Source: Pirellulales bacterium
Lineage (GTDB): Bacteria; Planctomycetota; Planctomycetia; Pirellulales; JAICIG01
Direction: 5' to 3'
Assembly (NCBI GenBank): GCA_035533075.1
Contig: DATLUO010000267.1
Span: forward strand, 1-55,302
Length of the DNA stretch: 55,302 bases
In this document: positions 1 through 55,302 of the stretch, piece after piece
Position numbering within the stretch: position 1 is the first letter of the stretch
How the letters are laid out: each line of letters starts with the position of its first letter
Program-made: the position numbers and the translations under genes
The notes under the pieces: generated by a model
Databases searched by the model: none
Seen by the model: the letters and a program-made list of their open reading frames with translations, nothing else
Told to the model about the DNA's origin: nothing

Positions 1-1720
1 ACGGCAGGTGAGTAGGTAAAACTGCCGACGACGCTGGCAGTGGCGTCGAGCTGCGTGCCGCTCAGGGCCGTTCCGTATGTGATGGCGGCCGGCGTCGGCC
101 AGTTGATGGTGGGCGTGGCCTGGTTGACGGCGAGCATCACGCTGCCGGTGGCGGTGGCGTAATCGCTGGTGTCGGTCGGCGTGAACGTGACGGTCAGCGG
201 TTGCTGCCCCGCGCAGAGTACCGTGCCGGCGGTAGGTGAGTAGGTAAAACTGCCGGCGACGCTGGCAGTGGCGTCGAACTGCGTGCCGCTCAGGGCCGTG
301 CCGTAAGTGATGGCGGCCGGCGTCGGCCAGTTGATGGTTGGCGTGGCCTGATTGACGGCGAGCATCACGCTGCCGGTCGCCGTGGTGTAATCGCTGGTGT
401 CGGTCGGCGTGAACGTGACGCTCAGCGGTTGCTGCCCCGCGCTGAGTACCGTGCCGACGGCAGGTGAGTAGGTAAAACTGCCGACGACGCTGGCAGTGGC
501 GTCGAGCTGCGTGCCGCTCAGGGCCGTTCCGTAGGTGATGGCGGCCGGCGTCGGCCAGTTCAGGGTCGGTGTGGCCTGGTTGACGGCGAGCATCACGCTG
601 CCGGTGGCCGTGGTGTAATCGGTGCTGTCGGTCGGCGTGAAGGTGACGTCCAGGGGTTGCTGGCCCGCGCCGAGTACCGTGCCGGTGGCCGGTGAGTAGC
701 TAAAACTCCCGGCGACGTTGGCAGTGGCATCGAGTTGCGTACCGGTCAGGGCCGTGCCGTAGGTGATGGCGGCCGGCGTCGGCCAGTTCAGGGTCGGTGT
801 GGCCTGATTGACGGCGAGCATCACGCTGCCGGTGGCCGTGGTGTAGTCGGTGGTATCGGTCGGCGTGAAGGTGACGCTCAGCGGTTGCTGCCCCGCGCCG
901 AGTACCGTGCCGGAGGTAGGCGAGTAGGTAAGAGTGCCGGGGACGCTGGCGGTCGCGTCGAGTTGCGCGCCGCTCAGGGCCGTGCCGTAAGTGATGGCGG
1001 CCGGCGTGGCCCAGTTGATGGTGGGCGTGGCCTGGTTGACGACGAGCATCACGCTGCCGCTGGCCGTGGTGTAGTCGGAGGTGTCGGTCGGTGTGAAGGT
1101 GACGCTCAACGGTTGCTGCCCCGTGCCGAGTACCGTGCCGACGGTAGGTGAGTAGGTAAAACTGCCGGCGACGCTGGCAGTGGCGCCGAGTTGCGTGCCG
1201 CTCAGGGCCGTACCGTAGGTGATGGCGGCCGGCGTCGGCCAGTTGATGGTGGGCGTAGCCTGGTTGACGGCGAGCATCACGCTGCCGGTCGCCGTGGTGT
1301 AATCGGTGCTGTCGGTCGGCGTGAAGGTGACGTCCAGCGGTTGCTGGCCCGCGCTGAGTACCGTGCCGGCGGCCGGTGAGTAGGTAAAACTGCCCGCGAC
1401 GCTGGCAGTGGCGTCGAGCTGCGTGCCGCTCAGGGCCGTGCCGTAAGTGATGGCGGCCGGCGTCGGCCAGTTGATGGTGGGCGTGGCCTGGTTGACGGCC
1501 AGCATTACGCTGCCGGTGGCGGTGGTGTAGTCGGTGGTGTCGGTCGGCGTGAAGGTGACGCTCAGCGCCTGTTGGCCCGCGCCGAGTACCGTGCCGGCGG
1601 CCGGTGAGTAGCTAAAACTGCCGGGGACGTTGGCAGTGGCGTCGAGCTGCGTGCCGCTCAGGGCCGTCCCGTAGGTGATGGCGGCCGGCGTGGCCCAGTT
1701 GATGGTTGGCGTGGCCTGGT
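1..1720 (-). repeat. Tandem 228-bp coding repeat (76-residue Ig-like module)
   Basis: The motif AGGTGAGTAGGTAAAAC recurs in near-identical form at about 6, 234, 462, 690, 918, 1146, 1374 and 1602, a constant period of 228 bp, or exactly 76 codons. Each module encodes a segment of the type QATPTINWPTPAAITYGTAL followed by GTQLDATA and TDTTDYTTATGSV. About 7.5 copies are visible and the array continues past the left edge. Copies toward 1740-2000 are more diverged. Such uniform repeats suggest recent expansion or gene conversion. Confidence 0.92.
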
Positions 1721-4700
1721 TGACGTTGACGGTCACCGATCCTGTGGCGGTGGTGTAGTCGGCAGTGCCGGTCGGTGCGAAGGTGACGCTCTCGGTCTGA
1801 CCGTTGCCGGCGCCGAGCACCGTGCCCGCCGCGATGGTGTAGGCAAACGCGCCCGGAACGTTGGTCGGCTGTCCGCCGATCACAAAGCTGGCCGTGCCAT
1901 TGAGCTGGGAGTTATCGAGGGTCGTGCCGTAGGTGATGTTTACGGCCGCGACGGTTAGAGTGGGCGCCGCCGGCGTGATCTGGCCTGGACCGGTGGCCGT
2001 GGTTGGAAGCGAGTAGTTGCTCGCCAACGTTCCCGACGCCGCCGTAAAGTCGCCGGAGACCAGATTGACCGTGATGGTATTGGCGACGGGCACGTCGGCG
2101 CTGTTATAGCTGCCGGACGCGGCGGTCACCGTGAAGCTGTCGTTTCCCGCCAGGCCGGAGATCTGATAATCGGCCGAGGTCAACGTGGCGGCCGTGGTGC
2201 CGTCGTAGGTTTTCGTCGGATCGTTGATGATACTCACGCTCAGCGCGGCGGGAGCGACGGTGCCACTCACGCTCACGTCTTGTTCGGCTGCCCCGCTGCT
2301 GGTGTCGGTGATCGTGCCTTGCACGCTGCCGGCGTTGACTAGCGCCGTGACGCGAACGTCGATGACCGTGGCCGGCAGCGTTCCGCTGGTGGGAACCAGG
2401 GTCAGCGAGCCCGACCAGTTAACGCCGTCGGTCGACAGCTCGACGCCCGCCGGCGCGGTGACCACAACATTATCGGTAAGTTGTATGCCGTTGACGGTGT
2501 AGGTCGAGGCGGTGCCCGGCGTGCCGTAGGTGCTCGTGCCCAGGTTCAAAGAGGTCTGGCTGACGTAGAGCAAGGGCGCGCTGGTGTTGGTGAGGTTGTA
2601 GGTCAGGGGTGTCGAAACGCCGCTGGCCGATGCGGTCACGGTGTAGCTGCCGGCGACGCCGTTCGAGGCGCCGGGCATGCTGATCTGGCCCGTGGAATCG
2701 AGCACGACCGATGACGCGCTCAAGTCGGCCCCCGCGCCGTTGCCATTGGCGTTGACGGTGAAAGTGACCACGCCGCCCGCGACGGGCTCAGAGTAAAAGA
2801 GGGTGTCTGCCTTGGCGGTGACCACGGCCACGAGCGGCGCAAGCGGCTGGTTCAGTCCGACGGTTTGCTGGTCGCCCGACACGTAGGTCAGCGTAAAGCC
2901 CTGCGACTCGAACGCGCCGATGTCCGGCGTTCCGACGCGCGGCTTGCCGCGCATATCCGTCGAGGGAATGCCGGTGCCGGACGTGCCGCCGTCGATTGCT
3001 GGACTGCCGGGCAGGAGAGGCACGGATTCGATGTTACCGCCGTAGTAGCCGAGGGGGCCGAGCAGCGGATTGGCGACGTCCACCTGGTTGCCGGCGACGC
3101 CGTTTTGCAAACCGCCCGCTCCGCCGAAGCCGATCAGGTTGTACGTGCCCGTCACGTCTCCGGCGATGTCGGAAGGGTTGCTGGCCGCGGTGTTGAGGGC
3201 CACGATCGTGTTGGTGAGCGAAAGCGTGCCGGCGTCGCTGTCGAGACCGCCGCCGGTTTGCGCGGCGGTGTTGCCGGTGACGGTGACGTTGGTGAGCGAC
3301 GCGGTGCCGTCGTTGAACAAACCGCCGCCCGCCGTGGCGGAGTTGTCGGCGAGCGTTACGTTGACGAGCGTTGTCGTGGCGCCGGCGGCCGTGTAGACGC
3401 CGCCACCCTTGGTGGCCATATTGCCAACGAGTACGTCGTTGTCGAGTGTGAGCGTGCCACCCTCGTTGTCGATGGCGCCCCCGTTGGCGGCCGAACCGCC
3501 GGTCAAGATCAAGTTCTTGATGGTGACCGTTCCGCTCGTGATATCGAACACGCTCCCCTGGCCTTGGGCGTCGAGCGTTTCGGCGCCATTGGGGTCCGTC
3601 TCGCCCCCGATCGTCATACTGTGATTGACGACGAGCGGGCTATTGAGGTCGAACCAGCCGCCCTGGAAGGGAACGTTAATCGCCGGCGTGCCCGAGAGCG
3701 TGCCGGCGTAGGCGATCGCTTCGCGCAGCGTGTTCTGCAGGAAGAACGGATCGGAGTCGGCGGTGGTTGTGACGATCAAGCTTGCCGCGCGGATGGCGAA
3801 GACGGCGGGGGTGCTGTCGGCGTTGGTGTAATCTTGCGCGTCGCTGCCGTTCCAGTTGGCAGCCGTCCAGTGCGCGACGGCGGTGTAGGTTCCGGCGGCG
3901 CTCGGGGCGCCGGCCAGCGGCGTCTGGTCGCCGAGCTGCGCGGCGGTGGTGAAGCTGCCGCTGTAATACGTATACGTCAGGCTTCGGTCGCCGACCGCAT
4001 CGGTCAGCGTAACGCCGCCGGCCCCGGACACCGTCATGCCGTTCACGCCGTGTGCGGCGCCGTCGTAAATGCCGCCCGCCCCGGTGATGGTCACCGTGGG
4101 CGTCATGGTGGTGAGCGTAAGCGTGGCGGCGCTCGTGGTCGCCTGGCTGGAACCGTTGCTGAACACCGCTTCGAATAGGTCGCCGTTGAGGCTGAAGGGC
4201 ACGTCGTCGATCGTCAGCGTGGCGCTCATCACTCCCAGGGAGGCGCCGCCGGACGCGATGACCGCCGGCGTCGTGCTCGTGGCGCCGCTGAATTCGCTGT
4301 TGTCGCTGATAGCGGTGAAGGTCGTGCCGCCGTCGGTGCTGTACTTCCACTGCACGCTCGGATCGGGCGCGCCGTAAGCGCTGGCGGTAAAGGTCGCCTG
4401 CCCCCCTCCGCTCACGGTTTCGTCACTCGGCTGCGCCGTGATGGCCACCGCCTGCTGATTGACCGTGAAGCTCTGCTCGGCGGCAAAGGGCGACGTGTGA
4501 TATGAATTGTCGATGGCCTCGACGCTCCAGTAATAGGTCAGGCCCGGCGTCAGCCCCTGCAGCGTATAACTGAGCGTGCGCAGCACCGTGCTGTCGGCGT
4601 TGACGTAGACGGGCGAGACGACGTCGTCGTCGCCGGGCGTCGTGCCGACGCGGAGCTTATAGACGAGCGCCTTGGCCGGCGTGGTGCCGCTTTGGGCCGG

Positions 4701-7700
4701 TGGTTGCCAGGAGAACGTGACCGACGTTCCGTTGACCTGCGACTGTAGGCTGGTCGGCACCGTGGGCGGCACATCGGCCGGCACAATGTTGGGGACGCCG
4801 AACACGCCCACGTCAGACTGCACGTTGGCAAGCGCGACACCCAGCCTGCCGTTGCCGAGATAGTCGCCGAACGCAGCCGACGACAGGCTCGGTGGCACAT
4901 AGTAATAATTGAGTGTGCTTCCGCCGATTTCTGGCTGGAAAAAATCGGCGCCCGCCTGGCTGAACGTTCCGTCGCCGTTATTGCTGTACATTGTCGAGAA
5001 ATCTGAATCGATCGAGACGAGCAGGTCGAGGTTGCCGTTGCCGTACACGTCGGCCCACGATCCGCTGTCGCCGCCGGCCAGTTGCTGGCTGATCGTGAAC
5101 GTTCCATTACCGTTATTGTGCCAAAGTTGGCCGCTGCTGCGGGTGTTGAGATAGAGGTCGACGTGGCCGTCGTTGTCGTAGTCGCCCCAGGCCACGGAGA
5201 ACGCGCCTTCGCCCGACGCGCCGGGCAGGGCCTTGCTGGTCACATTGGTGAACGTGCCATCGCCGTTGTTCTGCCACAGCTCGGTGAAGTTTTCCGGGAC
5301 GAAGCTCTGCCCGTCCAGGTCGGTGCCGCTATAAGGGTTGTTGTCCCAGACCTCGCCGCTGCCGCTGATGAGCAGATCGAGCAAGCCATCGTTGTTGTAG
5401 TCGACAAACGAGACGCTGCCCGACATGAGGCCCGGAACGCCGACCGCGCCGGCGAAATCGCTCGCGAGGAGATGCTGGGCCTCGTCGTATTCGACAGTGC
5501 GCGTTGCCGACGTTCCGGGCAATAAAGCACCAACCGCCGCCTCGTATTGGGCCAGGTTGCCGTTGGGAGCAAAAAAGCCGCTCGGCAGCAGATCGGCGTT
5601 GAAGCCTCCTGACCAAGGATTGTTGGCCGTGGGGGGCAGGAAAGCGCTGGCGGTGACGTCGGTGAAGGTGCCGTTGGCATTCTGTTCCCACAACTGCGTG
5701 ATCTCCGTCGCTCCGTCCTGTGCTGAGGAATCGGAGCCGGCCATGGCCCCCGCATAACCGACCCCGGTAATGAGCAGATCGAGCCGGCCGTCATTGTTGA
5801 AGTCGCCCCAGGCCGCCGAACCGCTCACGAGCTGGGCCAGGGCCTGGCCATTGTCGGGGAAAAGCTGCGCGGTCACGTTCGTAAACGGCTTGCGCGGGCC
5901 GTTGTTTCGCCACAGCTCGGTGACCGGGTTGCCGGACGCGTCGGCGCCGCTGATGAGCAGGTCGGGCAGACCGTCGTTGTTGTAGTCTCCCCAGGCGAAG
6001 GCCGAGGACGACAACCCCCCGCCGACTCCCTGTCCCCCCGGCAGGCCGCCCGGGAATAGTTGCGCCGTGACGTTGGTGAACGTTCCATCGCCGTTGTTCT
6101 GCCAAACCGCGGTCCCGTCGTTGCCGACAAACAGGTCGAGCTTGCCGTCGCCGTTGACATCCAACCATTGCAAAGTGGGGCCGGCTAGAGCACCGCCGCC
6201 GATGCCGGTGCTCGTGCGCTGAAGGAATGGCAGGTCCCAGTGATATTGAACTTGAACAAGTCCGGCCGCGCTGACCCCGTTGACCGGGGTCAAAGAGGCC
6301 GTTAGAAACTGCCCGCCGGCCAAATGTATCCACTCCTCGATTGAGAACTCATCGGGGGCGCCATAGCTGTAGCTGCCGCCGTAGCTTAGGTCTTGCTGCG
6401 GGCGCAACACCAGGTTGTTGTCGGGCACGGTCGGAGTGCCGTCGCTGAGCTCCTCGGGCAGCCAGGTGATGCCCCCGCTGACAAGGAAGTTGAAAGTCAA
6501 CGACGCCACATGCGCTGTGGCATTGTCGCTGTAACCGGTGGCGGGATCATAATAAAGTGGAAGTCGAAGGGCGGCAAGCACTCCGGCTTCAGTCGTATCC
6601 AAGCTATATATAGGGAGCGCTTGGTAGGGAATTATGAATCCGTTATCGTAGGAGGATTCGATCCCGACGCCGTTGTTCGCCCATAACTGAACAGTCGGCC
6701 CGCCGGGGCCCTCTCCGGTCAGCAGCAAATCGGCGCGAGCGTTCAGGCCGCGATCGCCTTCGGCGTCGCCCACGGCGAAGGCGGCGGACGAAACGTCGGC
6801 GCTGGCACGGCCGAAGGCCACGGCGGTGGCGTTACTGAAAGTGCCGGTGAACGGGTTGTTGAACCACAACTGCGTAATGGGGGCGTTATTGTTCGTGGCG
6901 TCTTCTCCGCCGATCACGAAGCTGTCGAACCGCGTGGCGTCGAAGTCGCCCCAGGCCACCGTTGGATCGGCGATTTCGAGATCGCTCAGCCCAGGCGCCG
7001 CCGTGTCGGTGATGTCTTGCCAACTGTCCACGGCGCCGTAGCTGCCGGCAGACAACTCCCCTTTGAAGAGACGCGTCTCCCATTGGCCCGCGGCGTTTTG
7101 TCCCGAGATCAGCAGCGTGGGCTGGCTGTCGGAGAACGCATAGTAAGTGAAGGCCGCCGACGAATAGCCAAGCTGCGGCAGGGTGGCCGCGGCGGTGGTG
7201 TCGAGGTGGAAGGTGCCGTCGGCGTTGTTCCGCCAGACCTGGGTGACGGGCGTGCCGTCGGCCTCGTTGCCGGTGAGCACGAAACCGAAGTAGCCGTTGT
7301 CGTCGAGATCGGCCCACGACGCCGAGCCGTGATCGACCTGCGCGATGCCCGCGGGGAAGGCGGCCTGGGTATCGTTGTAAAAGCCGCCCCGCCCGTCGTT
7401 CAACCAGAGCTGGGTGACGGGCGCGCCGTCGGTCTGGCCTAAATCGGCGGTCTGGCCGGAGAGCAGAATATCTCGCCGCCCGTCGCTGTTGATCATGCCC
7501 CAGGTTACGGAGGAGTAACCGACGCCGGGGACGTCGGGCATGGCGATCTGCGTGACGTCGTCGAAGGCGCCGGGATTGCTCGCGCCTTCGTTGTGCAGCA
7601 GGTAGGTGTGCGGCGCGCCCGAGGCGTCGAATCCGGTGATCACCAGGTCGAGATAACCGTCGTTGTCGTAGTCGCCGAAGGCGACGGAGCCGTCATAGAG

Positions 7701-9215
7701 GCCGACCACCGACGCCGGCAGCGACGGACGTTGTTGAGTTGTGCCGGTTGTTGCTATGGGAGCTTGCTGGAAGATGTCGTTCCCTTGGTTGATCCAAAGC
7801 TCGGTAATGGGCGTGCCGTTGGCGTCCTTGCCAGTGACGATTACGTCGAGCTTGCCGTCGTTGTTGACGTCGCCGAAGGCCATGGCGCCGTCGGTGACGG
7901 CCGGCAGGCCGGTTTGAGCGCTGGTGTGCAACGTCATGGCATACATGGCGTTCTTCTGCGGATCGGTGCCCTGATAGGCGCCGATGTCGGTAACGCCGTC
8001 GAGCCGCGGATTTCCGCGTTGGTCCGTTTTGGGCAGCGAGAACGGCGCTGGCGGTGAAACGTCGCCAGCACCGATGGCGGGGCTTCCGGCGAGAAGCGCC
8101 ATCGTCTGGGTCGGTCCGCCGTTATCGGCCAATGGTCCAAGACCGATGGCGCTGCTGCTGTCGGTGCCCAAAACAATGGTAGGGACGGGGCCGCTAGTCG
8201 TGAATCCGCTTGCGTCGCCCACGACGCCGATCAAGTCGGCGTCGGTCGCGGCATAGGCGCCGGCCACGTCTGGGTCGCTGCCGGTGGCCGCGTTGCCGGC
8301 GAGGATGGTATTGGCGACGTTCGCGGTGGCGCCCGACAAATTGTCGATGCCGCCGCCCTGCGTAGCCGGGTTGCCCGACAACGTGCTATAGGTGACCGTC
8401 GTTGTGCCGGCGTTGTAGATAGCGCCCCCCAAGCTGCCGGAGTTTCCAGTAAACGTGCTGTCGATCACCGATAGCGAGCCGCCGGTATTGTCAAAGATGC
8501 CGCCCGCGTCGCCCGTGGCCGAATTGCCCACAATGGTACTGGCGGTGACGGCGGCCGCGGCGCCGGAATCGTTATCAATGCCGCCGCCGTGCTCGGTGGC
8601 GGAATTGTTGGAGACGGTGCTATCGGTCAGTGTCAGCGTAGCGCCGGACTCATTGAATATGCCGCCGCCCGCGGCCGCCGAGTTCCCCGAAATCGTCGTG
8701 GTGGTCACGGCCAGGCTGCCATAATTGTCGATTCCGCCGCCGAGGTCGGCCGGGTAGCCGCCTTGGGCGTCGCCTCCAGTGACGGTCAGATCCGACACGG
8801 AAATGTCGACCGGATTGTTGTTGGCGTCCGTGGCCTCGATCTGAAACACGCGAGCGCCGCCGCTGGTGGTTTGGTCGATGGTTAGCGAACTGGCGCCGAG
8901 GCCTTGAATAGTCAGGTCCTTATTGATCTCAATTTGGCCTTGCGTGAGGTCGATCTGCGTGATGCCGGAATCGAACTGGATGGTGTCGCCCGAGGCGGCG
9001 GCGGCGATGACGGAGCGGAGCGTGCCGGCGCCGCCGTCGTCCAGATTGCTGGTCACCATATCGACGGCCAGCAAGCGGCGTTCTTCCAGCGGCTCGATGC
9101 GCAACCCTCGACGGACATCCACCCAAGAATCGCGCGCGAGCGCGCTTTTGGCGAACAGTGACGAACGGCGGTGCTGACGCGCCTTACGCTTACGATCCGA
9201 ACGGTGGAGTGACAT
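1..9215 (-). CDS. Giant planctomycete surface protein (LEPR signature, beta-helix, FG-GAP, Fn3, Ig-like repeats), 3' end outside window
   Basis: One reading frame stays open from the ATG at 9215 to the window edge, giving at least 3071 residues. GAAAGG lies about 9 nt upstream of the ATG. Residues 40-50 read IEPLEERRLLA, the N-terminal signature of many giant planctomycete cell-surface proteins. In order I read: beta-helix repeats of the GGGIxNxxG/NSTxSGNSA type (about 60-420); many FG-GAP/VCBS-like calcium-loop repeats such as DVNGDGKLDLFV and DYNNDGLPDLLISG (about 420-1480); an Fn3-like domain (about 1485-1570); an Ig-like region; a second beta-helix (about 1820-2100); a YDG/MBG-like stretch with KTYDGTTAATL (about 2310); then near-identical 76-residue Ig-like modules from about 2500. 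It is presumably exported and adhesive (inference). The open frames on the other strand and in other frames here are shadows. Confidence 0.93.
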   Translation of the reverse strand, partial: MSLHRSDRKRKARQHRRSSLFAKSALARDSWVDVRRGLRIEPLEERRLLAVDMVTSNLDDGGAGTLRSVIAAAASGDTIQFDSGITQIDLTQGQIEINKDLTIQGLGASSLTIDQTTSGGARVFQIEATDANNNPVDISVSDLTVTGGDAQGGYPADLGGGIDNYGSLAVTTTTISGNSAAAGGGIFNESGATLTLTDSTVSNNSATEHGGGIDNDSGAAAAVTASTIVGNSATGDAGGIFDNTGGSLSVIDSTFTGNSGSLGGAIYNAGTTTVTYSTLSGNPATQGGGIDNLSGATANVANTILAGNAATGSDPDVAGAYAATDADLIGVVGDASGFTTSGPVPTIVLGTDSSSAIGLGPLADNGGPTQTMALLAGSPAIGAGDVSPPAPFSLPKTDQRGNPRLDGVTDIGAYQGTDPQKNAMYAMTLHTSAQTGLPAVTDGAMAFGDVNNDGKLDVIVTGKDANGTPITELWINQGNDIFQQAPIATTGTTQQRPSLPASVVGLYDGSVAFGDYDNDGYLDLVITGFDASGAPHTYLLHNEGASNPGAFDDVTQIAMPDVPGVGYSSVTWGMINSDGRRDILLSGQTADLGQTDGAPVTQLWLNDGRGGFYNDTQAAFPAGIAQVDHGSASWADLDDNGYFGFVLTGNEADGTPVTQVWRNNADGTFHLDTTAAATLPQLGYSSAAFTYYAFSDSQPTLLISGQNAAGQWETRLFKGELSAGSYGAVDSWQDITDTAAPGLSDLEIADPTVAWGDFDATRFDSFVIGGEDATNNNAPITQLWFNNPFTGTFSNATAVAFGRASADVSSAAFAVGDAEGDRGLNARADLLLTGEGPGGPTVQLWANNGVGIESSYDNGFIIPYQALPIYSLDTTEAGVLAALRLPLYYDPATGYSDNATAHVASLTFNFLVSGGITWLPEELSDGTPTVPDNNLVLRPQQDLSYGGSYSYGAPDEFSIEEWIHLAGGQFLTASLTPVNGVSAAGLVQVQYHWDLPFLQRTSTGIGGGALAGPTLQWLDVNGDGKLDLFVGNDGTAVWQNNGDGTFTNVTAQLFPGGLPGGQGVGGGLSSSAFAWGDYNNDGLPDLLISGADASGNPVTELWRNNGPRKPFTNVTAQLFPDNGQALAQLVSGSAAWGDFNNDGRLDLLITGVGYAGAMAGSDSSAQDGATEITQLWEQNANGTFTDVTASAFLPPTANNPWSGGFNADLLPSGFFAPNGNLAQYEAAVGALLPGTSATRTVEYDEAQHLLASDFAGAVGVPGLMSGSVSFVDYNNDGLLDLLISGSGEVWDNNPYSGTDLDGQSFVPENFTELWQNNGDGTFTNVTSKALPGASGEGAFSVAWGDYDNDGHVDLYLNTRSSGQLWHNNGNGTFTISQQLAGGDSGSWADVYGNGNLDLLVSIDSDFSTMYSNNGDGTFSQAGADFFQPEIGGSTLNYYYVPPSLSSAAFGDYLGNGRLGVALANVQSDVGVFGVPNIVPADVPPTVPTSLQSQVNGTSVTFSWQPPAQSGTTPAKALVYKLRVGTTPGDDDVVSPVYVNADSTVLRTLSYTLQGLTPGLTYYWSVEAIDNSYHTSPFAAEQSFTVNQQAVAITAQPSDETVSGGGQATFTASAYGAPDPSVQWKYSTDGGTTFTAISDNSEFSGATSTTPAVIASGGASLGVMSATLTIDDVPFSLNGDLFEAVFSNGSSQATTSAATLTLTTMTPTVTITGAGGIYDGAAHGVNGMTVSGAGGVTLTDAVGDRSLTYTYYSGSFTTAAQLGDQTPLAGAPSAAGTYTAVAHWTAANWNGSDAQDYTNADSTPAVFAIRAASLIVTTTADSDPFFLQNTLREAIAYAGTLSGTPAINVPFQGGWFDLNSPLVVNHSMTIGGETDPNGAETLDAQGQGSVFDITSGTVTIKNLILTGGSAANGGAIDNEGGTLTLDNDVLVGNMATKGGGVYTAAGATTTLVNVTLADNSATAGGGLFNDGTASLTNVTVTGNTAAQTGGGLDSDAGTLSLTNTIVALNTAASNPSDIAGDVTGTYNLIGFGGAGGLQNGVAGNQVDVANPLLGPLGYYGGNIESVPLLPGSPAIDGGTSGTGIPSTDMRGKPRVGTPDIGAFESQGFTLTYVSGDQQTVGLNQPLAPLVAVVTAKADTLFYSEPVAGGVVTFTVNANGNGAGADLSASSVVLDSTGQISMPGASNGVAGSYTVTASASGVSTPLTYNLTNTSAPLLYVSQTSLNLGTSTYGTPGTASTYTVNGIQLTDNVVVTAPAGVELSTDGVNWSGSLTLVPTSGTLPATVIDVRVTALVNAGSVQGTITDTSSGAAEQDVSVSGTVAPAALSVSIINDPTKTYDGTTAATLTSADYQISGLAGNDSFTVTAASGSYNSADVPVANTITVNLVSGDFTAASGTLASNYSLPTTATGPGQITPAAPTLTVAAVNITYGTTLDNSQLNGTASFVIGGQPTNVPGAFAYTIAAGTVLGAGNGQTESVTFAPTGTADYTTATGSVTVNVNQATPTINWATPAAITYGTALSGTQLDATANVPGSFSYSPAAGTVLGAGQQALSVTFTPTDTTDYTTATGSVMLAVNQATPTINWPTPAAITYGTALSGTQLDATASVAGSFTYSPAAGTVLSAGQQPLDVTFTPTDSTDYTTATGSVMLAVNQATPTINWPTPAAITYGTALSGTQLGATASVAGSFTYSPTVGTVLGTGQQPLSVTFTPTDTSDYTTASGSVMLVVNQATPTINWATPAAITYGTALSGAQLDATASVPGTLTYSPTSGTVLGAGQQPLSVTFTPTDTTDYTTATGSVMLAVNQATPTLNWPTPAAITYGTALTGTQLDATANVAGSFSYSPATGTVLGAGQQPLDVTFTPTDSTDYTTATGSVMLAVNQATPTLNWPTPAAITYGTALSGTQLDATASVVGSFTYSPAVGTVLSAGQQPLSVTFTPTDTSDYTTATGSVMLAVNQATPTINWPTPAAITYGTALSGTQFDATASVAGSFTYSPTAGTVLCAGQQPLTVTFTPTDTSDYATATGSVMLAVNQATPTINWPTPAAITYGTALSGTQLDATASVVGSFTYSPA

Positions 9216-9322
9216 GGTGCTGACCTTTCGAAATGGGGTCTGGGACGTCGGCGGCGAGGTGCTCTCTGTCGTATCTTCCGCAGGTCACTCCGGCAATTTC
9301 CGGGAGTTTCCAGGGGCGGGCA

Positions 9323-9442
9323 TCATTGGCCGTAGGAATCGGGCGAGAGGCCGAGTAGCTCGATGATCTGCCGCTGCACGGGCGTCAGTTCCGTCACCAG
9401 CACTTGCGGCTCGCCGTCGCCAATCTGCAGGACGTGCCGCAT
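9323..9442 (-). CDS. Possible 39-residue small protein, unknown function
   Basis: A short frame with an ATG at 9442 (in-frame TAA two codons upstream) and a TGA at 9323. It encodes MRHVLQIGDGEPQVLVTEL and continues TPVQRQIIELLGLSPDSYGQ. The composition is protein-like, with an amphipathic LTPVQRQIIELLG helix, unlike the shadows around it. It could be a genuine small gene or a relic of a longer one. I recognise no family. It sits between the divergent giant surface gene and hisD. Confidence 0.3.
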   Translation of the reverse strand: MRHVLQIGDGEPQVLVTELTPVQRQIIELLGLSPDSYGQ

Positions 9443-9547
9443 GATTTACAGGTACAGTTTCGCGAAGATGTCCATCACCCCTGGAAGCATCCGGCGCGAT
9501 TTTTTTCAAAGCGGCGGCGCCATCATTGGAACCACGAAGGGAACAAA

Positions 9548-9591
9548 GAGCACGAAGAACGGGCGGCAATGCCTTTGTGCTCTTCGTGCTC
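9548..9591. repeat. Hairpin (inverted repeat) in the gap before hisD
   Basis: GAGCACGAAGA at 9548-9558 is the reverse complement of TCTTCGTGCTC at 9581-9591, leaving a 22-nt loop. It lies in the gap between the giant gene and hisD. Apart from the short frame at 9323-9442, I see nothing else in 9216-9792. Confidence 0.7.
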
Positions 9592-9792
9592 GGGAGCGCA
9601 AGTTTTGATGTGGCGCTTATTGACCCCATCCGCCTTGCGTCTCGGCGCGCCGGGAGTGAATAAGATGGTGAGCTAGCTAAGCAGCGGTTCGAAAACCGTC
9701 CAGCAAACCGCGTTCGCCCCGTTCTCCCGCTGTCATGCGCCGTGTCAGCCGTTAAAATAAACGCTCGCCGTCAGAACCGACGTTTTCGTTTC

Positions 9793-11217
9793 ATGCCCGC
9801 CGACACTCTTAAAATGCTCCGCATCGACACCGCGCGCGACGACTTTCGCGCGGCACTGGCCGGCCTGCGCGAGCGGCTCAGCCCGCGCGGCGACGTGGTC
9901 AGCGAGGCCAGCCGGCGGAAAACCGTCGAGGTGTTTGGCCAGCCGCTCTCGCCGTCGCAGGTGGTGGAGCGGATTTGCGCCGACGTGCGTCGCGACGGGC
10001 TGGCGGCCGTGCTCCACTATTCCGCCCTCATCGACAACGCCGAGCTGACCGTCGAAACAGTCCGCGTGCCGGAGGCCGAGCTTCGGGCGGCCCACGCGGC
10101 TGCCGATGCCGAATTCCTCGCGGCGGTGCGGCGAATTCGGCGGAACGTTCTCGATTTTCAGTGCGCCATCCTGCACCGCGACGTTCGGCTCGAACGCCCG
10201 CACGGTGGCTATCTGTGCCAGCGGTACATGCCGCTTCGGCGTGTGGGTATTTGCGTGCCCGGCGGCGCCGCGGCCTATCCTTCGACCGTGCTGATGACGG
10301 CGGTGCCGGCTCAAGCGGCGGGCGTGCCGGAGATCGCCATCGTGGCGCCGCCCACGCGGTTTGGCTCTTATAACCGCGAACTGCTGGCTACCTGCCATGA
10401 GCTTGGCATCCACGAGGTCTACCGGCTGGGCGGCGCGCAGGCGATCGCGGCCCTGGCGTACGGCGTCGCGGGCCTGCCGCGGGTCGACAAGATCGTGGGG
10501 CCGGGCAACCTGTTCGTCGCCCTGGCGAAGAAGCTCGTCTACGGCGAGGTCGACATCGACTCCATCGCGGGGCCGAGCGAGGTCGTGGTGATTGCCGACG
10601 AGACGACCCGCGCCGACTATACCGCCGCCGATTTGATCGCCCAGGCCGAGCACGCGCCTGGTGCCAGCATTCTCATCACTTGGAGCAGCGAGGTGCTGGA
10701 AGCGACGGCCGCCGAATTGACGCGGCAGCTTGCCGGCCTGGAACGAGGCGGCTTGGCGCGGCAGTGTCTCGACGACTTCGGCGCCCTGATTCTCTGCCGC
10801 GATGCCGATGAAGCCTGCGCCTTGGCCGACGAGATTGCTCCCGAACACCTTCATCTGGCCACGGATCGGGCCGAAGATTTGCTGCCGAGAATCGCTCATG
10901 CCGGGGCGGCCTTCCTGGGCAACTACAGCCCGGTGGCCGTGGGCGACTACGTGGCGGGGCCGTCGCACGTGTTGCCCACGGGCGGCACCGCGCGCTGGGC
11001 CAGCGGACTGTCGGCCAACGACTTCCTCCGCCGGACGAGCGTGATTCACTCGACGGCCGCCGGGCTGGCCGCCTTGGCTCCCGACGTGCGGACCTTGGCC
11101 AACGCCGAAGGTCTGACAGCGCATGCGGCCAGCGTCGAAATCAGAGTACAGACGGAGGGTTCAGGGTTCAGGGTTCAGGCAGAGGGTTCAGGGTTCAGGG
11201 TTCAGGGTTCAGGATAA
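9793..11217 (+). CDS. hisD: Histidinol dehydrogenase
   Basis: Catalyses the last two steps of histidine synthesis (L-histidinol to L-histidine, zinc and NAD dependent). Family hallmarks are visible: RRVGICVPGGAAAYPSTVLM, GGAQAIAALAYG, VDKIVGPGN, IDSIAGPSEVVVIAD, LIAQAEHAPGA, EIAPEHLHL, and a C-terminal AGPSHVLPTGGTARWASGLS. The ATG at 9793 (MPADTLKMLRID) is preferred; an upstream start at 9742 and an internal ATG at 9814 are possible. The last 20 or so residues (GSGFRVQ repeated) are not enzyme: the frame runs into the GGGTTCA repeat at 11152-11213 and stops at 11217. hisC follows after 111 bp on the same strand. Confidence 0.97.
   Translation: MPADTLKMLRIDTARDDFRAALAGLRERLSPRGDVVSEASRRKTVEVFGQPLSPSQVVERICADVRRDGLAAVLHYSALIDNAELTVETVRVPEAELRAAHAAADAEFLAAVRRIRRNVLDFQCAILHRDVRLERPHGGYLCQRYMPLRRVGICVPGGAAAYPSTVLMTAVPAQAAGVPEIAIVAPPTRFGSYNRELLATCHELGIHEVYRLGGAQAIAALAYGVAGLPRVDKIVGPGNLFVALAKKLVYGEVDIDSIAGPSEVVVIADETTRADYTAADLIAQAEHAPGASILITWSSEVLEATAAELTRQLAGLERGGLARQCLDDFGALILCRDADEACALADEIAPEHLHLATDRAEDLLPRIAHAGAAFLGNYSPVAVGDYVAGPSHVLPTGGTARWASGLSANDFLRRTSVIHSTAAGLAALAPDVRTLANAEGLTAHAASVEIRVQTEGSGFRVQAEGSGFRVQGSG
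11152..11213 (+). repeat. GGGTTCA heptamer repeat inside the hisD 3' end
   Basis: Runs of GGGTTCA (also read as TCAGGGT) occupy this stretch, interrupted once near 11180. Because the unit is 7 nt, the frame cycles through GSGFRVQ and the hisD stop codon is displaced downstream. The inverse orientation (CCCGAAC units) appears 85 bp later, at about 11299-11322, just before hisC. Further copies lie at about 14475-14500 and 53825-53911. Confidence 0.85.
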
Positions 11218-11328
11218 GGAGTCCTCGATGGCAATGGCTGGTTGTCCATAAACGTGGCCCAAACCCGAACAAGGCTCCGCCCGGATCTGAATCCCGTCTC
11301 CCGAACCCCGAACCCCGAACCCTCTCTC

Positions 11329-12378
11329 ATGTCTTACTTCCGTCCCGCCATCGACGCCATGACCGGCTATGTGCCGGGCGAACAGCCGCAAGCCGGCAAG
11401 TTCATCAAGCTCAACACCAACGAGAATCCCTATCCCGCCTCGCCGGCCGTGAAACGCGCCGTCGAGGCCGTGCTGGAGCGCGGACTCCATCGCTATCCCG
11501 ACCCCCTGGCCACCGCCTTTCGGCGTCGGGCAGCCGAACTGTTCGATGTCGGCCCCGATTGGATCTTGTGCGGCAACGGCAGCGACGAGATTCTGACCAT
11601 CGTCACGCGGGCCTTCGTCGGCGAGGGACAGCTTCTGCGCCTGCCGTATCCCAGTTATGTACTTTATAAGTCGCTGGCGCAGATTCAGGGTGCCCGTAGC
11701 GAGGAAATCGTGTTTGCCGCCGATTGGTCGCTGACCGACGACTTCGCGGCCCCGGCCGACGACTTGCGGCTGGCCTTCTTGCCCAACCCGAACAGCCCGT
11801 CGGGCACGCTGGTGCCGCCGCAACGCGTGCTGGAAATCGCAGAACGGCTCCCTTGCCCGCTCTTGGTCGACGAGGCCTACGTCGATTTCGCCGACACGAA
11901 TTGCCTGTCGCTGGTGAAACAGAGCGACAAGATCCTGGTGTCGCGATCGTTGAGCAAATCGTACGCTTTGGCCGGGCTGCGGTTCGGCTTTCTGGTGGCG
12001 CAGCCGCGGATCATCGAGGGGCTGATCAAGGTGAAAGATTCGTACAACTGCGACGCCTTGAGCATTGCCGCGGCGACGGCGGCCATCGACGATCAGTCCT
12101 GGCTGGCCGGCAACCGGGCCAAGGTGCTGGCCACGCGCGAGCGCTTGACCGCCGACATGCGCGAGCTGGGCTTTGAGCCGGTGGCCTCGCAGGCCAACTT
12201 TGTCTGGTGTCCGCATCCGGCGGTCGCCGTGAAACCGCTGTACGAGCAGCTCAAAGCCAACCGCGTGCTGGTGCGTTACATGGATTACGCCGGCTGGGGA
12301 GACGGCTTGCGGATCAGCGTGGGCAGCGACGACCAGATCGACGCCTGCCTGAGCCTGTTGCGGGCAATCGCGATCTAA
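11329..12378 (+). CDS. hisC: Histidinol-phosphate aminotransferase
   Basis: A PLP-dependent transaminase of histidine synthesis (imidazole-acetol phosphate plus glutamate). The 349-residue frame has IKLNTNENPYPASP at the N-terminus, CGNGSDEILTIVTRAF, LPNPNSPSGTLVP, the DEAYVDF cofactor motif, and SRSLSKSYALAGLRFGF, whose SLSK lysine binds PLP. The start is set at the ATG at 11329 (MSYFRPAIDAM). The open frame reaches back to 11242, but that stretch crosses the CCCGAAC repeat and is unlikely to be coding. It lies directly behind hisD, an evident his pair. Confidence 0.96.
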   Translation: MSYFRPAIDAMTGYVPGEQPQAGKFIKLNTNENPYPASPAVKRAVEAVLERGLHRYPDPLATAFRRRAAELFDVGPDWILCGNGSDEILTIVTRAFVGEGQLLRLPYPSYVLYKSLAQIQGARSEEIVFAADWSLTDDFAAPADDLRLAFLPNPNSPSGTLVPPQRVLEIAERLPCPLLVDEAYVDFADTNCLSLVKQSDKILVSRSLSKSYALAGLRFGFLVAQPRIIEGLIKVKDSYNCDALSIAAATAAIDDQSWLAGNRAKVLATRERLTADMRELGFEPVASQANFVWCPHPAVAVKPLYEQLKANRVLVRYMDYAGWGDGLRISVGSDDQIDACLSLLRAIAI

Positions 12379-12471
12379 AGCGCTTGTGTTCACAAGTGGC
12401 CAACTATCCGAACTTCGAGCATCTGGAAACGGACGCGGAAAAGAACAAGAAACAGTAGCACGATCTAGCAA

Positions 12472-12575
12472 GGAAATGAGTCAGGGGGAAGGTCAGCGCG
12501 GCGCGTCTCCGTAAAATCGCCTGCCAAATTGGCAGTCACCGTCGAAAATTTCTCGCGCGCAAGCGTTGGCGTGGT
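12472..12575. repeat. CRISPR-flanking block, copy 1 (same block at 16299-16403)
   Basis: About 105 bp closely matches 16299-16403. Shared landmarks in order are AAATGAGT, the 15-bp palindrome CTGCCAAATTGGCAG (12521-12535; 16349-16363), GTCGAAAATTT and CGCGCGCAAGCGT. Both copies lie left of a repeat of the second array's type. It is either an array leader (if that repeat is transcribed rightward) or a conserved trailer/terminator region (if leftward, which I favour). No gene is seen between hisC and this block. Confidence 0.75.
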
Positions 12576-12623
12576 CGTTCGCTCGTGCCAGCCACACGCC
12601 ATAGCCAAGGCGTACGGCGTCGT

Positions 12624-12659
12624 GTGCCCAACGCCTTTCGGCATCAACGAACGAACGAC
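12624..12659 (-). CRISPR. Solitary repeat of the second (I-MYXAN-type) array
   Basis: These 36 bp match the 16411-16591 repeat with one difference (T to C at position 5 on the + strand, inside the presumed 3' handle). It stands alone: no second copy follows at spacer distance. Its right end is 4 bp from the degenerate terminal repeat of the type I-C-like array. It looks like the distal end of a type-B array joined to the distal end of the type-A array. Confidence 0.85.
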
Positions 12660-12663
12660 TCGC

Positions 12664-12915
12664 CCACCAGCCGACGAGTCCGTCGTGACGCGGCGGAAAC
12701 GATGCCGCCGCCGCATCGTGGTCGAATCTCTCGATGTTTCAATCCGCCGCCGCGCCATGACGCGGCGGAAACAGAGCTATCTGGACGACCAGCGTACTAT
12801 TCTTACGTTTCAATCCGCCGCCGCGCCGTGACGCGGCGGAAACGCCCGGTTCAAATTCCCGCTGTCCGCATGCCCGGAGTTTCAATCCGCCGCCGCGCCG
12901 TGACGCGGCGGAAAC
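12664..12915 (-). CRISPR. Short CRISPR array of the type I-C-like locus
   Basis: Three full 37-bp repeats lie at 12736-12772, 12807-12843 and 12879-12915, with spacers 12701-12735, 12773-12806 (34 nt) and 12844-12878 (35 nt). A decayed terminal repeat ends at 12700 and keeps only its first 17 nt in the leftward sense. Read leftward, the repeat begins GTTTCCGCCGCG, forms a perfect 8-bp stem (CCGCCGCG/CGCGGCGG, loop TCACGG) and ends with the classical ATTGAAAC handle. Transcription is therefore leftward, away from cas2, with the decayed repeat at the distal end as usual. The repeat at 12736 differs from the others by one base. Confidence 0.95.
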
Positions 12916-13099
12916 TCTGCCCCACTAACTCTCGACGTCGCAACGGCGGACGCGCGCGTTTCCGCGAACCACCCACCCGACCGCCATTACGACGCCATCC
13001 AAATACCATCCATACATGATAAACGCTTTGTCGCCAACAGGTTGTGCTGCCCGCGAACATCCCGGCGTTCCCGCACGCGCTGCCGGTTCGCGGAAGCCC

Positions 13100-13390
13100 C
13101 TAAACCACCAGCGGGCCGTCGTAGTCGATGCGCCGGTCCTTGCCATGACTCTCCACCACCTCGTGAAAGTTGCCGACCAGGCGATACAATCGCAAACTGT
13201 CTTCCGCCGGGTCGATCTCGTCCAGCAACCGGCTGCGCAACCGCACGAACTCGGTGTCGCCGACGCTGCACTCGAAGACCGAGTATTGTACCCGCTGCCC
13301 GAAGTCGAGACAGACGCGGGCCACTCGCCGCAGCCGACGGCGGCCCTCCGGGGTGGTCGTTTGCACGTCGTAAGTCACCAACACGTTCAT
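13100..13390 (-). CDS. cas2: Cas2 (type I-C-like)
   Basis: A 96-residue Cas2 of the spacer-integration complex (Cas1-Cas2). It starts MNVLVTYDVQTTTPEGRRRL with the conserved Asp at residue 8 after the first strand, followed by VCLDFGQRVQYSVFECSVG, the family core. It ends RRIDYDGPLVV, a tail typical of type I-C Cas2. It lies between cas1 and the array on the same strand. The 50-bp gap to cas1 is almost filled by a CRISPR-repeat-like hairpin. Confidence 0.96.
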   Translation of the reverse strand: MNVLVTYDVQTTTPEGRRRLRRVARVCLDFGQRVQYSVFECSVGDTEFVRLRSRLLDEIDPAEDSLRLYRLVGNFHEVVESHGKDRRIDYDGPLVV

Positions 13391-13393
13391 TTC

Positions 13394-13430
13394 GTTTCAA
13401 CCCGCCACTGCGTCATGAGGCGACGGAAAT
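13394..13430 (-). repeat. Degenerate CRISPR repeat between cas1 and cas2
   Basis: Read leftward, these 37 bp match the array repeat at 29 of 37 positions, with no gaps and the same length. It ends GTTGAAAC, only 3 bp before the cas2 ATG. The stem is preserved through wobble: positions 5-11 (CCGTCGC) pair with 23-29 (GTGGCGG) with two G-U pairs. It would be transcribed inside the cas1-cas2 mRNA. There is no partner repeat at spacer distance. Confidence 0.85.
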
Positions 13431-13440
13431 GTCCTTTCCA

Positions 13441-14472
13441 CTATTTCAGTACCAACGCGGGATAATCGTCCAGGTCGCCACGCAGCGTGCGGGCCAACAG
13501 CCGGGCCTGCAAGTGCGGCAGCAGACCCACGGGCACCACCTCACCCAACAACGGATGCATCACCTCTTCGCGCTTCCGTTCCTGATAGGCCACCAACAGG
13601 GCCCGGCGGGTCTTGTCGTCCATCTGGACGCCGCCGGCCGCGTCGGTCGAAAAGCCGCCCGCTTGCACCTGCCGCCGATTGACGAGCGTCAGCACCAACC
13701 GGTCGGCCACCAGCGTGCGAAACTCTTCCATCAGGTCCAAGGCCAACGACGGGCGGCCCGGCCGGTCGACGTGCAGATAGCCGACCGCCGGGTCGAGGCC
13801 GACGCACTCCAACGCCGAATGACAGTCGTGCCGCACCAAGGCGTACACAAACGACAGCAGAGCGTTGATCGGATCGCGCGGCGGCCGGCGGCTGCGACTG
13901 GTGAGCGCAAACGTCTCGCGCTCGTGCCGCACCATTCGCGAGAAGGCCCCGAAGTAGGTCCGCGCCGTCTCCCCCTCGATACCGCGCGCCGCGTCAAGAT
14001 CGGCCACGGCCGGCAGACCCGCCAGCACGGCGGCCAGGTGCGCCGCCGCGGTCCGCAATGCCGCCGCGTCGTCTTCGCCGGCGTCGTCACGCGCTGCCCG
14101 GAGGAGCGTATTCCGCGCGTTCTGGATCTTGGCGGCGATCATCGGCCGCGCCAGTCGCAGCCGGGCAAGTGGATCGTCGGCCAACCGATACTGCCGCCGA
14201 CGCAACAGCACGTTGCCGTGAATCGGCGGCTCGACCCGCGCCAGAAACCGGCCCTGTTCCGACAAGAACGAGAACCCCAGCCGATGCTCGCCGCACGTCG
14301 CCAGCACGGCCGGACTGACCATGACGCGACCAAAGCAGACGACGCCTTCCAGGTGGTGCAGCGGCACCGTGAGCCGCACCTTGCCGTCGATCTTGACCCG
14401 CAGCGTCTGATGGTCGCGGGTCAGGTAAGCCCCTTGCGTGGTGATGAAGAGGGTGTTGGCGTGGGCTCGCAT
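13441..14472 (-). CDS. cas1: Cas1 integrase (type I-C-like)
   Basis: A 343-residue spacer integrase. The N-terminus NTLFITTQGAYLTRDHQTL and VCFGRVMVSPAVLATCGEH resemble type I-C Cas1. The metal-binding residues are visible as the Glu in GIEGETARTYFGAF, the His in VGYLHVDRPGRPS and the acidic LALDLMEEFR. Length and end (DLDDYPALVLK) are normal. The ATG at 14472 follows a GGGTTCA repeat that separates it from the PIN toxin gene; this repeat and the toxin pair interrupt the cas4-cas1 junction that is usually tight. Confidence 0.96.
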   Translation of the reverse strand: MRAHANTLFITTQGAYLTRDHQTLRVKIDGKVRLTVPLHHLEGVVCFGRVMVSPAVLATCGEHRLGFSFLSEQGRFLARVEPPIHGNVLLRRRQYRLADDPLARLRLARPMIAAKIQNARNTLLRAARDDAGEDDAAALRTAAAHLAAVLAGLPAVADLDAARGIEGETARTYFGAFSRMVRHERETFALTSRSRRPPRDPINALLSFVYALVRHDCHSALECVGLDPAVGYLHVDRPGRPSLALDLMEEFRTLVADRLVLTLVNRRQVQAGGFSTDAAGGVQMDDKTRRALLVAYQERKREEVMHPLLGEVVPVGLLPHLQARLLARTLRGDLDDYPALVLK

Positions 14473-14538
14473 GGTGAGAGGGTTCAGGGTTCAGGGTTCG
14501 GGGGTTCTGGATGAGGGATCGCGGATGAGGTGACATTC

Positions 14539-14958
14539 TCAGGTGAAGGGATTGACGATGGTCACACCGTCGTAATCGGCGCCGTGCTGCATGTCTTCGC
14601 TGTAGAGGCGCGTGACGCCGGCCTCGTGACAGGCGGCGATCAGCAGGCTGTCCCAGTGAGATAGGGAGTAGCGTTCGTACAGATTGAAACCGCGCTCAAA
14701 AATGCGAACGGTGGGCAACTGCACTGAGAACAATTGCAGCACTTCTTGAAACCTGGTTTTGACTTCTTCGGCGGTTAGTCTTCCTCGTCCTTCCGCCTTA
14801 CGCAAGAAGGCAAGAAACTCGACGGCCACCTGCCACAACAGGACAGATTCAGGTGGCTTTGCGACTAAGTCGAACAATAGCTGTCGCGCCTTGGCCTGTT
14901 TACCTGGGTCCGCTGGATCGAAGGCATAGGCGAAAATATTGGTGTCAATCGCGTTCAT
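14539..14958 (-). CDS. PIN-domain toxin (VapC-like RNase)
   Basis: The 139-residue protein from the ATG at 14958 starts MNAIDTNIFAYAFD, with the first catalytic Asp in AIDTN. It keeps the Glu of VAVEFLAFLRK and SHWDSLLIAACHEAGV, then YSEDMQHG with the last acidic cluster, the PIN nuclease pattern. A longer frame starts at 15009 but lies inside the antitoxin. It overlaps the upstream antitoxin by 14 bp, as in translation-coupled toxin-antitoxin pairs. It presumably cleaves RNA when free (family knowledge). It is inserted between cas4 and cas1. Confidence 0.88.
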   Translation of the reverse strand: MNAIDTNIFAYAFDPADPGKQAKARQLLFDLVAKPPESVLLWQVAVEFLAFLRKAEGRGRLTAEEVKTRFQEVLQLFSVQLPTVRIFERGFNLYERYSLSHWDSLLIAACHEAGVTRLYSEDMQHGADYDGVTIVNPFT

Positions 14959-15166
14959 ACAATTCGTCTCGCGAGAACTTGCCGGCGAGACCGACGAGTG
15001 GTTTTTCATCGATTAGCCGCTGCAGCCGCTCCCACGCCGCCAGACTCCGATTAGGCGACTCGACGGGCTCGATCGTCAGCTTCACCCGTGTTTGATCGGG
15101 GAATGGAAGGACGACGTCCGGTTTCAAGACTCCGCCTTCAATGGTAGCCGTTAGCTCTGTTTTCAC
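14945..15166 (-). CDS. Antitoxin partner of the PIN toxin (DUF104/AbrB-like)
   Basis: The start is set at the GTG at 15166, with AAGGA 9 nt upstream; the frame is open further back but unsupported. The 73-residue product has VKTELTATIEGGVLKPD, a swapped-hairpin type beginning as in DUF104/AbrB-like antitoxins (ATYENGVLKP pattern), then LVGLAGKFSRDELYERD at the C-terminus, likely the toxin-binding tail. It lies directly before the PIN gene. Family assignment is by pattern only. Confidence 0.75.
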   Translation of the reverse strand: MKTELTATIEGGVLKPDVVLPFPDQTRVKLTIEPVESPNRSLAAWERLQRLIDEKPLVGLAGKFSRDELYERD

Positions 15167-15284
15167 GAATACTGGTCCTTTCTGGAATGCATTTCTCGTA
15201 TTGTACTCCGTCCCGGGGGCATATTCGATTCCCACCACGCACTACCCGCTACGCACTATCCATTCGCCACTGACCATTCAACGC

Positions 15285-15968
15285 TCATCCCTCATCTTTC
15301 GTTCCGATCGCAAACAGCCCGCGCTGGTATCGGGCCGCGCGCACTCGCTCGCCGAGCATTTCGGGCATGCACAACTCGTGGAGCGAGCAGCCGCGGCAGC
15401 GGGGCTTGTGTACGGGCGGGGGCGTTTCGCCGGAAGCAAACAGCTCGTGCAGCCGCCGCGCGGCGGCTTCGGTGCGGGCACGCAGGCGCTCGTCGAACAG
15501 GATCTCGCGTCGCCGTCGCGACTTGACGTGAAAAACCGCGCCGGCCGGCACGCTCACGCCCAGCATCTCTTCCAGGCACAGCGCCTGGGCGCAGAGCTGC
15601 ACGTCGTCGTTATCCCAGCGCCGCCGCTTGCCGCGCTTGTATTCGACCGGGTACGGTACTCCCTCTCCCTCCGGGAGAGGGCTGGGGTGAGGGGGGCGTG
15701 AATCGGCCGCCGCGCGAAACTCGACGAGATCGGCGATGCCGACCAGCCGCAGTCGTTCGCTGCGGACCCACAGTCCGCGGATGACGCGCCCGCGGCCGCC
15801 GAGTTCTTCCTCCGACGGGCCGGCATGCACTTTCTTGTGGGCGGTCGTTCCTTCCAGCGTGAAGCGGTTTTCGACCCAAACCTGTTCCACGCGGTGCATC
15901 GCGCACCGCCGCTCGCAGAACAGCAGGTCGTTCAGGGCCAGGATCGGCTGATAGTCGTCTTGGTCCAC
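15285..15968 (-). CDS. cas4: Cas4 nuclease (type I-C-like)
   Basis: A RecB-like iron-sulphur exonuclease that trims prespacers for Cas1-Cas2. Visible features are the Cys of LLFCERRC, the His of HKKVHAG, the Asp of GIADLVEF, the PVEYKRGK catalytic E-x-K, and the C-terminal CRGCSLHELC cluster. The 227-residue protein starts with GTG at 15968. An in-frame PLPEGEG palindrome (15661-15693) has been inserted between the nuclease Asp and the E-x-K motif, adding about 13 residues (SRPPHPSPLPEGEG). It is 8 bp downstream of a truncated frame, as in an operon. Confidence 0.95.
   Translation of the reverse strand: MDQDDYQPILALNDLLFCERRCAMHRVEQVWVENRFTLEGTTAHKKVHAGPSEEELGGRGRVIRGLWVRSERLRLVGIADLVEFRAAADSRPPHPSPLPEGEGVPYPVEYKRGKRRRWDNDDVQLCAQALCLEEMLGVSVPAGAVFHVKSRRRREILFDERLRARTEAAARRLHELFASGETPPPVHKPRCRGCSLHELCMPEMLGERVRAARYQRGLFAIGTKDEG
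15661..15693. repeat. PLPEGEG palindromic element inside cas4
   Basis: A 33-bp element beginning CCCTCTCCCTCCGGGAGAGG (arms CCCTCTCCC/GGGAGAGGG). It matches 18295-18327 inside the cas4-cas1 fusion at 32 of 33 bases. In both genes it is read in the frame that gives PLPEGEG. Confidence 0.9.
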
Positions 15969-15976
15969 GGCCGCAC

Positions 15977-16234
15977 CTATGTTGGTTGCGTCGCCGCGAC
16001 GCCGTCGGCAGACTGTGCATCACCTTTTTTTGGGATCTCCCACACGATGGCTTTCGCTGTCACGAGTGGTTTCACCGCGCCGTTTTCTTGAACTTGGCGC
16101 AGGGTTCCGCTCGGTGCCTTGCCCCAATAGTCCTTGAGTGATTGCGGAAACTCGCGATCTTCGCTTGCCGGCGTTCGCTCGACTTGAACCGTCCGGTTTT
16201 CCAGCGCGATCGCCCAGCTTGGCGCCTTGTCGCT
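15977..16234 (-). pseudogene. 5'-truncated remnant of the gene that preceded cas4
   Basis: An open frame of 85 codons with no credible start ends at a TAG (15977-15979), 8 bp before the cas4 GTG. It is bounded upstream by an in-frame TGA at 16235-16237. It reads SDKAPSWAIALENRTVQVER through SLKDYWGKAPSGTLRQVQEN to AKAIVWEIPKKG, with protein-like composition. Its tight spacing to cas4 suggests the tail of a lost operon gene, probably an effector subunit (inference). I do not recognise the family. Confidence 0.5.
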
Positions 16235-16298
16235 TCAATGGGTCCACGGTCGGATAACCGTGGTTATGGCGCCGCTTGGGTCAGGCTGATCGTAGCAA

Positions 16299-16403
16299 AT
16301 GAAATGAGTAAGGGCCAAGGTCGGCGCGGTGCGTTTCCGTAAAGTCGCCTGCCAAATTGGCAGTCGCCGTCGAAAATTTTTCGCGCGCAAGCGTAGGCGT
16401 GGG
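16299..16403. repeat. CRISPR-flanking block, copy 2
   Basis: Close match to 12472-12575, including the CTGCCAAATTGGCAG palindrome at 16349-16363. It ends 7 bp before the first repeat of the second array, whereas copy 1 ends nearly 50 bp from its solitary repeat. Confidence 0.75.
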
Positions 16404-16410
16404 GCGTGTA

Positions 16411-16591
16411 GTGCTCAACGCCTTTCGGCATCAACGAACGAACGACGAGTCGGTATTGATCGCATTTTGGTACAAGATCGCGTGCTCAACGCCTTTCGGC
16501 ATCAACGAACGAACGACTTCGCCCCAGCCCTCCGGCGCGTCGGCCGAAAGATGTTGTGCTCAACGCCTTTCGGCATCAACGAACGAACGAC
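16411..16591 (-). CRISPR. CRISPR array of the I-MYXAN-type locus
   Basis: Three identical 36-bp repeats at 16411-16446, 16482-16517 and 16556-16591 enclose spacers of 35 nt (16447-16481) and 38 nt (16518-16555). Read leftward, the repeat starts GTCGTTCGTTCGTTG and forms a hairpin GATGCC-GAAA-GGCGTT followed by the 3' end GAGCAC, giving an 8-nt handle TTGAGCAC. Leftward transcription agrees with position (directly downstream of cas2) and with the pseudo-repeat pair at 25775-25882. The conserved block to the left is the one argument for the opposite sense. Confidence 0.93.
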
Positions 16592-16880
16592 GGCAGCCAT
16601 CGCAAAGCGATGGTGCCCAACATGTTAACCAATGCGTTTTCATGCACCCGGCCCACAGCCGACTTCGCTGTGTACCCAATGCGCACCATTGCATCGTATT
16701 GGCGAGGCCTCGCTACCGCGTTTCTCCTTACCATAACACAACTTGCCAATTGTTTTGACATAGGCTCATGCACCAGTCGGACCCGCGCATCTCCGAAACG
16801 AGCTGCCGTACATTCACTTTGCGACGAAAACACCAGTTCTTCGTTCAACCACCGGCACATGCGTGATTCTCCTTTTCCGT
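16592..16880 (-). promoter_or_regulatory. Likely leader between cas2 and the array
   Basis: This 289-bp gap between the cas2 stop and the first repeat has no gene. It is less GC-rich around 16720-16760 and holds hairpins CCATCGC-AAA-GCGATGG (16597-16613) and the perfect palindrome GCGAGGCCTCGC (16702-16713). The leader role is inferred from position only. Confidence 0.45.
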
Positions 16881-17177
16881 CTACGCGAGCCGAAAACTGG
16901 GCGGCGGCTCCGCCCAACTCGCCTGATCGCCCGTCGAATGCTCCGGCACCTTCGCCGCACAGCCATCGCACAAAGGAATGATCAGCAGGTCATCTTCCTC
17001 GCCCATGATTTTGTTCAACTCCCAGTGCAGCTTCTCCAGCGTCTCGCGGTCGAGCCGGCAGCGGAAAACGCTGTATTGAACGCGGCCCCCATAGCCCTCC
17101 AGCTTTTTCGCCACGCGGCGCAGCCGCTTCGGGTCGCGAACGTCGTAACTCACCAGGTGCCAGTGTTTTTGGGCCAT
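16881..17177 (-). CDS. cas2: Cas2 of the I-MYXAN-type locus
   Basis: A 98-residue Cas2. It begins MAQKHWHLVSYDVRDPKRLR (conserved Asp at residue 12), followed by KLEGYGGRVQYSVFRCRLDR, the family core, and LLIIPLCDGCAAK. The C-terminal 20 residues (GDQASWAEPPPSFRLA) extend past the usual fold. It is the last gene of the operon, 60 bp after cas4-cas1, and is clearly different from the Cas2 at 13100-13390. Confidence 0.95.
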   Translation of the reverse strand: MAQKHWHLVSYDVRDPKRLRRVAKKLEGYGGRVQYSVFRCRLDRETLEKLHWELNKIMGEEDDLLIIPLCDGCAAKVPEHSTGDQASWAEPPPSFRLA

Positions 17178-17237
17178 GCACGTGACTCTTTTGGTCGACC
17201 GTTTGTCTTCGTCTCCGCCACGGAGTGTCGCTGCTAC

Positions 17238-18965
17238 TTAGCGGACCCGCATCCGAGCAAACAGCCCCGGACATCCGCTCCACTCTTTTTCCAACAGCCG
17301 CAGCTCCAACTCGATCATCCGCGCGTATGTCAGCGCTTGCCCGGTGTGGGGATGCTTGTGAGATTCTTCAAGTCGCTCCTCGAAGAGCTTGATCGCGGTC
17401 TTTCGCCCCTCGTCCGAGAGCCAGACCTGGCCGGGCGAAATCGCGAAGTCGCGGTCCACGCTCCATTGCAGCCGGTTGACGCTGCCGATCAGCGGTATCT
17501 CCCAGAGGATCGTGCGGAACAGTTCCATCACGTCGAGCACCAGCGGCGGCGCCGCGGTCCGCGGCCGATGATAGAAGCTCAGCGCCGGCTCCAGCCCCAC
17601 CGCCACGGCCGAGCGATGCACCGCCGTTTGCAGCATGGCATAGCCAAAACTCAGCAGCGCGTTGAAGCGGTCGCGCGGCGGATGCTTCGATCTGCCCGCC
17701 GGCCGCATTTCCGCCGGAACCTGCGGCGACAGCAGCGAGGGAAGGGCCGCAAAGTAGGCTTTGGCCGCCATCCCCAGCAGCGATTCTTCAGAGCCGGCCG
17801 TGTTGACCTTGCGCAGCGACTCGCGAATGCGCTCCAAATGCGGCAGGCAGGCGCCGCGCACCGGCCCGTCGCCCCGCGATGCTCGCAGCAGGTAGCGAAG
17901 CTGCGTTTCGACCTTGGCGTGGACCAGCCGCCGGGCAAGACGCAGCCGCGTGGCGCCGTCGGTCAGGCCGGCATATTGGCGAATGCGCTGCTGCACTCGG
18001 CCGGGCTGCCCGGTGGTGCCGGCGGCGAACTTCCCGCCCATCGTCATCCACTGCACGGCCACGCCGCGGCTGGCGCAGAGATGGATCGCCTGCGTGGTCA
18101 CCTGCCCGAAACCGTGAATCACCAAGGCGTCGATCTCCTCGATCGGCACGCGCTGCGTCACCTTTTCACGGGCTTCGTTCTCGCTGGTCACGACGAGCGT
18201 TTCGCCGCTACGGCCGACGCGGGCCTTGGGTGACACCACGTGCAGCGTCTGCCGCTCGCGGTTCGACGGGAACAGCGTCGGAACATGCCTCGCTCCCTCT
18301 CCCTCCGGGAGAGGGCCGGGGTGAGGGCGGTTCGCGTCTGGTTCGGCCTCCTCATCGCCGAGGTGCTCGTGAGCCGCCAGCCTTTCCTCTTCGGGCAGAC
18401 AGACCGGCGCCAACGAGCAGCGGACGCAGAGGTTTTCATTTTCGGCGACCGGCGGCCGGGCAACCGTCTGACGCAGCTCGCGGGCACGCTCAATCGCGCG
18501 GCGCAGATCGTCCTTGGCCGCGTCGTCGATTTCGATGAAGGCGGTCACATTGTCGGCATGGTAGCGGACCCGCGCCTGCGTCACCGTTTCGCCGAGCGCT
18601 TCTTCCAAGAGCACGGCGTAGGCGACGGCCTGAATGCGATCGCTGGGCCAGGCCAGCACTTCCTTGGCCGGTCCGCGATGGCAGCGGCCGCGTTTATGTT
18701 CGTAGGCCACCCAGCGGCCATCACGTCGGCGGACGGCATCGACCTTGCCCACCAGGCCCCACGTTTCGCTCGCGACCTCCAAGCTGCGGTGTTCCGGCGC
18801 TTCGTCGTCGAGCGGCACGACGTCATCGTGCAGCCGCCGGCCGGCGTAGACCAGGGCGGTTGGATTTTGGATACCCTCGACCTCGGTGAAATAGAAAAGT
18901 CGCTCGCAATAGAGCAGATCGTGCAGCGAAATGACGCGTAGCGGCGCCTCAAGATCGACCGACAT
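17238..18965 (-). CDS. cas4-cas1: Cas4-Cas1 fusion (I-MYXAN type)
   Basis: A 575-residue fusion of prespacer-trimming nuclease and integrase. Cas4 part (about 1-205): LLYCERLFYF, VGKVDAVRR, AYEHKRG (E-x-K) and NLCVRCSLAPVC (iron-sulphur cysteines). Cas1 part (about 245-575): SEESLLGMAAKAYFAAL, SFYHRPRTAAPP and LVLDVMELFRT give the Glu, His and acidic metal ligands. The linker carries the PLPEGEG element (18295-18327). The ATG at 18965 overlaps the cas5 stop as TAATG, so the open stretch back to 19043 is not used. The fusion is typical of Myxococcus dev-type loci. Confidence 0.96.
   Translation of the reverse strand: MSVDLEAPLRVISLHDLLYCERLFYFTEVEGIQNPTALVYAGRRLHDDVVPLDDEAPEHRSLEVASETWGLVGKVDAVRRRDGRWVAYEHKRGRCHRGPAKEVLAWPSDRIQAVAYAVLLEEALGETVTQARVRYHADNVTAFIEIDDAAKDDLRRAIERARELRQTVARPPVAENENLCVRCSLAPVCLPEEERLAAHEHLGDEEAEPDANRPHPGPLPEGEGARHVPTLFPSNRERQTLHVVSPKARVGRSGETLVVTSENEAREKVTQRVPIEEIDALVIHGFGQVTTQAIHLCASRGVAVQWMTMGGKFAAGTTGQPGRVQQRIRQYAGLTDGATRLRLARRLVHAKVETQLRYLLRASRGDGPVRGACLPHLERIRESLRKVNTAGSEESLLGMAAKAYFAALPSLLSPQVPAEMRPAGRSKHPPRDRFNALLSFGYAMLQTAVHRSAVAVGLEPALSFYHRPRTAAPPLVLDVMELFRTILWEIPLIGSVNRLQWSVDRDFAISPGQVWLSDEGRKTAIKLFEERLEESHKHPHTGQALTYARMIELELRLLEKEWSGCPGLFARMRVR
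18295..18327. repeat. PLPEGEG palindromic element inside cas4-cas1
   Basis: The second copy of the 33-bp palindrome found in the other cas4, here read in frame as PHPGPLPEGEG in the linker between the Cas4 and Cas1 domains. Confidence 0.9.
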
Positions 18966-19777
18966 TAGTTCTTTCCACGACGGCTGGGCTTCCGTGCGGG
19001 TGTGGCCGGAGTTTCCATCGCTGGCGGCGTAATAGTCGTCCATGCTAATTGCGGCGGCTCACCAATGCAAGCTTCTGACTGCGGGGCATACAATGCCGAA
19101 GCCGTGCGTGACAAGTCGGCGCGATCGATCAGCGTGGTAAGCCGAGTCGTGCGGCCGCGCGGGCCAGAACCCGGATCCGCGATGACACGCTCGTACCATC
19201 GCACTGGGCCAGGTTCGGGCAGCGTTTCAATGCGGTCAATGAGGAAGGCATTATCACCGATGAATGGAACGCCATAGCGTCGTTCAGAAAAATCACCGGC
19301 GATCCCGCGAACCACGCGGTGCGTCAGATCGTCGTCGGCGCGTAAGGCGATCACCGCGCGAAACCCAGAAAGATACTCGCGACGGACGGGCGCGATGTTG
19401 TATTTATTCCCCTTTGTAGATTCAGCCCTCGCAGCGCCAGACGTGCCGACCGGATAGTTGTGCAACTGCTGAAAGACGGTCTGCACGCGCGGAAAGAGGA
19501 CGTCCACGGCGATAGGCACTTTCGTGCGACCTCGCAACATGTATTCAGGCACGCCAACCGCGATTTCCATCGCCGGCAACCCTGGTCGCGTGAGACTTGC
19601 TGGCACTTTGCCGCCGTGGCCCGGCTCGTCCTCGCGCAAACGCGAGTCGATTCCCGCCAAGTTCAAAACGAGGCCATAGGCGGCCGATGGCGTAATAAAG
19701 GTCGCTGTCGGCCGGTACCAGCCCGCGGTGAACGTGCGGAAGACCGCGAATGGCGCCTCGACGTACAGGACAAGCAT
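18965..19777 (-). CDS. cas5: Cas5 (DevS-like)
   Basis: A Cascade subunit that caps the 5' handle of the crRNA. The 270-residue protein opens MLVLYVEAPFAVFRTFTAGW followed by YRPTATFITPSAAYGLVLNLAG, the DevS/Cas5 signature of Myxococcus-type loci. RREYLSGFRAVIALR and RRYGVPFIGDNAFLIDRIE are further family-like stretches. The C-terminus (ETPATPARKPSRRGKN) is a basic, probably disordered tail. The ATG at 19777 overlaps the cas7 stop (TGATG). M. xanthus DevS is known to act in autoregulation of its operon. Confidence 0.93.
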   Translation of the reverse strand: MLVLYVEAPFAVFRTFTAGWYRPTATFITPSAAYGLVLNLAGIDSRLREDEPGHGGKVPASLTRPGLPAMEIAVGVPEYMLRGRTKVPIAVDVLFPRVQTVFQQLHNYPVGTSGAARAESTKGNKYNIAPVRREYLSGFRAVIALRADDDLTHRVVRGIAGDFSERRYGVPFIGDNAFLIDRIETLPEPGPVRWYERVIADPGSGPRGRTTRLTTLIDRADLSRTASALYAPQSEACIGEPPQLAWTTITPPAMETPATPARKPSRRGKN

Positions 19778-20787
19778 CACGCTCCTCCCAAGAATCGGTC
19801 GGCTACCGTTGCCAGCAAGCGGCGCGGATCGCGGTCGACGGTTACTCCCCGTTCAGTTAAGCGCTCGATGTGCCCCTTTACTGCAGCGCCGTCTTCTTCT
19901 GCTTGATTTTCTGGCCGCTGCTTTTTCGCTTGCTCTTTTTTCATCTGTTCGTCAACGGTCTCCATGTCCTTAATGACCTTTCCGCCGATGAAGAATTCGT
20001 TGCCAGGATAATCGGGCGGATCGCGGAGGATGCCATCAATCACCTCGGGAAACTCTCCCTTCGAATTGAATCCGTAAGTCTGATAGCCGGCGACGAGTTG
20101 TTTCGTGAGCCGCACGACGATGCTGGCGGGGGCCATCTCGAAGTAGCTTCGCGCGTGATTCCCGGCAACGCCGTTCAGTTCGCCGATTGCTTGAAGGAGG
20201 TTGCGAGTCCAGTCCGACTTCGATTTGCAGTCCAGGAGATTGAGCGCGAAAGGATACTGGAACGCCGAGACCACGGTCTCACGGTGGAGCAATGCAGACG
20301 TCGCCGCGTTTTTGTAAGCGCTTCCTTCTGCTGCGAGCGGTGATTGCGTGAACACGGCGTTATGCCGGTAGGGCTCGAGCGCCTTGGCGAGATTCATGCG
20401 GAGGACCGAATCCCGTTTGAACGTGAAATCCTCAGCGGCTTTCTTGCCTCGGCTTTCTTCGATCTCCTTTAGGTATTTCTTGCGGTCGGCACTGCCTGCC
20501 GCAACAAGGTAGCCAAAGAAAAAATCGTCGGCGTACTTGCCGGGGTCGGGTAGGTCAGCGAATTTGACCGCGAGTTGCTCCTCGTCGTGCAAGCGTTGGC
20601 GATTGCACGGTAGCCCATACTTGGCAAGCGTTTCGCGAAGCGCATTCCGCATGCTCTCCGGCGAAAAGATAGGGTAGTCAAAGCGGCCATCGGTCACCTT
20701 TTGGATGACAGTCCGGTTAAGTTCCGATTCCCCGCGGTAATTGGCCGAAGGGGCCGGGTATGTTAGTACGGTGGCGAATAAATTCAT
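19777..20787 (-). CDS. cas7: Cas7 (DevR-like backbone subunit)
   Basis: Forms the crRNA-coating backbone of Cascade; its thumb flips out every sixth guide base (family knowledge). The 336 residues include MNLFATVLTYPAPSANYRGE, YPIFSPESMRNALRETLAKY, FQYPFALNLLDCKSKSDWTR, and GVAGNHARSYFEMAPASIVV, the last being characteristic of DevR/Cst2-type Cas7. A lysine/glutamate-rich stretch lies near residues 285-305 (EQMKKEQAKKQRPENQAEED). The ATG at 20787 overlaps the cas8 stop (ATGA). Confidence 0.94.
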   Translation of the reverse strand: MNLFATVLTYPAPSANYRGESELNRTVIQKVTDGRFDYPIFSPESMRNALRETLAKYGLPCNRQRLHDEEQLAVKFADLPDPGKYADDFFFGYLVAAGSADRKKYLKEIEESRGKKAAEDFTFKRDSVLRMNLAKALEPYRHNAVFTQSPLAAEGSAYKNAATSALLHRETVVSAFQYPFALNLLDCKSKSDWTRNLLQAIGELNGVAGNHARSYFEMAPASIVVRLTKQLVAGYQTYGFNSKGEFPEVIDGILRDPPDYPGNEFFIGGKVIKDMETVDEQMKKEQAKKQRPENQAEEDGAAVKGHIERLTERGVTVDRDPRRLLATVADRFLGGA

Positions 20788-22616
20788 TGCTTAGCCTCAC
20801 GAGGTTGCAGGGGAGTCCAAGAATTGGCGGAGAGCGCCATGAGAGTTAGAGTTTTGACTTTGTCGGTACCGTTGAACAGCGCCGCCGCGATTCGCTCGAA
20901 CAGCTTACCGCCCATGTAGTGCCCAACGCGGAAGAATGTGCCGCTGAAGTGCTCGACGAACGCTTGGTCGTGCCTGGAACGAAACTCCAAAAACAGCCGC
21001 TCGGCGAGTTTCTGACGCGCGTCTACCGCATCGGCGAGGTTCTTCGCTTCCACAGGGTTTGCAGGAGACCGTCGCTCCTTGCGAAATTTGTGGAAGTCAA
21101 AGCCGATGTCTCTCTTCAAACGCTCATCAAGATAGCGGCGGGTAAACCGGTTTATTGCCGAAGCGAGTACATCATCATCGCTTGGCGGATCAGTCACGTC
21201 GTTTTCAGTCGGCATAGCTTGGATCACCTCCAGGATCTTTTTCCGGGCGTCTACCCAGAACCACGAAAATGTTGGGGAACTTTTGGTCGGGATGAAAAAA
21301 GGGTGCGGCCATTCGTCGAAAACATCAGCGAAAGGGTCAAACCATGGCCGATCATCGAGCAAAGCGGCCAGCAAGGCGCGACGAAAGAACGGATTCGCAA
21401 AACGAGGCTTTCCATCCGGCCGCCCGGCAATCTCGCAGTAGTCTTCGGCGAGGTGTGGGCGTGGCTCGACTCTACCCGTCGCAAGGAACTTAACGTTGTT
21501 GCCTTCCTTCGCGACGTGGAAGTAATCAACAGCGCTTATAGCCGGTCCAACTTCGCTTTCCACGATGTGCGGCGGAATTAGGCGTGCAAGATGCTCGATG
21601 AATGACAATCCGCCCTCAGCGGGAAGGTCAACGATGCTCTCTGTCGGCCTCATTCCCGCGAGCTTTGTGCTCAGGCCCGCGAGTAATCGCGGGTAGTCGC
21701 GAAGAAACTCTCGCAAGTCGGCGACTTCTGGCAACGCAACCGCAAAATGGGGCGATCGGTCTTTTTTTCCACGCCTGCCAAGGTAGGTGCCGCCATCGCG
21801 ATCGACAAATCGCGGAACGAATATAAGGATACTTAGAGGCCAAAAGTGAAGGAGGAGATTCTGCTCGATCTGGCCAATGAGGGGGATCGCCTCCGCGTTT
21901 CGCTCCATTGCGCCGAGCAGCAGTGCCCCTGAAAGCTTGCCGACCGCGTGGGTTCCTCGTGCATTGGCGGCTGCATACTTCAGCAAGTCGTCCCACGAGC
22001 TCCCGTCACCCCTTCCGGACTCGGCCGCTTCAGCTTCATCGTCGGTGTCGCCATCGGCGACTGCAATGACGTCGGCCAGTGCATGTTTTGCGGCAGCGCG
22101 CTTGATAAACGGCGCCTTCTTCTTGCTGTCACGAATAACCTGCCAGATCAAGTCGCGCCAGAGCCTTACCCAATCCGCGCTGGGAAGGTAATGGCGAAGA
22201 GTAGCGAGCGATGGCGTGAGCTCAAGATAGACGTACCCCTCTACGGTCGTCTGATTCCCTTTTTTATCCGTCTTGATGAACGCCGCGCGTCGTAGCGGAG
22301 GAACCAGCCGCTTTTGAGCGCCTTTCCCTTTCGTAAACGGCTTTTCACGCGGCGGTCCTTCGATGAGTTCGGCGTCGTAAATGTCATCAAACAATGCAGC
22401 AGTCGTTTCACGCGTGAACTCGACATGCACGATGGTTCGAGGGCATTGGTCGTCCCAACGATAGCTGGGCGATGGCTTCCCTCGATTCCGAAGAGACTCA
22501 ATCTCCAAGAGTAACCCAGCGAGACCGGCCTTGTGCTGCGCCGTCGGCAAGCTCATCAAATCGTAGGTGACGGTTACGGCAGTTGGTTTTGCTGCGGTCT
22601 TGGTCGACTTTGCCAT
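20784..22616 (-). CDS. cas8: Cas8 large subunit (Cmx8/DevT-like)
   Basis: The large subunit of the MYXAN-type Cascade, expected to read the PAM. The 610-residue protein begins MAKSTKTAAKPTAVTVTYDL followed by MSLPTAQHKAGLAGLLLEIE, a beginning I associate with Cmx8/DevT. Other parts (WVRLWRDLIWQVIRDSKKKA, LLLHFWPLSILIFVPRFVDR, VRVGHYMG-like GTFFRVGHYMGGKLF) carry no motif that I can assign. The acidic stretch GDTDDEAEAAESGRGDGSS near 200 is probably a flexible loop. The ATG at 22616 overlaps the cas3 stop (TGATG). Identification rests on both sequence and operon position. Confidence 0.88.
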   Translation of the reverse strand: MAKSTKTAAKPTAVTVTYDLMSLPTAQHKAGLAGLLLEIESLRNRGKPSPSYRWDDQCPRTIVHVEFTRETTAALFDDIYDAELIEGPPREKPFTKGKGAQKRLVPPLRRAAFIKTDKKGNQTTVEGYVYLELTPSLATLRHYLPSADWVRLWRDLIWQVIRDSKKKAPFIKRAAAKHALADVIAVADGDTDDEAEAAESGRGDGSSWDDLLKYAAANARGTHAVGKLSGALLLGAMERNAEAIPLIGQIEQNLLLHFWPLSILIFVPRFVDRDGGTYLGRRGKKDRSPHFAVALPEVADLREFLRDYPRLLAGLSTKLAGMRPTESIVDLPAEGGLSFIEHLARLIPPHIVESEVGPAISAVDYFHVAKEGNNVKFLATGRVEPRPHLAEDYCEIAGRPDGKPRFANPFFRRALLAALLDDRPWFDPFADVFDEWPHPFFIPTKSSPTFSWFWVDARKKILEVIQAMPTENDVTDPPSDDDVLASAINRFTRRYLDERLKRDIGFDFHKFRKERRSPANPVEAKNLADAVDARQKLAERLFLEFRSRHDQAFVEHFSGTFFRVGHYMGGKLFERIAAALFNGTDKVKTLTLMALSANSWTPLQPREAKQ

Positions 22617-25036
22617 CAGCACTGCCCCCATTGATCGAGCGTCGAACCGTAGAAGCCGATGGCCGGATGGTAGTGCCCAGCCTCGGCGATCCCTAAGTAC
22701 GGCGGCAACTGCTTGTGTTCAGGATGCATTTCGTTATCGCGGCAACGGGCCAGCCGTATCGGAACTGGCAAGATGAAGCCCGGTTTGTCCTTCGCCCTTG
22801 CGGAAAGGTAATCATGCACGTCGTCCGGCAGCACACACTGGCGGTTGTGCTCCTCAGAATCGCGGAAATCTTCGTCGCCAGCAACGGCGAACGGGCCGCT
22901 TTCGAGAAACATGCTCAGTTTGTCGCCACCCCAAGGTGGACTTGGCACCTTACTAAGGGCCTCCTCGAGTGCCGCTTGCGACAACTCCGTGTCGGCGACC
23001 AGGGCAAGGAATTCTTCCAAGCCGGTCAGGTCTTCGCGGGAGTACGGGTTTTGGTCCGCCGGCTTGTAGACGATCACTTCACCGGATTTGGACAGCGGTC
23101 GTGCGTCCCGTTCCCGGTTCGCGCGGCCCATTCTCTGGATCAACGATGTGACTGGACACTCCTCCGTGATGAGCAGGTCGACGTCCAAATCGAGGCTCAT
23201 TTCGCAAACCTGCGTCGTAATGCCGATGCCGGCCCCTCCCGTCGCCTTCAAGTTGTCCACGACGTTGTTGTGCCGCTTCACGCGGTCCGAAAGCTTAAAG
23301 CGGCTGTGGTAGCAGTAGACCGGTGTCCCGTCTGCCATCGTCAGGTGCGTATTCTTCGACGCCGGGTCGAAGTTGGCGGCAAAACGCTCGACAATCTCGT
23401 GACAGCGAGCCACAGTGTTCACGACCCAAAGAACGCGACGGCCGCTGCGGAGCGCTTCGCGGGCGCGTTCTTCGGCTGCGTTGCGTGACGCGGCGCGCGT
23501 CAACCGGTAGCGCGGCATCCCCGCGATCGTTTCCAGCTCGCCACGCTTTTCGGCGAACACCGTCAGCCCGCAACCTCCTGCCTCTTGGCTCTTTTCCAAT
23601 TGGTCGCGGCGATCGGGCGGCAGCGTCGCGGTCATGCACAAGACTGGGACGTTGAAGTTGTTCAAGAACGCCTTGAGCGCGGAAAACATCTTCTGGTCAA
23701 AGCTATGCACTTCGTCGATGACGATGATCGAATCCGCAAGCACCGGGAGCATGCACACCGGCCCGTAGCCGTATTGGAGGAAGGCCAGAAATTGGTCGAC
23801 GGTCGCCGAGAACGCCCGCTTTTCCCAAAAGCCAAGAGCATACAACCGGCGGTCGGCCTCATAGCTCAGCCCGTGGCGCGAATCCTGCTCGTTGTCGAAC
23901 ATGTCCCTGAGGTCGAATTCCGCCGTGCCGTGCATCAACGCAGCATCGGCTTCGGGCGCCCAGGAAACGTAATCCTTGAACCCTTCCTTGGCCGTCGCTC
24001 GCGTCGGGTAGAGAAACAGGACGTGGCCCGCAGGATTCTTTGCGGCCTGTGCGGCAATCCAGCGCCACGCGGCTAGCGTCTTGCCGCTACCGCAGGGAGC
24101 CAAGAGCAGCGCGCGGTCCGGCAAATCGTCGCACGCGACTTGGAAATCGTTCCACTCAAACTTGCCCTTGCCGTGCTTCCTGAATTGAGCGTTCAGGTCG
24201 TCAACGCGCCGATTGATGATCTCGGTCCGAACGCGCTCTCCGTCCCATAGTATGCCTGCATCGAACTGTTGGCGAATCCACCCCGGTATTGTCTTGTCGA
24301 CCCGCGCTAGCCCTGAACCGGCGGCATCCGCGGCGATCAGCCCGCCGCGGACCGCCAAGAGCATTCGCTTGCGTGTCAGGTTCGCATCAAGCTCATTGCG
24401 GAAGGGGTTGAAAACCTCCTTTATCACGTGCTTCCGCATCTCCCGGATGTTTGCCGGCGGCTTCTCGAACGACCAAGCCTCTGGAATCTCGCGTAAATTG
24501 ACCTGCCCCAATCCGAGTAAGTCACCCGTCGCGCCGGCCAACTCCTCAAACTGGTCCGTGCGGTGTAGCAAGCCAATCCTCGCCCTATCGTTCATGCGCC
24601 GCGCAAACCCAAACTCCCTGTGCGGATCGTACGCCGCTTTAAGATGGTGCGTCATCACGGCCGAGAGAACGAGTGGCCGGTCGAGCGCCACATTGCCCGC
24701 CAGCCATTCCCAGACGACGGGTCGTGACATGAGGAGGGCGCTCAGGTGCTCGTGCCGAATTCCTTGGGAGCCGCGCTTGCCTCGCACGTCGTCTTGAAAA
24801 CCGTCGTTGGCTTTCCCCCAGTCGTGCAACGCGCACGAAGCGAGAAGATTGATGTAGAATGTCGGCCACGCTTCGTCGGGCAGTTTGAAGAACCGAAGCC
24901 AACAGTGGCCCAGCCTCGTTGGTCCATCTGCACTGCCGAACAGCGCCACCGCCGCGTCGATTACGTCGCGCGTGTGTCGCACCAAGGACTTCTCAACACC
25001 GTTGCGCGGCGATTTCGCCAAAAGTTTGTCAGCCAT
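22616..25036 (-). CDS. cas3: Cas3 nuclease-helicase
   Basis: The 806-residue Cas3 degrades DNA displaced by Cascade. An N-terminal HD nuclease domain shows VRHTRDVIDAA and SCALHDWGKANDGFQ (HD pair). The superfamily-2 helicase follows: LLAPCGSGKTLAAWRW (Walker A), IIVIDEVHSFD (DEVH box), CMTATLPP (motif III) and SLIQRMGRANRERDARPLSK (motif VI). All key residues are present, so interference looks functional. The ATG at 25036 overlaps the cas6 stop by 8 bp. A longer frame to 25081 lies inside cas6. Confidence 0.96.
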   Translation of the reverse strand: MADKLLAKSPRNGVEKSLVRHTRDVIDAAVALFGSADGPTRLGHCWLRFFKLPDEAWPTFYINLLASCALHDWGKANDGFQDDVRGKRGSQGIRHEHLSALLMSRPVVWEWLAGNVALDRPLVLSAVMTHHLKAAYDPHREFGFARRMNDRARIGLLHRTDQFEELAGATGDLLGLGQVNLREIPEAWSFEKPPANIREMRKHVIKEVFNPFRNELDANLTRKRMLLAVRGGLIAADAAGSGLARVDKTIPGWIRQQFDAGILWDGERVRTEIINRRVDDLNAQFRKHGKGKFEWNDFQVACDDLPDRALLLAPCGSGKTLAAWRWIAAQAAKNPAGHVLFLYPTRATAKEGFKDYVSWAPEADAALMHGTAEFDLRDMFDNEQDSRHGLSYEADRRLYALGFWEKRAFSATVDQFLAFLQYGYGPVCMLPVLADSIIVIDEVHSFDQKMFSALKAFLNNFNVPVLCMTATLPPDRRDQLEKSQEAGGCGLTVFAEKRGELETIAGMPRYRLTRAASRNAAEERAREALRSGRRVLWVVNTVARCHEIVERFAANFDPASKNTHLTMADGTPVYCYHSRFKLSDRVKRHNNVVDNLKATGGAGIGITTQVCEMSLDLDVDLLITEECPVTSLIQRMGRANRERDARPLSKSGEVIVYKPADQNPYSREDLTGLEEFLALVADTELSQAALEEALSKVPSPPWGGDKLSMFLESGPFAVAGDEDFRDSEEHNRQCVLPDDVHDYLSARAKDKPGFILPVPIRLARCRDNEMHPEHKQLPPYLGIAEAGHYHPAIGFYGSTLDQWGQC

Positions 25037-25661
25037 CGTTCGCTTCCTGAGCGCGAGGGTTGAACCGCACGAAAATGCCACAGCCCATGTGACGGCGACC
25101 GCCGAGGCCGCTCTCCTGAAGCGAGATCGACTCGTGTGCGGTCAACTCAGAGGCGAGCACTTCGTAGCCTACGACCTCCTTGTCCTTAACGCGCAACGTG
25201 CGACGTTTACCCACGGTGAGCTGGGCCTCGGGCGAGACATTCAGAGCATCGAGTTGACGCCGAGCCGCAGCGAGGAATTCGGTCTCATCGGGCGGGTGAG
25301 GCGCCGCTCGATCACCGGAAACCTTGATCGTAACAAGGCGACTGCGAAGCGCCGTGGCAGCGCTAAGCGCATAAACCTGCGGCACGCCGACGCGCACCGG
25401 CTGCCGACCGATGTTGAGCTGTTTGCCGGCCAGCGGCAGAAGATCGGCGATTCGCTCGGGCGCGACCCGTATCGTCAGCCGACTGAAGTCGCAGATCTGC
25501 ATTCGCCGATCGCCGATCAACCGCCCGCGAATCGGATGAACACCGATGCCGTTTGGTTCATGCATTGACGACAGCAACCGCGAAACCGCGGCGTAGAGGT
25601 GATAGCCGTGATCGGCGGGAATGTCGCAAGTGCCGGTGAGAATAAAGGAAAGGTCGATCAT
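25029..25661 (-). CDS. cas6: Cas6 crRNA-processing endonuclease (Cmx6-like)
   Basis: First gene of the operon; cuts the precursor at the repeat hairpin. The 210 residues include FILTGTCDIPADHGYHLYAA, IGVHPIRGRLIG, the VGVPQVYAL and LVTIKVSGD strands, and a C-terminal glycine-rich LQESGLGGRRHMGCGIFVRF, the Cas6 RNA-binding loop. The N-terminal His of ADHGYHLYAAVSRL is a candidate catalytic residue. The pattern matches the Cmx6 family of Myxococcus-type loci. AGAGG lies about 8 nt before the ATG at 25661. The upstream 220 bp hold the putative promoter and pseudo-array. Confidence 0.92.
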   Translation of the reverse strand: MIDLSFILTGTCDIPADHGYHLYAAVSRLLSSMHEPNGIGVHPIRGRLIGDRRMQICDFSRLTIRVAPERIADLLPLAGKQLNIGRQPVRVGVPQVYALSAATALRSRLVTIKVSGDRAAPHPPDETEFLAAARRQLDALNVSPEAQLTVGKRRTLRVKDKEVVGYEVLASELTAHESISLQESGLGGRRHMGCGIFVRFNPRAQEANDG

Positions 25662-25710
25662 CGATGGAACCTCTTGCTAACCGGGGCGCGAAAGGGTAGA
25701 TTGTGTGATG

Positions 25711-25727
25711 TTGTTATTTTGCTTGGT
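25711..25727 (+). promoter_or_regulatory. Predicted target of the pseudo-spacer in the cas6 upstream region
   Basis: TTGTTATTTTGCTTGGT here matches the first 17 nt of the 35-nt pseudo-spacer at 25812-25828 (TTGTTCTTTTGGTTGGT) except at positions 6 and 12. Similarity stops from position 18. The base triplet on the PAM side is ATG. It lies 50 bp upstream of the cas6 ATG and directly downstream of a candidate promoter. Binding of a guided Cascade here would obstruct cas transcription (inference). Confidence 0.75.
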
Positions 25728-25767
25728 ACGACTCCCGCATCGTACTGTTTGACACGATCGTTCGCAA
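25726..25767 (-). promoter_or_regulatory. Candidate cas operon promoter with inverted repeat
   Basis: Leftward reading gives TTGCGA (25762-25767), a 17-bp spacer and TACGAT (25739-25744), each 4 of 6 to the sigma70 consensus. An inverted repeat GTACGA/TCGTAC (25726-25731, 25740-25745) overlaps the -10. On the other strand a perfect TTGACA at 25749-25754 could be the -35 of a rightward promoter for the pseudo-array, though its -10 is weak. Confidence 0.4.
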
Positions 25768-25774
25768 CTGGTTC

Positions 25775-25882
25775 GCATGATCTCCTCGGATGCCGGAAAG
25801 GCGTTGAGCACTTGTTCTTTTGGTTGGTGACTGACAACCGTTGAGCGTGGTCTGTTCGTCGATGCCGCACGGCGCTAGAAGA
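25775..25882 (+). ncRNA. Degenerate mini-CRISPR (pseudo-repeat, 35-nt pseudo-spacer, pseudo-repeat), CreR-like guide RNA candidate
   Basis: Read rightward, the first pseudo-repeat (25775-25811) keeps the last 22 nt of the 16411-16591 repeat with only one inserted G, including the hairpin GATGCC-GGAAA-GGCGTT and the perfect handle TTGAGCAC. Exactly 35 nt follow (25812-25846), the same length as the first spacer of the real array. The second pseudo-repeat (25847-25882) matches 22 of its first 28 nt, including GATGCC-GCAC-GGC, then decays. Each copy is preserved on the side facing the pseudo-spacer. Its first 17 nt match 25711-25727 except at positions 6 and 12. Confidence 0.82.
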
Positions 25883-25962
25883 AACCGACTCGTTACTGCG
25901 GGCTTTCCCGGCATCTCTAAGCTGAACTTGCTTTGCTCGCCGACGCGGGCGAAAATGAAGGC

Positions 25963-26199
25963 ATGGAGATTCCCGGTCGAGTGCAGAACGGCGTCGTGGT
26001 TTTGGAAGGTGCCCCCACGCTGCCGGAGGGGGCGCACGTAACCGTTTGTTTTCACGAATCGATCGCGTCACGGCCGGAAACGAAGAAGCAGCGGATCGAA
26101 GTGCCGCTCGTTCGAACCGGTCAACCCGGCACCGTGAAGCTGACCGCGCAGCGGATCGCGGAGATTCTCGACGAAGACGATGTTTCTCCCCGACGTTAA
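25963..26199 (+). CDS. Antitoxin-like protein paired with the PIN gene
   Basis: A 78-residue product from the ATG at 25963: MEIPGRVQNGVVVLEGAPTL followed by PEGAHVTVCF, the short beta-rich beginning of DUF104/AbrB-type antitoxins, then a C-terminal TAQRIAEILDEDDVSPRR. An earlier TTG at 25933 is less likely. It overlaps the following PIN toxin gene by 20 bp. It starts about 80 bp right of the pseudo-array on the same strand and could be co-transcribed with it. Confidence 0.7.
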   Translation: MEIPGRVQNGVVVLEGAPTLPEGAHVTVCFHESIASRPETKKQRIEVPLVRTGQPGTVKLTAQRIAEILDEDDVSPRR

Positions 26200-26602
26200 T
26201 CTTTGGCTGGCGCTGACGTTCGATTCTCACGTCCACCATCCCGACGCGAAAAACTGGTTCGACGGCTTGTCCGACGACATTTGCGTGTTCTGCCGGATGA
26301 CGCAGCAAGGATTCCTGCGATTGTCCACCAACCCAAGAGCCTTCGGGCAGCACGCCCTGACGCTCCGCCAAGCGTGGCATGAATACGACGCCTTTCAAAG
26401 CGACCCGCGGGTCTCGTACGCCGACGAGCCGGCGAATCTCGAAACGCATTGGCGCAATTGGACTCGGCAGCAGTCGTTCTCCCCACACGTCTGGAACGAC
26501 GCCTATCTGGCGGCCTTCGCCCTGTCGGCAAGTCTCCAGATGGTCACTTTCGATCAGGCGTTTGCACAGTATCATGGGGTGAAGTGCGTCTTTCTGCCGT
26601 AA
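26180..26602 (+). CDS. PIN-domain toxin (VapC-like)
   Basis: A 140-residue PIN nuclease: MFLPDVNLWLALTFDSHVHH with the first Asp in PDVN, then ICVFCRMTQQGFLRLSTN, VWNDAYLAAFALSASLQMVT with the central Asp, and FDQAFAQY with the last Asp. The VNLWLA/HPxA layout is that of a distinct VapC subfamily. The ATG at 26180 lies inside the antitoxin, giving translational coupling. Unlike the PIN toxin at 14539-14958, it stands beside rather than inside a cas operon. Confidence 0.88.
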   Translation: MFLPDVNLWLALTFDSHVHHPDAKNWFDGLSDDICVFCRMTQQGFLRLSTNPRAFGQHALTLRQAWHEYDAFQSDPRVSYADEPANLETHWRNWTRQQSFSPHVWNDAYLAAFALSASLQMVTFDQAFAQYHGVKCVFLP

Positions 26603-26617
26603 GCATGAGAACCAACT

Positions 26618-27040
26618 ATGGAGTCGGGACTGACTGAGTTTTTCGACTTTCTCAAAGAGGGTTTGGCCCAAACCGGCCCATTTGTACCGAAGCCCTTTTA
26701 CGACCATGAGGGCGACACGCTCTATTTCTATGGGCGCGACGTGCCGTCGTTTGCGCGGCGGGTGAACCCGCTGCTGAGCGTCTTCCTGGCGAACGACGAC
26801 GAAAGCCTCGTCGGCTTCAAGATCGAAGGCGTGCAGCGCATCCTGGCGCGGATGGAGCGTTTGGGCATGGACAAATTCGTGATCGACGAACGCCACCAAG
26901 GAATCCGCCTCACGATTTTCTTGGAATTCGCCCTCGTCGCGCCGCCGGACGACGGCCAGCCCGGTCTGGAGCGGTTCGAAGCCGCGTTCCGCCAATACGA
27001 CGACGTTGTGGTTGATACGCGGGAACTGCAACCGAGCTAG
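26618..27040 (+). CDS. Hypothetical 140-residue protein
   Basis: MESGLTEFFDFLKEGLAQTG is followed by FYDHEGDTLYFYGRDVPSFA and VNPLLSVFLANDDESLVGFK IEGVQ. The YDxEGDTLYF and DDESLVGFKIEGV pattern resembles small proteins of the DUF2283 kind, but I would not assign it. It is 15 bp after the PIN gene and 3 bp before the HicB-like gene, so it belongs to the same rightward cluster. Confidence 0.7.
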   Translation: MESGLTEFFDFLKEGLAQTGPFVPKPFYDHEGDTLYFYGRDVPSFARRVNPLLSVFLANDDESLVGFKIEGVQRILARMERLGMDKFVIDERHQGIRLTIFLEFALVAPPDDGQPGLERFEAAFRQYDDVVVDTRELQPS

Positions 27041-27043
27041 GCG

Positions 27044-27241
27044 ATGGTCCTGAAAGTCGTGTTCAAAGTCTCCGACGAAGGTGGTTTCACGGCCTTCGTG
27101 CCGGCACCGCCGGGCTGCATCTCCGCGGGCGATACGCTCGAGGAGACGCGGAAAAACGTTCGCGAGGCCATCGAGTTGTATCTTGAGCCGGGCGACGAGC
27201 CGTTGCCCGAAGGCGGGTTTGTGGAAGGGATCGCTGTTTAG
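27044..27241 (+). CDS. HicB-like antitoxin fold protein
   Basis: 65 residues: VVFKVSDEGGFTAFVPAPPG CISAGDTLEETRKNVREAIELYLE, the short beta-beta-alpha domain of HicB family proteins (partial RNase H-like fold). No HicA partner (small dsRBD-like toxin) is adjacent, and the DNA-binding C-terminal domain of longer HicB proteins is missing. It may be an orphan or may cooperate with the 140-residue neighbour. Confidence 0.75.
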   Translation: MVLKVVFKVSDEGGFTAFVPAPPGCISAGDTLEETRKNVREAIELYLEPGDEPLPEGGFVEGIAV

Positions 27242-27256
27242 GACCGACGAGACACC

Positions 27257-27502
27257 ATGGCCACTACTGAAATCGCCGCTTTGGAGCCGCGCAACCGCGT
27301 TCAACTTCCCGCGGAATGGGTCCAGTCGCTCGGCCTGTGCGGGTCGGTGAGCCTGGAACAAACCAGCGACGGCATTCTTGTCCGTGCGGCTGCGACCAGG
27401 ACCTGGGATGAATTCTTCGCCACCGGGCTTGAAGTCGGGTCGGCGGAGCGGGCCGACGATGACGACGAGTTCGAGGTGACGCGCGATGACCTGCTGTTCT
27501 AA
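27257..27502 (+). CDS. AbrB/MazE-like small DNA-binding protein
   Basis: 81 residues: LEPRNRVQLPAEWVQSLGLC GSVSLEQTSDGILVRAA, the swapped-hairpin AbrB pattern (R-hydrophobic-LP-W then G), followed by an acidic tail (ERADDDDEFEVTRDDLLF) suited to binding a toxin. No toxin gene follows; 27503-29454 has no convincing gene. Likely the antitoxin of a lost pair (inference). Confidence 0.7.
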   Translation: MATTEIAALEPRNRVQLPAEWVQSLGLCGSVSLEQTSDGILVRAAATRTWDEFFATGLEVGSAERADDDDEFEVTRDDLLF

Positions 27503-27527
27503 CGCGGTCGGTTGCCGAGTGTTCGAG

Positions 27528-27593
27528 ACGAGACGGCCTGGGAAGGCCGCCCCACGGAACTGGCGCGGCACGACGAGACGGCCTGGGAAGGCC
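27528..27593. repeat. 21-bp direct repeat with internal GGCCT/AGGCC stem
   Basis: ACGAGACGGCCTGGGAAGGC plus C occurs at 27528-27548 and again at 27573-27593. Each copy holds the small stem GGCCT-GGGA-AGGCC. It is the first of several dispersed elements in the gene-free stretch 27503-29454. Confidence 0.75.
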
Positions 27594-27666
27594 ATCCTCC
27601 TTTTTCGCAAGACGGCAAGCGCGGCGGAGGCGCGCAAGGGCTGCGGTGAGTTCGCCTCTAGCCGGT

Positions 27667-28114
27667 CAGTCAGCGCTCGACGGGGGCAAGCCCCGATCGT
27701 GGCGGAACAAAGCCGCGGAAATCGTCGACGAACGAGAACGAATTTGACTCGGAGCATCGCTGCCCCCATTTCTTGATGTGGCCGCACCGCCCGCTCGGCG
27801 GCGCTTGCCGTGTATATAACCGATCGCGCGATAATTGCAAGCAGTCGCCACTGAGGTTTTCGCGTTGCGTCCGCCGCCGCAGGCGGCGGACGCATCGCGA
27901 AACGGAAAACGGTTGTGGGGCGCGATCGGACGCTAGCCCGGATTATTCATGGCCCCACACTAACCCGAAGCGCAAGCGAGGCCGAGCAACGAACTTACCT
28001 CGCTTGCGCTTCGGGTTGGTGTGCGCGCAGTCTGTGGTGGAATTCGTGGGGCCACGAATAATCCGGGCTAGGCCGACAGTCAGCGCTCGACGGGGGCAAG
28101 CCCCGATCGTGGCG
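27667..28114. repeat. Identical 38-bp direct repeats (27667-27704 and 28077-28114)
   Basis: CAGTCAGCGCTCGACGGGGG and the next 18 bases are identical at both places, each with the internal stem CGGGG-CAAG-CCCCG. The second copy begins 5 bp after the end of the MITE-like element, so the two copies bracket that element. Confidence 0.8.
27933..28071. mobile_element. MITE-like element of 139 bp with nested inverted repeats
   Basis: Terminal arms of 26 bp (starting CTAGCCCGGATTATTC; one mismatch) enclose a second inverted repeat (ACCCGAAGCGCAAGCGAGG against CCTCGCTTGCGCTTCGGGT). The whole element could fold into a long hairpin. It has no coding capacity. No clear target-site duplication was identified. 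Confidence 0.75.
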
Positions 28115-28700
28115 AATCACGCCGAAAACCACAACTCTCCGTGCCTCACGGTTCATTTTCCACTTGCCTCATCCCTTTTTCGGCGGGGTGGAGTTTTGCC
28201 GGTCGCCAAGCGTTTTGCTGGTATACGGGAAAAGAGCGGGCCGGGGGTCGGCCAAGCCAGCGGCGTGGTAGGATGCCGGCCGAGTGTTGATCCGTGCCCA
28301 TCCATGTCATCCGTGGCTCCCTCGTTGTTCCTGCCGCGCGGCCGCCGGAAAGCACCAAGATCGCCGCGCGGTACAAGGTCGCGCAGACCATCGACGGTAG
28401 ACAGGGAACGAGGCCGGTCCGCGGCAGCCGGGCGTGCCTAAAAATTGAGCAGCGGCGTCGGGCGGCCGTCGCGACCCGTGCGGCGGCGCACGGCTTTTGC
28501 AAATTTGCAATAGCCGTCGAAACACGGCGTTTTTTGCCAGCAACCACCCAAAAGGTACGTTGTCGGGCTGGCTGCCTAATCTGTACGCATGAAGCTAAAA
28601 TAGTGCCTAAATGTTGAGCAGTCGTGGCCAGTGGTCAGTGGCCAGTGGTTAGTGGTTAGTCGCGAGAGCGATGCAAGCCAGTTGGCCGGTAGAACAAAGA

Positions 28701-28813
28701 GGTAGACGGTAGACGGCAGACGGTAGACAGCAGACGGTAGACAGCAGACGGTAGACAGCAGACGGTAGACGGCAGACGGTAGACAGCAGACGGTAGACAG
28801 CAAACGGTAGACG
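28701..28813. repeat. Heptamer minisatellite, G(T/C)AGAC(G/A), about 16 units
   Basis: About sixteen consecutive 7-bp units alternate between GTAGACG, GCAGACG, GTAGACA and GCAGACG. The order follows a 14-bp higher pattern (GTAGACAGCAGACG) for most of the length. It lies in the same gene-free region; 28620-28660 also carries GTGGCCAGTGGTCAGTGGCC-type short repeats. I see no credible gene in 28880-29454. Confidence 0.9.
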
Positions 28814-29454
28814 CAGGAGTCGAATCGACGATTCGCGACGCCCTCTCCCTCATCGCTTATCCCTCTTCGGAACTACGAGATGATGAAATCCCTCGGGTTT
28901 TTCTCGTTTGTGCAAATTTGCACGAACGAGCGGCGCTCGGTAGCAAACGCCCTCCGTGGCGTTCCGCGTAGGGGGGGTCGGCGCCAAGCTCGCACGATCA
29001 CGGAAATCGCGGCGCGCCGGGAGAGGGCGTTGCGTACCGGGCCGCCAGAGGGTTCCGCGCTTGTACAACTCGGCCTCGATGCTTCCTCGCATCGCCGCAA
29101 AGCGCAGGCCCAAACCAGCTTAGACGGCCCAGGCGGCGCGCGTGATTTTTGTTTTTCACAAGCCGCGACACTTGTATTTTTCACAAGTGTTTTTAGCTCC
29201 TCCCCCCTTGCTCGCCAATGCTTGGGGCGCCGCCGGCAGAAAAACGCAATCCGCTTCGCTATCTTGCCGATAGTTACCAGTGCCCGCATCCGGCACTGCC
29301 GTGCCGACCCCGCGCGACCTAGGGACCCGCGGAAGACAGCTTCGCCCGACAGGTGGCTCTCGATTGCGAGCGCCCAAAGACGGTCGGCGAAACTGCCGGG
29401 ACCTTCGTCGGTCGCGCCGCAACGCAATCTTTGGCCCAGGAGATTCCCCGTAAC

Positions 29455-29751
29455 ATGCTGACCAGTGAACGAACGATTCAATCGCTGGACGACTTACGAG
29501 ATTATGTCAACGAAACCTTGTGCGAGCTTGAGCAACTCGAATGTGGCGCCTTTTTGATGACCGAGCGTGTCCTGTTGCGGGGGGGAAAGCCTTGTGGGCT
29601 TTACTTCTGCCTGCACGGACCGCGGGCCGTCACCTGTTCCGCCATCTGGGAGACCCAGAACAACACGGTGCTGTTCTACGATTCCAGCGGCGAACGGTTC
29701 CAAAAGACCCAGCTCGTTTCGGCGGCCGAGCACGAACTGGCCGCGGCCTGA
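29455..29751 (+). CDS. Small conserved-looking protein upstream of csrA
   Basis: 98 residues from the ATG at 29455, with AGGAG 11 nt upstream: MLTSERTIQSLDDLRDYVNE, LEQLECGAFLMTERVLLRGG, CGLYFCLHGPRAVTCSAIWE and TQNNTVLFYDSSGERFQKTQ. It looks like a compact cytoplasmic alpha/beta protein with no signal peptide. I recognise no family. A longer open frame reaches 29353 without a good start. It precedes csrA by 118 bp on the same strand. Confidence 0.8.
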   Translation: MLTSERTIQSLDDLRDYVNETLCELEQLECGAFLMTERVLLRGGKPCGLYFCLHGPRAVTCSAIWETQNNTVLFYDSSGERFQKTQLVSAAEHELAAA

Positions 29752-29869
29752 CGGCGGGCACGGCCGGCCGGGCCTGCCCGGACGGCGAAGCAACGCACCT
29801 CGGCTTGACATCGGTTCATACACAGTGTTCATAGATGCACCATTATCCCAAGCACGGAGGGTTGAGTTC

Positions 29870-30073
29870 ATGTTGGTTTTATCCCGAAGAGAAAACCAGC
29901 GCATTCGGCTGGGCGAGTCGATCGTGGTGACGGTCGTGCGGTTGTCGGGCGACAAGGTGCGCCTGGGAATCGAAGCCCCGGCCGATGTGGTGGTGTTGCG
30001 TGAGGAGTTGGAGCCCTTTTCACCGCCCGGGTCGGTGGAGGGCCCCGAAGCGTGCGGCCGCGGCGCCCGGTGA
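29870..30073 (+). CDS. csrA: Carbon storage regulator CsrA
   Basis: A 67-residue RNA-binding translational regulator: MLVLSRRENQRIRLGESIVV, VVRLSGDKVRLGIEAPADVV VLREEL, the complete CsrA fold with the GxxA/VxLR region that binds GGA motifs in mRNA leaders. GGAGG lies 9 nt before the ATG at 29870. The C-terminal 15 residues (PPGSVEGPEACGRGAR) extend past the usual fold. In planctomycetes it may regulate motility or carbon flow (inference). Confidence 0.95.
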   Translation: MLVLSRRENQRIRLGESIVVTVVRLSGDKVRLGIEAPADVVVLREELEPFSPPGSVEGPEACGRGAR

Positions 30074-30123
30074 CGCGCGGCCCCGCACGGGCTGGCCGAC
30101 GAGCCCCGGCCAGGCCAAGGAGG

Positions 30124-30244
30124 GCGTGTTGGGAAAGACGACGCGAAAGGCAAACATCAGGTCCCGCCCATGATCGACCGCGGTATCAGGCGCACCTGCA
30201 TGCTATGCTCGAAACGAGCCAGCCAAGTCCCTTTCCCAACACGC
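30124..30244. repeat. 14-bp inverted repeat around 93 bp, csrA/arsR gap
   Basis: GCGTGTTGGGAAAG at 30124-30137 is the exact reverse complement of CTTTCCCAACACGC at 30231-30244, the right arm touching the stop of the leftward arsR-type gene. No gene lies between the arms. It may be a MITE-like remnant or a structured 3' end. Confidence 0.65.
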
Positions 30245-30555
30245 TACGGGATTTCCAGCCGGCAGCATCCGAAGTCGAGATGCTCCGGCTGGCCGGGCTT
30301 GCGGGCAGGATGGAACACGTCGGGGTGCAGTTGATAGACGATAAATCGCCCCTGCCGCCGGTCGAGCACGACTCCGGCCTGCCGCAGCACGCCGAGATGG
30401 TGCGAGACGTTGACGACCTCCGCCCCCAGCGTCTCGGCGATATCGCTCACGTTCTTCGGGCCGTCGCGCAAGCACTGCACGATTTTGAGCCGTTCGCGGT
30501 CGGCCATGGCCCGCAGCACACGGGCACAACGATCGGATTCAAGTTGGTCGTCCAT
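30244..30555 (-). CDS. ArsR-family winged-helix regulator
   Basis: 103 residues: MDDQLESDRCARVLRAMADR ERLKIVQCLRDGPKNVSDIA, then VSHHLGVLRQAGVVLDRRQG RFIVYQL, the ArsR-type winged helix (SxHLxxLRxAGLV, RxGRxxxY). It has no CxC metal site in the recognition helix (ETLGAEVVNVSHHL), so metal sensing is not supported; the Cys pair near the C-terminus (DFGCCRLEIP) could be redox or metal active. Convergent with csrA. The target is unknown. Confidence 0.93.
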   Translation of the reverse strand: MDDQLESDRCARVLRAMADRERLKIVQCLRDGPKNVSDIAETLGAEVVNVSHHLGVLRQAGVVLDRRQGRFIVYQLHPDVFHPARKPGQPEHLDFGCCRLEIP

Positions 30556-30678
30556 TTCTCACGCCGCTCGCGGCACGAAGTGTCCCGATCGCAACGAGCT
30601 GCCTGCTCGAAGGGCGATCAGCGATACTCCATCATACGCGGTCGGGCGAGAAGTTTGTAGATTAGCGTTGAGAATCTG

Positions 30679-30741
30679 AGGCGTCAGGTTTCAGGCGTCA
30701 GGCAGAACAAGCTGACGCCTGATGCCTGAAACCTGACGCCT
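30679..30741. terminator. Long hairpin downstream of the phosphatase gene
   Basis: A 25-bp left arm (30679-30703, starting AGGCGTCAGGTTTCAGGC) pairs with 30717-30741 at all but one position, with a 13-nt loop. It lies 70 bp past the stop of the leftward phoD-like gene and between it and the arsR-type gene. It lacks a clear U tract, so it could equally be a dispersed repeat. Confidence 0.5.
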
Positions 30742-30747
30742 AACGAT

Positions 30748-30786
30748 GGTGGGCCGGCGCTCGCAAGCTCGCTGGTCCCACCCTAC
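30748..30786. repeat. Dispersed 39-bp REP-like element, copy 1
   Basis: GGTGGGCCGGCGCTCGCAAG and the following 19 bases recur in inverse orientation at 52146-52184 with one difference. It contains the near-palindrome GCGAGCTTGCGAGC. Confidence 0.85.
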
Positions 30787-30811
30787 GCTCGTTGCCAAAC
30801 GCAAAACGTTC

Positions 30812-33433
30812 TCAAGACCCTGCGGTAAGATCCACCATGAGCCTCTTGGGTTGATCGTCGTCGAGCGTTGCAAGCGCTAGTGTCTTCCATCGCTTCGTGC
30901 CCGGCTCGCCGATGCTGACTTGGTACTCGCCCAACGCGAATACGCCGGGACGAAACTCGCTGCCGGCGGTCCGCAAGGCGTAAACCAGCTCGCCCGATGC
31001 GTCGCGAACGATCACCACCGGTTGCGACACCCCTTTCACGTCCAGCGTCGGCAGGAAGGCGGCGGGGCGGCGGGCATAGTTGTCGGTCTGCTTGACGATA
31101 ATGGGCCAGCCGGCGTACTGCCCGCCGGTCGATGGGTCGGTGGGATCGACGTAGCGCGGCCAGACTTCCAGCGTTGCCGTGCGAGCGGGTTTGTTGAACC
31201 GCACGATGGCGTAGCCGCTCGCCTTGCGATATAGGGCCACAGGGTCGGGGAACTGGCCCGGCTGCGGATTGGGCACCGGGTTGGCAACCGCATGCACGGT
31301 AATCTTGTTGTGAAAGCCGTCTTCGTAGCGGCCCATGTAGGCGGGCAGGTCCGCGTCGGCGTTCGAGGGCGGACAGTCGGGGTTCCAGAACCGTTCGTAA
31401 AGATTGGCCACGGCGGGCGCACAGAGCGACCAAACCGCATCGTCGAACTCGTCGACGCCTTGACGCACCACGCTCGCCAGGTGCTGGTCGCCGGCAATGT
31501 GCAGCATAAAAGCGCGCCGCAGTTCCTCCAGCGCCTTCCGCCGGCCGGTCTGCGGCCAGCCGTTGGAATCGAGGTCCTTGTCAAGCTGGCCGGCCGTCTC
31601 GCCGCGCGAACTGATCTGCAAGTTGCAAAAGATCGTCTGGCTCAGAGCCGCCTTCATCTCTTGTCCGACCCAGTCTTCGGCGAAGGCCCTCAAAAACGCA
31701 AGCTGGCGGTCGCCCAACAGCGTGGCGCCCGGCAGGTCGGCCTGCCGCGTGTCGTAGCCCTTTTCGGTGATATGGCTGTCGGGCGTCATCTTGGCCTTGA
31801 TGACGCTGGGCGGCGATTTGAACTTGCGGTCTTCCAGGATCGCGAAGCCGATGCCGCCCCACACCAGCGATGTGTAGTAAACGCCGATCCCTTGTTCGAC
31901 CGGCGTCGAGTCATAGGGGTCGGGCAAATGGCTGGTCTGCGTCCGCTGCATGGCGTTGAGCCATTCGGGCGGCATGCCGTAGCCGCCCAGCAGGCCGCCG
32001 GGGTCGCCCTCGCGGGCCGGCTTGCCCCACGCGCCCCACACGTTGCCCTGATACACGTCGTGGTCGTCGGGGATGGTGATCGTCGGCCGGTCGCGCGTCA
32101 GGTCGCGATAGGTCCAGCACCAAAGATACCACTTGTAGAGATAGTCGAGCAGCGACTCTTCTGCCGGCTGCCGCACCACGCGGGTGGGATTGCCTTCATA
32201 AATCTGGTCGCCCGCGAAGAAGAGCAGGTCGGGATCGTGCCGGGCAACGTTCGGCAACATGTCGGCGTGCGGGAACCAGACGGTCTTCGACCAGCCATAC
32301 TGCTTGCCCGCATCGACGCGGCCGTCGACCTGCTGCACGCAGCTCAGCGTCGCCAGCACGAGTGTTTCTTTGTCGGCCGGGTCGCGGCGGATGGTGCCCG
32401 GCCAGTGCCAGGCCCGTTCGCCCGTCGCGTCGCGCAGGCGATAGACCGTGCGATAGGGCACATCGCGGCCGGCGTCCCAGTCGGTCAGGCGAAAAGTGGC
32501 CGTGTAACCGGGCACGGTCACGTCGGCCGTGGCCGCCGTCCGCCAATTTTCGTCCTGCTGAAACTGCAATTCGACCGTTTGCGGATCGCTCTGTCCGATG
32601 GGCATGAGCTGGGCCGTGAGTTTGAGCACACCGCGGTGGACGGTGTACTGCGTGGAGAGGATCGGCCCGCACGCGCGGTCGTCGTGGGCTTCGACTTTTG
32701 CGCCGGCCAGTCGCCAGTCGCGGAACCACCATCGCGTGGCCGGTTTGCCGCTGCCCGGATGCGCGACGAGCGCGACGTTGCCGGTCAGCCGATCTGGTGG
32801 AACTTCCAGCGAGGTTTCCGCCACCGTGCGTCCGTCGGCGTCGCTGATGGTGAGCGCGAGGCGATATTGGCCCTCGTGCCGGCGTCCCGCCAGCCGGATG
32901 ACTATTTCGTTGGGCAGATCGTGCTGAGTGCCGGCCTCGTTTGCCGCTTCGACGGGCTTTTCGAAGCTGCGAATGAAGGCCCGGCCGGCGCCGTCGATGC
33001 CCGCGAACCAGCCGCCGCCTGGGCCGGGATTGTGATGAATGAGGGCCGCGGCACGATAATCCATCGTGTCACCGCCGGCGCCGACCAAAAAGCCGACTGC
33101 GGCATCGTGAGCGGGCGGACCATCGCAGATGGCGCCGGCATGCGCTGTCATTTCGAATTCGTCGGGCGTCGGGCCGAGCCGCCTCGTGAGCAGGTGCAGG
33201 GTGCGCATGGGCGAGCCGGCATCGCCGCGGACGCACTCCAGCCGTCCGGCGCCCAGCCGCCAATCTTGCAAGCGATTGGCCCAGAACTGAGGGCCGATCC
33301 AAACCCGCTCCCCATCGCCGGCCCACTCGCCCGAAAATTCGTCCGCCGCCGCGGGCGCTGTCGTGGATGCCAGATTCGCGGCGCCGACAGCTCCGGCGAC
33401 CGATTTCAGGAATGTGCGTCGTGTGGGTTGCAT
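30812..33433 (-). CDS. PhoD-like alkaline phosphatase/phosphodiesterase, Tat-exported
   Basis: The preferred start is the ATG at 33433 (MQPTRRTFLKSVAGAVGAAN), with GGGGGA about 11 nt upstream; open frame continues to 33508. The RRTFLK twin-arginine motif and the A-rich run to TAPAAADE make a Tat signal. The mature part has a beta-rich N-terminal region, then the metallophosphoesterase core: LATLSCVQQVDGR, DLLFFAGDQIYEGN (metal-binding Asp), TITIPDDHDVYQGNVWGAWG (DDHD) and LHIAGDQHLASVVRQG (GDQH). About 873 residues, long for PhoD. Probably periplasmic phosphate scavenging (family knowledge). The operon context is single-gene. Confidence 0.9.
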   Translation of the reverse strand: MQPTRRTFLKSVAGAVGAANLASTTAPAAADEFSGEWAGDGERVWIGPQFWANRLQDWRLGAGRLECVRGDAGSPMRTLHLLTRRLGPTPDEFEMTAHAGAICDGPPAHDAAVGFLVGAGGDTMDYRAAALIHHNPGPGGGWFAGIDGAGRAFIRSFEKPVEAANEAGTQHDLPNEIVIRLAGRRHEGQYRLALTISDADGRTVAETSLEVPPDRLTGNVALVAHPGSGKPATRWWFRDWRLAGAKVEAHDDRACGPILSTQYTVHRGVLKLTAQLMPIGQSDPQTVELQFQQDENWRTAATADVTVPGYTATFRLTDWDAGRDVPYRTVYRLRDATGERAWHWPGTIRRDPADKETLVLATLSCVQQVDGRVDAGKQYGWSKTVWFPHADMLPNVARHDPDLLFFAGDQIYEGNPTRVVRQPAEESLLDYLYKWYLWCWTYRDLTRDRPTITIPDDHDVYQGNVWGAWGKPAREGDPGGLLGGYGMPPEWLNAMQRTQTSHLPDPYDSTPVEQGIGVYYTSLVWGGIGFAILEDRKFKSPPSVIKAKMTPDSHITEKGYDTRQADLPGATLLGDRQLAFLRAFAEDWVGQEMKAALSQTIFCNLQISSRGETAGQLDKDLDSNGWPQTGRRKALEELRRAFMLHIAGDQHLASVVRQGVDEFDDAVWSLCAPAVANLYERFWNPDCPPSNADADLPAYMGRYEDGFHNKITVHAVANPVPNPQPGQFPDPVALYRKASGYAIVRFNKPARTATLEVWPRYVDPTDPSTGGQYAGWPIIVKQTDNYARRPAAFLPTLDVKGVSQPVVIVRDASGELVYALRTAGSEFRPGVFALGEYQVSIGEPGTKRWKTLALATLDDDQPKRLMVDLTAGS

Positions 33434-33592
33434 TCTGGGCCGATTCCCCCTGCTTCGTCGCGATGGCATAGGACTGTCTATCATTCTCTGGGAGGCATTG
33501 GGTTGCAAGACTCGACGATAAACTTCATTCGTTACGGTTTTTCCTGGAAAGGCCCCTGCCTACCCTGCCTCCGAAACTCCGACACACCGACC

Positions 33593-33634
33593 TTGGAGAA
33601 ACGACGATCGAACGGTATGATAAATTGTCATACC
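33593..33634 (+). promoter_or_regulatory. mazEF-like promoter with overlapping operator
   Basis: TTGGAG (33593-33598), 17 bp, then TATGAT (33616-33621). The -10 is embedded in the inverted repeat GGTATGA/TCATACC (33614-33620, 33628-33634). The layout suits autorepression by the antitoxin starting at 33654. Confidence 0.65.
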
Positions 33635-33653
33635 AAGAGGGAGTTTCCCGATA

Positions 33654-33896
33654 ATGGCGAGCAGCAAGGTCGCAATCAGTATCGACTCGTCACTCCTCAG
33701 TCGTCTCGACGAGTTGATCGCTCGGCGCGTCTTCCCTAACCGCAGCAAGGCGATTCAAGCGGCAGTCGAAGAAAAGCTCCAGCGACTCAATCGCACCCAA
33801 CTCGCGATCGAGTGTGCAAAGTTGGACCCGGCGGAAGAAAAGCGCTTGGCGGAATTAGGGTTGGAAGCGGAGCTTGAGCGGTGGCCCGCGTACTGA
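33654..33896 (+). CDS. Ribbon-helix-helix antitoxin (MazE partner type)
   Basis: 80 residues: KVAISIDSSLLSRLDELIAR RVFPNRSKAIQAAVEEKLQR, the CopG-type RHH fold (one strand, two helices, NRSxAI turn). The acidic C-terminal half (DPAEEKRLAELGLEAELERW) would wrap the toxin. GAGGGAG lies upstream of the ATG. It overlaps the toxin gene by 16 bp. Confidence 0.88.
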   Translation: MASSKVAISIDSSLLSRLDELIARRVFPNRSKAIQAAVEEKLQRLNRTQLAIECAKLDPAEEKRLAELGLEAELERWPAY

Positions 33897-34219
33897 GAGG
33901 CGAGATTTGGTGGGCCGATCTGGACCCCGTTCGCGGACGAGAACAAGCGGGCCTTCGTCCCGTTCTTGTGCTCAGTCACGATGTCTTTAACCGGCGGTCC
34001 GACACGGTGATCGCGGTTGCCATCACAAGCCAATCGCCTGCGGCAGGCTTCCCTTTGACGCTCGAACTGACGCAGTCGGGGCTCCCCAAGCGGTCGTGGG
34101 TAAAAATCAGCCAGATTCGTACCTTATCGGTCGAGAGACTCCGTGGCAAAGCCGGCTCCGTTTCGCCGGAAGAGCTTGCCAGGATCATCGATGGCCTGAA
34201 CCAGATCATCGATGTCTAG
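33881..34219 (+). CDS. mazF: MazF/PemK-like endoribonuclease toxin
   Basis: 112 residues from GTG at 33881: VLRGEIWWADLDPVRGREQA GLRPVLVLSHDVFN, then IAVAITSQ, LPKRSWVKISQIRTLSVERL, all typical of the MazF/PemK barrel (GEIWWADLDP, RPVLVL, S/T-Q). It cleaves mRNA when free of its antitoxin (family knowledge). Its 3' half, plus the sequence behind it, is duplicated with a 120-bp internal deletion at 36673-36791. Confidence 0.93.
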   Translation: MARVLRGEIWWADLDPVRGREQAGLRPVLVLSHDVFNRRSDTVIAVAITSQSPAAGFPLTLELTQSGLPKRSWVKISQIRTLSVERLRGKAGSVSPEELARIIDGLNQIIDV

Positions 34220-34265
34220 GCCGCGATCAGTCGCGTCGTCCGACCATCGGCGAAGGGCTGTGGTG

Positions 34266-35060
34266 TCACGGCAACACAATCACTTGCAGGTCGCCGGTGA
34301 CGTCGGCGTCCAGCCCCAGCCGGCAATGCGAAAGTCCGGGATGCTGGAGCAGCCAGCGGGCCAAAGGCGTAACCACATGCCGCTCCAAAATCCGTTGCAA
34401 CGGACGGACGCCGTAACGCGGGTCGTAGCCCGGCGCGGCAAGATGTTCGATCAGCCGCTCGCTGGGCGCAAGTTCAATCGCGGCTTTGGCCAACCCTTCA
34501 CGCCGGGCAATCTCGTTCAGTTCCTTGCGCGTGATCGCCGTCACCTGCTCGCGCGTGAGAGGTTCGAACCGGACCACGGCGTCAATGCGATTGTAAAACT
34601 CCGGCCGAAAGAACGACGTCACCGCACCCTCCACGCCTGTGAGGCCGGAGAACAACAGCACGCCCAGCGGCCGGTGCGGATCGTTCAGTCCGGCCTTGAA
34701 GGCCACGACCAATTGGGCCGCTGCCCGGCAAGCTGCGTCCTGGCCCACGATCTCGCGCCGAAAACCGGCCAGTACCTCATCGAAGGCCAGTGGCAGATCG
34801 TCGCGCAGCAGCGATTCGGGCAAGCCGGTGCGGCGGACGAAGGCGGCAATCGCGTCCGCGGCGCTCGCTTCCTGGCGATGCTCTCGCTTGGTGCGGTCGA
34901 GCAAGTCGTCAAAGAAGCGGACGGTCTGTCCGGGAAAGGTCTCGTAGGGCGCGAACCGCCGGAAAAGATCGTAGACCACGGCCGCAGCGCCGTCGGCCAC
35001 CGTCACGCCCGACTGCTGCCGACGGGCGACGGCCTGCCGGTCGAGCACGGCCAGCGCGCG
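34266..35060 (-). pseudogene. Partial duplicate of the ClpB-like gene with its ATPase core deleted
   Basis: The frame matches the 36838-39132 protein from RALAVLDRQAVARRQQSGVT through GLNDPHRPLGVLLFSG, then jumps from TGV to EGAVTSFFRPEF. The second Walker A, Walker B and sensor 1 (about 390 bp) are lost without changing frame. The upstream part is replaced by unrelated sequence, so no authentic start is evident; the open frame reaches 35165. It cannot be an active ATPase. The neighbouring mazF tail belongs to the same duplicated block. Confidence 0.85.
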
Positions 35061-35114
35061 GGACAGGATCGCCGACGTGCCACCTAGAAACGCCCCGAAT
35101 TGACAAAGCTCGCA

Positions 35115-35462
35115 ATGGGACATATCATTGGCTCGTGGAATTCGACAGTCGAACGTAGCGGTCAATTCGTGCCGTTCAATCTTCCTTTACCCGCCGTTTT
35201 CCGCAAGGCCCGATGGAAGGTCAAAATCCGTGAGAAGGAGAGCCGCGAGCCGCCCCACGTGACCGTCTTGCATGATACCCAGGCTTGGCGACTTGACTTG
35301 CGGACCGGCCAATTCATGGATCGGTTACCTGATCCCACGGAAGTTCCTCAGGAACTCGTTGACCACATCAAGCAGCCGGCGAACTGGCAACTGCTTTGCG
35401 AGCAATGGGACCGCAAGTATCCATCGAATCCGGTCGGCGAGAATTCGCCGGAAAAGGAGTAA
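35115..35462 (+). CDS. Small uncharacterised protein (DUF4160-like?)
   Basis: Up to 115 residues. The conserved-looking part is FRKARWKVKIREKESREPPH VTVLHDTQAWRLDLRTGQFM, then VPQELVDHIKQPANWQLLCE QWDRKYPSNP. The PPHV and RLDL pattern recalls DUF4160 proteins, which often stand next to DUF2442/HTH partners, but this is a weak assignment. The start could be at 35115 or later (GTG at 35168). AAGGAG near its stop serves the next gene, so the two form an operon. Confidence 0.6.
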   Translation: MGHIIGSWNSTVERSGQFVPFNLPLPAVFRKARWKVKIREKESREPPHVTVLHDTQAWRLDLRTGQFMDRLPDPTEVPQELVDHIKQPANWQLLCEQWDRKYPSNPVGENSPEKE

Positions 35463-35466
35463 CAGA

Positions 35467-36288
35467 ATGGTCAAATCTGAGGGGGCACACACTGTCGGCG
35501 CCACGTTTTTGCTCGACAAAGCCCGACGCCGCTCGAAAGAGTTCGCCACACTCCGCCCCACGGTGATTTCATCCAAAGCAGGACTGCGTAATTCGCTGGC
35601 ACATGCAACAAAAGATTCACTTTGGATCAGCTATGAACACGACTTGACGGCGGCCTTGCTGCAAAATGTGCAGTGGCCGGCGCGCAGCCTTGGCGCGGCC
35701 CTGCTCAACCACGCCGTCAGCCCCGCGACACTGCCGGCTCTGGCCAATTGCTTTAAGCGGCTGGCTTACGGCGCGGACGGCACGTTCTTGCCTCCCGACG
35801 AGCTTGCGGCGGCGTTGCAAGCGGAGAATTCTCCCGATCTCTTCCTTGGAGGCACTGTCGACATGACGAGCCAAACTCTCACCCTCTGGCGTGGAAACCT
35901 GGAGCCGTTGACGGTGCCCTGCGCGGCGTTTGAAATATCGGGAGACGGAATCGAGCCGGATTTCGACCGTTTTTCCGTTGTGGACTGCGGACAAACCGTT
36001 CGGCTCGGCGACTACGAGGCGGCGACCGAGGCGATCTTGTATGAATACGATTCCGAATATCGCCGACGGCTTTCGAAGCGGCGATGGGAAACAGAGCGAT
36101 CCTTCGGTGCGTCGCTGCGCCGGCTAAGAAAACAGCGAGGTCTGCGGCGCGAGGACTTTGCCCCCAACGTTGCCGCTAAGACGATCGCCCGCATCGAACA
36201 GGGCAAGGTGCGGCGCGTTCAGACAAAAACGGTCCAGGCCATCGCCGCAAGGCTTCGGGTGGAACCGGACGAGATCGGGACTTACTGA
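35467..36288 (+). CDS. XRE-type helix-turn-helix protein
   Basis: 273 residues, ATG at 35467 with AAGGAG 8 nt upstream. The N-terminal 200 residues are unassigned (SKAGLRNSLAHATKDSLWIS; DMTSQTLTLWRGNLEPLTVP). The C-terminal SFGASLRRLRKQRGLRREDF APNVAAKTIARIEQGKV is an XRE helix-turn-helix. It is probably the regulator of the two-gene unit (inference). A fragment of its HTH-coding DNA (about 36087-36165) recurs at 49025-49109. Confidence 0.85.
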   Translation: MVKSEGAHTVGATFLLDKARRRSKEFATLRPTVISSKAGLRNSLAHATKDSLWISYEHDLTAALLQNVQWPARSLGAALLNHAVSPATLPALANCFKRLAYGADGTFLPPDELAAALQAENSPDLFLGGTVDMTSQTLTLWRGNLEPLTVPCAAFEISGDGIEPDFDRFSVVDCGQTVRLGDYEAATEAILYEYDSEYRRRLSKRRWETERSFGASLRRLRKQRGLRREDFAPNVAAKTIARIEQGKVRRVQTKTVQAIAARLRVEPDEIGTY

Positions 36289-36387
36289 CGCTTCTGTCCG
36301 GACGGCCTGACGTTGCAGCGGCAGAGGCCAGATTCGAACGATTCGATGATAAAACGCCGCGAGAGTTGCTCGCAAGCGATGATGCCG

Positions 36388-36474
36388 AATCCCGGCACGC
36401 CGGGGTGCCGTTCCGCCGAAGTAGGCGTTGACATCTCTGTGGGGAATCCCGGCGCGCCGGGATACCGTTCCGCC
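36388..36474. repeat. 30-bp direct repeat in a gene-poor gap
   Basis: AATCCCGGC(A/G)CGCCGGG(G/A)T(G/A)CCGTTCCGCC lies at 36388-36417 and 36445-36474. The stretch 36289-36672 has no gene that I can support. Confidence 0.7.
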
Positions 36475-36672
36475 AGCGCTCGCCGTACAGATCGGCTGGC
36501 ACGCTCATCAAAAGCGCCGCGCGGCGCATCTGCTTGAGCGCCGCGGCGCACTGGGGCGCCACGTGGCCCAGCATGATCGACCTAAGTGCATGACCTGTTC
36601 CGCGTTACGTGCAAGCCGATCAAAGGGCCGCTGCTCGCCCGCCGACGCAAATGGCTGGGTGTCTTGCTCGCC

Positions 36673-36791
36673 ATGTCTTTAACCGGCGGTCCGACACATC
36701 GGTCGAGAGACTCCGTGGCAAAGCCGGCTCCGTTTCGCCGGAAGAGCTTGCCCGGATCATCGATGGCCTGAACCAGATCATCGATGTCTAG
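36673..36791 (+). pseudogene. mazF 3' remnant (duplicated, internally deleted)
   Basis: ATGTCTTTAACCGGCGGTCC matches 33981 onward inside mazF, then the sequence skips 120 bp (34006-34125) and resumes at the GGTCGAGAGACTCCGTGGCA segment through the stop and beyond. It marks the left edge of the duplicated block that includes the ClpB-like gene end. Confidence 0.88.
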
Positions 36792-36837
36792 GCCGCGATT
36801 AGCCCGCGTCGTCCGACCATCGGCGAAGGGCTTTGGT

Positions 36838-39132
36838 TCACGGCAACACAATCACGCGCAGGTCGCCGGTCACGTCAACATCCAGCCCCAGCCGGCAATG
36901 CGAAAGCCCGGGATGCTCGATCAGCCAGCGGGCCAAAGGCGTCACCACATGCCGCTCCAAAATCCGTTGCAACGGACGGACGCCGTAACGCGGGTCGTAG
37001 CCCGGCGCGGCAAGATGTTCGATCAGCCGCTCGCTGGGCGCAAGTTCAATCGCCGCTTTGACCAACCCTTCACGCCGGGCAATCTCGTTCAGCTCTTTGC
37101 GCGTGATCGCCAATACCTGCTCGCGCGTGAGAGGCTCGAACCGCACCACGGCGTCGATGCGATTAAAAAACTCCGGCCGAAAGAACGACGTCACCGCGCC
37201 CTCGTAATTCGGTTCGGCCGACACGTCGAAGCCGGGCGGCCGCTACGACTCGCCGCCCAAGTTCGACGTCATGATGATGATCGTGCTGCGGAAGTTCGTC
37301 GTGCGGCCGTAGGCGTCGGTCAGGCGGCCTTCGTCGAACAGGCCGAGCAATACGTCGAACACTTCCGGCGACGCCTTTTCGATCTCGTCGAGCAGCACCA
37401 CCACGAACGGCTGCTGACGCACGCGCTTCACCAGTTCGCTGGGCGGGCCGTTCGGCCGGCCGAGCAGCCGTTGGGCCGCATCGAAACCGCCGTACTCGCT
37501 CATGTCGAGCCGCACCAGCCGGTCCTGCTTTTCGCCATGCTCGAAGAGATAACGGCAAAGCGTTTTGGCAAGCTGCGTCTTGCCCACGCCGGTGGGTCCG
37601 GAGAACAAGAGCACGCCCAGCGGCCGGTGCGGATCGTTCAGTCCGGCCTTGAAAGCCACGACCAATTGGGCTGCTGCCCGGCAGGCCGCGTCTTGGCCAA
37701 CGATCTCGCGCCGAAAACCGCTCAGCACGTCGTCGAAGGCCAGCGGCAGGTCGTCGCGCAGCAACGGCTCCGGCAAGCCAGTGCGGCGGACGAAGGCGGC
37801 AATCGCGTCGGCGGCGCTCGCTTGCGGGCGATGCTTTCGCTGGGTTTGGTCGAGCAAGTCGTCGAAGAACCGGACCGTCTGTCCGGGAAAGGTCTCGTAG
37901 GGCGCGAACCGCCGGAAAAGATCATAGACCACGGCCGCAGCGCCGTCGGCCACCGTCACGCCCGACTGCTGCCGACGGGCGACGGCCTGCCGGTCGAGCA
38001 CGGCCAGCGCGCGGGGCCGGTCGAGCGGTTCGACCGACACGATCTGGAACAGGTCGATCAAGCCGGGCAACAACCGCCGTAGCGCCGTCAGTTCGCCGGC
38101 GGTGGCCTCGCCGACCAGCCGCAGCTCGCCGCGTTCGAGGTACGGCAGGAAAAACATGGCGATGCCGTCGCCCGGCCCATCACCACCGGCCAGCGCCAGA
38201 TCAAGCAGGTTTTCGACACATAGCACGCCGCTGGCCCCGCTCAGCTCTTCGACGATCTGCTGGCAGCGTGCTTCCCATTGTCCCAGATATTGCATGCCCG
38301 CGATTAATCGGCCTGCGCTGCTTAGCCAAAACGTCAGCCGCTCGTTGTCGCGTTCGTCGCCCGCATCGCCTGTAGCAGCGGCGGGCTGCGAAGCGTTGCG
38401 ATCGAGCTGGCGGGCGGCCTCGGCCAACAGCATTGTCTTGCCGACGCCGGTGGGACCGACCAGGAGTAGATTGACCCGCGAAGCGGTAAGCTGCCGGGCA
38501 AGCGCGGCGGCTTCACTTTCACGGAGCCAGGCGCGCGCGAACCGCCGCCGCGCAGCGCGGTCGTCAAGCGGCTCGGCGACCGCGCCCAGCCCCGGCAAAT
38601 CGGCATCGGGCTTCAGCCGCCGCGACCGGTCCTTCACGCGGATCACGATCTCGTCGAGCGTGATCCGGCCCGGCGGCAAGACGCGCGCCAGCTCGCGCGG
38701 CGACGATCCTTTAAGCTGCTGCTGAGCGTATTCACCCACAAGTTCTGCCAGGGCCGAGGCGTCGTGATAGTAAAAGTGGAAGCCAAGCGTCGGCAACGCC
38801 GCGAAATGGGGACCGCCGGCGTGATGTGCGGTCACGCACGGAACGCGCAACGGAAATGGCTCGTTGCCGGCATAAACGCGCCCGTCCGATTGGTATTCGG
38901 GCCGCACGGCGGCGATGAACTCCCGCAGTTCAACGTCGACCAGGTTGGACGATCCGCGCCAGGGCTCACGTTGATAGAGCCAGGCCAAATAGTCTTTCAA
39001 CTCGTCGCAGGCGCGGTTGGCGGTCGGCGCCGTCGCCGCCGGCGCGTCGTCGAACACGCTGTCGACCGTCAGGGCGGTAAAAAAGTTCTGAGCGTCTTGC
39101 CAGACGACGATGGGGAAACGATGGAGCGGCAT
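36838..39132 (-). CDS. Two-AAA ClpB/ClpA-like ATPase interrupted by an in-frame TAG
   Basis: From the ATG at 39132 (MPLHRFPIVVWQDAQNFFTA) the frame encodes a first AAA module with LLLVGPTGVGKT (Walker A), then LSSAGRLIAGMQYLGQWEAR, FQIVSVEPL, a helical linker, and a second AAA module LLFSGPTGVGKTQLAKTLCR with VVLLDEIEKA (Walker B) and IIIMTSNLG (sensor 1). A TAG at 37243-37245 ends the first product (629 residues). The same frame then continues RPPGFDVSAEPNYEGAVTSF FRPEFFNRIDAVVRF to 36838, the normal ClpB C-terminal region. Single-base change (TCG or CAG to TAG), sequencing error and readthrough are all possible. No Clp N-domain or M-domain is seen. Starts 36 bp after the release-factor-like gene. 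Confidence 0.85.
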
Positions 39133-39167
39133 GGGGGATGGGAATTGCAAGTTGCGAATTGCAAATT

Positions 39168-40040
39168 TCAAATTGGCAAATGACTGACGAACTCCGGCGG
39201 TGGTTCGAGCGCGGCTAAGACAAAGCTCCGCAGGTCGTGCGGGGTCGGGGAACCGGCCACCGAAAGACCGCTGCGCAAATCGAACGTCGCCCCGCCCTCG
39301 CTGTAAACCCGCACTACTGGCAACAGCGGCTGAGGATCGTCATCGACTGTCGCGCTGCCTTCGGCCAAGGCCGCCAACCACCGGCGCCGCCGCTCGACGA
39401 ACGAAGCACGCGCTGCTTCAGCGTCGTTATCGATTACCGGCACTACGGACACCTGCAGAGGAACAAGGTTCTGCGCTTTCGGGCAAAACAGGTGCGTTCC
39501 TTCTTCCGCCCTTGCGACGGCCAGGGCGTGCGGCCCGCCGACGGTCAGCGCACGCAAAGTGCCCTGGGCCGACAATGGTTGACAGTCGAGCGACAGCTCG
39601 CTGATGAACATGTGGGCGTACCAACTCGCCAACGCCGTGGCCTGGTCTGCGCCCGCGCCGCGAGGCGAAACAATCACAACCGCCTCGTCGCAAGTCGATT
39701 CGCCGAACTGGGCCATCGCCTCGACCAGCGCGGCCTCGTGCGAGAGTTGCTGGACCTGATGATCGAGTTGCTGCCCGAACCGTGACGATCCGCCGGCCAA
39801 GTCCTTCAAATAGCTATGGATGTCGTCGACAATGGCCAACTCGCGTAACAGTCGCCGTCCGCCCAAGCCCCACTTGGCCAGCCCGCGACGGCGCGGCGAA
39901 CCGACCGACGGCGGCAACCAACCCGGTCGCGGCGACCGCTCAAGCCGCTCGGCGAGCTGGTCCGCATCACGCCGCAGCTTGTCGCACTGCTCCTTGACCA
40001 GGAAATAGCGGAACTGCTCGGCAGAACCGGCGGTCGCCAA
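39168..40040 (-). CDS. Release-factor-like protein (PCRF domain, no GGQ)
   Basis: 290 residues. An N-terminal helical region (VKEQCDKLRRDADQLAERLE) leads to VDDIHSYLKDLAG, then AVVIVSPRGAGADQATALAS WYAHM and LTVGGPHALAVARAEEGTHL FCPK, the layout of the peptide-chain-release-factor PCRF domain (normally GAGGTEA and KGxxAYxxLxxExGxHR). The catalytic GGQ domain is missing; the C-terminus is divergent. The last codons run into the GCAAATTGCAATT dispersed repeat. It reads into the ClpB-like gene and was probably a partner in a ribosome- or protein-quality function (inference). Confidence 0.7.
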   Translation of the reverse strand: MATAGSAEQFRYFLVKEQCDKLRRDADQLAERLERSPRPGWLPPSVGSPRRRGLAKWGLGGRRLLRELAIVDDIHSYLKDLAGGSSRFGQQLDHQVQQLSHEAALVEAMAQFGESTCDEAVVIVSPRGAGADQATALASWYAHMFISELSLDCQPLSAQGTLRALTVGGPHALAVARAEEGTHLFCPKAQNLVPLQVSVVPVIDNDAEAARASFVERRRRWLAALAEGSATVDDDPQPLLPVVRVYSEGGATFDLRSGLSVAGSPTPHDLRSFVLAALEPPPEFVSHLPI

Positions 40041-40277
40041 GGCGACCCTGCTTTTTTCGCATCGCCGGTCGCAGCCCGCGCACAGATTGGGTGGCTACCC
40101 TCGCGACGAGCGGTCGAGCCTACTATACTGTTTCACAGCGCGCCTCCGCGCAGACGGCCCAGACTCTGCCTACGCGGGGTTCGGTTCGGTCGCGCTGCGT
40201 GGGCGGGTCACGACGCCAATGGCAACGGTAAGTCGTTCTAGGCAGTGTCTTTGTGCTTGTGTGCTTGAGGCCAATCG

Positions 40278-40595
40278 ATGACGAGTGAGGCGTTACCCAC
40301 GGCGAGCGGAGGAATTGAAGGCGCCAACCACCTCGATGGCGGAGCCTGCCGCGTCGAGCGGATCGGCTTCGCGCGCGCCTCTGAGCGCGCCGCAGCCGCC
40401 AGAGCGACCAAAGGTGCTTTCTACCGCGCAGAGCGGTGGTGCTGGTTCACCGCGACGCTGGCGGCTGTCGAATTCTCTTTGCAAGGACCATCTGTATCCC
40501 TGGATCAGGCTTGCGGGCGCTGGGCGATCGTTCTTGGGGCGGTAGCAGCGGGCGCTTTGCTTCGGGCCTTGACGGCCAGCCGAAAGGCGCCGTAG
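40278..40595 (+). CDS. Doubtful 105-residue frame with one possible membrane segment
   Basis: ATG at 40278 with GAGG 7 nt upstream. WCWFTATLAAVEFSLQGPSV and WAIVLGAVAAGALLRALTA are hydrophobic and could form membrane segments. Composition is otherwise shadow-like and no family is recognised. The rest of 40041-40612 holds no gene I can support; on the other strand TATAGT near 40120-40125 could be a -10 for the release-factor-like gene. Confidence 0.22.
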   Translation: MTSEALPTASGGIEGANHLDGGACRVERIGFARASERAAAARATKGAFYRAERWCWFTATLAAVEFSLQGPSVSLDQACGRWAIVLGAVAAGALLRALTASRKAP

Positions 40596-40612
40596 TTTTC
40601 CCGCGCGCTTGG

Positions 40613-41650
40613 TTACGGGAACGTGCTGACGACCGGACAACGTGGAATGACCGGCGGCGGACCACGGGCGGCTCGGCAGTGGAAAGCTGAGGGCGCGGTA
40701 CATTCGCTTCGTTTACCATCCGGTTCGTCGGCCTGCCTCCGTCCGACCGACCAAATCGCGGCCACCAGAAACGGCTGTAGCGCGCTCGTCGCCTCCGGGT
40801 GCGGACTGAAGAGCAGGACGCGTCCACGCCCATACATGCTCGCGATTATTGCTGGCGTGTTGATCATTGTCCCTCGCTGGCATTCGTGCGCGGAGATTTC
40901 CGTCCTGAATAAGGCAATCGACGCAAAATCTGGCAAGTCTGCTCTGTGGCCACTCAGAAATATGGGTCCGCTGCTGTAGCGGACGTTCACGGTTTTCCGC
41001 ACTTCTGGAAAGAGCTCCGCGCCTATGTCGGTGAGTTCTATGCCAACCATTCCTGTTCCTCGCGCTGCCAACGGGATCTCTGACCCATGCACATTTCTGG
41101 TGCCCGTAAGTGTCCGCGCATTAACCAGCGCGAGGCTCCAGTCGTAGCCGGACGTTGCGAGAAACGCGCCGCCGCAGATTCCGACGTAGCCGCCGCCGCC
41201 TCCTACAAACTGGCGTATGGCCGTCCGGCCCCTGGAACCAAGAGCAGCGGCCTGTTGTTTGCCACTTCCGCCTGGAACAACGAGAACGGCGAGTGAAGAG
41301 AGGATCCCCGCATCGATTTGCGCTGGGGTTACCAAACGGCATGTAATTCCGCAGTCCGCGTTAAGGATGCCGCAGATACGCTTCGCGGGTTCCGGTTGAC
41401 TAGAGTCTGCGACTAGAACACCTGCGCTCGCGGCAGCCGATTTGGAAAAAGCCGCGCCGCGTGCGTTTAGGCACGCGGCGAACCCCTGCGGCACGGATTG
41501 CCGAGCGCCGCCCGACCAAACAAATTGGGAGAGTGAGACGCCGACTAGAGCGAGGGCAACGGAGACGAGGGCCGCTGCCTCCCACCCGTTGCGCATGCAG
41601 AGCGAAATTCGGCCCGAAGCGTCGTTTGTAAATTTACTATTGGGTCGCAT
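40613..41650 (-). CDS. Membrane-anchored glutamine-amidotransferase-like (BPL_N) protein
   Basis: About 345 residues. One N-terminal membrane segment (GWEAAALVSVALALVGVSLS) precedes a class-I amidotransferase-like fold: LAVLVVPGGSGKQQAAALGS, FVGGGGGYVGICGGAFLATS with the candidate nucleophile Cys in GICGGAF, and RGRVLLFSPHPEAT with the HxE motif. The pattern is that of BPL_N-type proteins. The ATG at 41650 lies 5 bp after the preceding gene's TGA (a TTG at 41659 overlaps it), so the two are translationally coupled. Confidence 0.82.
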   Translation of the reverse strand: MRPNSKFTNDASGRISLCMRNGWEAAALVSVALALVGVSLSQFVWSGGARQSVPQGFAACLNARGAAFSKSAAASAGVLVADSSQPEPAKRICGILNADCGITCRLVTPAQIDAGILSSLAVLVVPGGSGKQQAAALGSRGRTAIRQFVGGGGGYVGICGGAFLATSGYDWSLALVNARTLTGTRNVHGSEIPLAARGTGMVGIELTDIGAELFPEVRKTVNVRYSSGPIFLSGHRADLPDFASIALFRTEISAHECQRGTMINTPAIIASMYGRGRVLLFSPHPEATSALQPFLVAAIWSVGRRQADEPDGKRSECTAPSAFHCRAARGPPPVIPRCPVVSTFP

Positions 41651-41655
41651 TGGCG

Positions 41656-43623
41656 TCAAAAGGAGGCGGCACGCCGCGCAAGGAGACTCTTTATTTTATC
41701 TGCATCCGCGCTCGTTACGTGCCAAATCCAAACGGAGTATCCAACCCTCGCATACGGTTCAAGGTCCAAAAGGTAAGCGTGGCGGCAGGCGGGCTCGCAG
41801 AGCCGATGTATGCTAGCCGCATACCAACCGACGAGCGGCCCCTCGCGCGTGAGGAGGTCATGACCCAGATCGAGGCTGACGAGCCGGATGTCGGCGCCCG
41901 AGCCCCCGAGCCTCTTAATATGCGCATCGTGGAAAAGCTCCGAAGCGTAGGAGTTGCGAAACAGCGTATAAAGCACGTCGATACTCGGGTTTCGGGAGCA
42001 CCACCGCTCAAGATAAAGGATATCCTGCCCCCAGTCAATGTTCGAGTCGACTAGATAACGGTGCCCACGCAGAGGTCCGCCCGCAAGCTCGTTGAAATAT
42101 GACATCGAGTGCGGCCAGACGCCCAGGCCGCTCACCAATGACAAAAGCAGCAGGGAAATAAAGATTCGGTGCCTCATCTCGTGCGGGGCGCGACGAGGTG
42201 GCGCTGAGCCGCCAATCGCGATGAAGAGGAAAGGCATCGCGGGCAACATGTAGCGAAAGTGGCGATTTACGCCCGTTTGCGAGCTCACCAATGCCAAAAT
42301 CGCCACGACTGTGACCAAGATGAGTGCTTCACCCACACGCCGGTAGCGCCGAGGCGCATAGTCTTCCTTCTTGGCCATATTCCGCCGACAGCGCCATCCT
42401 GACCGCCGGAAGCAACTGCGGAGGCGCGAGCAAAGCGCTAGGAGCAACAAAATGCATGTTCCGAGGGGGATCTTCAGAGATGCGCAAACGAGGTAATAAT
42501 ACCACCAGCCGCGCTGAGACCATTTGCCGCAGAGATAGGACTCCAAGCCCGCCTCGAAGTCGAGCTTCTGGATGTCCATGCCGAGTAAGTAGTCGCGCGG
42601 AACCGGAACTGGCAGCAGGCCGAGCCAACTGCCGCAAAAGCGGTTGCCGCCGGCGCCGCCGTCAGCCGGAGAATCGGCCCCGGCCAATACGCGCGAGACG
42701 AATGTAAACTGACCCAGGCGAGTAAAGGACCCGTCGAAAGCGTAACCGGCGTTTAAGGCGGCGAGACCGGCGCCAAGCACCAGAATAAGTTGCAGCGCCG
42801 CGCGGCGAGCTCCGCTCAGGCCCGACCGTCCTTCGCGAATGGCCAAGCCCGCCCACATCGCAGGCAAGATGGCCAGGAGGACAACCCAGGTCATCTTTGT
42901 CAGCAGCGCGAGGCCCAGCGCAACCCCTGCGAGCAGCGCACGACAGCAATCGGGACGCGCAAGCCATCGCCAAAAGGCGTAAGCCGCAGCGACACCTGCG
43001 CTAGCAGCAGCGGCATCGGGGCAGATTGTTGCGGACCAGGCCATTATGTTCGGCGAAAAACACCAAAGGATAACGGAAACCAAGCCCGCACGGCTCGCGT
43101 ACATTTCGCTTGCCCAGTGGTAGCAGCAAACGGCACCGAGCACGCTGAACGGCAGACAGACGAGCCGCCCCAGGGCGAAAAAAAGCTGCGCGTCGGAAGC
43201 ATTGTCACGCACCAGACCAACGCCGGCGCTCCACTCTCGTCGCCGCCGGTCGCCGTGGCCACGGGGCGGTGGGTTCACGCCCGCCTTCGCTCCCAAAAAA
43301 TAGGCAGGTGCCGACGCGACGAGCCGCACAAGTGGCGGGTTAACCGCGTATAGGTCAAAATCCCCGGACGCCAGCGTATGCAGGCCGGCCGCAAGATGCG
43401 CGGCCTCATCGGAGACCGGCGCGTTTCTTGAGGAGATCCAGGCGACCAGAACACAATGGACCAGGATTGCCGCGGCTGCGAGCAAGCTCGCTGTACTACT
43501 ACGGTTTTCGCGATTTGCACGCTTGTCGTTGGCCGCAAGCAGCACGGCACGTGCGGCCGAGACATGCCGATGGGATCCCGAGGCGCCGGCAAACCGTCCG
43601 ATTGCATCCCTACACGCGCACAC
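41656..43623 (-). CDS. Polytopic glycosyltransferase (GT39/PMT-like)
   Basis: Up to 655 residues with about ten membrane segments. NAPVSDEAAHLAAGLHTLAS, with the acidic DE early in the first loop, and NPPLVRLVASAPAYF are typical of lipid-linked sugar transferases of the PMT/ArnT group. HWASEMYASRAGLVSVILWC FSPNIMAWSATICPDAAAA continues the pattern. The C-terminal soluble region after NELAGGPLRGHRYLVDSNID contains WGQDILYLERW, also family-like. The GTG at 43623 or one at 43560 may be the start. It probably transfers a sugar to exported proteins or lipids (inference). Confidence 0.87.
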   Translation of the reverse strand: MCACRDAIGRFAGASGSHRHVSAARAVLLAANDKRANRENRSSTASLLAAAAILVHCVLVAWISSRNAPVSDEAAHLAAGLHTLASGDFDLYAVNPPLVRLVASAPAYFLGAKAGVNPPPRGHGDRRRREWSAGVGLVRDNASDAQLFFALGRLVCLPFSVLGAVCCYHWASEMYASRAGLVSVILWCFSPNIMAWSATICPDAAAASAGVAAAYAFWRWLARPDCCRALLAGVALGLALLTKMTWVVLLAILPAMWAGLAIREGRSGLSGARRAALQLILVLGAGLAALNAGYAFDGSFTRLGQFTFVSRVLAGADSPADGGAGGNRFCGSWLGLLPVPVPRDYLLGMDIQKLDFEAGLESYLCGKWSQRGWWYYYLVCASLKIPLGTCILLLLALCSRLRSCFRRSGWRCRRNMAKKEDYAPRRYRRVGEALILVTVVAILALVSSQTGVNRHFRYMLPAMPFLFIAIGGSAPPRRAPHEMRHRIFISLLLLSLVSGLGVWPHSMSYFNELAGGPLRGHRYLVDSNIDWGQDILYLERWCSRNPSIDVLYTLFRNSYASELFHDAHIKRLGGSGADIRLVSLDLGHDLLTREGPLVGWYAASIHRLCEPACRHAYLLDLEPYARVGYSVWIWHVTSADADKIKSLLARRAASF

Positions 43624-43643
43624 GGACTCGGGAACCTCTCCGT

Positions 43644-44948
43644 CTATACGCGTTTCGATCTTCGCTTGCGGCCCACGGCCCAGAGCACAGCGGCCAACGC
43701 GAGAAAACCTATGTTTATTATTAGAAGCGCGACACCTCTCGGCCGTCGCGCCGATGGGGTCGTCACGGCCGTGTTATCGTCGCCGGCGTATTGGCTGACT
43801 GGCACTACCTCACCATTGTCATAGCGCATAACCGATCCAGCTAGGTCGTCGCGAAGCTGGTCCCCCTGGACCAGCCCGAGGCGATCCAACGAAAAGCTTG
43901 CAGCGCCGATCTGCCCATTCACTTCACAGTTGTTAAGCGTAAAGTCGCGAGACAGCTCACGTTGCTGCGTATCATCGTCAAAGTATTTATCTAACCGGTA
44001 GTGGCTCGGTATGTACACACCGGAAACGTGCGTGTATCGCCACGTTCGGTCGAGAGTCGCAATTCCACTGGGGCTTCGTTCGACGAGCCTTGAGGGGTTG
44101 TAGCCTGCGTCGACGTTGAACGTCGTCTCGACCACCGTCGGCTGCTCCGACAGATCGTCGGGACGGACCCGATATTCCTGCACAAGCCTGTAGCCCGCGT
44201 GAGACGTCGATCTGACCTCCTCAATTCGAAGCGCGAGCGATTTGCCAGCTTTGAGCCAGTCGGCGCTGCTCTTTAATGCATCGGCAAAGCTCATGCTGCC
44301 ACTGTAAGCGAAAAACGCCCGCGGGTCGATAACACTTGAATACCTGGCGAAGCGCTTGCTCTCCGCTGCGCCGCGACGCACGGCAGAGTTAATCCCTTTG
44401 CCCCTCGCAATCTGGAATCGCGGTGCCGCGCCCGGCGGTTCGGCCGGGATGCACTCGATCCACTCATCCACCGTAATCAGGTGACGCTGCCGAAGCGGGA
44501 CCTGTCCCCAAATTTCGGTCACACCACTCGCAAGGTCGGTCACCGCCGCGTCTCCGACAACCTCATACGTGGTCGCCAGATTGTTCTTACGCATATCGAG
44601 GTCAAACTGCACAACAACATGGCGGACCTCCCACCAGCGCCCTTTCCTCGTAGTTCCGAGCAACTCTCCGCGCGCGGCGTCATCGCCTACGCGCGGTTGG
44701 ATCTGGCGCATTTCGGTTCGGTATGCCCCGTCCTCTAAGGCGTATGAACCTGACCAGCTGGCGAGCCGTTCGTAGTTAGCCCTTATTTCCCCTTCGATCA
44801 TGCGGATAATGCCAAGGCGCCGGTCCATCTCGGCGTTTTCTGCTACCGTTTGGTCGGGATATGCGCATGCGGTACGAAAAAGAGCCATGCATGCAAAAAT
44901 TACCAGAGAGATGATGGACCACGATCGGCTCGGTGGAATCAAACACAT
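43644..44948 (-). CDS. Secreted, C-terminally membrane-anchored hypothetical protein
   Basis: 434 residues from the ATG at 44948: MCLIPPSRSWSIISLVIFAC MALFRTACAYPD is a signal peptide. A long beta-rich soluble region follows (NYERLASWSGSYALEDGAYR, WWEVRHVVVQFDLDMRKNNL, VVETTFNVDAGYNPSRLVER). The C-terminus has a membrane segment (GVALLIINIGFLALAAVLWA) followed by basic VGRKRRSKRV, as in tail-anchored sorting signals. It recalls LolA/outer-membrane-lipoprotein-sorting-like planctomycete proteins but is unassigned. Confidence 0.75.
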   Translation of the reverse strand: MCLIPPSRSWSIISLVIFACMALFRTACAYPDQTVAENAEMDRRLGIIRMIEGEIRANYERLASWSGSYALEDGAYRTEMRQIQPRVGDDAARGELLGTTRKGRWWEVRHVVVQFDLDMRKNNLATTYEVVGDAAVTDLASGVTEIWGQVPLRQRHLITVDEWIECIPAEPPGAAPRFQIARGKGINSAVRRGAAESKRFARYSSVIDPRAFFAYSGSMSFADALKSSADWLKAGKSLALRIEEVRSTSHAGYRLVQEYRVRPDDLSEQPTVVETTFNVDAGYNPSRLVERSPSGIATLDRTWRYTHVSGVYIPSHYRLDKYFDDDTQQRELSRDFTLNNCEVNGQIGAASFSLDRLGLVQGDQLRDDLAGSVMRYDNGEVVPVSQYAGDDNTAVTTPSARRPRGVALLIINIGFLALAAVLWAVGRKRRSKRV

Positions 44949-45047
44949 GAATTGCCGCCGCTTGCCATTTTTGCGATATCGGGAGACGAAGCGACATTGC
45001 GCAACTTGGGATGCCATACAAAGAAAGCTGAAAGTTGCCTTCATTTA

Positions 45048-45524
45048 TTACTCTTCGGTGCAATCGAGCACACTATCATTCGCGATGTAGGTCGTGCTCG
45101 GCGTGCCAGGCTCACATTGAGTGCATTTTGATTGCGGGTTACCGTTTTGGCAATAGCCGTAGACGCTCGGCGGCTGGTAGCATCCGTAACCAAGATACAG
45201 AGAAGTTAGGCAAGAATAGGAGTTAAAGCATGCGACGAACGTCGTCAGTCCTTGCTGCGCGCTGCCTGGAGTCGCGAGCACCTCGTGCGAATTGCCTGTG
45301 TAGGTTCTCCCGAAGTTGGTGGTCCCGCACGTTACACAGCCGCCTGGGCACGGTTGACTGTTGCTCGTAGCGCAGTCCGTTGTATTTGGCAGAAGGGCGT
45401 AGTTGCAGTCGGCAGCGACCGCCGGCGGAACAATTCCGTCACGGAGACCGAAGAGGTTCGTTAATAGCCACGCCAATAGGAGCAAACACCGAAGCGCCCG
45501 CGAGCCTACCATTTCTACGAACAT
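45048..45524 (-). CDS. Small secreted Cys-rich protein
   Basis: 158 residues. AAAGGAGT is 5 nt before the ATG at 45524. MFVEMVGSRALRCLLLLAWL LTNLFGLRDGIVPPAVAADC is a signal peptide; the mature part has 12 cysteines (ADCNY, TDCATS, QPCPGGCVTCG, VACFNSYSCLTS, GYGCYQPP, YCQNG, SKCTQC, LDC), enough for six disulphides. No family recognised. Its place between the DUF1573 protein and the anchored protein suggests a shared envelope complex. Confidence 0.78.
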   Translation of the reverse strand: MFVEMVGSRALRCLLLLAWLLTNLFGLRDGIVPPAVAADCNYALLPNTTDCATSNSQPCPGGCVTCGTTNFGRTYTGNSHEVLATPGSAQQGLTTFVACFNSYSCLTSLYLGYGCYQPPSVYGYCQNGNPQSKCTQCEPGTPSTTYIANDSVLDCTEE

Positions 45525-45556
45525 GAGGGACTCCTTTGCATTTGCGAACTGAAAAT

Positions 45557-46987
45557 TTAGTGATCATCGCCAACAATGGCGACTACGGGCAACTCGACTC
45601 GTTCCTCCCAGCCCTCCGCGTAGGCCCGTAACACGATTGGGGCGTCGACAGGACCGTTTTTCTGGAAGCATGCATGAACGCACATTGACAGTCCGCGCTT
45701 GGCGGAGGTTATCTTTTCAACAGCACATCCGTCGGGCACCTTTATTACCTCGGCAGCAAACGAGGTGCCATCGGCAGCCACCAGGTCAACGATCCGACGT
45801 TGTGCATCGTCTGGGCGGCACCGGCCAAATGCGACAACGCTAGGGACGACTTCCACGCGATGCGGGATCACGAACGACACCGGCACCTCGATAAGCGGAC
45901 GGTAACGGCTGGTGGTCGAGATGCCCACTACAGACTTGTATTCGCCGGGCTCAAGTTCGCCAGCGTCAACCGCAAATTCCAGGCGGGTCTCGCTGTCCTG
46001 CGGCGCCGCACTTCCCATTTGGACAGTTGCGATGACCGGGAGATCCGCGCACGAAACGGACGTTAGCTGAAATGGATCCTCGGGGCCGCTTTTAAGTCGC
46101 AGAGACCGACTGGGAAGTTCACCGCGCGGCACTCGCCCGAAGTCGATCTCCGCTGGGATCGCGTACACGGTACGAACTTGGTTTCCAAAGATAGTGAACA
46201 CGACCTCACGATGGTTGCCCCCAGCCATCTCCATCAGCCGCAACGTGACCGTCTGTCGGTAATTAGTGTTATCTGCGGTCTTTGTTCGCACGACGAGCGA
46301 GTCAGACTCATTTTTGCTTAGCGGTTTGCCATTGGCCAGCTCAGCGGTCGTACATGTGCAGCTGCTTGAAAGATAGGCCACACGGATCCGTGGGGCACTT
46401 TGATTTGTGAGAGTGAACTCCGTCTCGGCCTCCGAGAACGGCTCAGTGACGCCAAAGCTGTGCCAGAGCCGATCGATCTTGATGCGTGCCTCACCGACCG
46501 CGATCATGACCCCATTTTCTGAGGATCGTTGGACCCAAACTCGTCGCGGCTTCAGCGTCTCGAAGCGCCGAAGCGGGACTAGTTCGGGCAAGGCTTCGCG
46601 CGAGAGTGCCTGGATGTACCGATGGTTGCCGAGGGTGACCAAGCCAAACACTACCTGGAAATCCTCAGGCGCTAACTCAAGAACGGCCGCGCGAAGCCCT
46701 GCAGTTTCTAGGTACGCCATGAAGTCGACTCCCATCAGCCGCGGACATTGGGAGTCCCATTGATCGCCGGGACACTTAGTTGGTGGTCTGCCTCTCCAAT
46801 CTGGCGCGTGCCGGGGGACGATGGCCCCGAGTTGTAGCGATGCTAAGTAGGCAGCCGGCGAGCGCGGGGCGACTGTGGCATCCTCCGGTGTTGCGGTCGC
46901 GGCTGCGGGCACCGGCGGTTTGCGAGCAGAACATCCGGGCGTTCCAGCGAGAAGGGCCAACATGCAAAGGACGACTCGGTTCACCAC
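45557..46987 (-). CDS. DUF1573-type secreted protein, first gene of the envelope operon
   Basis: The start is uncertain: GTGs at 46987/46984 give a signal-like VVLCMLALLAGTPGCSARKP (a lipoprotein-like Cys, though not a canonical lipobox); the frame is open to 47260. About 475 residues. FSEAETEFTLTNQSAPRIRV followed by AYLSSSCTCTTAEL is the DUF1573 signature (SCxC after an N-x-x-x-x-L/I-I run). A second such module (VEVVPSVVAFGRCRPDDAQR) follows. DUF1573 proteins are Ig-like and common in planctomycete envelopes. Confidence 0.8.
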   Translation of the reverse strand: MVNRVVLCMLALLAGTPGCSARKPPVPAAATATPEDATVAPRSPAAYLASLQLGAIVPRHAPDWRGRPPTKCPGDQWDSQCPRLMGVDFMAYLETAGLRAAVLELAPEDFQVVFGLVTLGNHRYIQALSREALPELVPLRRFETLKPRRVWVQRSSENGVMIAVGEARIKIDRLWHSFGVTEPFSEAETEFTLTNQSAPRIRVAYLSSSCTCTTAELANGKPLSKNESDSLVVRTKTADNTNYRQTVTLRLMEMAGGNHREVVFTIFGNQVRTVYAIPAEIDFGRVPRGELPSRSLRLKSGPEDPFQLTSVSCADLPVIATVQMGSAAPQDSETRLEFAVDAGELEPGEYKSVVGISTTSRYRPLIEVPVSFVIPHRVEVVPSVVAFGRCRPDDAQRRIVDLVAADGTSFAAEVIKVPDGCAVEKITSAKRGLSMCVHACFQKNGPVDAPIVLRAYAEGWEERVELPVVAIVGDDH

Positions 46988-47311
46988 CGCCGCGCACAGC
47001 GGTACGCCCCGCCACGCGGTACTTATACCCCTCGGGCTTGCCGGACGAACCGCAGCCAGAGTGGCCGCATTGCTAGCAATTTCGCGAGCCAGGTCTCCGG
47101 ACTCACGGACCACGCGCAGTCCGAAGGTGCTGTGCGGGCTCGGGCGATCGAGTGCAACGAAGATCGCCCTCTCATCACATGCCGAGCACGCCGTCAGGGC
47201 GCAGAAGACCACCCGAGCGCGCGAGGGCGCTACAGCCATTCGCCGACAGCCACGGCACATCTTGCAGCTCCTTTCCGGGATTGGCCGTCACGGGACAGTT
47301 GCCGCTTGCAC

Positions 47312-47342
47312 GATCACGGGGCGAGGGTCGTTCACCGTGATC
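47312..47342. promoter_or_regulatory. Inverted repeat, possible operator
   Basis: GATCACGG (47312-47319) and CCGTGATC (47335-47342) form perfect 8-bp arms, 15 nt apart, upstream of the leftward DUF1573 operon. The remaining sequence of 46988-47487 shows no further gene. Confidence 0.4.
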
Positions 47343-47487
47343 GGGCGACTGCAGTTCGTTTGGCCGAACCCAACGCCTTAGTCTTAGGATCCGTCAAAAC
47401 ACTTGTCAAGTACCTCGGTCATATAGAGGCAGGCACGTAAAAAGGCATGTATAGCTGGATCCAGCGGGAGGGCGGGCGCAGCTCAAT

Positions 47488-48870
47488 TCAGCGGTGGCAC
47501 GTGCTGGCGGCCGACAGCAGCGGCAGGCCGGAGCCCCGCATATTCCGCCGCGGCAGGCCGGTAACGCGCGAGAACGCCCGTGTGACGTCGGCGACCGAGA
47601 CGACCGAACCCGGCGGCGCATCGTGGCAAAGGTTTTTCAGCAGCCGCAACGGACGGCCGGGATAGGCGGAGTAGCCGGCATAGCGGCGGTGCAGGCGGTC
47701 GAGCACATCGATGGCCGCCGCATCGAGCCGCGCCGCGCTGGCGGCCGCTTGCCGTTCGAGGATCAACCGCCCTCGTTCGCGCGTCGGCTCTTCAACCCGT
47801 ATCGTGACGAAGGCCTGGAGCAACTGCGGTGCATCGCGCTCCAGCAAGGCGAGTTGTTCGGGCGTGCATTCCGTGACGGCCGTCAGATCGCCGCGCACCA
47901 GGTATGGCCGTAGGAACGAGGCGATGCTCTCGCTTTGCGAAATGCACTGGCCCACCTGTGCGAGCTCAATGAGATTGCCCAGGTATACGACGGCCTTCTT
48001 CTTGGCGGCCTCGCGGCAGAGATCGCGACACCGCTCCTGCCACATACCGAATCCCGACATGCCGGCCACAAGCCGTGCCCCGCTGGTCGCCCAGAACGCC
48101 GCGCCGGCCAACCCGCGGCGGCGGCGCTCGCGCACCAACTGATAGACCGCGGCCGTCTTTCCCACGCCGGCCGGCCCAACCAGCAGCACGCTCCGCGGCG
48201 ACGGTCCGGCGAGCAACTCGGCAAGTTGCGACACCGCGGCGTCTGCTTCGAACGCTTCCGCCAGCGGCTCGCTCGATAGTTCGACCGCCGCCTGCTTGAG
48301 CACCGACGACTCTTCGTCGTCCTGTTCCAGTTCGCGAAGTGCGCGCTCTTTGGGCGTCGGCAATCGCACCGTCACGCTCGTTTCCGCCAGCTCGAGTTTG
48401 GAGCGCCGCGCTAGCCGCACCAGCTTTTCGAGCGAGGCGGTGGCCCCGAACCGTTCGAGTGCCGAGCGGATTTCCGTGGCCACCGCCGCTTCGAGCCTGC
48501 CGGCCCGCGGTTGCAGCACTTCGATGTCGAGCGCCGGCACATAGGCCAGATGGGCGTCGGGCGACGGGCTCCAGTTGAGGTAATCGAACTTTAAGATCAC
48601 TTCACTCTGCCAGAAGGCGTCGCGCGGCGGCGCGGGAACGGCGATTTCGGCCTGCCGGAGCTGATAGGGCCATCCCCAGCGCCGGCGGTGCAACTCGGCG
48701 GCGGGCAGCGATCCGAGCGTCTCCTTCGCCCGCCGCTCCAGCAGCGCGCGGGCCTTCTCTCGATCGGCGGCCAGCAGTGAGTGCTCGGCAAACAGGGCGA
48801 TTTCCGAGAGCCACCAGCGGTCGTCGATCTGTTGGGCGATCGCGAGCAGTTGCTGTTCATAGTCGGCCAT
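47488..48870 (-). CDS. ClpB-like paralogue truncated after its first AAA domain
   Basis: 460 residues from the ATG at 48870. An N-terminal helical region (MADYEQQLLAIAQQIDDRWW) is followed by a single AAA module with SVLLVGPAGVGKTAAVYQLV (Walker A), FWATSGARLVAGMSGFGMWQ, KKAVVYLGNLIELAQVGQCI and VEEPTRERGRLILERQAAAS. It is colinear with the first AAA half of the 36838-39132 protein (GPTGVGKTML, SSAGRLIAGMQYLGQWEARC). It stops just after FSRVTGLPRRNMRG, where the longer protein continues RRTGLPEPLLRDDLP into its second AAA, so it looks like a rearrangement product. The Walker B has no DE pair (VVYLGN). Confidence 0.75.
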   Translation of the reverse strand: MADYEQQLLAIAQQIDDRWWLSEIALFAEHSLLAADREKARALLERRAKETLGSLPAAELHRRRWGWPYQLRQAEIAVPAPPRDAFWQSEVILKFDYLNWSPSPDAHLAYVPALDIEVLQPRAGRLEAAVATEIRSALERFGATASLEKLVRLARRSKLELAETSVTVRLPTPKERALRELEQDDEESSVLKQAAVELSSEPLAEAFEADAAVSQLAELLAGPSPRSVLLVGPAGVGKTAAVYQLVRERRRRGLAGAAFWATSGARLVAGMSGFGMWQERCRDLCREAAKKKAVVYLGNLIELAQVGQCISQSESIASFLRPYLVRGDLTAVTECTPEQLALLERDAPQLLQAFVTIRVEEPTRERGRLILERQAAASAARLDAAAIDVLDRLHRRYAGYSAYPGRPLRLLKNLCHDAPPGSVVSVADVTRAFSRVTGLPRRNMRGSGLPLLSAASTCHR

Positions 48871-49024
48871 GAGATCCTCTGCCTACGTTGAGACGCGCCA
48901 ACGTCAATCGGTTCGCGGGCGCCGCAGTTGGTCGTCTCACGACTCTTCAGGGTTTGCGTAAAGATGGCGAATGACTCGGTTGTGTGCCAACCCATAATGT
49001 CCTAGATTGACAAAAGCCGGCGAG

Positions 49025-49109
49025 GGCAAACAGAGCGGTCCTTCGGTGCGTCGCTGCGCCGGCTAAGAAAACAGCGCGGTCTGCGGCGCGAGGACGTTGC
49101 TCCCAACGT
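49025..49109. pseudogene. Fragment of an XRE-type gene
   Basis: About 85 bp match the HTH-coding part of the 35467-36288 gene (ACAGAGCGGTCCTTCGGTGC then GTCGCTGCGCCGGCTAAGAA) and stop abruptly at CCCAACGT. It encodes SFGASLRRLRKQRGLRREDV, then a stop. No gene is seen in the rest of 48871-49270. Confidence 0.85.
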
Positions 49110-49270
49110 GCCGTGATTGACGCGAACTATTATCGCCCCAGGCGAACGCCTCGTCCAATGAGTTCCAGCATGCTCCATGACGGCCTAAGTCCAACCTCTT
49201 GCTTGACAGTCCGCATCGTCCGGCGTCAAATTGCTGTTTCCAGCCGACGAGCAACCGAGAGATACCAAGC

Positions 49271-49756
49271 GTGCCCAAAAAAGCCCATATCCAAGCCACG
49301 ATCAACGGCGAACCGACCGAATTCCTCTGCGAAAACCGGCAGAGCCTGTTGGAAGCGCTGCGCGACGAGTTGCACCTCACCGGCACCAAAGAAGGTTGCA
49401 ACAACGGCAACTGCGGCGCCTGCACCGTGATCATGGATGGCGTGCCGGTGAATAGCTGCCTGGTGCTGGGCGTGGAGTGCGAAGGCGCCAGCATCACCAC
49501 CATCGAAGGCATCGCCGAAGAGAACCACCTGCACCCGATTCAACAGTGCTTTTTGGAAGACGCCGCCTTGCAATGCGGCATCTGCACGCCCGGTTTTATC
49601 ATGGCCGCCAAGGCCCTGCTCGACAAGAACCCCAATCCGACGGAACATGAAATCCGCTTCGAGCTGGCGAACAATCTTTGCCGCTGCACGGGCTACGACA
49701 AAATCGTGCGGGCCGTGCAGCACGCCGCCCGGCGGCTCGTGGGGCAGCCTTCCTAG
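49271..49756 (+). CDS. Molybdenum hydroxylase small subunit, two [2Fe-2S] clusters
   Basis: 161 residues from GTG at 49271. The N-terminal plant-type ferredoxin domain has EGCNNGNCGACTVIMDGVPV NSC; the C-terminal four-helix domain has LQCGICTPGFIMAAKALLDK and NNLCRCTGYDKIVRAV. It is a xanthine dehydrogenase/CoxS-like electron-transfer subunit. The Mo-binding subunit follows after 77 bp. The FAD subunit (CoxM type) that usually accompanies the pair is not in the window, so electrons may leave by another acceptor. Confidence 0.94.
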   Translation: MPKKAHIQATINGEPTEFLCENRQSLLEALRDELHLTGTKEGCNNGNCGACTVIMDGVPVNSCLVLGVECEGASITTIEGIAEENHLHPIQQCFLEDAALQCGICTPGFIMAAKALLDKNPNPTEHEIRFELANNLCRCTGYDKIVRAVQHAARRLVGQPS

Positions 49757-49833
49757 GCCGTGGTCACGGGACGAACCATCGCAGCGACGGGCCAGAAGCC
49801 GTCCCACGAAAACTTCAGGAGGTTACAACGCTC

Positions 49834-52149
49834 ATGCCCATCGACACTCGCGAAACCATTGTGGATGAAGGACGGCTGCCGCGCGGACGCGGCGCCGCCG
49901 CGCCCGCCTACAAAGTCATCGGCACGCGGCCCATCCGGCACGACGGCGCCGACAAGGTGACGGGCCGCGCGGTCTACGGCAACGATTTGCAGCTTGCCGG
50001 CATGCTGCACGGCAAAGTGGTGCGCAGCCCGCACGCCCATGCCCGCATCAAGCGGATCGACACCTCGGCGGCCGAAAAGCTGCCGGGCGTGCATGCCGTG
50101 GTGACGGCGGCCGACTTGCCCGACCTGCGCGACAAGATGGCCGACCTGGGCGAAGGCCGCGTGAACCTGGCGCACCTGGGCGCCAATGTGCTGGCCCATC
50201 AAAAGGTGCTCTATCGAGGGCACGCGGTGGCGGCGGTGGCGGCCGTCAGTCCGCACGTGGCCGAAGAAGCGGCCAGGCTGATCCAGATCGAATACGAACC
50301 GCTGCCCGCGGTCACCTGGGTGCTCGACGCCATGAAACCCGACGCGCCGCTCTTGCACGCCGACGTCTACACCGAAGACATGACCGGCCACCGCACCAGC
50401 GACCAGCCGAGCAACACGTCGAAGCACCTATTGTTCGAAGAGGGCAACATCGAGCAAGGCTTTGCCTCGGCCGACGTGGTGGTCGAACGCGAGTTCAAGA
50501 CCGCCAGTGTTCACCAAGGGTATATCGAGCCGCACGTTTCGACGGCCCTGTGGAACGTCGATGGCCAACTTACGATCTGGACTTCGACGCAGGGCGCCTT
50601 CACGGCCCGCCAGCAGACGGCCGAGTTGCTGCAGGTGCCGATCTCGCGGGTCAAGGTGGTGCCGTGCGAAATCGGCGGCGGCTTCGGAGGGAAGATTCCC
50701 GTTTATCTCGAGCCGGTGGCCGCGCTGTTGAGCCGCAAGTCGGGCCGGCCGGTGAAGATGGTGATGACACGGGCGGAAGTGTTCGAGGGCACCGGTCCCA
50801 CGCCCGGCTCGTTCGTGCGCGTGAAGCTGGGCGCCCAGAAAGACGGCCGCATCGTGGCCGCTCAGGCCTGGCTGGCGTATGACGCCGGCGCGTTCCCCGG
50901 CGGCATGATCGGCCCCGGCTGCATGTGCGTGTTCGCCTGTTACAGCGTTCCGAATTACCGCGTGGAAGGTTTCGATGTCGTGCTCAACAAGCCCAAGACC
51001 GCGGCGTATCGGGCACCGGGCGCCACACAGGCCGCCTTCGCCGCAGAGCAGGTCGTCGATGAGCTGGCCGAAAAACTGGGGATGGATCCCATCGACTTGC
51101 GTCTGAAAAATGCCGCCTGCGAAGGAACCAAGCGGGTGGGTTGGCCGGCGTATCCCAAGATCGGCTTCATCGAGACCTTGCAGACGGCCAAGAACCAGCC
51201 GCACTACAAGACGCCGATTTCGGGCAAGAACCGCGGCCGCGGCATCGCGGCCGGCTTTTGGTTCAACATCGGGCTGAAGAGCAGCGCCTCGGCCAGCGTC
51301 AATCCCGACGGCACGGTGACGCTGGTCGAAGGCTCGACCGACATCGGCGGCACGCGCACCAGCGTGGCCATGCAGTTGGCCGAGACGCTGGGCATTGCGG
51401 CCGAGGACGTCAAGCCGCAAGTGGCCGACACCGACAGCGTGGGCTATACCGACGTCACCGGCGGCAGCCGCGTGACCTTCGCCACCGGGATGGCGGCCTA
51501 TCAGTGTGGTCTCGACATCCGCCGGCAAATGCGTGAGCGTGCGGCGACTCTTTGGGAATGCGAAGCCCAGGAAGTGAACTTCGAGGACGGCACGTTCCGC
51601 CACAACGGCGAGTCGATCACCTTCAAGCAGTTGGCCGGCCGGTTGAACGAGACCGGCGGCCCGGTGCAGGGCCGCGCCGCCGTCGATCCGGAAGGTCCGA
51701 CCAACGGCTTCGGCGTGAGCATCGTGGACGTCGAGGTCGATCCCGACACCGGCAAAACGACGGTGCTGCGGTACACGGTGTTGCAAGACGCCGGCAAGGC
51801 GATTCACCCCAGCTACGTGGAGGGTCAGATGCAAGGCGGCACGGTGCAGGGCATCGGCTGGGCCTTGAACGAGGAGTATTTCTTCGACGACCGGGGGCGG
51901 ATGCGCAACGCCAGCTATCTCGACTATCGCATGCCGACGGCACTTGATCTGCCGATGATCGACACGGTGATCGTGGAGGTGCCCAATCCGGCGCATCCTT
52001 ATGGCGTGCGGGGCGTGGGTGAGACGCCGATCGTGGCTCCGCCCGCCGCCGTCGCCAACGCCATCTATCACGCCACCGGCGTGCGGATGTTCGAGCTGCC
52101 GATGTCGCCGCCAAAGGTCTGGGCGGCGCTGGTCAAGAAAAACGTGTAG
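49834..52149 (+). CDS. Molybdopterin-binding large subunit, xanthine dehydrogenase family
   Basis: 771 residues from the ATG at 49834, preceded by a perfect AGGAGG. VIGTRPIRHDGADKVTGRAV YGNDLQ, EIGGGFGGKIPVYLEPVAAL, AYRAPGATQAAFAAEQVVDE LAEKLGMDPIDLRLKNA and the C-terminal PYGVRGVGETPIVAPPAAVA (catalytic Glu in GVGE) are the family hallmarks. It hydroxylates an N-heterocycle or aldehyde using water; the substrate cannot be read from sequence. It pairs with the small subunit upstream. Confidence 0.94.
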   Translation: MPIDTRETIVDEGRLPRGRGAAAPAYKVIGTRPIRHDGADKVTGRAVYGNDLQLAGMLHGKVVRSPHAHARIKRIDTSAAEKLPGVHAVVTAADLPDLRDKMADLGEGRVNLAHLGANVLAHQKVLYRGHAVAAVAAVSPHVAEEAARLIQIEYEPLPAVTWVLDAMKPDAPLLHADVYTEDMTGHRTSDQPSNTSKHLLFEEGNIEQGFASADVVVEREFKTASVHQGYIEPHVSTALWNVDGQLTIWTSTQGAFTARQQTAELLQVPISRVKVVPCEIGGGFGGKIPVYLEPVAALLSRKSGRPVKMVMTRAEVFEGTGPTPGSFVRVKLGAQKDGRIVAAQAWLAYDAGAFPGGMIGPGCMCVFACYSVPNYRVEGFDVVLNKPKTAAYRAPGATQAAFAAEQVVDELAEKLGMDPIDLRLKNAACEGTKRVGWPAYPKIGFIETLQTAKNQPHYKTPISGKNRGRGIAAGFWFNIGLKSSASASVNPDGTVTLVEGSTDIGGTRTSVAMQLAETLGIAAEDVKPQVADTDSVGYTDVTGGSRVTFATGMAAYQCGLDIRRQMRERAATLWECEAQEVNFEDGTFRHNGESITFKQLAGRLNETGGPVQGRAAVDPEGPTNGFGVSIVDVEVDPDTGKTTVLRYTVLQDAGKAIHPSYVEGQMQGGTVQGIGWALNEEYFFDDRGRMRNASYLDYRMPTALDLPMIDTVIVEVPNPAHPYGVRGVGETPIVAPPAAVANAIYHATGVRMFELPMSPPKVWAALVKKNV

Positions 52150-52184
52150 GGTGGGACCAGCGAGCTCGCGAGCGCCGGCCCACC
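52146..52184. repeat. Dispersed 39-bp REP-like element, copy 2
   Basis: Inverse-oriented copy of 30748-30786 with a single difference. It begins at the final base of the large-subunit stop codon (GTGTAGGGTGGGACCAGCGA) and could act as its terminator. Confidence 0.85.
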
Positions 52185-52204
52185 GTAAACGACTGTGACG
52201 TGCC

Positions 52205-52468
52205 ATGGCCATCGTGTACATCCCGACGCAACTGCGCCCGCTCACCGGCGGCATCGAATGCGTGGTAGTTCCGGGCACGAACCTTCGGCAGGTCATCGCC
52301 GCGCTCGACGCGGCGCATCCCGGTTTAGGAGCTCGTCTGTGCGGCGACGACGGCATTTCGCCGGGACTGGCGGTGTCGATCGACGGCGCCTTTACCAACC
52401 GCGGCCTGTTGGCCAAGGTGGGGCCCGACAGCGAAATCCACTTCCTACCGGCGATTGGCGGCGGCTGA
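52205..52468 (+). CDS. MoaD/ThiS-like ubiquitin-fold sulphur carrier
   Basis: 87 residues: MAIVYIPTQLRPLTGGIECV VVPGTNLRQVIAALDAAHPG, ending SEIHFLPAIGGG. The C-terminal GG, needed for adenylation and thiocarboxylation, is preceded by the IHFLPAIGG strand typical of MoaD/ThiS. It may supply sulphur for molybdopterin or another cofactor. Its position directly after the molybdenum enzyme supports the former (inference). Confidence 0.88.
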   Translation: MAIVYIPTQLRPLTGGIECVVVPGTNLRQVIAALDAAHPGLGARLCGDDGISPGLAVSIDGAFTNRGLLAKVGPDSEIHFLPAIGGG

Positions 52469-52524
52469 CGGGTGCCATTGAAATGGCCGCGCCGTAATGC
52501 GCATAATGGCAGCGCCCGCACAGA

Positions 52525-53160
52525 ATGGCTGACAGCAGGCTTACCATGCTGATTGACGTCGCCACAACTCCGCAGATCGAGGTCTATCGCCTGCTGACCG
52601 ATGTCGTCACTCCTCGGCCGATCGCCTGGGCAACGACGGTCGATGCGGACGGCCGCGTCAACTTGGCGCCGTTCAGCTTCTTTAACGCCTTCGGGGCCAA
52701 CCCGCCGGTGGTCGTCTTTTCGCCGACCTTGCGGCGCGACGGCTCGAAGAAGGACACGCTGCTCAACGTCGAGGCCACAGGAGAGTTCGTGATCAACGCC
52801 GCCGTGGAGGCACTGGCGGAGAAGGTCAATCAGACGTCGGCGGAACTGCCCCACGGCGAAAGCGAGGCCGAGCTGGCCAAGCTGACACTCGTTCCCGCGG
52901 TTAAAGTCAAACCTCCGCGCGTCGCCGAATCGCCGGTACAACTTGAGTGTCGCGTCTTGCAGATCGTGCCGGTTGGACAAGGGCCGATGTCGGGCAATCT
53001 GGTGATCGGCGAGGTGCTGTTGCTGCACGTCGACGACGGCCTGTTCGCGCCCGACGGTCGCGTCGATCCCGCGAAGCTGCGGACGATCGCTCGGCTGGGA
53101 GGCGACTGGTACGCGCGCACCAGCGATCTGTTTGAGATGCGCCGCCCTTCGATCGGGTAG
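52525..53160 (+). CDS. Flavin reductase-like FMN-binding split-barrel protein
   Basis: 211 residues: TPQIEVYRLLTDVVTPRPIA WATTVDADGRVNLAPFSFFN AFGANPPVVVFSP, then KDTLLNVEATGEFVINA and GEVLLLHVDDGLF, the flavin reductase/DIM6-NTAB family. It binds FMN and may reduce flavin for a partner oxygenase (family knowledge). The start is the ATG at 52525 or 52546. It faces the convergent HD-domain gene, 4 bp away. Confidence 0.93.
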   Translation: MADSRLTMLIDVATTPQIEVYRLLTDVVTPRPIAWATTVDADGRVNLAPFSFFNAFGANPPVVVFSPTLRRDGSKKDTLLNVEATGEFVINAAVEALAEKVNQTSAELPHGESEAELAKLTLVPAVKVKPPRVAESPVQLECRVLQIVPVGQGPMSGNLVIGEVLLLHVDDGLFAPDGRVDPAKLRTIARLGGDWYARTSDLFEMRRPSIG

Positions 53161-53164
53161 GTTG

Positions 53165-53734
53165 TCAATAGCCCGGTGAATTGTTCAGTCCCAACTCGCC
53201 GGCGACGGTCTGCATGGCGTCGATCACGAATTGGATGTGCTCGTCGAGTGGCACGCCGAGGTCTTCGGCGCCGCGGACGATGTCGTCGCGACTGACGGCG
53301 GCGGCAAAACTCTTCTGCTTCAGTTTTTTCTTCACGCTCGAGGCCTGCATGCCGGCCAGCTTTTCGGGCCGCAACCGCGCCACCGCGGTGACGAAGCCCG
53401 CCAACTCGTCGCAGGCGTAGAGCGTCTTGTCGAGCCGCGACACTCGCGGGCAATCGGTCAAATAATCGGCGTGCGACTTGATGGCGTAAATCACGTCGGC
53501 CGGATAGCCCCGTTCCGCCAGAATCGCGGCCCCTTTCAGCGGATGATCGGGCGGATTGGGCCAGCGCTCGTAGTCGAAATCGTGCAACAGGCCGACCAGG
53601 CCCCATTTTTCCTCGTCTTCGCCGAAGCGCCGCGCGTAGGCCCGCACCGCCGCTTCCACCGCCAGCATGTGCTTTCGCAGGCTGTCGCTCGCCGTATATT
53701 CACAAACCAACGCCCAGGCAGCTTCACGATTCAT
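53165..53734 (-). CDS. HD-domain phosphohydrolase
   Basis: 189 residues from the ATG at 53734, preceded by GGAGGTGACC. KHMLAVEAAVRAYARRFGED, GLVGLLHDFDYERWPNPPDH PLKGAAIL and AIKSHADYLTDCPRVSRLDK TLYACDELAGF show the HD metal-site residues (H...HD...H...D). It probably hydrolyses a nucleotide or a metabolite; the substrate is unknown. Confidence 0.93.
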   Translation of the reverse strand: MNREAAWALVCEYTASDSLRKHMLAVEAAVRAYARRFGEDEEKWGLVGLLHDFDYERWPNPPDHPLKGAAILAERGYPADVIYAIKSHADYLTDCPRVSRLDKTLYACDELAGFVTAVARLRPEKLAGMQASSVKKKLKQKSFAAAVSRDDIVRGAEDLGVPLDEHIQFVIDAMQTVAGELGLNNSPGY

Positions 53735-53824
53735 GTGGTCACCTCCGCTAGAAATGTATCGTTTGTGGCGGCGCTTGGCGAGCGGCAGGATGGCGGGCCG
53801 GGTGGAGGAGATTACAATGTGCGG

Positions 53825-53911
53825 AGGGTTCGGGGTTCGGGGTTCAGGGTTCAGGGTTCAGGGTTCAGGGTTCAGGGTTCAGGGTTCAGGGTTCAGGGTT
53901 CAGGGTTCAGG
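53825..53911. repeat. GGGTTCA heptamer array, about 12 units
   Basis: Near-perfect GGGTTCA units (the first ones GGGTTCG) run without interruption, followed by an AAATTGCAAATTGCAAATTG stretch at 53911-53931, a dispersed motif also seen near 39141-39180. It lies in the divergent gap between the HD gene and the beta-propeller gene. Confidence 0.92.
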
Positions 53912-53974
53912 AAATTGCAAATTGCAAATTGCCCAACGCCTATCGCCTAACGTCCGACTTCGCGCAAACACACA

Positions 53975-55105
53975 ATGCATCCCATCCATCGCCGCCGGCT
54001 ACTGCTCGCTCTGACCTGCCTTTTTCTCTTCTCCGGCAGGGCTTGGGCCGATGAGCCGCCTTCGGGCCTGCATCGCTACCTGTATGTGGTCTGCCCCGGC
54101 ATCCGCGACGACCCGCAGTTCGGCGGGGCGGGCATTCTCGTTTTCGATATCGACCACGGCCACAAGTTCGTCAAGCGGACCGAAACGCCCGCCAGCCGCG
54201 AACCCAAGCCCGACAACATCAAGGGCGTTTGCGCCAGCGCGGCCACCGGCAAGCTCTACTTCACCACGCGCTCGAAGCTCTACTGCCTCGATCTGACCAG
54301 TGAAGCGACGCTCTGGGAAACCGCGCCGCCCAATGGCACCGACCGCATGTCGATCACACCCGACGGAAAAACGCTTTACGTGCCGTCGTTCGAGAAAGAC
54401 ACCTGGAACGTGATCGATGCCGCCGCCGGCAAGCCGATCGCAGCGGTGGAAACCCGCAGCGGTGCCCACAACACGGTGGTCAGCCGCGACGGCCAGCGGA
54501 TGTATCTTGGCGGCCTGAAGTCGCCGATTTTGTTCGTGGCCGACACGGCGACGCACAGCATCGTCCAGCAGGTCGGTCCGTTCGCCGGCGCCATTCGGCC
54601 GTTCACCGTCAACGGCAACCGCAGCAGGGCGTACATCTGCGTCAACGGCCTGCTCGGTTTCGAAATCGGAGACCTGACTTCGGGCAACAAGCTGCACCGC
54701 GTCGAGGTGGCCGGCTTTGCGACGGGGCCGGTCAAGCGGCACGGCTGCCCCAGCCACGGCATCGGCCTCACGCCCGATGAGAAAGAGGTCTGGGTGGTCG
54801 ATGCCTTCAACCAACGGGTCCACGTTTTCGACAACACGGTCGAGCCGCCCAAGCAAACCGTCAGCGTGGCCCTGCGCGAACAACCGGGCTGGGTCACGTT
54901 CAGTCTCGACGGCAAGTTTGCCTATCCCTCGACGGGCGAGGTGATCGATACGGCGAGCAAGCGAATTCTGACGGCCCTGGCCGATGAGCAAGGCCGCCAG
55001 GTCCACAGCGAGAAGATGATGGAAATCGACTTCCGCGACGGCAAACCGGTGGCCACGGGCGACCAGTTCGGCGTCGGTCGCGTGACGGCCACCGCTCACA
55101 GGTAA
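53975..55105 (+). CDS. Secreted YVTN-type beta-propeller protein
   Basis: 376 residues. MHPIHRRRLLLALTCLFLFS GRAWADEPP is a signal peptide with an AWA cleavage site. Repeats such as DRMSITPDGKTLYVPSFEKD TWNVIDAAAGKPIAAVETRS, TVVSRDGQRMYLGGL and IGLTPDEKEVWVVDAFNQRV HVFDN are YVTN/lactonase-type propeller blades. It is probably extracellular or periplasmic. Stand-alone, facing away from the HD gene. Confidence 0.9.
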   Translation: MHPIHRRRLLLALTCLFLFSGRAWADEPPSGLHRYLYVVCPGIRDDPQFGGAGILVFDIDHGHKFVKRTETPASREPKPDNIKGVCASAATGKLYFTTRSKLYCLDLTSEATLWETAPPNGTDRMSITPDGKTLYVPSFEKDTWNVIDAAAGKPIAAVETRSGAHNTVVSRDGQRMYLGGLKSPILFVADTATHSIVQQVGPFAGAIRPFTVNGNRSRAYICVNGLLGFEIGDLTSGNKLHRVEVAGFATGPVKRHGCPSHGIGLTPDEKEVWVVDAFNQRVHVFDNTVEPPKQTVSVALREQPGWVTFSLDGKFAYPSTGEVIDTASKRILTALADEQGRQVHSEKMMEIDFRDGKPVATGDQFGVGRVTATAHR

Positions 55106-55119
55106 CCCCACCTTTGGCC

Positions 55120-55140
55120 AACTGACAGATTCTGTCAGTT
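55120..55140. terminator. Perfect hairpin after the beta-propeller gene
   Basis: AACTGACAGA and TCTGTCAGTT form perfect 10-bp arms separated by one T, 15 bp after the stop codon. There is no long U tract. The rest of 55141-55302 shows no supportable gene; a perfect 16-bp palindrome GCGACACGCGTGTCGC lies at 55230-55245. Confidence 0.6.
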
Positions 55141-55302
55141 GATCGGGTGTCCCCGTCCCGCCGGCAAGCCGAGCGAAGATCGGCGGGCATTGGTAAAGCG
55201 CTCGCGGGCCGTTTTCTTTTTGCCGTCATGCGACACGCGTGTCGCCTCGGCGCGTGCCGCCGGAGGCGAACGGGCCGCAGGCACTTTGGCTGCGCGCAGC
55301 CA

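Follow-up and report, generated by a model that had tools for sequence, protein, structure and literature searches.

Does a CRISPR-Cas operon with a complete gene set, an array of only two spacers and a guide directed at its own upstream region serve a regulatory role, and if so, what does it regulate? The question is raised by a locus of a Pirellulales bacterium, analysed here within a stretch of 55,302 nucleotides (contig DATLUO010000267.1; hereafter the window), which was originally predicted to carry a Myxococcus-dev-type operon. The dev operon of Myxococcus xanthus is a well-known case of CRISPR recruitment for development; to our knowledge, it has so far been unexplained how the Cas proteins of that operon hold back a development gene.

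The operon and its large subunit

All seven genes of the operon, in the order cas6-cas3-cas8-cas7-cas5-cas4/cas1-cas2, are complete and lie on the minus strand (16881-25661; Table 1), as originally predicted, and every overlapping junction from cas6 to cas4/cas1 matched the coordinates in the sequence. The cas3 gene starts at an internal ATG at 25036 (its reading frame is open from GTG 25081) and overlaps the end of cas6 at 25029 by 8 bp; the following junctions are TGATG (cas3/cas8), ATGA (cas8/cas7), TGATG (cas7/cas5) and TAATG (cas5/cas4-cas1), and cas2 starts 60 bp past cas4/cas1. The frames of cas8, cas5 and cas4/cas1 are open from 22631, GTG 19780 and ATG 19043, respectively. The profile check that had been proposed for the MYXAN assignment came out in its favour, as the models of Cas6, Cas8 (Cmx8), Cas5 and Cas1 exceeded their NCBIfam cut-offs; Cas7 was under the NCBIfam cut-off for cas_Cst2_DevR (TIGR02585, 56.5 versus 72.75 bits). 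The closest solved chain of the cas6 product was 8fcj_B, a type I-B Cas6, and the cas8 and cas5 products matched 8ip0_J ("Cmx8") and 8h67_A at 136 and 131 bits. The nearby array has the two predicted spacers, and its repeat ends in GTTGAGCAC, as in relatives. No relatives of the locus were found in viral contigs.

Table 1. Features of the locus in the window, with supporting matches (bit scores; model cut-offs in brackets).
Feature	Position	Strand	Evidence or sequence
Fourth repeat copy	12624..12659		one mismatch
CRISPR array, 3 identical 36-nt repeats, 2 spacers	16411..16591	-	repeat GTCGTTCGTTCGTTGATGCCGAAAGGCGTTGAGCAC
cas2	16881..17177	-	TIGR01573, 60.9 (24.5)
cas4/cas1 fusion	17238..18965	-	cas1_MYXAN TIGR03983, 425.8 (358.05); cas4, 76.5 (65)
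cas5 (Cmx5/DevS family)	18965..19777	-	cas5_cmx5_devS TIGR02586, 150.4 (111.5)
cas7	19777..20787	-	8h67_E (Myxan I-B Cascade Cas7), 310
cas8 (Cmx8/Cas8b large subunit)	20784..22616	-	MYXAN_cmx8 TIGR04413, 348.9 (150)
cas3, HD + helicase	22616..25036	-	cas3_core, 158.5 (102.45); cas3_HD, 45.9
cas6 (Cmx6)	25029..25661	-	cas6_cmx6 TIGR02807, 175 (98.85)
Self-target	25708..25727	+	PAM ATG (25708-25710) + TTGTTATTTTGCTTGGT (25711-25727), 15/17 match
Candidate cas promoter	25739..25767	-	TTGCGA-17-TACGAT; -10 ends 11 nt before target
psi-repeat 1	25776..25811	+	hairpin and 3' handle GGCGTTGAGCAC kept (fold)
Guide (psi-spacer)	25812..25845	+	TTGTTCTTTTGGTTGGTGACTGACAACCGTTGAG
psi-repeat 2, degenerate	25846..25882	+	13/36 mismatches to repeat in register 25847-25882
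PIN-domain gene with small partner	25933..26602	+	directly downstream of guide

Judged by these matches, the operon is assigned to the Cmx8 branch of subtype I-B (Myxan). Assignment to an ordinary I-B subtype had been named as the outcome that would speak against a dev-type operon, and Pfam and PADLOC did label the window Cas8 "Cas8b, I-B"; this is partly a naming matter, Cmx8/Myxan being renamed Cas8b in the available portion of PMC11096372. By contrast, the proposed large subunit "Cmx8/DevT" is not one thing, because M. xanthus DevT is another large subunit, Cas8a1/Cmx1 (TIGR03485/TIGR03486, 422.8/218.5 bits), to which the window Cas8 showed no detectable BLAST similarity (best 18.9 bits, E 0.69). 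What the window holds is therefore a sister variant that shares the layout of dev without being the dev system, so that only the gene order and the MYXAN models of the "Myxococcus-dev-type" description were retained. In a Cas6 tree built by a quick method, the window sat among planctomycetes, far from the Myxococcus branch; the suggested transfer of the locus between planctomycetes and myxobacteria was thus not seen.

A guide matching the start of its own operon

Beyond the region covered by the original prediction, a degenerate repeat-spacer-repeat was found at 25776-25882, in which the best fold of the second repeat differs from the repeat hairpin. Over its first 17 nt, the guide differs from a site before cas6 at just two guide positions, 6 and 12, and the seed pattern has two matches in the 8.54-Mb genome, the guide and the target, and nothing else. 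The self-directed guide named in the original prediction is present and far beyond chance. The target site is promoter-like; standard scanning of the window for promoters and terminators returned nothing, the candidate promoter in Table 1 scoring below its threshold.

The same arrangement was then sought in 80 cas6 loci (the window and 79 others), three of which have less than 300 bp upstream. From 25 raw hits, four were dropped by eye (L047, L050, L097 and one of the three L085 hits), leaving 21 psi-elements in 20/80 loci; the other 60 loci had no element by the survey criterion. A guide with a self-target was present in 18/80 loci from many phyla, and element presence requires 16 changes on the Cas6 tree. 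Scored blind to the PAM, the best self-match had two mismatches or fewer in 17/21 elements, compared with 5/418 cross-locus and 12/1050 shuffled comparisons, and was preceded by ATG in 18/21, compared with 23/418 and 51/1050. No good target was seen for three of the kept elements: L087, L096 (four mismatches, though with ATG) and the second one in L085. A second scan without a PAM filter, at handle mismatch 0-1 and with targets that were not themselves repeats, gave 17 hits, 16 with ATG and one with GTG, and none with any other trinucleotide; when the seed scan was broadened and the handle criterion relaxed, matches next to further trinucleotides did appear, many of them arising from simple repeats of the single locus L096. 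The ATG from the PAM-blind survey equals the experimentally measured PAM of a Cmx8 Cascade, that of Synechocystis, for which binding assays in the accessible part of PMC11096372 give a preference for AYG.

We aligned 22 guide-target pairs, namely the kept elements other than the three without a good target, plus four Myxococcus loci that are related and not independent; because only ATG or GTG was allowed before the target, these pairs are no evidence for the PAM. Mismatches occurred at position 6 in 17 pairs, at 12 in 15, at 18 in 17, at 9 in eight and at 15 in five, with 0-3 at each remaining position of 1-17. A sigma-70-like promoter at the target (p<=0.05) was detected in the cas sense in 14/22 pairs and in the opposite sense in 2/22. 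In pairwise counts that left out positions 6, 9 and 12, guide changes were matched in the target in 9/9 cases in Myxococcus, 7/10 in Synergistota and 24/25 in three planctomycetes.

Proposed autorepression and its alternatives

Cas-repressing (cas-regulating) crRNA-like RNAs, termed CreR, were reportedly described by Liu et al. in 2023. They consist of a degenerate mini-CRISPR beside cas genes, with a guide of limited complementarity to the cas promoter, and use Cascade as a repressor, according to the available text of a review (PMC12737573). Given the element, its unique self-match, PAM and mismatch pattern, its recurrence with co-variation and the promoter-like target sequence, we estimate at about 85% the probability that the locus is a type I-B (Myxan/Cmx8) operon with a CreR-like autorepression element, in which a degenerate one-spacer guide is aimed at its own promoter and apparently limits expression of its own operon. 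In this model, transcription of the plus strand (25776-25882) would yield a crRNA-like RNA, which Cas6 would process and the Cas5-7-8 Cascade would take up. The first 17 nt of this RNA, save for the flipped sixth and twelfth bases, would pair with the ATG-flanked site where the cas operon begins. With pairing confined to 17 of about 34 nt, Cascade would be able to bind without productive Cas3 cleavage and would thus repress the operon that encodes it. This repression would be relieved by anti-CRISPRs or by array crRNAs that compete for Cascade. The regulatory role first proposed for the self-directed guide is thereby kept, with the cas operon itself, instead of host development, suggested as what is regulated.

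The guide might instead belong to a CreTA/CrePA-type addiction module and mainly repress a toxin gene, either an RNA or the adjoining PIN-domain gene, and not the cas operon. Such a module would share the mini-array architecture, which is common to CreA as far as the available part of PMC9458426 describes it, and the PIN-domain gene directly downstream is suggestive, as are three loci (L071, L081 and L090) with the target far upstream on the other strand. We nevertheless regard it as unlikely, since the window target is placed between the guide and cas6 and not on the side of the PIN gene, and since in most aligned pairs the promoter-like sequence at the target is oriented towards the cas genes.

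It appears very improbable that the operon, like its counterpart in M. xanthus, has been recruited into host development or another non-immune programme. The dev-like gene order, short array and self-directed guide would fit such recruitment, but the window Cas8 differs from DevT, the adaptation genes are complete, the guide seed has no further match in the genome, and the 46 bp that separate the target PAM from the cas6 start leave no room for devI. Slightly less credible again is a functionless relic, a degenerate CRISPR unit whose spacer was taken from the operon's own DNA: the degenerate repeats and the two-spacer array would fit this reading, yet self-matches with a PAM recur in loci whose sequences differ, guide and target change together, and the mismatches are placed at 6, 12 and 18.

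The Myxococcus dev operon and known systems

Autorepression by a CreR-like guide may also apply to Myxococcus itself. In M. xanthus and three relatives, a guide (in M. xanthus, TTGGTGTCTGCTCAGG after the repeat handle) lies between devI and cas6, its ATG-flanked target is the devI leader, and guide and target co-vary across these related loci. Four further Myxococcus loci (L102, L103, L105 and L106) are without devI and without the guide, and no guide-target pair with ATG was found in the other Myxococcales Cmx6 loci (8/9 new; L137 left out). Several of the latter resemble non-dev loci. An ATG PAM was not confirmed from M. xanthus spacers: one dev spacer matches phage Mx8 at 37/37 with flank ATC, and one second-array spacer has a match with five mismatches and flank ACG, the second array giving no match in a separate spacer search. 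ATY was bound moderately in Myxan Cascade assays, as given in the accessible part of PMC11096372.

We consider it probable, from these sequence patterns, that DevTRS autoregulation is of the CreR type; if the devI-cas6 guide directs Cas5-7-8 to the devI leader, the developmental role would have grown from an autorepression loop widespread in Myxan-type CRISPR systems, this planctomycete included. The "distinct antisense RNA" that the Cas5-7-8 complex is said to use in a PLoS Biology review (PMC8730458) may be related prior work. DevTRS autoregulation hereby gains a testable RNA-guided mechanism: since guide, target, PAM and mismatch pattern are concretely defined in M. xanthus, a genetically tractable organism, point mutations there can test it directly. 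Collectively, the findings suggest that self-limiting guides are common in Myxan-type operons and that this well-known recruitment case began as ordinary cas autoregulation.

Compared with the M. xanthus dev operon, the window has the same gene order, models of Cas6, Cas5 and Cas4/Cas1, repeat ending and CreR-like guide with an ATG-flanked self-target, and differs in its large subunit (Cmx8 versus Cas8a1/Cmx1) and in the guide, which in M. xanthus runs in the same sense inside the operon and is directed at the devI leader. The type I-B Myxan Cascade of Synechocystis PCC 6714 (8h67, 8ip0; PMC11096372) is the closest solved relative of the window Cas8, Cas7 and Cas5 and shares the Cmx8 large subunit and the AYG PAM, its PAM-reading Cas5 loop being GNS where the window has GTS; in the available portion of that paper, it was studied for interference and editing, with no self-directed guide reported. 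CreTA, as described in the abstract of PMC9458426, shares psiR1-guide-psiR2 and Cascade as a repressor but represses an RNA toxin; in the window, a PIN gene adjoins the guide and the target faces cas6. With CreR, the window shares two degenerate repeats around one guide adjoining cas genes and a PAM-flanked guide match of limited length to a cas promoter, the window's own promoter being weak; it differs in the Myxan branch, which spans Cmx8 and Cmx1 Cas8 variants, in the ATG PAM and in the 17-nt pairing.

The window operon and its self-directed guide

The operon proved complete, as the original prediction had claimed, with seven genes on the minus strand of which the first six are mutually overlapping. 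Its Cas6, Cas8, Cas5 and Cas1 passed the cut-offs in MYXAN profile searches, and the closest solved structures for Cas8, Cas7 and Cas5 were chains of the Synechocystis PCC 6714 type I-B 'Myxan' Cascade (8h67/8ip0). According to the paper on that complex (PMC11096372), Cmx8 has since been renamed Cas8b. Together, the model scores, the Synechocystis nearest relatives and this renaming place the operon, complete and ordinary, in the Cmx8 branch of I-B.

Upstream of cas6, two degenerate repeats (psi-repeats) enclose a guide whose nucleotides 1-17 recur, apart from positions 6 and 12, in an ATG-preceded self-target. Searching the whole genome with this seed pattern, positions 6 and 12 left free, returned two occurrences, the guide and the target. 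Directly downstream of the guide, the plus strand (25933-26602) carries a small ORF and a PIN-domain gene, possibly a toxin-antitoxin pair.

Between the Myxan array and a lone copy of its repeat lies a type I-C adaptation module. The sequence past this lone copy is similar to that past 16411, and the module looks as if it had been inserted with duplication of a flank. At the left end (67-1698), a 36-nt stretch found again at 67, 523, 751, 1207 and 1663 forms a repeat, either coding or tandem.

Positions of the guide element and of the I-C module in the window
Feature	Position	Strand	Description
Self-target	25711-25727		matches guide nt 1-17 except 6 and 12
Psi-repeat 1	25776-25811	+	degenerate, upstream of cas6; hairpin and handle (repeat 3' end) GGCGTTGAGCAC retained
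Guide	between psi-repeats	+	34 nt, directly after psi-repeat 1
Psi-repeat 2	25846-25882	+	second degenerate repeat, after guide
Type I-C adaptation module	12624-15968 region		between Myxan array and lone Myxan repeat
cas4 (I-C)	15285-15968
PIN gene (I-C)	14539-15009
cas1 (I-C)	13441-14472
cas2 (I-C)	about 13100-13390
Short I-C array	about 12690-12910
Lone Myxan repeat copy	12624-12659

Recurrence of the guide-target pair among relatives

Relatives comprised 79 loci from a genome-contig scan with a Cas6 alignment (the best 80 of 130 candidates); counting the window as well, upstream sequence of at least 300 bp was available for 77 of 80 regions. A handle search gave 25 matches; after four had been removed by eye, 21 elements from 20 loci remained. 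Each guide's best match was then sought in its own region without regard to PAM. Matches with at most two mismatches were found in 17/21 own regions, as against 5/418 regions of other loci and 12/1050 shuffled guides. With ties settled in favour of ATG equally in all three sets, ATG directly preceded the best match in 18/21, 23/418 and 51/1050 cases, respectively. A second PAM-blind scan of 105 regions yielded 17 matches with zero or one handle mismatch, 16 with ATG and one with GTG. PMC11096372 reports strongest binding of the Synechocystis Cmx8 Cascade at AYG, so that the PAM-blind ATG result equals a measured PAM.

Across 22 aligned guide-target pairs (18 of the 20 element-bearing loci plus four Myxococcus), mismatches fell at position 6 in 17 pairs, 12 in 15 and 18 in 17, counts that are partly selected for 6 and 12, which were left free in the first element search, while 18 played no part in it. 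Type I Cascades flip every sixth base. Positions 9 and 15 were mismatched in eight and five pairs and the others within 1-17 in 0-3 each; past about 21, agreement was near chance.

A sigma-70-like promoter (p<=0.05 versus the same region) coincided with the target in the cas direction in 14/22 pairs, compared with 2/22 in the opposite direction, and several targets, those of L040, L045, L061 and L064 among them, pair a good -10 with TTGACA. The window's candidate, TTGCGA-17-TACGAT, is absent from the list of a standard promoter scan.

Arrangements differ among loci. In three gammaproteobacterial loci (L071, L081, L090) the guide runs in the cas sense and the ATG-flanked target is on the opposite strand, farther upstream by about 315-350 bp; here the regulated gene may be a different one. 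In L040, L045, L046, L074 and L091, cas3 lies upstream of cas6, in the order cas3, guide, target, cas6. Genes judged by eye to resemble WYL/DeoR-type regulators precede cas6 in L007, L010, L039 and L085.

The guide, target and regulatory readings all rest on sequence. CreR, the cas-repressing crRNA-like RNA whose design is proposed here, is reported from types I-B, I-E and V-A; an earlier published description may exist, novelty having been checked in the open-access literature.

Myxococcus guides and the dev system

The window operon is not the M. xanthus dev system, and 'Cmx8/DevT' does not name one protein, as DevT is a Cas8a1/Cmx1 protein (TIGR03485, 422.8 bits; TIGR03486, 218.5) and direct comparison detected no similarity between it and the window Cas8. 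Cas7 and DevR share 29%. Searched by tblastn with the window proteins, the 79 loci fell into two kinds, one with a Cmx8-like set and one with similarity confined to Cas3, Cas7 and Cas4/Cas1; the two kinds have a common gene layout but not the same effector. In the Cas6 tree, the window groups with Planctomycetota, and Myxococcus is on a far branch.

Cmx6 is present in 17/27 Myxococcus genomes. Four loci, L101 (genome G415), L104 (G402), L107 (G399) and L108 (G407), carry the degenerate handle GGTGTTGAGCAA upstream of cas6, followed by a guide matching an ATG-preceded site 309-355 bp upstream of cas6 with one mismatch besides positions 6 and 12. The seed pattern was confined to guide and target in the three genomes searched (G415, G402, G399). 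Where the L108 guide differs from the other three, its target mirrors the change (9/9 pairwise guide differences in the Myxococcus group). G415 belongs to M. xanthus, as judged from a DdvA ORF that aligned with PDB 8rot_B over all 991 residues, with no differences in the lines displayed, and from the promoter motif published for MXAN7280, found nearby. Between target and guide, M. xanthus has a 40-codon ORF with a GTG start, which we take to be DevI from its position and from the DevI length of 40 residues. ORF, guide and target are all lacking from L102, L103, L105 and L106; across L101-L108 the three are present or absent together, apparently at one gene junction upstream of cas6.

The dev operon is negatively autoregulated by DevTRS through an unknown mechanism, with matching spacers seemingly absent and Cas3 and Cas6 dispensable (PMC8616872). 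If a guide carried within the dev transcript is directed against that transcript's leader, this fits a requirement that includes Cas8, Cas7 and Cas5 and leaves out Cas3. The dispensability of Cas6 counts against this reading; however, the M. xanthus contig with dev also carries a second Cmx6 gene, close to an array with a repeat that departs from the dev one at 2/36 positions, so that loss of the dev Cas6 could be covered. On devI, Cas5-7-8 is described as using a distinct antisense RNA in another review (PMC8730458, citing Rajagopalan and Kroos 2017).

Follow-up and report, generated by a model that had tools for sequence, protein, structure and literature searches.

CreR guides, reported for CRISPR-Cas types I-B, I-E and V-A, are described as a brake, lifted when crRNAs from the array compete for Cascade or when anti-CRISPRs block Cascade (PMC13131331, PMC12737573). 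The element that we describe here, found in a 55,302-nucleotide stretch of DNA from a Pirellulales bacterium (hereafter, the window), resembles CreR in its degenerate ectopic repeats, its one crRNA-like guide, its partial complementarity to a cas promoter and its predicted autorepression (PMC13131331, PMC12737573). It differs from CreR in its host, which is a type I-MYXAN (MxI-B) system, in that the first targeted gene is mostly a sigma-like regulator, and in that an ATG PAM and a six-base mismatch rule are visible across 17 natural guide/target pairs. We found no description of a CreR-like guide in this dev-type subtype, although overlap with the primary CreR survey is not excluded.

Other described systems share parts of this design. 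CreA of the type VIII toxin-antitoxin system CreTA also has two degenerate repeats, of which the first is the more diverged, and relies on repression by Cascade through a partial match, as is inferred here; its target, however, drives a toxin RNA, whereas the present one drives cas6 or a sigma-like gene (PMC9458426). In Streptococcus pyogenes, the natural single guide tracr-L has a short match by which a CRISPR effector represses the operon that encodes it, as is proposed here, but this is a class 2 system with Cas9 and tracrRNA and without Cascade (PMC8730458). Finally, DevTRS of Myxococcus xanthus, with homologous Cas5, Cas7 and Cas8, exerts negative feedback on its own dev operon. This feedback has no known guide and reportedly requires the activity of neither Cas3 nor Cas6; its mechanism is unknown, and non-crRNA guiding has not been ruled out (PMC8616872).

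A degenerate mini-array diverges from an I-MYXAN cas operon

The cas operon of the window runs on the minus strand and starts with cas6 (Cmx6; 25029–25661; TIGR02807, E = 1.7e-51), followed by cas3 (22616–25081; TIGR01587, E = 2.4e-46), cas8 (Cmx8; 20784–22631; TIGR04413, E = 5e-104), cas7 of the DevR family (19777–20787; TIGR02585, E = 2.3e-15, which is under the curated cut-off), cas5 (DevS; 18965–19780; TIGR02586, E = 4e-44) and a cas4-cas1 fusion (17238–19043; TIGR03983, E = 1.1e-127). A normal CRISPR array with three repeats (GTCGTTCGTTCGTTGATGCCGAAAGGCGTTGAGCAC) lies on the same strand at 16411–16591. With Cmx6, Cmx8, DevR/Cas7, DevS/Cas5, Cas3, the Cas4-Cas1 fusion and a repeat ending in TTGAGCAC, the locus qualifies as type I-MYXAN (MxI-B, dev-type), and its gene order and repeat end agree with the published ones (PMC11237760). 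A second CRISPR system seems to be present: a lone I-MYXAN repeat (97%, handle TTGGGCAC) adjoins an array built from another repeat (GTTTCAATCCGCCGCCGCGCCGTGACGCGGCGGAAAC) at 12624–12917, and a second cas4 lies at 15285–15968. A 14-bp tandem repeat (AGACGGTAGACGGC and variants) occupies 28704–28826.

Upstream of cas6, on the plus strand and divergent from the operon, lies a mini-array of two pseudo-repeats. The first, psiR1 (25776–25811), has a decayed 5′ half but retains GATGCCG(G)AAAGGCGTTGAGCAC of the array repeat with a loop that is longer by one base; its hairpin folds at −7.7 kcal/mol and is followed by an intact 5′ handle, TTGAGCAC, at 25804–25811. The second, psiR2 (25847–25882), keeps the 5′ part and the hairpin, lacks the handle and is identical to the array repeat at 23 of 36 positions. 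Between them lies a pseudo-spacer, the putative guide, of exactly 35 nt (25812–25846). The initial annotation had described just this arrangement, with a hairpin and perfect handle in the upstream copy and a 5′ part and hairpin in the downstream one, and all the letters and coordinates that it gave are correct base by base. The hairpin/handle pattern recurs in 17 other units. Degenerate repeats outside the array are one of the features that define CreR, and the window has them, with recognition by Cas6 inferred from the hairpin and handle of psiR1 and the hairpin of psiR2. As a whole, the transcript of the 110-nt unit is predicted to fold no better than shuffled sequences, a point against the self-repression reading. 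On the same strand, 82 bp past psiR2, lies a vapBC-like toxin-antitoxin pair (25964–26602), which could share the transcript of the pseudo-array.

The guide has a single ATG-flanked match in the genome

As initially annotated, the pseudo-spacer is identical over its initial 17 nt to 25711–25727 on the plus (guide-identical) strand save at positions 6 and 12; positions 1–5, 7–11 and 13–17 match, and beyond them similarity drops to background. The site is upstream of cas6, at 50 bp from its start codon, and a full-length protospacer would span 25711–25745. Directly 5′ of it, at 25708–25710 on the same strand, there is an ATG, a feature absent from the initial annotation. In the 8,541,942-base genome, ATG followed by the 15 matched bases occurs without mismatch at one site only, the target itself; the next-best sites have three mismatches, and one of these is the guide. 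The window guide is low-complexity and T-rich, which lends some support to the notion that a 17-mer near a decayed repeat is similar to the cas6 upstream region by chance; however, even for the window alone, the chance of a zero-mismatch ATG site within 1 kb is on the order of 1e-7 (18 fixed bases, both strands).

CreR guides match the promoter of the cognate cas operon next to a proper PAM, and do so partially. The window guide meets both requirements: the promoter is a predicted one, and pairing ends after about 17 of 35 nt, from which non-cleavage is inferred. The candidate cas6 promoter, TTGCGA-N17-TACGAT (25739–25767, minus strand), was read from the sequence, agrees with the consensus at 8 of 12 positions and has its −10 element inside the full-length protospacer; a promoter scanner applied to the region upstream of cas6 in the window returned no site at 9/12 or better. 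This weak consensus match counts against the reading of the element as self-repressing.

Relatives carry different guides, each fitting its own upstream region

Cmx6 (TIGR02807) loci were gathered from genome collections, with up to 20 kb around each. A single profile search of genome contigs yielded planctomycetes and one Bacillota MAG only, and no Myxococcus dev loci; a separate search in the phylum of the Bacillota MAG gave no additional Cmx6. We scanned the −1600 to +60 regions of 54 cas6 copies blindly, using repeat features only: a handle core (GGCGTTGAGCAC-like) and stem with at most two mismatches, then a perfect hairpin core 28–61 nt later. The scan detected 18 mini-arrays in 16 genomes, which belong to eight families of planctomycetes, except for one genome from elsewhere; the element is present at about a third of the cas6 loci, and about two thirds are without it by these criteria, a low share that speaks against the self-repression reading. 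All but one of the 18 units diverge from cas6, the exception (L013) being located inside the cas6 leader. One locus (L065) has two units, with no target found for the second. Weaker repeat-like candidates from the same scan had no ATG-flanked match above 9/15.

Guides were scored against their own upstream regions at 15 positions (1–5, 7–11 and 13–17), and the PAM was not used in the ranking. A match of at least 13/15 was found for 12 of the 18 guides. The corresponding control figures are 1 of 304 for tests of guides against foreign regions, 4 of 1080 for shuffled guides and 7 of 374 for real spacers taken from the arrays of these loci. Seven elements reach 14 or 15, a level attained by none of the 304 cross-locus tests, 1080 shuffles and 374 real spacers (control maximum 13). 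At the best sites of the 12 guides the preceding trinucleotide is ATG in 11 cases and GTG in one (L084), the frequency of ATG before the best sites of controls being ~1.1–1.4%. Another guide, L046b, matches at 12/15 with ATG. For L049, L059, L064 and L047b we rely on a shorter ATG-flanked seed (9–12 nt) and on targets chosen using the PAM, and these four are therefore weaker support: in the first three (seeds of 10–12 nt) the ATG targets are not the clear best matches, and the L047b match, only 9 nt with ATG, could be due to chance. Taken over the resulting 17 guide/target pairs, ATG precedes 16 targets. ATG is also the top predicted PAM of the myxobacterial B-Type CRISPRs (MxI-B, dev operon; grouped with similar III-B repeats), and MxI-B plasmid interference, with repeats ending in TTGAGCAC, used ATG-flanked targets (PMC11237760); the PAM read off the planctomycete targets agrees with it.

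The guides have, on average, 29% of their bases in common between loci (65% at most), and since they share so few, the guide/target pairs are mostly independent cases of covariation. L084 and L086 come from two species of a single genus; their guides differ at 9 of the 15 scored positions, and the targets follow at 9 of 9; as the global alignment of these two loci is mostly unreliable outside the pseudo-repeats, this was read directly from guide and target. Covariation at positions 1–5, 7–11 and 13–17 in related I-MYXAN loci had been set beforehand as a check on the self-repression proposal, and the proposal passed it strongly: the guides differ, and each fits its own upstream region. With seven elements at a level that no control reaches, and with the PAM and the periodicity described below both independent of the score, chance similarity is refuted for the family of elements, and we give it practically no weight.

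Mismatches fall on every sixth position

Type I Cascade flips out every sixth base of the guide/target duplex. Across the 17 pairs, the numbers of matches are 17, 17, 16, 17 and 16 at positions 1–5, 2 at position 6, 17, 16, 16, 15 and 15 at positions 7–11, 2 at position 12, 12, 12, 11, 12 and 11 at positions 13–17 and 2 at position 18, after which they are near background. Up to position 18, the sixth positions are thus matched in 6 of 51 cells, and all others in 220 of 255 (Fisher p = 2e-25). The skipping of positions 6 and 12 in our score does not create this periodicity, because the 13 pairs that also rank top when all 17 positions are scored show the same pattern (p = 1e-21). Judged from these alignments, the mismatches at 6, 12 and 18 are the six-base footprint of type I Cascade. 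The unpaired target position 6 is A in 12 of the 17 pairs. Mismatches at the sixth positions are slightly more frequent than neutrally expected (45/51, p about 0.016).

The same pattern bears on whether the pseudo-spacer is a relic, that is, a genuine spacer once acquired from the cas promoter that has lost its function and is decaying along with its repeats. Degenerate repeats and a match spanning half of the spacer would be expected of such a relic. Decay should, however, strike positions at random, yet in unrelated loci the losses are at 6, 12, 18 and past 17–18; furthermore, guides and targets change together, and this covariation argues strongly against a relic. We regard it as highly improbable.

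Targets lead into cas6 or into a sigma-like gene

The targets precede the first gene of the operon by 16–111 bp (for L065, the gene start was taken at the first internal ATG). The initial annotation had named the cas6 promoter as the target of the guide. This holds for the window, where cas6 is the first gene behind the target, as it is in L084, L086 and L092; it does not hold for most relatives. In twelve other elements the first gene encodes a protein of 144–186 aa, or is replaced by two smaller ORFs, and cas6 comes second; most of these products have a helix-turn-helix at the C-terminus. A match to sigma-70 region 4 was obtained for L063 (E = 5.8e-9) and L046b (E = 2e-5), several copies being without a significant Pfam match. 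Either the window has lost the sigma-like gene or it never had one. In L049, L046, L064 and L085 this gene is divided between two ORFs that adjoin or overlap each other (77–85 aa, then 93–107 aa with the HTH), reminiscent of split sigma factors. AlphaFold, run without an alignment on one sigma-like protein, gave a poor model (mean pLDDT 49.5). Promoter-like sequence is enriched at the targets, with 8 of 17 scoring at least 9 as compared to 3% of random windows. A near-consensus TTGACA-17-TACAAT stops 8 bp short of the L084 protospacer, and the PAM of L086 is overlapped by a TATAAT.

Could the element be an addiction module of the CreTA/CrePA kind, in which the guide silences a toxin, perhaps the vapBC beside psiR2, and a cell that loses Cascade is poisoned? 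Its anatomy is the same as that of CreA, with degenerate repeats of which psiR1 is the more decayed (PMC9458426), a VapC toxin is encoded next door, and the protospacer (25711–25745) lies just upstream of any promoter of the pseudo-array or vapBC. Nevertheless, in 16 of 16 divergent loci the target is placed, within the distances given above, before cas6 or before a sigma-like gene leading into cas6, vapBC is absent from the other loci read, and no small toxin-like ORF between target and cas6 is common to the loci. CreA/CreTA membership would call for a toxin promoter as the target, whereas the first gene behind the target is cas6 or a sigma-like gene. The addiction reading fails because no toxin stands behind any target, the vapBC of the window adjoining the site rather than lying behind it, and we consider it quite improbable.

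A different possibility is that in most relatives the primary target is an activator of the cas operon, the sigma-70-region-4-like protein, besides or instead of the cas genes themselves. The twelve of 17 elements that face a promoter with the sigma-like ORF or split pair first, and the two region 4 matches, speak for such two-tier control. On the other hand, in most such loci no more than tens of bases separate the end of the sigma-like gene from cas6, or the two genes overlap, so that repression would reach cas6 regardless; moreover, the protein has not been shown to act as an activator, and Pfam support is missing for several copies. We hold two-tier control to be possible but, on this evidence, still somewhat unlikely. 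It refines self-repression for the relatives rather than opposing it, and the window presents the simpler, direct form.

A probable CreR-like guide for a dev-type Cascade

From the anatomy, the PAM, the six-base pairing rule, the promoter-proximal site and the guide-target covariation across relatives, all of them observed, we infer with considerable confidence that the mini-array is a CreR-like self-repressing guide for the neighbouring I-MYXAN Cascade; transcription, processing, Cascade binding and repression are predictions from sequence. The region 25776–25882 would be transcribed on the plus strand, away from cas6, as a two-repeat mini-CRISPR, and Cas6 would cut both degenerate hairpins to release one crRNA-like guide, which with its handle TTGAGCAC would load into the dev-type (MxI-B) Cascade. 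For the cultured carrier Planctomycetales bacterium 10988 (L012/L063), the guide RNA is expected to start with TTGAGCAA before ATGTTCGTAAG and to be about 60–70 nt long. Through ~17 matched bases, the loaded Cascade would attach to the ATG-flanked site that precedes cas6 by 50 bp, each sixth base being flipped out and unpaired. As pairing stops at ~17 nt, the complex is expected to hold the DNA without cutting it, and to block the start of transcription of the cas operon, which would thus be limited by its own product. Since the guides of unrelated relatives differ, yet match in like manner the promoter of the locus that carries them, dev-type systems with own-promoter guides very probably limit themselves with their own machinery.

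If so, the dev-type subtype would join the systems that are self-regulated by a crRNA-like guide. The 17 natural pairs display the six-base rule of Cascade and the ATG PAM without any experiment, and may offer engineers naturally evolved examples of type I guides that, as inferred here, do not cut. For the feedback of DevTRS on the dev operon of M. xanthus they suggest a concrete, testable mechanism; simple transfer to that operon is disfavoured, though, because the DevTRS feedback is reported to be independent of Cas6 activity. It therefore remains speculative, and in our estimate rather unlikely, that the dev-type class as a whole is governed by a built-in guide, with the DevTRS feedback acting through such a guide and the planctomycete control through a dedicated, sometimes split, sigma-like operon switch. 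Were there such a guide-controlled switch, cas expression would be sensitive to guide competition and to anti-CRISPRs.

Variation among the loci

In 11 of 17 elements psiR2 reads GGCGAT in place of GGCGTT, that is, the first base of the handle is changed, which may mean a common origin or a silenced downstream product. Three loci of one genus, g10 (L073, L074 and L075; genomes G181, G589 and G500), have a short I-MYXAN cas locus, and the 20 kb read contain no normal array; ~3.85–4.05 kb downstream of the cas6 start, they carry three degenerate repeats whose two spacers are conserved from species to species and look like guides retained for a non-immune job. These guides have no target within 20 kb and no clear target in trans. 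The guide-less loci L053, L056, L057, L068, L071, L079 and L081 mostly have, judged by eye and without a family test, a WYL-like regulator ORF immediately before cas6, as if the guide and this ORF were two modes of control that substitute for each other. Finally, L046, L047 and L085 contain two cas6 genes within a few kb, and each time it is the second copy that is preceded by the guide unit.
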